A stretch of DNA of 15,613 bases, taken from Clostridia bacterium. Lineage in GTDB: Bacteria > Bacillota_A > Clostridia > Oscillospirales > CAG-272. The notes beneath the pieces were generated by a model that saw only the letters and a program-made list of their open reading frames with translations, had not been told where the DNA came from and made no database searches. The position numbers and the translations under genes are program-made. The DNA lies in assembly GCA_017632155.1 (NCBI GenBank), contig JAGBRZ010000114.1:1-15613 (forward strand), written 5' to 3'. Positions 1 to 15,613 of this stretch are shown in pieces. Within the stretch, counting starts at the first letter, position 1; every line of letters starts with the position of its first letter.

Positions 1-350
1 TCAAGCTTGTCCGCGCCCTTCAGGTTCTGGAGGGGGAAGAGGATGTTCTGCTTGACGGTCATGTGGGGGTAGAGTGCGTAGTTTTGGAACACCAGACCGA
101 CGCCTCTGTTTTCGGGAGAAAGCGCAGTTACGTCGTCTTCACCAAAGAAGATCTGTCCGCCCGTGGGCTTCTGGAGTCCGCTGATCATGTAAAGAGTGGT
201 ACTCTTTCCGCAGCCGGAGGGGCCAAGAAGACCGACAAGCTTACCGTCGGGGATTGTGAAGGTGAGATCGCTTACAGCAACGACCTCTTCGTTTGATTTC
301 TTGTTTCGACTCGGGAAAACCTTAGTCAGATTCTGCAAAACGATTTTCAT
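1..350 (-). CDS. ABC transporter ATP-binding protein, N-terminal part (cut by window edge)
   Basis: The first 116 codons of an ABC ATPase read leftward and run off the left end of the window. The translation starts MKIVLQNLTKVF and shows a complete Walker A (GPSGCGKST) and a Q-loop inside VFQNYALYPHMTV. The Q-loop context with YPHMTV is typical of the MalK/UgpC/MsmX group that energises CUT1 sugar importers, so a role in carbohydrate uptake is a family-based inference. The signature motif, Walker B and any TOBE domain lie outside the window. The ATG at 348-350 is preceded by AAGGA about a dozen bases upstream on the reverse strand. It follows the RDD gene by 36 bp in the same direction with no hairpin between, so the two are probably co-transcribed. 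No permease or binding protein is visible here. Confidence is high for ABC ATPase and moderate for sugar specificity. Confidence 0.9.
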   Translation of the reverse strand, partial: MKIVLQNLTKVFPSRNKKSNEEVVAVSDLTFTIPDGKLVGLLGPSGCGKSTTLYMISGLQKPTGGQIFFGEDDVTALSPENRGVGLVFQNYALYPHMTVKQNILFPLQNLKGADKL

Positions 351-386
351 GATCTTGTAGCATCCTTTTTATTGAGATATTAAGAT

Positions 387-1154
387 TTACGAAATGTATT
401 TGTCGCGCGCGGCGTTTTCCGCGTGGAGTTTATTTTTGTAGGCGAGCAGTTCTGCCTCGCTCTCAAAAATCATTTGGGAGTTAAGATCGACGGCAACCGT
501 TGCCGCCATCATATCGTGGATGGCGGAATTCGTTTTCGAAGTTGCAACGAGCGCCACCTGAAGCAACGCCGCACCCGCCAGAATAACTGTGCCCGTCATA
601 CCGAGATTGCCGAAGATTATCAATATAAAAATATATGCGGGCAGAATGGTTTCAACCGTGCATTTGCCGAGTACGGTTCGCACGAAAAGCGCAAAGGTCG
701 ATACTTTCACGCAGTCCTGTCTTACAAGACCGATGCCGAACACTTTCTTGCCGACGGTCTGCCCATTTTTCATTATAAGCGGAACGATAAACTCGAGGAG
801 AAGATATGCGGCAAGTATCGAAAGCGAGGTTATGATCAAGGCAAGGTTGACGGTCATATTGTAAGCCTCAATGGCTTCCTCGTTTTCATTCATAAGGCGG
901 TTGACATCCTCATACACCTTCTGCTCTTCCCTTGTGAGCGCGGAAAATTCCTCGGCGGAAATATCAAAATCGATGCCGTATTCCGCCTCGTATTCTTTAT
1001 AAATTCGGTCAAGCGTTTCCGAATAGCTGTCATAATCAAGTATAGCCGAAAGCGCAAAAGCAACGCCCGTGATAACGATCGTCAGCAGTATCAGATCGAG
1101 AATATAGGCGGAAATGCGCTTGAGTATATTAGCCTTTTGCAGATCACAGATCAT
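387..1154 (-). CDS. RDD family integral membrane protein
   Basis: A 255-residue membrane protein. Segment 1 (about residues 13-39) begins ILKRISAYILD, carrying the Arg and Asp that give the RDD family its name. Segment 2 spans about 103-128 and is followed by NGQTVGKKVFGIGLV, the most conserved RDD stretch. More hydrophobic sequence covers about 168-206, then the family motif AIHDMMAATVAVD. Between segments 1 and 2 lies an acidic hydrophilic insert (about 42-100), longer than in minimal RDD proteins and probably extracytoplasmic. RDD proteins have no single settled role; transport or ion homeostasis has been proposed for some, so I assign none. The ATG at 1154 has GAGG six bases upstream and a consensus promoter at 1200-1228. 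It is the first gene of a leftward unit that continues into the ABC ATPase. Confidence 0.85.
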   Translation of the reverse strand: MICDLQKANILKRISAYILDLILLTIVITGVAFALSAILDYDSYSETLDRIYKEYEAEYGIDFDISAEEFSALTREEQKVYEDVNRLMNENEEAIEAYNMTVNLALIITSLSILAAYLLLEFIVPLIMKNGQTVGKKVFGIGLVRQDCVKVSTFALFVRTVLGKCTVETILPAYIFILIIFGNLGMTGTVILAGAALLQVALVATSKTNSAIHDMMAATVAVDLNSQMIFESEAELLAYKNKLHAENAARDKYIS

Positions 1155-1199
1155 TTTTTGCCTCGTAAAAATTTATATGGCCAAACAAAGCCACTATAT

Positions 1200-1228
1200 A
1201 TTATAATATATTTATAGACAAAAATCAA
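1200..1228 (-). promoter_or_regulatory. Sigma-A promoter of the RDD/ABC unit
   Basis: On the reverse strand TTGATT (1223-1228) is followed after exactly 17 bp by a perfect TATAAT (1200-1205). It lies about 45 bp upstream of the RDD start. The -10 sits in a 16-bp AT-only palindrome (1196-1211), which may simply reflect easy melting. Confidence 0.7.
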
Positions 1229-1270
1229 CACCTTTTGAGAATTATTTTATTAATAAAACTTCTCCGACGG

Positions 1271-1299
1271 TTGAAATATTGAAAAAACTGTGATATAAT
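1271..1299 (+). promoter_or_regulatory. Sigma-A promoter of the FAD oxidoreductase unit
   Basis: TTGAAA (1271-1276), 17-bp spacer, TATAAT (1294-1299), with TG one base ahead of the -10 (extended -10 form). It is 27 bp upstream of the ATG at 1327 and about 40 bp from the opposing -35 of the RDD promoter, so the two divergent units share a short control region. Confidence 0.75.
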
Positions 1300-1326
1300 G
1301 TAAGAAAAATACTGCGAGGCAGAAAT

Positions 1327-2715
1327 ATGAAAGAATTTATTTACAGTAATAATATACCCGATACGCTCGAGGGGGACGTTGTCGTTGTCGGCGGCGGTCC
1401 CGCGGGACTGTGCGCGGCTGTTGCTGCGGCGAGAGGCGGCGCAAAGGTCATCCTTGTTGAAAAAAATGCCTTTTGCGGAGGTATGGCGACCGCAGGTATG
1501 GTTGCTCCCTTTATGACCTGCTATGACAGCGGCGGCGATAAGATGCTCATCCGCGGACTTTTCGAGGAGCTCGTCGAACGCCTTATTGCCGTCGGCGGCG
1601 CTATCCATCCTTCCAAGGTTGAATCCAAAACCGCTTTCACCTCTTACATAGACAAGGGACACGTTCACGTCACCCCATTCAAGGCAGAAAGCCTCAAGAT
1701 CGTGGCAGACGAAATGCTCGCGGAGGCGGGTGTTAAAATCCTTTACCACACCCAGCTCGTTGATGCGGAAACCGAGGGTGACCGCGTCACCCGCATCATC
1801 GTTGCAATGAAGGAGGGGCTTGCCTCCATCCGTGCAAAAGCCTTCATCGACTGCACGGGTGACGGTGACCTTGCGGCTATGGCGGGCGCGGAATATACCG
1901 TTGGTAACAAAGAGGGCAAAATGCAGCCCGCAACGATGTTCTTTACCGTCGGCGACGTTGACGTTTCAAAGGTCGATGCCGACATTGCAGAAAACTGGGA
2001 CAACTTCTACCGCAAGGACGGCATCAACTACCGTTCTCTGCATTGGTGGGTCGCCAAGGCGAAGGAAAACGGCGACTGGCCGCTTGACCGCGTTTCTATC
2101 GGTCTTTTCCGCGGCGTTGAGGAGGATGAATTCAGCATCAACACCTCGCGTGTTATGAATATCGACGGCACAAAGTCGGAAAGCCTCACCGAAGGTGAGA
2201 TCGCGGGGCGTCAGCAAGTCCGCATCATCTTCAACTTCCTCAAAAAATACGTCCCCGGCTTTGAAAATTCGCGCCTCATCCTTTCAGGCTCGACTCTCGG
2301 AATCCGCGAAACGCGCCATATCAAGGGTATCAGAACCCTTTGTGTTGACGACGTGCTCGGCTGTGTAGTCCCCGAGGATTCCATTATGCTTGCGGCAAAC
2401 TCGGTTGACGTTCACGGCAAGTACGGACCCAAGAGCAACGAATACATCACCATTCCCGCGGGCAAATGCTACGGCATTCCCTACGGCACCATGATTCCGC
2501 CCGCATTTTCCAACCTCGCGGTTGCGGGCAGACCGATATCCGCCGACTGCGAATCCGCGGGAGCGATCCGCGTAATGCCTCCCTGCATGGGCATCGGTCA
2601 GGCTGCGGGAACCGCAGTTGCAATGTCTGTTCTTGAGGGCACCGATCTCCGCACACTTGACGTAAACGCTCTCCGCGAAAAGCTCCGTGCGGCAAACGTT
2701 ATGCTTGAGGCGTGA
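1327..2715 (+). CDS. FAD-dependent oxidoreductase (FAD_oxidored type), substrate unknown
   Basis: A 462-residue flavoprotein. The N-terminal dinucleotide-binding fold is clear: VVVVGGGPAGLCAA with GGGPAG at 22-27, then VILVEK with the ribose-binding Glu at 45. FIDCTGDGDLAAMAGA in the middle and a C-terminal NLAVAGRPISADCESAGAIRVMPPCMGIGQAAGTA segment, which in relatives closes over the FAD, match the large FAD-dependent oxidoreductase family PF12831. There is no signal peptide or membrane segment, so it is expected in the cytoplasm. Members reduce or oxidise varied substrates and nothing here fixes which. The ATG at 1327 has GAGG seven bases upstream and a consensus promoter. The membrane protein gene begins 8 bases after the stop, so the two form a two-gene transcript ending at 3667-3707. 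Confidence is high for the fold and none is claimed for the substrate. Confidence 0.9.
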   Translation: MKEFIYSNNIPDTLEGDVVVVGGGPAGLCAAVAAARGGAKVILVEKNAFCGGMATAGMVAPFMTCYDSGGDKMLIRGLFEELVERLIAVGGAIHPSKVESKTAFTSYIDKGHVHVTPFKAESLKIVADEMLAEAGVKILYHTQLVDAETEGDRVTRIIVAMKEGLASIRAKAFIDCTGDGDLAAMAGAEYTVGNKEGKMQPATMFFTVGDVDVSKVDADIAENWDNFYRKDGINYRSLHWWVAKAKENGDWPLDRVSIGLFRGVEEDEFSINTSRVMNIDGTKSESLTEGEIAGRQQVRIIFNFLKKYVPGFENSRLILSGSTLGIRETRHIKGIRTLCVDDVLGCVVPEDSIMLAANSVDVHGKYGPKSNEYITIPAGKCYGIPYGTMIPPAFSNLAVAGRPISADCESAGAIRVMPPCMGIGQAAGTAVAMSVLEGTDLRTLDVNALREKLRAANVMLEA

Positions 2716-2722
2716 AATTGAT

Positions 2723-3667
2723 ATGAATAATAAGAAAAGACGCTCATGCCTTGCCGCCCTCCTCTCCTTCCTTCTTTCGATCGTTCTAATCGCGGCACTT
2801 TTGCTTGCTATACCCGTCACACTGCTTCGTTACGTGCTGACCGACCGTAACATCGAGCTCATCGTTGATCACGTTATCGACAGTTTTGAGATCGATAAGA
2901 TCGAATTTGAAACAGAAGACGGAGCAAAAAATATTTCCGGCATCATATATGACGCCACATCCGAGATCGAAGAGCTTGACGGCATAACCGAGGAGCATAT
3001 AAACGAAATACTCACTAACGGAGCAGTCAAAAATTTTGCCGCAGATATTCTCAAGCAATACGGCACCGCACTCAAAGAAGGCACAGAACCGATTGGCTTA
3101 CAGCCCGACCTGATCTATACCTACATTCAGGAAAACCGCGAAACTATTGAGGAGCTTGCAAAAGAAGCCGGATACGAGGGGGAGATCCCCATTGAAGCAC
3201 ACAAGGAAGACATAATCTCAAACCTTGAATCCGCAATTGGCAGCGAGGGAATAACGGTTGAAAACCTAATCGAAAATAATGATGAAAATGCCGAGCTTTT
3301 TGCAATGCTTGAAAAAGCACAGAGGATATTCTCTGACGATGCACTCTATCTTGCTTGGGGAATCGTTGCATTTATCGCAATACTTCTGTTCCTTATCAAC
3401 CTCGGCTTCTTCGGCAGTTTTTGCCGTTCGGGAGGAATTCCCGCATTCATTGCGGGCGGTATTTACTCTCTTATCGGACTTGCCGTCACACCGGCTTTAT
3501 CACTTGTTGAAATACCCGAACCTATGATAGCATCCGCAGTCGATTTTACCGCCGGATTTATCGGAGCTCTGCTTATGGATATATCCGTCCCGGTGCTCGG
3601 AGTGGGACTTGCGCTCATCGTGATCTCATTTATCTCCGATGCCATTGCGCGCAGAAGAGGAAGCTAA
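2723..3667 (+). CDS. Membrane protein of unknown function with large extracytoplasmic domain
   Basis: A 314-residue protein I do not recognise. A basic start (MNNKKRR) precedes a strong hydrophobic segment (about 9-36). An acidic, helix-prone hydrophilic domain (about 37-207) follows, then three or four further membrane segments (about 208-231, 237-261, 270-306) and a basic tail (ARRRGS). The positive-inside rule puts the acidic domain outside. I chose the ATG at 2723 because it lies 8 bases after the oxidoreductase stop with GAGG at 2707-2710; an in-frame ATG at 2687 would only add 12 polar residues inside the upstream gene. The context implies co-expression with the flavoprotein but no function follows from that. 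Transcription should end at the hairpin overlapping its stop codon. Confidence 0.8.
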   Translation: MNNKKRRSCLAALLSFLLSIVLIAALLLAIPVTLLRYVLTDRNIELIVDHVIDSFEIDKIEFETEDGAKNISGIIYDATSEIEELDGITEEHINEILTNGAVKNFAADILKQYGTALKEGTEPIGLQPDLIYTYIQENRETIEELAKEAGYEGEIPIEAHKEDIISNLESAIGSEGITVENLIENNDENAELFAMLEKAQRIFSDDALYLAWGIVAFIAILLFLINLGFFGSFCRSGGIPAFIAGGIYSLIGLAVTPALSLVEIPEPMIASAVDFTAGFIGALLMDISVPVLGVGLALIVISFISDAIARRRGS

Positions 3668-3707
3668 AAAATAACGGAATCGATCACCGATCGATTCCGT
3701 TATTTTT
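3667..3707. terminator. Bidirectional intrinsic terminator between convergent genes
   Basis: A perfect 18-bp stem (3667-3684 with 3690-3707), extended by one C-G pair (3685/3689) to leave a three-base loop. The core is CGGAATCGAT/ATCGATTCCG, flanked by A-runs on the left and T-runs on the right, so it gives a hairpin plus U-tract on either strand. The rightward stop codon (TAA 3665-3667) and the leftward stop codon (complement of 3706-3708) both touch the stem. Confidence 0.9.
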
Positions 3708-5622
3708 ATTTTCCGAATCCTTGAGCGTCAATGTCACCGGAGCCCGGGCGGTTTGCCGCAAGCCACGCTTCAAAGAGCTTTTCAAATTCGGCGGACGATG
3801 TGCCGTCCCCCGCATTTTTCAGTATCTGCGCGGTGGATTTGCACACGTTGCCGTTGTTGTAGAATATGCTGTTTACCTGCTCGCCGTCCGAGGCGTAGGT
3901 CAGGTTGCCCGAATTGAAGCGATCCTTTACCTGCGAATCATCGCCGCAGACAGATTCATCGGTTTCCGCCATGATAAACAATATCGGAACGCCCGTGTCG
4001 AGCCCGCTGTAAGTTGACGAGGGCAGACCGCAAACGGTGATGTCCACGCCGAGATATGCAAGATTCTCTGCCGCAGTACCGTAGGGCACCATGCCAATCA
4101 GCTTGCCGACAGAATCCTTCGCGTGGAAAGCGCAAATTGCGGCATCGACCAGCTTGTCGTAGGAATATTTCGTTTCCTTAATGCCCATACCGTTTTCCTC
4201 AAGCTCGATATGCTTGGCGGTATATCTGTTGTTCCATTCCTCGCTCGCGCCGATGACCTCACGCGGATGCCCCTTGAGGATAATGTCGTGATCCGCGCCG
4301 TAGAGTGAATAGGCGAACTTAAATGTGAAGATATAGTCGATATAAAGGTCGAAGCACTCCGCCTTCATCTGTGCAACGATCTCTGCGGGTGCATCCGCGG
4401 GATAGTTCGAAGCATCGTTTATGACGGAAAGAAGTATCTCATAATCCGATTCGCTTCCAAAAAGAAGCGGATTTTTGTACTTCTCATCGAGCACGGCATA
4501 ACTTTCGGGGATACTTCCCTTCTCTCCGATGCCGCCGATGCCGTATTTTGCATCCGAAGCGAACTTGGGATAATAACCGTGGCGTGCGCCGATAAATACG
4601 AGCTTTTCCTCGGGTGCAGCCTCATCCGCGCGGGTGGTTCGGGTCAGCGAAGCATAAGTATTTTCGTAGTAATCGCCGTACATCAGAGTCAGATAGTCGG
4701 ATTTTTGCTCCGCATTCAACTCATTTATCTTCTCCGCGATGGTCATAAATCGGAGATTTGCCGAAAATTCGGTCGTATTTGCCTTGTCACCGATGCCAAA
4801 AACGGGTGCAAGATCCGTGTCGCGAAGAATACCCGCGACGTTTTCGCCATCCTGAAGCCAATAGGTAAAATTGGGCAGAACCGAGAGTGCGAATGCGGTG
4901 GGGAGGCTGTATTTGAGCGCCTCATCCGAGTTTTTGTTGTCACGCTTCGACATTACGGTGTTGAAAGCGGGGCCAACCTCGTTGAGAAGCGACAGGAATT
5001 TATCAAGCGGAGACATTTTTCCGTCAAAGAAATACTCGCGCAAGGTCTTATACGCTCCCGAGCCGTCCTCACACATAATAATGTGGAAATCCTCAATGGG
5101 AATTCCCGCATTTGCGGCAACTGCGGCGGCACGCAGAGCGGTTGCATCCTGGGCGTAGATATAGAAAAAGCTGTTTCCCTCAGCCTCGCGGAGTTCCTTC
5201 ACCTTATCGACCATAGCATTGAATTCGGTGGAGGTGAACCCGTTGCTTTCGTTGCTTTCGGGATCAAAACCCGTGTTGTGGAAATTATAGATCTTTTCAA
5301 TGCCGTTGTAGGTCTTGCCCCTCTCGATGATGGCATAGGTTTCATAGCCGCTGCCGATAGAGTCAAGCGCGGCAAGCACGGGCGGAACGGTGGCAAGGGC
5401 GAAGATGATGTTATAGATCTTCGCATCGTGCTCGGGAGCGGTAACGACTCCCTTCTCCGCCTCGGGCAGATAGCTTTCCTCGGGCAGAGGAAGCGCGGTG
5501 TTTTCGATAACTTCGTTTTCGTTGTTTGTATTTTTATCACCGTTGTTTCTGCAGGCAAAGAGGATGGGAACGACCGTTGTCAGCGCAAGCAGAAGTGCGG
5601 CGATTTTTACTGTTAGTTTCAT
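3706..5622 (-). CDS. Predicted lipoprotein with GT80-like (sialyltransferase-type) glycosyltransferase motifs
   Basis: A 638-residue protein with a lipoprotein signal peptide: MKLTVKIAAL, hydrophobic core, lipobox LFAC and lipidated Cys24, then an Asn/Glu-rich linker to about residue 65. The body resembles family GT80 sialyltransferases (PM0188, Photobacterium enzymes): IIMCEDGSGAY (Glu185-Asp186-Gly187) matches the YDDGS-EY motif with the catalytic Asp; DIILKGHPRE (His452-Pro453) matches the KGHP motif that contacts CMP; CGLPSSTYSG (Ser535-Ser536) matches the SS motif. QKSDYLTLMYG and KLVFIGA also recall GT80 segments between the first two. Motif spacing is larger than in the marine enzymes, implying insertions. 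Some Photobacterium GT80 enzymes are lipoproteins too. I chose the ATG at 5622 for its AGGAG and signal peptide; an upstream in-frame ATG at 5685 would start inside the promoter. A non-catalytic relative or another GT-B fold remains possible, and the acceptor is unknown. Confidence 0.6.
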   Translation of the reverse strand: MKLTVKIAALLLALTTVVPILFACRNNGDKNTNNENEVIENTALPLPEESYLPEAEKGVVTAPEHDAKIYNIIFALATVPPVLAALDSIGSGYETYAIIERGKTYNGIEKIYNFHNTGFDPESNESNGFTSTEFNAMVDKVKELREAEGNSFFYIYAQDATALRAAAVAANAGIPIEDFHIIMCEDGSGAYKTLREYFFDGKMSPLDKFLSLLNEVGPAFNTVMSKRDNKNSDEALKYSLPTAFALSVLPNFTYWLQDGENVAGILRDTDLAPVFGIGDKANTTEFSANLRFMTIAEKINELNAEQKSDYLTLMYGDYYENTYASLTRTTRADEAAPEEKLVFIGARHGYYPKFASDAKYGIGGIGEKGSIPESYAVLDEKYKNPLLFGSESDYEILLSVINDASNYPADAPAEIVAQMKAECFDLYIDYIFTFKFAYSLYGADHDIILKGHPREVIGASEEWNNRYTAKHIELEENGMGIKETKYSYDKLVDAAICAFHAKDSVGKLIGMVPYGTAAENLAYLGVDITVCGLPSSTYSGLDTGVPILFIMAETDESVCGDDSQVKDRFNSGNLTYASDGEQVNSIFYNNGNVCKSTAQILKNAGDGTSSAEFEKLFEAWLAANRPGSGDIDAQGFGK

Positions 5623-5673
5623 AATTCTCCTGTAATTTGCGATTGTAATTGCGATGTTTTTGCGAACCGAGAT

Positions 5674-5702
5674 AGTATACCACAAAGTACCCTCTCGGTC
5701 AA
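5674..5702 (-). promoter_or_regulatory. Sigma-A promoter of the GT80-like lipoprotein gene
   Basis: On the reverse strand TTGACC (5697-5702), 17-bp spacer, TATACT (5674-5679), about 50 bp upstream of the ATG at 5622. The early position of the -10 rules out the longer upstream start at 5685. Confidence 0.75.
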
Positions 5703-5723
5703 CCTTTTTTGCTCAAAGTTTTA

Positions 5724-5770
5724 GAATTAGGTCGAAATTGGTTAAAAATTGTCTAAAATTCCTTAAAATT
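5724..5770. other. Helically phased A-tracts in the divergent promoter region
   Basis: AAAATT recurs with exact 10-bp phasing at 5745-5750, 5755-5760 and 5765-5770, with similar tracts just before (near 5724 and 5735). A-tracts repeating once per helical turn bend DNA. The block lies between the -35 of the leftward promoter and the -35 of the rightward promoter (5821), so it could act as curved or UP-like DNA; function is inference. Confidence 0.4.
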
Positions 5771-5820
5771 GTTGGGTTCTTTCGGTACGCAAATGGGAAA
5801 TCTCTTATCAAAAATTTTTG

Positions 5821-5849
5821 TTGACACACATATATTATTATGATATAAT
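5821..5849 (+). promoter_or_regulatory. Consensus sigma-A promoter of the PrcB-like lipoprotein gene
   Basis: TTGACA (5821-5826), 17-bp spacer, TATAAT (5844-5849) with TG one base ahead of the -10. It is a full consensus match and is followed by AAAGGAGG at 5866-5873, eight bases before the ATG. Both promoter and ribosome binding site predict strong expression. Confidence 0.85.
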
Positions 5850-5881
5850 AAAAGTACAATAATGTAAAGGAGGCATCGCCG

Positions 5882-7195
5882 ATGATCAAAAAAATTATTT
5901 CCATTTTTCTCGCGTTCATTTTTCTGTTTTCCGCCCTGCCCTCCTGCACCGATGCGACGGGCGAGGACAATACACCCGAAACCGAAACGATTCCCGAAAC
6001 GACCGCGGTCGAAACCGATGCAACTCTTCTTCATTCATTCATTGCAACCGGAGGTGTCGAGGTAGCTTGGCCAAAGGAAAAAGATTCGTGGTTTGGAGTC
6101 TATCTCCCCGACAGGCTGGTAAACGGTGAATTGCGCCCAAACATAAACGAGGGGGAAACCGTTGAGATCGTTTATGAAGGAGAGATCACAGCCCACGAAA
6201 GAGAATCCTACGGCGTTATTAAAGATCTTCATTCGATAACACTCGTCAACGATCCGCGCACATATGGCGGCATTGATTACGGTGTTGCCGTTTTGCGATC
6301 ATTGCCCTTAAGCTACAGCAATATCAAAGCCTCCGAGGCAAATTTATCAAACGAACTTCCCATGATCCTGGCAAAAAGCAGTGCCGAGCTTTATGAATAC
6401 GCGTACACCTACTTTTTCTCCGAACCCGTCTTTCGCGGCACTTACACCGAAGAGCAGGTCGAAAATGCAAAACGCTGGTCGGACAGATTCACGCTTCTCT
6501 CCAACTACAACGATGACTTTTTTGACCAAAATGATCTGCTTATACTATTTATCAAATCAGGCTCGGGCGGCGCGCGATATGACGTAATCGACATCGCACC
6601 TCAAGACGGAGTGCTCACTATCAATGTTGCGATGACCAGAGAATACAGCACTTGCGATATGGCTTATTGGGTTTACTTCATTTCTCTTCCCAAAACTATC
6701 ACAGCGGTAACATCCGAATATACGAACGCCTACACTAATCTCGCTCTCTATTCTAAATCCCTCCAATACGGATATATCGGCACCGATATAAGGACGAAGG
6801 CTTTGAATTATACGGGAGAGGATCAGCCTTACTATACTCCGTGGATCTTCACGGCAGAAAGCGAAGATGATCTGAACGCCATCTTTGAGCTTATCAGGAA
6901 TCCGAGCGAGGTCGGTGCTTTTGACGACGATAACGCAAAGAAAGCCTACGATTTACTTTTCGATCATATAAGCAAAGGCTACTTTGAGAGCAACGCCCTC
7001 ATCGTCATCTACCGCGCCGCAGGCTCGAGCGGCGACGCTTTCAAAGTCTCGTCGATAACTACCGCAGGGGACACCTTGACGGTCGGTATTTCACAAACAG
7101 AGAGCGGCGTTACCGGGGATATGTCGGGCTGGTTGTTCGTCGTCCCCGTTCACAAAAACGTATTAAAAAACATCACCACATACGCGGCAGAATAG
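5882..7195 (+). CDS. Predicted lipoprotein with two PrcB-like C-terminal-type domains
   Basis: A 437-residue protein with signal peptide MIKKIISIFLAFIFLFSALP and lipobox ALPSC (Cys22), followed by an acidic Thr/Glu/Pro linker to about 47. Residues about 50-140 form a divergent domain. Two copies of one unit then follow: copy 1 about 161-273, copy 2 about 321-430. The best-aligned parts run without gaps, for example FFDQNDLLILFIKSGSGG against YFESNALIVIYRAAGSSG and TCDMAYWVYFISLPKTI against TGDMSGWLFVVPVHKNV. This pattern resembles the PrcB C-terminal domain of Clostridia surface proteins, whose role is poorly defined. It is likely lipid-anchored on the outer face of the membrane. A consensus promoter and ideal AAAGGAGG fix the start. 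It is divergent from the GT80-like gene. I see no terminator after its stop, so it may read into the aromatic operon. Confidence 0.75.
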   Translation: MIKKIISIFLAFIFLFSALPSCTDATGEDNTPETETIPETTAVETDATLLHSFIATGGVEVAWPKEKDSWFGVYLPDRLVNGELRPNINEGETVEIVYEGEITAHERESYGVIKDLHSITLVNDPRTYGGIDYGVAVLRSLPLSYSNIKASEANLSNELPMILAKSSAELYEYAYTYFFSEPVFRGTYTEEQVENAKRWSDRFTLLSNYNDDFFDQNDLLILFIKSGSGGARYDVIDIAPQDGVLTINVAMTREYSTCDMAYWVYFISLPKTITAVTSEYTNAYTNLALYSKSLQYGYIGTDIRTKALNYTGEDQPYYTPWIFTAESEDDLNAIFELIRNPSEVGAFDDDNAKKAYDLLFDHISKGYFESNALIVIYRAAGSSGDAFKVSSITTAGDTLTVGISQTESGVTGDMSGWLFVVPVHKNVLKNITTYAAE

Positions 7196-7207
7196 TTTGT
7201 TAACAAA
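7196..7207. repeat. 12-bp perfect palindrome overlapping the upstream aro promoter
   Basis: TTTGTTAACAAA is its own reverse complement, starts one base after the lipoprotein stop codon, and overlaps the -35 of the upstream promoter copy. It could be an operator, but nothing else supports that. Confidence 0.3.
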
Positions 7208-7227
7208 TTGTGACTTTTGTGTATAAC
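7200..7227 (+). promoter_or_regulatory. Upstream, weaker copy of the aro operon promoter
   Basis: TTAACA (7200-7205), 16-bp spacer, TATAAC (7222-7227). The whole segment aligns with the downstream promoter 30 bp away (shared ACAAA, TGTGA and GTGTATAA blocks, one base of length difference), so it looks like a diverged tandem duplicate. Confidence 0.45.
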
Positions 7228-7229
7228 CC

Positions 7230-7258
7230 TTGACAAAACTGTGATTCGGGTGTATAAT
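7230..7258 (+). promoter_or_regulatory. Main sigma-A promoter of the aromatic amino acid operon
   Basis: TTGACA (7230-7235), 17-bp spacer, TATAAT (7253-7258): perfect consensus. It lies 39 bp before the leader peptide start and about 225 bp before pheA, leaving a transcribed leader of roughly 220 nt with a small ORF and a terminator. This is the only strong promoter I see for the eight-gene operon. Confidence 0.85.
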
Positions 7259-7297
7259 CATTGCATAATTATTCAGCGCTTTGAAAGGAGTTCCGAA

Positions 7298-7381
7298 ATG
7301 GCAAATATTCTTATGAATACTCGATTTTATTATTATTTTAGCCATACGGGCTGCCTTGCAAAGTGTGAGTGCGCAGCATAA
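7298..7381 (+). CDS. Phe/Tyr-rich leader peptide of the aromatic operon (27 aa)
   Basis: ATG at 7298 is preceded by GAAAGGAG (7283-7290) at a good distance. The 27-codon ORF contains Phe-Tyr-Tyr-Tyr-Phe at codons 10-14 (7325-7339), then SHTGCLAKCECAA and TAA. It sits downstream of a consensus promoter, upstream of an intrinsic terminator and of an operon whose end products are precursors of Phe and Tyr. That is the architecture of ribosome-mediated attenuation as in enterobacterial pheL: stalling at uncharged Phe/Tyr-tRNA would favour read-through. The Phe/Tyr mix suits control by both amino acids. The Cys-rich tail is unusual; its codons overlap segments complementary to the terminator, so it may be shaped by RNA pairing. 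Expression of the peptide is inferred. Confidence 0.8.
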   Translation: MANILMNTRFYYYFSHTGCLAKCECAA

Positions 7382-7429
7382 CCGATATGGTTTTGTTGCC
7401 GTTCATTAATTTGAATGCATAACAGCCCG
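7347..7429 (+). promoter_or_regulatory. Candidate antiterminator pairings in the aro leader RNA
   Basis: CGGGCTG (7347-7353, inside the leader ORF) is complementary to CAGCCCG (7423-7429), whose end forms the 5' arm of the terminator. The adjacent TGCCTTGCAAAG (7352-7363) can pair, with one bulge and one G-U, with the terminator 3' arm CTTTGCGGGCA (7455-7465). A local hairpin, GCTGC (7350-7354) with GCAGC (7373-7377) extended by GCA/TGC across a bulge, would hide these segments. These structures exclude one another. Which one forms during stalling cannot be settled by eye. Confidence 0.5.
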
Positions 7430-7474
7430 CAATCATTTCGCCACGTCGGCGAATCTTTGCGGGCATATTTTTTT
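7425..7474 (+). terminator. Attenuator: intrinsic terminator in front of pheA
   Basis: GCCCGCAA (7425-7432) pairs with TTGCGGGC (7457-7464), then a small internal loop, then TTCGCC (7437-7442) with GGCGAA (7448-7453) around a five-base loop. The sequence ATATTTTTTT follows directly, giving a U-tract that ends just before the pheA ribosome binding site. Placed between a promoter and the first operon gene, it must be conditional for the operon to be expressed. Confidence 0.85.
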
Positions 7475-7478
7475 GAGG
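7475..7478 (+). promoter_or_regulatory. pheA: Ribosome binding site deciding the pheA start
   Basis: GAGG directly follows the attenuator U-tract. It is only one base from the ATG at 7480 but seven bases from the in-frame ATG at 7486, so the second ATG is the likely start. Confidence 0.7.
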
Positions 7479-7485
7479 TATGAAA

Positions 7486-8589
7486 ATGTCGAACGAACAG
7501 AAAACCCTGCTCGAAGAAGCAAGAGAACAGATAAATCGAGTTGACCGCGAGATGGCGCGTCTTTTCGAGGAAAGAATGAATGCTGTCCGCAAGGTTGCAA
7601 AGTACAAGATGGCGCGCGGACTTCAGGTGCTCGACCCCGAGCGCGAAAAGCAGGTCATTGAGCGCAACTCCGCTCTGATCGAGGACGACGAGCTTCGAAG
7701 CTACTATATCAGCTTCTTGAATGAGAGTATGGCGATCTCGCGCAAGTTCCAGCACCGCCTTATGGAGGGTCAGCGGGTCGCATACAGCGGCGTTCCCGGT
7801 GCATTTGCGCATATCGCCTCGGCGCGCATCTTCCCCGATGCCGTTTGCGTTCCATACGGCAATTTTAAGGAAGCTTACGATTCCGTCCTCGCCTCCGACT
7901 CCGACTGCGCCGTTCTTCCCATTGAAAACAGCATAAACGGCGACGTCACGCAGGTTATGGATATGGCTTATATGGGAAACCTTTATATCAGCGGGGTCTA
8001 TGAACTCCGCGTTGAGCATTGTCTGCTTGCGCTCCCCGGCGCATCACTCGACGATATAAAGACCGTCATCAGCCACGAGCAGGCGCTCGGTCAGTGCTCC
8101 TCCTACCTTTCGGCTCACAAATGGACACAGAGGGGCGCGGTCAACACCGCCGTTGCGGCAAAGGAAGCGGCAGAGGCGGGCGACAAGACGGTTGCCGTCA
8201 TTGCAAGCGAGGAAACCGCAGAGCTTTACGGTCTGCGCGTGCTTGAGCGAAAGATCAATGAAGGCACCAACAACGTCACAAGATTCGCGGTTTTCACCCG
8301 CGAGCCGATCATACCCACACCCGCAAACAACCGATTCATTATGTTCTTCACCGTCAAAAACGAGGCGGGAAGCCTGATGCACGCCGTTGAGGCATTCGGC
8401 AAGAACGGCTTCAATCTCCGCGCCCTCAAGAGCCGTCCCACAAAGGAAACCAACTGGGAATACTACTTCTATGTTGAGGGCGAGGGCACCATCGCGGACA
8501 AATCGGGCAGAAGAATGCTCGAGGACCTCGAGGAGGTCTGCGGAAAGATCAAAATAATCGCATCGTTTGACAAAGATATTACTCTGTAA
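7486..8589 (+). CDS. pheA: Bifunctional chorismate mutase / prephenate dehydratase (P-protein)
   Basis: Converts chorismate to prephenate and then to phenylpyruvate, the Phe branch; cytoplasmic. The 367-residue protein has an AroQ-type mutase at about 5-92 with the expected active-site set: Arg13, Arg30, Lys41, Asp50, Arg53, Glu54, Ser85, Gln89. The dehydratase domain (about 97-272) carries AYSGVPGAFAH, LPIENSINGDV and the catalytic NVTRF (Thr265-Arg266-Phe267). An ACT domain (about 284-365) with GSLMHAV and ALKSRP, matching the GALV and ESRP Phe-binding motifs, predicts feedback inhibition by Phe. Length fits the family. The start at 7486 rather than 7480 is set by GAGG spacing. It is the first gene after the attenuator, so synthesis is probably controlled at both transcription and enzyme level. 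Its stop overlaps the aroB ribosome binding site. Confidence 0.95.
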   Translation: MSNEQKTLLEEAREQINRVDREMARLFEERMNAVRKVAKYKMARGLQVLDPEREKQVIERNSALIEDDELRSYYISFLNESMAISRKFQHRLMEGQRVAYSGVPGAFAHIASARIFPDAVCVPYGNFKEAYDSVLASDSDCAVLPIENSINGDVTQVMDMAYMGNLYISGVYELRVEHCLLALPGASLDDIKTVISHEQALGQCSSYLSAHKWTQRGAVNTAVAAKEAAEAGDKTVAVIASEETAELYGLRVLERKINEGTNNVTRFAVFTREPIIPTPANNRFIMFFTVKNEAGSLMHAVEAFGKNGFNLRALKSRPTKETNWEYYFYVEGEGTIADKSGRRMLEDLEEVCGKIKIIASFDKDITL

Positions 8590-8599
8590 GGAGAAAAAT

Positions 8600-9622
8600 A
8601 TGATCATCCCCGTAAAGCTCGGCGAAGCGAGCTACGATATAGAGATCAGCCGAGGCGCGATCGACCTCGCGGCTGACAAAATAATGAAAAAGGACCGCAA
8701 GGTCTGTGTCGTCACCGACAGCGGTGTTCCGACGGAATATGCAAAAAAGCTTCTCACCTCTCTTGGCGCGGGCGCGATACTGCACGTCATCCCCGCAGGT
8801 GAGGCAAACAAGAATTTCGACACTCTGCAAAGCGTTCTGCGCACTATGCTTGAGGCGGGATTTACCCGAAGCGATGCCGTTGTCGCACTCGGCGGCGGCG
8901 TTGTCGGCGATCTTGCGGGCTTCGCGGCGGCGACTTATATGAGAGGAATCGATTTTTACAATATTCCGACAACCCTTCTCTCGCAGGTTGATTCCTCTGT
9001 CGGCGGCAAAACGGCTGTCGATCTCGACGGCTACAAGAATATGATCGGCGCTTTTTGGCAACCGAGGGCGGTCTTCATCGACCCCGATCTGCTCACCTCT
9101 CTTCCCTCCCGTCAGATCTCGAACGGTCTTTGCGAGGCGCTGAAAATGGGCGCAACATCCGATCCCGAGCTTTTTGAGCTCTTTGAGAAAAATGATGTTA
9201 TTTCAAATCCCGATTTGATCGAAGAAATTATCATAAAAGCAATCACCGCAAAGCGTGACGTTGTTGAGATAGACGAGCGTGAGGGCGGGCTGCGTAAAGT
9301 TCTCAACTTCGGGCACACACTCGGGCACGCCATTGAAAGCTCTTGCGGGCTCTCTCTTCTGCACGGTGAATGCGTCGCACTCGGAATTCCCCCGATGTGC
9401 GAAGGTAAGGTAAAAGAAAGACTTAAAAAAGCACTTTCGAACATCGGTCTTGACACCGAAGCGGCAAAATATATTACCGATAAAAATTCTATTCTCACGG
9501 CGCTCGCGCATGATAAAAAAAGTGCATCGGGCGGCGCAGTAAACGCAGTCATTCTCAAAGATATCGGGAACTTTGAATTTGTAAAGCTCACACCCAAAGA
9601 ACTTATTGAAAGATTGGATTAA
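8600..9622 (+). CDS. aroB: 3-dehydroquinate synthase
   Basis: Second shikimate step: DAHP to 3-dehydroquinate, NAD- and metal-dependent, cytoplasmic. The 340-residue protein shows ALGGGVVGDLAGFAAATYMRG (NAD-binding Gly-rich loop, about 96-116), PTTLLSQVDSSVGGKTAVD (123-141), NGLCEALKMG, FGHTLGHAIE and LHGECVALG. The metal ligands are Glu179, His239 and His255. Cys replaces the usual Ala in HGEAVA. It is at the short end of family length. The ATG at 8600 was chosen because AAGGAG (8588-8593) lies six bases upstream and overlaps the pheA stop; in-frame extension upstream would add 11 residues from inside pheA. It is the second gene of the operon, and aroC starts 3 bases after its stop. Confidence 0.95.
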   Translation: MIIPVKLGEASYDIEISRGAIDLAADKIMKKDRKVCVVTDSGVPTEYAKKLLTSLGAGAILHVIPAGEANKNFDTLQSVLRTMLEAGFTRSDAVVALGGGVVGDLAGFAAATYMRGIDFYNIPTTLLSQVDSSVGGKTAVDLDGYKNMIGAFWQPRAVFIDPDLLTSLPSRQISNGLCEALKMGATSDPELFELFEKNDVISNPDLIEEIIIKAITAKRDVVEIDEREGGLRKVLNFGHTLGHAIESSCGLSLLHGECVALGIPPMCEGKVKERLKKALSNIGLDTEAAKYITDKNSILTALAHDKKSASGGAVNAVILKDIGNFEFVKLTPKELIERLD

Positions 9623-9625
9623 AAA

Positions 9626-10711
9626 ATGAAAAATTCATTCGGAAACGCAATAAATATCTCGCTTTTCGGCGAAAGCCACGGCGCGGGAGTCGGTGTTCTC
9701 ATCGACGGCATCGCCCCCGGCATCAAGGTCGACGAGGATTTCATAGCGCATCAGCTTACCCTGCGCCGCCCTTCGGGCAAGATCTCAACCGCACGCCGCG
9801 AGACCGACGAATACATCATTCAAAGCGGAGTTTTGGGCGGATACACCACGGGCGCGCCGCTTTGCATTTTCATTCCCAACACCGACACGCGAAGCCGCGA
9901 CTACACCCCCGAGCTTCCCCGCCCCTCCCACGCGGATTTCACCGCGCACGAGAAATACCACGGATTTGAAGACTTTCGTGGCGGCGGACATTTTTCGGGC
10001 AGACTGACAGCCGCGCTCGTCGCGGCGGGAGCAATAGTCATTCCCGCTCTGCGCGAAAAGGGCATCTACATCGGCACTTGCATCAGTCAGATCGGTCAGA
10101 TAGGAATTTCGGAGGTCCCGACAGACCGCGAGGGTCTGCTTGCGATTGCCGAAAGCGATTACGGTCTTACCGACGATTACGCCGCCTCAATGATGAAGGA
10201 CACGATAGAGCTTGCCGCAAAAGATGGTGACAGCGTCGGCGGAGTTCTTGAAACCGCAATCATCGGTCTTCCCGCGGGACTCGGGGAGCCCTGGTTCGAC
10301 GGCGTTGAATCACAGATCGCGCGCGCCGTTTTCGGCATTCCCGCAGTTAAATCGGTTGCATTCGGCGCAAAGGATATTGAAACAATGCGCGGCAGCCGCG
10401 CAAACGACGCCTTCACCGTGAAGAACGGCGAAATTGTCACCGCAACCAACAATTCGGGCGGAATTCAGGGCGGAATCACAAACGGTATGCCCATCATCTT
10501 CCGCACCGCGATCAAGCCCACTCCCTCGATCTCGCAGAATCAGCTGACGGTAAATATGCAAACTCGCGATGAGACCGTGCTGAGTGTCAAGGGCAGACAC
10601 GATCCCTGCATCGTTCCGCGCGCGAGAATAGTCCTCGACAGCGTCGCCGCCTTGGTCGTTGCAGATATGCTCACCGTCCGCTACGGCTCGGACGCTCTCA
10701 CGTCAAAATGA
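9626..10711 (+). CDS. aroC: Chorismate synthase
   Basis: Last common step: EPSP to chorismate, requiring reduced FMN. The 361-residue protein has the family signatures in order: FGESHGAGVG (His18), RRPSGKISTARRETD, NTDTRSRDY, RPSHADFT with KY, FRGGGHFSGRLTAALVAAGA, GLPAGLGEPWFDGVE, NNSGGIQGGITNGMP and the C-terminal RHDPCIVPRA. Length is normal. The ATG at 9626 follows the aroB stop by 3 bases without a good Shine-Dalgarno, so translation is probably coupled. The 3' end overlaps aroEK in an ATGA junction. No FMN reductase domain is attached, so reduced FMN must come from elsewhere in the cell. Confidence 0.97.
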   Translation: MKNSFGNAINISLFGESHGAGVGVLIDGIAPGIKVDEDFIAHQLTLRRPSGKISTARRETDEYIIQSGVLGGYTTGAPLCIFIPNTDTRSRDYTPELPRPSHADFTAHEKYHGFEDFRGGGHFSGRLTAALVAAGAIVIPALREKGIYIGTCISQIGQIGISEVPTDREGLLAIAESDYGLTDDYAASMMKDTIELAAKDGDSVGGVLETAIIGLPAGLGEPWFDGVESQIARAVFGIPAVKSVAFGAKDIETMRGSRANDAFTVKNGEIVTATNNSGGIQGGITNGMPIIFRTAIKPTPSISQNQLTVNMQTRDETVLSVKGRHDPCIVPRARIVLDSVAALVVADMLTVRYGSDALTSK

Positions 10712-11961
10712 AATACGGACTTATAGGCGAAAAGCTTTCGCACAGCTTTTCAAAAGAAATACACGAATCCCTCGCGGACTATACCTACGAAATACGCGAG
10801 CTGACGCCCGACGAGGTCGCTCCCTTCCTTGAAGCGCGCAAGTTCGAGGGCATCAACGTGACGATTCCTTACAAGGAAAAAGTCATTCCCCATCTTGATT
10901 CTGTCAGCGATGCCGCAAAAAAGATCGGCGCGGTCAACACGATCAAGAAGCTCGATGGCAAGCTGATCGGTGACAACACGGATTTTTACGGTATGCGCGA
11001 GATGATCCTCCGCGCGGGCATTGAGATCGGCGGCAAAAAGGCTCTCATTCTCGGCACGGGCGGAACCTCGAAGACCGCAAAAGCGGTGCTCTCCGACCTT
11101 GGCGCAAAAGAGCTTATCACGGTTTCGCGCCAAGCAAGTGAAAATACAGTAACCTACGAAACCGCGATCGCGCTTCATTCGGATGCCGAGATAATCGTCA
11201 ACACCACACCTCTTGGAATGTATCCGAAAACCGAAGGAGTGCCGATTGATATCGCGCATTTTCCGAACCTCTCGGGCGTGATCGACGCGATATACAATCC
11301 TTTGCGAACGAATCTCATCCTTGAAGCCGAGGGGCGGGGAATTCCCGCAGTTGGCGGACTTATGATGCTGATCCTGCAAGCGGCAAAGGCATCTGAAATT
11401 TTCCTTGGTAAAAAAATTGGTGACAAAGAAGTTGAAGCGGTTATCAAAAACATCTTTAAATCGAAAGAAAATATAGTCCTCATCGGTATGCCAGGAAGCG
11501 GAAAATCCACCCTCGGCAAGCTGATCGCGGAGATGACGGACAGAGCCTTCATCGACACCGACACAGTAATTGAAGAAATAACGGGCAAGCATCCCGCCGA
11601 GATCATCCGCGAATCGGGTGAAAACGCTTTCCGCGACATCGAAACGCAAGCTGTGCGCGAGGTATCAAAGAGGAGCGGAATCGTGATCGCCACGGGCGGT
11701 GGAATCGTTAAAAGATGGGGAAACATTCCTCTTCTCCGCCAAAACGGCAAGATACTTTATATTGATTGCTCCACGGACGAGCTTCCCGTCACCCCCGACA
11801 GACCGCTTTCATCAAGCCGCGAGGTTATCGAAGAACTACACCGCACCCGCCATCCGCTTTATACCGTGGCGGCAGATGCAGTCATCGCAATATCACATAA
11901 TAACGAACTCAAAAACAACGCAAATGAAGTTTTAAAAATCTTTTCGGAGATGATAATATGA
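10708..11961 (+). CDS. aroEK: Fused shikimate dehydrogenase - shikimate kinase
   Basis: One 417-residue protein for steps four and five. The dehydrogenase part (1 to about 250) shows KLSHSFSKEIH (shikimate binding), NVTIPYK with catalytic Lys56, IGAVNTI, DNTDFYG with Asp92, NADP loop LGTGGTSKTA (115-124), NTTPLGMYP and a C-terminal GLMMLILQAA. A short KNIFKSKEN linker leads to the kinase (about 254-417): Walker A GMPGSGKST (260-268), shikimate-binding FIDTDTVIEE (Asp283, Asp285), ENAFRDIE, ATGGGIV, lid TPDRPLSS (Arg365) and RHPLYTVAAD. Reading through the join is continuous, so this is a true fusion. The start overlaps the aroC stop by 4 bases with no clear ribosome binding site, pointing to coupling. 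The 3' end encodes the GGAGA used by aroQ. Confidence 0.95.
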   Translation: MKYGLIGEKLSHSFSKEIHESLADYTYEIRELTPDEVAPFLEARKFEGINVTIPYKEKVIPHLDSVSDAAKKIGAVNTIKKLDGKLIGDNTDFYGMREMILRAGIEIGGKKALILGTGGTSKTAKAVLSDLGAKELITVSRQASENTVTYETAIALHSDAEIIVNTTPLGMYPKTEGVPIDIAHFPNLSGVIDAIYNPLRTNLILEAEGRGIPAVGGLMMLILQAAKASEIFLGKKIGDKEVEAVIKNIFKSKENIVLIGMPGSGKSTLGKLIAEMTDRAFIDTDTVIEEITGKHPAEIIRESGENAFRDIETQAVREVSKRSGIVIATGGGIVKRWGNIPLLRQNGKILYIDCSTDELPVTPDRPLSSSREVIEELHRTRHPLYTVAADAVIAISHNNELKNNANEVLKIFSEMII

Positions 11962-12410
11962 AAATTCTTGTTCTCAACGGACCAAATATTAATATGCTCG
12001 GCATCCGCGAGCCCTCGATCTACGGCAAAGAAAACTACGCCTCTCTGCTTGCGAAGATACAAAACTATGCCGCAGTGCGTGGGGTCGATCTGAAAGTTCT
12101 CCAAAGCAACCACGAGGGCGTTCTTGTTGACGCCATTCAGGAGGCTTATATGAAATTCGACGGAATCGTCATCAACCCCGCGGCATATACGCACACATCG
12201 GTGGCTCTCCTTGATGCTCTCAAAGCTGTCGGCATCCCAACCGTTGAGGTTCACATCTCGGATGTGTCGAAGCGCGAGGCTTTCAGACAGATCAGCTACG
12301 TCCGCGAGGCTTGCATCGCAACGATCTCGGGTCACGGCACAGACGGCTATCTTGAAGCAATCGATTTGCTGATCGAGCATAAAAAAGCAAAGAAAAATGA
12401 AAAAATTTAA
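11958..12410 (+). CDS. aroQ: Type II 3-dehydroquinate dehydratase
   Basis: Third shikimate step, 3-dehydroquinate to 3-dehydroshikimate, by the dodecameric type II enzyme. The 150-residue sequence has LNGPNINMLGIREPSIYG with catalytic Tyr22 and the preceding flexible-loop Arg17, then QSNHEG, VINPAAYTHTSVAL, VEVHISDVSKRE (catalytic His) and ISGHGTDGYLEA. Size is typical. The ATG overlaps the aroEK stop (ATGA), with GGAGA at 11946-11950 seven bases upstream. The Lys-rich tail HKKAKKNEKI overlaps the start of aroA by 14 bases. Type II rather than type I (AroD) is what this operon uses, and no AroD copy is in the window. Confidence 0.96.
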   Translation: MKILVLNGPNINMLGIREPSIYGKENYASLLAKIQNYAAVRGVDLKVLQSNHEGVLVDAIQEAYMKFDGIVINPAAYTHTSVALLDALKAVGIPTVEVHISDVSKREAFRQISYVREACIATISGHGTDGYLEAIDLLIEHKKAKKNEKI

Positions 12411-13635
12411 CGTAAAGATTGCCCCGTCGCGCCTTTCGGGATGTGTTACGGCACCGCCCTCGAAAAGCATCTCGCACCGCGCACTCATCTGCGCCGCGCT
12501 GGCAGACGGCGAGAGCGTGATCTCGAATCTCGCATTTTCGCAGGACATCCTTGCGACTGTCGACGTTTTGCGAGCTATCGGAGCAAAAATTAAGAAGATC
12601 GACGATTCGACGCTCAATGTCCTTGGAATCGACGGAAAACCCAAATCTCTTTCCGTCCTTGAATGCCGAGAATCGGGAAGCACGCTTCGATTTATGATTC
12701 CGATCTGCCTGCTTTCTCCCGATGAATTCAAGCTTTCGGGAAGCAAAAAGCTTCTCTCACGCCCTCTCAGCGTATATTCGGATATTTTCAAAGTTCGATA
12801 TTGCCGTCCCCACGGCAATACTCTTACACTTTTGGAGGGGGAACCAATCAAATCGGGCGAATACCGCCTTCCCGGCAACGTCAGCAGCCAGTTCATCACG
12901 GGTCTGCTATTTGCCCTTCCGCTCTGCAGAGGCGAGAGCAAGATCATCGTTGAAGGCGATTTCGAAAGCGCGTCCTACATCGATCTGACGCTTGATTCGC
13001 TCCAAAAATTCGGCATAAAAGTTACTCGGGAAAATAATATTTTCTATATAAACGGCAACCAAAAATACACCCCCGCAAACGTAAATATCGAGGGGGATGC
13101 CTCGAATGCCGCGTTCTTTGAGGCGCTGAATCTCATTGACTGCAAGGTTACCGTTGCGGGTCTTAACCCAAGCAGTTTGCAGGGAGATATGGTCTTTAAC
13201 AAGCATTTCGAGGCACTTAAAGCCCATTCATCCGAGCAAATTGATCTTTCGAATTGCCCCGATCTTGCGCCGATTCTCTTCTCTGCCGCGGCTCTTTTGG
13301 GCGGAGGAAGCTTCACCCACACAGACCGTCTTCGCCTCAAAGAGAGCGACCGCATTTCTGCAATGAAGGAAGAGCTTGAAAAGTTCGGTGCACGCATTGA
13401 GGTCATCGATGGGCAAAACGGCGGAACGGTCAACGTGCTGCCCGCCGAGCTTCACGCCCCGAAGGTTCCCCTCTCCTCACACAACGACCACCGCATTGCA
13501 ATGAGCCTTTCCGTCCTCGCCCTCCGCTTCGGCGGCGAGATTGAGGGTGCGGAGGCAGTAAGAAAAAGTATGCCCGATTTCTTCGAAAATCTCGAAGCCC
13601 TCGGCGCACACATCACAAAAACCGAAACAATATGA
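12397..13635 (+). CDS. aroA: 3-phosphoshikimate 1-carboxyvinyltransferase (EPSP synthase)
   Basis: Sixth shikimate step: shikimate-3-phosphate plus PEP to EPSP. The 412-residue protein carries PPSKSISHRALI (Lys23), CRESGSTLRFM (PEP-binding loop, Gly94, Arg98), GNVSSQFITGLL (shikimate-3-phosphate site), EGDASNAAFF, the catalytic Asp289 in CPDLAPILFSAAA, RLKESDRISAM (Glu316), NDHRIAMSLSVLALRF and VRKSMPDFF. Length is a little below the usual 420-430. The start is 14 bases inside aroQ, with only a weak purine run ahead of it, so it probably depends on ribosomes terminating on aroQ. It ends in a 4-base ATGA overlap with tyrA. Confidence 0.96.
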   Translation: MKKFNVKIAPSRLSGCVTAPPSKSISHRALICAALADGESVISNLAFSQDILATVDVLRAIGAKIKKIDDSTLNVLGIDGKPKSLSVLECRESGSTLRFMIPICLLSPDEFKLSGSKKLLSRPLSVYSDIFKVRYCRPHGNTLTLLEGEPIKSGEYRLPGNVSSQFITGLLFALPLCRGESKIIVEGDFESASYIDLTLDSLQKFGIKVTRENNIFYINGNQKYTPANVNIEGDASNAAFFEALNLIDCKVTVAGLNPSSLQGDMVFNKHFEALKAHSSEQIDLSNCPDLAPILFSAAALLGGGSFTHTDRLRLKESDRISAMKEELEKFGARIEVIDGQNGGTVNVLPAELHAPKVPLSSHNDHRIAMSLSVLALRFGGEIEGAEAVRKSMPDFFENLEALGAHITKTETI

Positions 13636-14516
13636 AACTTACAAAAGATACAAAAATACTGATCGTCGGCCTTGGACTTCTCGGCGGCTCATATGCCATG
13701 GCGCTGACAAAGAAAGGCTACACGGTCAAAGCACTCACCCGCTCGCAATCGAGCATCGACTATGCGCTTGAAGCAGGCATTATTGCCGAGGGCAAAACGG
13801 GCGTTGATGCCGACATGATCGCAGAGGCAGACCTGATCGTCTTTTCCGTCTACCCGCGAGTGCTGATCGAGTGGATGGAGCAAAACCGTAACCTTATCAA
13901 ACCCGGCACGGTGCTCACCGACGTCACGGGCGTCAAGGGCTACACCGTCCACCGCATCCAATCGATGATTCCCGAAGGCGCAGAATTCATTTCTGCGCAC
14001 CCGATGGCGGGCCGCGAATGCCTCGGCGTGCAGAACGCAACCGACGAAATTTTCAAAAAAGCAAACTACCTTGTCGTTCCCACAGAAAAGAACACCGAGG
14101 AAGCCTGCATCCTTTGCGAAGATCTTGGCCGCGAGCTCGGATTTGCGCGTATTTCACGCATTTCCGTCGACAAGCACGACGAAATGATCGCGTTCCTTTC
14201 TCAGCTGACACACGCAATAGCAGTCACGCTGATGTGCTGCAACGACTCGCCCGACCTTGTGGATTACACGGGCGACTCCTTCCGCGATCTTACGCGTATC
14301 GCAAAGATCGATGACGCAATGTGGAACGAGCTCTTCATGTGCAACCGCGACGAGCTTGCAAAGCAGATGGACATATTTTCCGAAACTTTTGAGAAAATGC
14401 GCAAGGCTCTCAAAGAAGGCGACACGACAACAATGCGCCAAATGATGCGTACCTCTACCGAAAGGCGAAAATTATTCGATATTAACCCCCAAACCAACTC
14501 AAAAGGAGATAAATAA
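13632..14516 (+). CDS. tyrA: Prephenate dehydrogenase
   Basis: Oxidises prephenate to 4-hydroxyphenylpyruvate, the Tyr branch. The 294-residue protein has an N-terminal dinucleotide loop IVGLGLLGGS (11-20), SAHPMAGREC with His123, HDEMIAFLSQLTHAIA with His194, and GDSFRDLTRIAKID with Arg218 and Arg222. No ACT domain follows, unlike many Firmicute TyrA proteins, so direct Tyr feedback through ACT is not expected. After the second strand the sequence is ALTRSQSS rather than an acidic residue, which hints at NADP rather than NAD (inference). TDVTGVKG replaces the commoner DVGSVK loop, placing Gly where many relatives have the active-site Ser. It overlaps aroA by 4 bases and no chorismate mutase domain is attached; prephenate comes from PheA. 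The AAGGAG for the next gene is inside its end. Confidence 0.94.
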   Translation: MKLTKDTKILIVGLGLLGGSYAMALTKKGYTVKALTRSQSSIDYALEAGIIAEGKTGVDADMIAEADLIVFSVYPRVLIEWMEQNRNLIKPGTVLTDVTGVKGYTVHRIQSMIPEGAEFISAHPMAGRECLGVQNATDEIFKKANYLVVPTEKNTEEACILCEDLGRELGFARISRISVDKHDEMIAFLSQLTHAIAVTLMCCNDSPDLVDYTGDSFRDLTRIAKIDDAMWNELFMCNRDELAKQMDIFSETFEKMRKALKEGDTTTMRQMMRTSTERRKLFDINPQTNSKGDK

Positions 14517-14518
14517 AA

Positions 14519-15568
14519 ATGAGCCAGATGTTGAATATGACTTTTAAGCACAAGTTGCCCATCCCGATGGACATCAAGGCGCAGTTCCCTATCACCGCAG
14601 AAATGCAAGCGGTCAAGGAAGCACGCGATATTGAGATTGCAAAAGTTTTCAAGGGCGAGAGTGACAAATTCGTCCTCGTCATCGGCCCCTGCTCCGCAGA
14701 TCGCCCCGAGCCCGTGCTTCAGTATATCGAAAAGCTTGCTGATATTCAAAAGAAAGTTGAAGATAAAATAATCATAATTCCCAGAATCTACACCAACAAG
14801 CCGAGAACCACCGGCGACGGATACAAGGGTATGCTCCATCAGCCCAACCCCACAGAGGACGTTGATATGCTCAAGGGCATCATCGCTATTCGTGATCTTC
14901 ACAGCCGCGCTCTCCGCGACTACGGTATGGCTTGCGCCGACGAGATGCTTTACCCCGACAACTACCGTTACCTCAACGATCTGCTTGCATACACCGCTGT
15001 CGGCGCGCGTTCGGTTGAAAACCAGAAGCACCGCCTGACCGCAAGCGGAATTGACGTTCCCGTTGGTATGAAAAACCCCACAAGCGGCGATATTTCTATT
15101 ATGATGAACTCGATCACCGCCGCACAACACAGCCACACCTTCATTTACCGCGGTTGGGAGGTTCAGAGCCACGGCAATCCCCTCGCACACGCCATCCTTC
15201 GCGGATACGTTGACGGCTCGGGCAAATCCTACCCCAACTACCACTACGAGGATCTGCGCGACCTTTGCGAAACATATGCAAAGACCAACCTCGCCAATCC
15301 CGCCGTCATCGTTGACACCAACCACGCAAACTCGGGCAAAAAGTGGGCGGAACAGCCCAGGATCGCCAAGGACATCATCCACTCCTGCCGCAAGAGCGAA
15401 GACATCAAGAAGCTCGTCAAGGGCCTTATGATCGAAAGCTACCTCATCGACGGCGCACAGAAGGTCACCGACGAGGCAAGCTATGTCTGCGGTCAGTCCA
15501 TCACCGACCCCTGCCTTGGTTGGGAGAAAACCGAAAAGTTGATTCTCGAACTTGCCGAGGAGCTTTAA
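14519..15568 (+). CDS. 3-deoxy-7-phosphoheptulonate (DAHP) synthase, type I alpha
   Basis: First committed step: PEP plus erythrose-4-phosphate to DAHP. The 349-residue protein belongs to the AroF/G/H (type I alpha) class: VIGPCSA, KPRTTGDGYKG, AVGARSVENQKHR, GIDVPVGMKN, YRGWEVQSHGNP, DTNHANSGK, MIESYLIDGAQ and GQSITDPCLGW. The metal ligands are Cys58, His269, Glu306 and Asp330. The N-terminal extension present in allosterically regulated AroG-type enzymes is kept, so feedback inhibition is likely, but the effector cannot be read from sequence. AAGGAG (14503-14508) lies ten bases before the ATG, and tyrA ends 2 bases ahead. It is the last gene of the operon. Naming it aroF, aroG or aroH would overstate the evidence, so no symbol is given. 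Confidence 0.95.
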   Translation: MSQMLNMTFKHKLPIPMDIKAQFPITAEMQAVKEARDIEIAKVFKGESDKFVLVIGPCSADRPEPVLQYIEKLADIQKKVEDKIIIIPRIYTNKPRTTGDGYKGMLHQPNPTEDVDMLKGIIAIRDLHSRALRDYGMACADEMLYPDNYRYLNDLLAYTAVGARSVENQKHRLTASGIDVPVGMKNPTSGDISIMMNSITAAQHSHTFIYRGWEVQSHGNPLAHAILRGYVDGSGKSYPNYHYEDLRDLCETYAKTNLANPAVIVDTNHANSGKKWAEQPRIAKDIIHSCRKSEDIKKLVKGLMIESYLIDGAQKVTDEASYVCGQSITDPCLGWEKTEKLILELAEEL

Positions 15569-15576
15569 GAGTAATC

Positions 15577-15597
15577 AGTGGTTAGTGGACAGTGGAC
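15577..15597. repeat. Three tandem 7-bp units after the aro operon
   Basis: AGTGGTT, AGTGGAC, AGTGGAC follow one another directly, nine bases after the DAHP synthase stop. The window ends soon after, so the array may continue. No terminator hairpin is visible in the last 45 bases. Confidence 0.6.
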
Positions 15598-15613
15598 AGA
15601 AAGATGCGAATGA

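Follow-up and report, generated by a model that had tools for sequence, protein, structure and literature searches.

In the proteobacterial pheA and pheST attenuators, a short Phe-rich leader ORF stands ahead of mutually exclusive antiterminator and terminator structures, with a Phe gene downstream. In TRAP systems, premature termination is set by aromatic amino acid supply. Phe attenuators and pheST are named in the available sections of PMC1262725 and PMC3766115, the latter presenting four Rfam amino-acid leader families that are largely gammaproteobacterial. For the Bacillota, the available portions of PMC1262725, PMC2965389, PMC9413887 and PMC5794164 present T-boxes as the standard device and assign leader peptides to Proteobacteria and Actinobacteria, apart from a small number of His and Leu examples in Bacillota; tyrosine genes are among those described as controlled by T-boxes (PMC1262725). 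The Bacillota cases covered there include the Leu leader peptide of S. aureus ilv-leu (PMC5794164) and His leaders in several groups (PMC9413887, PMC2965389), to which a leader-peptide attenuator of hisZ in C. difficile can be added (PMC4833913). Attenuation has also been proposed for uORFC-13-1, a motif upstream of aroF in Acholeplasma with 24 representatives, environmental sequences included (PMC8632094). Apart from this Acholeplasma motif, searches of an open-access library brought up no Phe/Tyr leader in Bacillota; subscription papers could hold some.

The DNA analysed here is a 15,613-nt stretch of a Clostridia contig (the window), in which an earlier note, made from the letters alone, had proposed leader-peptide attenuation of pheA. 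All elements of such a device, its conservation in close relatives, its exclusive pairings and the co-variation of its arms can be read in the sequences; together with the recurrence of the same design in many sampled Clostridia and the lack of a riboswitch or T-box match, they support the proposal well, and the leader is very probably a classical ribosome-mediated transcription attenuator.

Leader, terminator and operon at the pheA locus

The ORF with its own Shine-Dalgarno sequence and run of Phe and Tyr codons, described in the earlier note, is read directly from the window, as are the consensus promoter and the terminator after the ORF (Table 1). The promoter lies 39 nt upstream of the ATG, and its TTGACA and TATAAT are also present in four related loci, L001, L002, L003 and L005. 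By eye, a near-repeat of the form AAxTGTGA...GTGTATAA... was seen at about 7205-7232 and 7237-7264, the second copy containing the -10 region of the leader promoter; it can also be read in L001 and partly in L003, and is possibly an operator or a tandem promoter.

Table 1. Features of the leader and the downstream operon in the window
Feature	Position	Strand	Details
Sigma70-type promoter, TTGACA-17-TATAAT	7230..7258	+	TTGACA 7230-7235, TATAAT 7253-7258; 12/12 matches
Shine-Dalgarno AAAGGAG of leader ORF	7284..7290	+	Read directly; retained in L001-L003
Leader peptide ORF, 27 codons, MANILMNTRFYYYFSHTGCLAKCECAA	7298..7381	+	ATG 7298, stop TAA 7379-7381
Putative regulatory codons Phe-Tyr-Tyr-Tyr-Phe, codons 10-14	7325..7339	+	TTT TAT TAT TAT TTT
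Region 2, antiterminator 5' strand, CGGGCTGCCTTGCA	7347..7360	+	Inverted repeat I1
Region 3, antiterminator 3' strand, TGCATAACAGCCCG	7416..7429	+	Inverted repeats I1 and I2
Intrinsic terminator	7425..7474	+	Hairpin 7425-7464, T-run 7468-7474; inverted repeat I2
pheA, first gene of the putatively regulated operon	7480..8589	+	Start 7480 or 7486; chorismate mutase / prephenate dehydratase / ACT-like end
Rest of operon: aroB, aroC, aroE-aroK fusion, aroQ, aroA, tyrA, AroFGH-type DAHP synthase	8600..15568	+	

The terminator hairpin is built from the arms GCCCGCAA and TTTGCGGGC, with inner TTCGCC/GGCGAA, and is followed by ATATTTTTTT. It was called at -24.1 kcal/mol, 43 nt 3' of the leader stop and directly 5' of the pheA Shine-Dalgarno sequence GAGG (7475-7478), and the segment 7420-7472 folds at -25.6 kcal/mol. 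A simple terminator scan of the window missed this hairpin; its interrupted stem and the bases that separate stem and T-run are the probable reason. The leader RNA as a whole (7265-7475) folds at -74.6 kcal/mol, with z = -6.2 relative to 200 shuffles. When 7259-7479 was subjected to 5000 dinucleotide shuffles, an ORF with a Shine-Dalgarno sequence and at least five F/Y/W in seven codons arose in 21, and one with five consecutive F/Y in 1. The window leader and seven others were searched against NCBIfam, which gave 0 families (short peptides are hard for HMMs), and against Pfam, which gave a single irrelevant weak match (E 0.13) in one of the eight.

The description of the downstream genes as a pheA/tyrA operon names two genes that are indeed there, but understates a set that also holds aroB, aroC, aroE-aroK, aroQ, aroA and a DAHP synthase gene. 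All eight genes, pheA and seven others, were identified by Pfam, with tyrA and the DAHP synthase additionally matched by NCBIfam; in PheA, CM_2 and PDT exceed their cut-offs and ACT falls under its own. Judging from spacing and strand, the eight would form one transcript.

That a T-box or metabolite riboswitch lies hidden in the leader is hardly credible, even if a T-box is the common expectation for Bacillota amino-acid genes and T-boxes do occur in neighbouring loci. In the window no Rfam model matched at its gathering score, hence no amino-acid leader family and no T-box (RF00230), and a search of 7200-7490 up to E = 10 returned just three unrelated sub-threshold matches; a T-box or other riboswitch in the leader was rejected for this lack of an Rfam match. 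Four T-boxes were found in 50 other loci scanned, three of them preceding ABC-transporter binding proteins and one lying upstream of trpE. The three transporter T-boxes (L172:390-640, L186:1789-2035 and L178:5191-5434) stand before substrate-binding proteins of PF04392, near pheA, and perhaps serve amino acid uptake. Among 59 genomes of the G001 family, trpE (PF04715) was present in 6 and hisG in 52; most members seem to be Trp auxotrophs, not making Trp by the usual route, despite their Phe/Tyr genes. Within 1500 nt, Trp-rich leaders were found before trpE at 0 of 6 loci, and His-rich leaders (at least 4 His in 7) before hisG at 0 of 30. Within the limits of these scans, the device appears to be particular to Phe/Tyr genes.

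Exclusive pairings and the position of the ribosome

Regions 2 and 3 form an inverted repeat whose second copy overlaps the terminator 5' arm, the GCCCG of region 3 doubling as the base of that arm. From this layout we infer the start site, translation, stalling, termination and response to starvation as follows. Transcription would start near 7265, and the leader ORF would be translated at once. With ample charged tRNA-Phe and tRNA-Tyr, the ribosome would cover region 2 while regions 3 and 4 are being transcribed, the hairpin would form and transcription would stop before pheA. With charged tRNA scarce, the ribosome would wait in the FYYYF run, above all at Tyr in the window and probably at Phe too; region 2 would then be free to pair with region 3, the terminator could not close, and the entire Phe/Tyr/shikimate operon would be transcribed.

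Folding was modelled on the transcript as it stands before the terminator 3' arm exists, with the ribosome footprint treated as an unpaired block whose edges are assumed. For the window, the probability of region 2:3 pairing was 0.93-0.99 with the A site at Tyr12 or Tyr13, and that of the antiterminator was 0.00 with the A site at codons 15-23. Across five leaders (the window, L001, L002, L003 and L005) and six footprint settings, the antiterminator was possible up to codon 12, 13 or 14 and then lost. Without a ribosome, an upstream region 1:2 pairing that includes the leader's own Shine-Dalgarno sequence dominates in the window; this pairing, also present in L001, was not found in L002, L003 or L005, where the antiterminator formed at nearly every pre-run codon and without a ribosome (0.93-0.99). 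In the window it formed in many settings with the ribosome at codons 1-7 as well. Because the antiterminator also forms at these earlier codons, the position of the F/Y codons would set the last point at which a waiting ribosome leaves region 2 free. The leader stop lies about 20 nt 3' of region 2, and a ribosome at or just before it allowed the antiterminator to return under certain settings (window 0.00-0.41 at the stop itself, L002 and L005 up to 0.98). In the full-length equilibrium fold the terminator prevailed at every ribosome position (P 0.97-0.98), so that the switch must depend on timing.

A generic ribosome walk was also run, starting from 65 candidate ORFs, from which six duplicate or chance cases were removed by hand; of the 59 left, one lacked a terminator. 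Over these 58 leaders the best F/Y position had a mean of 0.65, compared with 0.58 for shuffled leaders, the mean over F/Y positions was 0.59 and that at the stop 0.49, and the best F/Y position exceeded the stop in 40 of 58; these values are uninformative. For the window, L001, L003 and L010, at least, the walk used a wrongly called terminator.

The further claim that the operon senses both Phe and Tyr is plausible in view of the mixed F and Y codons and of a Trp content of 0.6% and 0% in the two leader sets of the survey. The window model favours Tyr12 and Tyr13 and never Phe10. An attenuator dominated by Tyr, in which only Tyr starvation opens the operon in the window and the flanking Phe codons evoke little or no response, is doubtful to our minds. 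The window and L001 do form the antiterminator in most footprint settings with a stall at Tyr12 or Tyr13, never with one at Phe10, and at Phe14 only with short footprints. However, the footprint edges behind this pattern are assumed, a stall at Phe10 also gives the antiterminator in L002, L003 and L005, under some settings at least, and in the other leaders F and Y are intermingled in no fixed order.

Conservation and recurrence of the leader in Clostridia

The best 80 of 359 PheA relatives were taken from genome contigs. L001, L002 and L003 (PheA identity 96, 92 and 88%) retain RFYYYFSHTGCLA, and the indels within the leader ORF among these loci and the window are of 3 or 6 nt. At 60% PheA identity, L005 retains RFYYYCHTGYL and the pairing arms. 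MF..SFYFYYF..DCRFA is the leader motif at six loci with a Lachnospiraceae or Lachnoclostridium label; here region 3 is more adjacent to the terminator stem than overlapping with it, and complementarity was significant in one of the six. When one pheA-type leader was used in a nucleotide search of 395 family genomes, 11 had a match, mostly short. A lack of conservation in close relatives, which the earlier note named as a refutation, was not what was found, since L001, L002, L003 and L005 keep the leader, but conservation does not extend to all: in the genus of G001, where 10 of 13 genomes had a match, three pheA genes (49-50% identity) had no such leader in the stretch fetched, nor was an F/Y leader found upstream at L209 (genome G158), for which the alignment has no counterpart. 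Of PheA, just the chorismate mutase part was found at L209, continuing in frame into AroB (1432-2817), and the PheA search found no prephenate dehydratase in G158, a genome that may be incomplete; Phe synthesis and its attenuator have apparently been lost jointly.

For the family of G001, PF00800 was matched in 135 of 146 genomes, and wide stretches were taken from 80 of them. In a class-wide sample PF00800 was matched in 93 of 118 genomes, and 40 of the 42 even-numbered ones were fetched (G264 and G296 left out); an F/Y leader stood beside an aromatic gene in 14 of the 40, with two more, chance-like, elsewhere. A strict rule, requiring a Shine-Dalgarno ORF with at least five F/Y/W in seven codons, was applied in both sets to genes with at least 150 nt upstream. 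Such leaders precede 41 of 99 aromatic-pathway genes, as against 4 of 250 other genes in the same stretches (Fisher p 2e-21, and 3e-28 for aroF), and one of the 4 control matches is itself leader-like, before DUF554-pheA. As counted from the list, the 41 divide into aroF (29/37), pheA (7/37) and aroB, aroG, tyrA or aminotransferase genes (5/25). Thirty of these 37 pheA genes do not satisfy the rule, and six of these (L141, L181, L185, L194, L198 and L310) show a leader by other searches. A first-look survey of 80 loci had given 49 same-strand and 5 opposite-strand matches; 10 of the 49 were discarded as leaders, being in fact the C-terminal coding stretch of pheA itself (...YYFY.E..G...). At L163:2055-2753 (minus strand), an F/Y-rich leader, MKKTTLENISLVSASETVSNTNAAIDFGVRFFAYSVFYYFFEKKSKGCG, and a terminator stand before a DUF554 gene that has pheA behind it; DUF554 may have a role in aromatic metabolism or transport.

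A search for aroF gave a match in 37 of the 40 genomes, and the 30 best-ranked loci were examined; in the five checked by Pfam, the gene encodes an FXD-type DAHP synthase. A strict-rule leader was present in 20, Oscillibacter valericigenes An860 (L330) being one carrier, with the leader MTSIARTFAYRYFSFTYYFGKAYFGLAESTRV. L315 has four in seven, six loci (L314, L323, L328, L331, L332 and L339) have an F/Y-rich frame for which no start was recognised, and L313 (just 132 nt of contig upstream), L321 and L335 gave no acceptable leader. L331, L332 and L339 come from Lentisphaerae/Verrucomicrobia MAGs, with an aroF product 68% identical to clostridial AroF and, upstream, the F/Y-rich frame MLKKSFAAAYYYFGFAYYFAGR... 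and variants, which suggests transfer of attenuator and gene between phyla, or misbinned contigs.

Two leader sets, 59 aroF-type and 22 pheA-type, rest on grouping by eye, as does the trimming of some starts, with three relatives added later; they omit other leader types (e.g. L007, L131, L163, L166, L178, L185, L194-L196, L198, L201 and L281). Two aroF-type peptides that the Shine-Dalgarno rule did not recover were left out of both the terminator count and the pairing tests; among the other 57, two lacked a terminator call and were left out of the pairing tests. The two sets have an F+Y content of 33% and 32%. A third, automatic set was built without hand grouping: its 62 leaders (41 from the strict rule, 20 from aroF loci, and the window) were reduced to 53 at 60% peptide similarity. 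The other sets contain close relatives, which are not independent of one another. A terminator of -12 kcal/mol or better follows within 130 nt in 77 of 82 hand-collected leaders as compared with 18 of 150 control ORFs, and within 180 nt in all 53 of the automatic set.

Complementarity to the terminator 5' arm was found in the coding part behind the F/Y run and not in the part before it (0.07, 0.71). For the post-run part of the 22 pheA-type leaders the mean Z was -1.53 (Fisher 6e-8, 8 at p<0.05); for that of the 55 aroF-type leaders it was -0.57 (Fisher 2e-4, 9 at p<0.05), a result that is post hoc, the whole post-run region having been adopted after inspection of the sequences, with the swap tests, and chiefly the one on the automatic set, as the check. 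The earlier test, on 36 nt behind the run, had given Fisher 3e-12 for the same 22 pheA-type leaders, 0.60 for the 55 aroF-type and 0.07 for five other pheA leaders. When arms were swapped among the 53 automatic leaders, the cognate residual was -2.17 kcal/mol (p 5e-5), as against -0.47 (p 0.08) with region 2 reversed. The hand-made sets gave p 5e-5 for 25 pheA-type leaders, 1.5e-4 for 16 after dereplication and 1e-4 for 55 aroF-type leaders, with reversed controls at p 0.13 and 0.35. The cognate arm was the single best partner in 4 of 53 automatic leaders (median rank 13) and in 4 of 25 and 1 of 55 in the hand-made sets; being so seldom the best, it shows that the pairing signal belongs to the group and not to each leader.

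Within clades, the residues that follow the run are conserved (SHTGCLA, DCRFA, AMDC/AMEC, GCPSFV), as might be expected if the nascent peptide sensed free Phe or Tyr in a TnaC-like arrest rather than the ribosome sensing uncharged tRNA. We consider such an arrest improbable, since the conserved GC, DC and AMDC are accounted for by codons that spell region 2 (GGGCTGC, GGACTGC, GATGGA), the RNA that pairs with the terminator arm, with no need of an arrest peptide, and leaders of different clades share little beyond their F/Y richness. More improbable still is a plain terminator behind a short ORF that is accidental or encodes a small protein. The leaderless pheA genes of the genus do indicate that the ORF is dispensable in some lineages, but the hairpin sits between a perfect promoter and the pheA Shine-Dalgarno sequence, and the combination of F/Y leader and terminator recurs with dissimilar sequences. 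An accidental ORF with an ordinary terminator was rejected on the strict-rule counts, the single shuffle in 5000, and the terminator and swap results.

Breadth and relation to known systems

The mechanism of ribosome-mediated attenuation is already known; its place and breadth here appear to be new. With some reserve, we lean towards the wider view that entry into the shikimate, Phe and Tyr pathways is controlled across Clostridia, above all in aroF-first operons, predominantly by Phe/Tyr leader-peptide attenuation. On this view it would be old, would have diverged into several leader types and been carried with aroF into Lentisphaerae/Verrucomicrobia, a single codon run reading both branch end products, with Trp left to T-boxes or not made. 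If the leaders work, many gut and rumen Clostridia would use translation-coupled attenuation for Phe and Tyr, a device that works only if ribosome and RNA polymerase are tightly coupled. In Bacillus subtilis, transcription is reported to run ahead of translation. The leaders would also supply an annotation rule for many of the short ORFs that precede aroF and pheA, and are candidate Phe/Tyr-responsive switches.

Compared by description only, uORFC-13-1 resembles the present leader in its possible promoter, RBS, start codon, terminator and DAHP synthase gene; its U-run codes for at least one Phe, and Tyr codons go unmentioned in the available part of that description (PMC8632094). The Leu and His leaders of Bacillota, so far as their available descriptions go, share ribosome-mediated transcription attenuation with it and concern other amino acids and operons, in few lineages each. 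T-boxes and TRAP likewise work by premature termination according to aromatic supply, but there tRNA-RNA binding or a protein does the sensing, whereas here, with no T-box, the codons would do so. Closest in design are the proteobacterial pheA and pheST attenuators, which likewise have a short leader ORF, an exclusive antiterminator and terminator, and a Phe gene downstream; the leader described here differs in having no Rfam match, in its mixed Phe/Tyr run, in its occurrence in Clostridia and in standing before a whole shikimate-Phe-Tyr operon.
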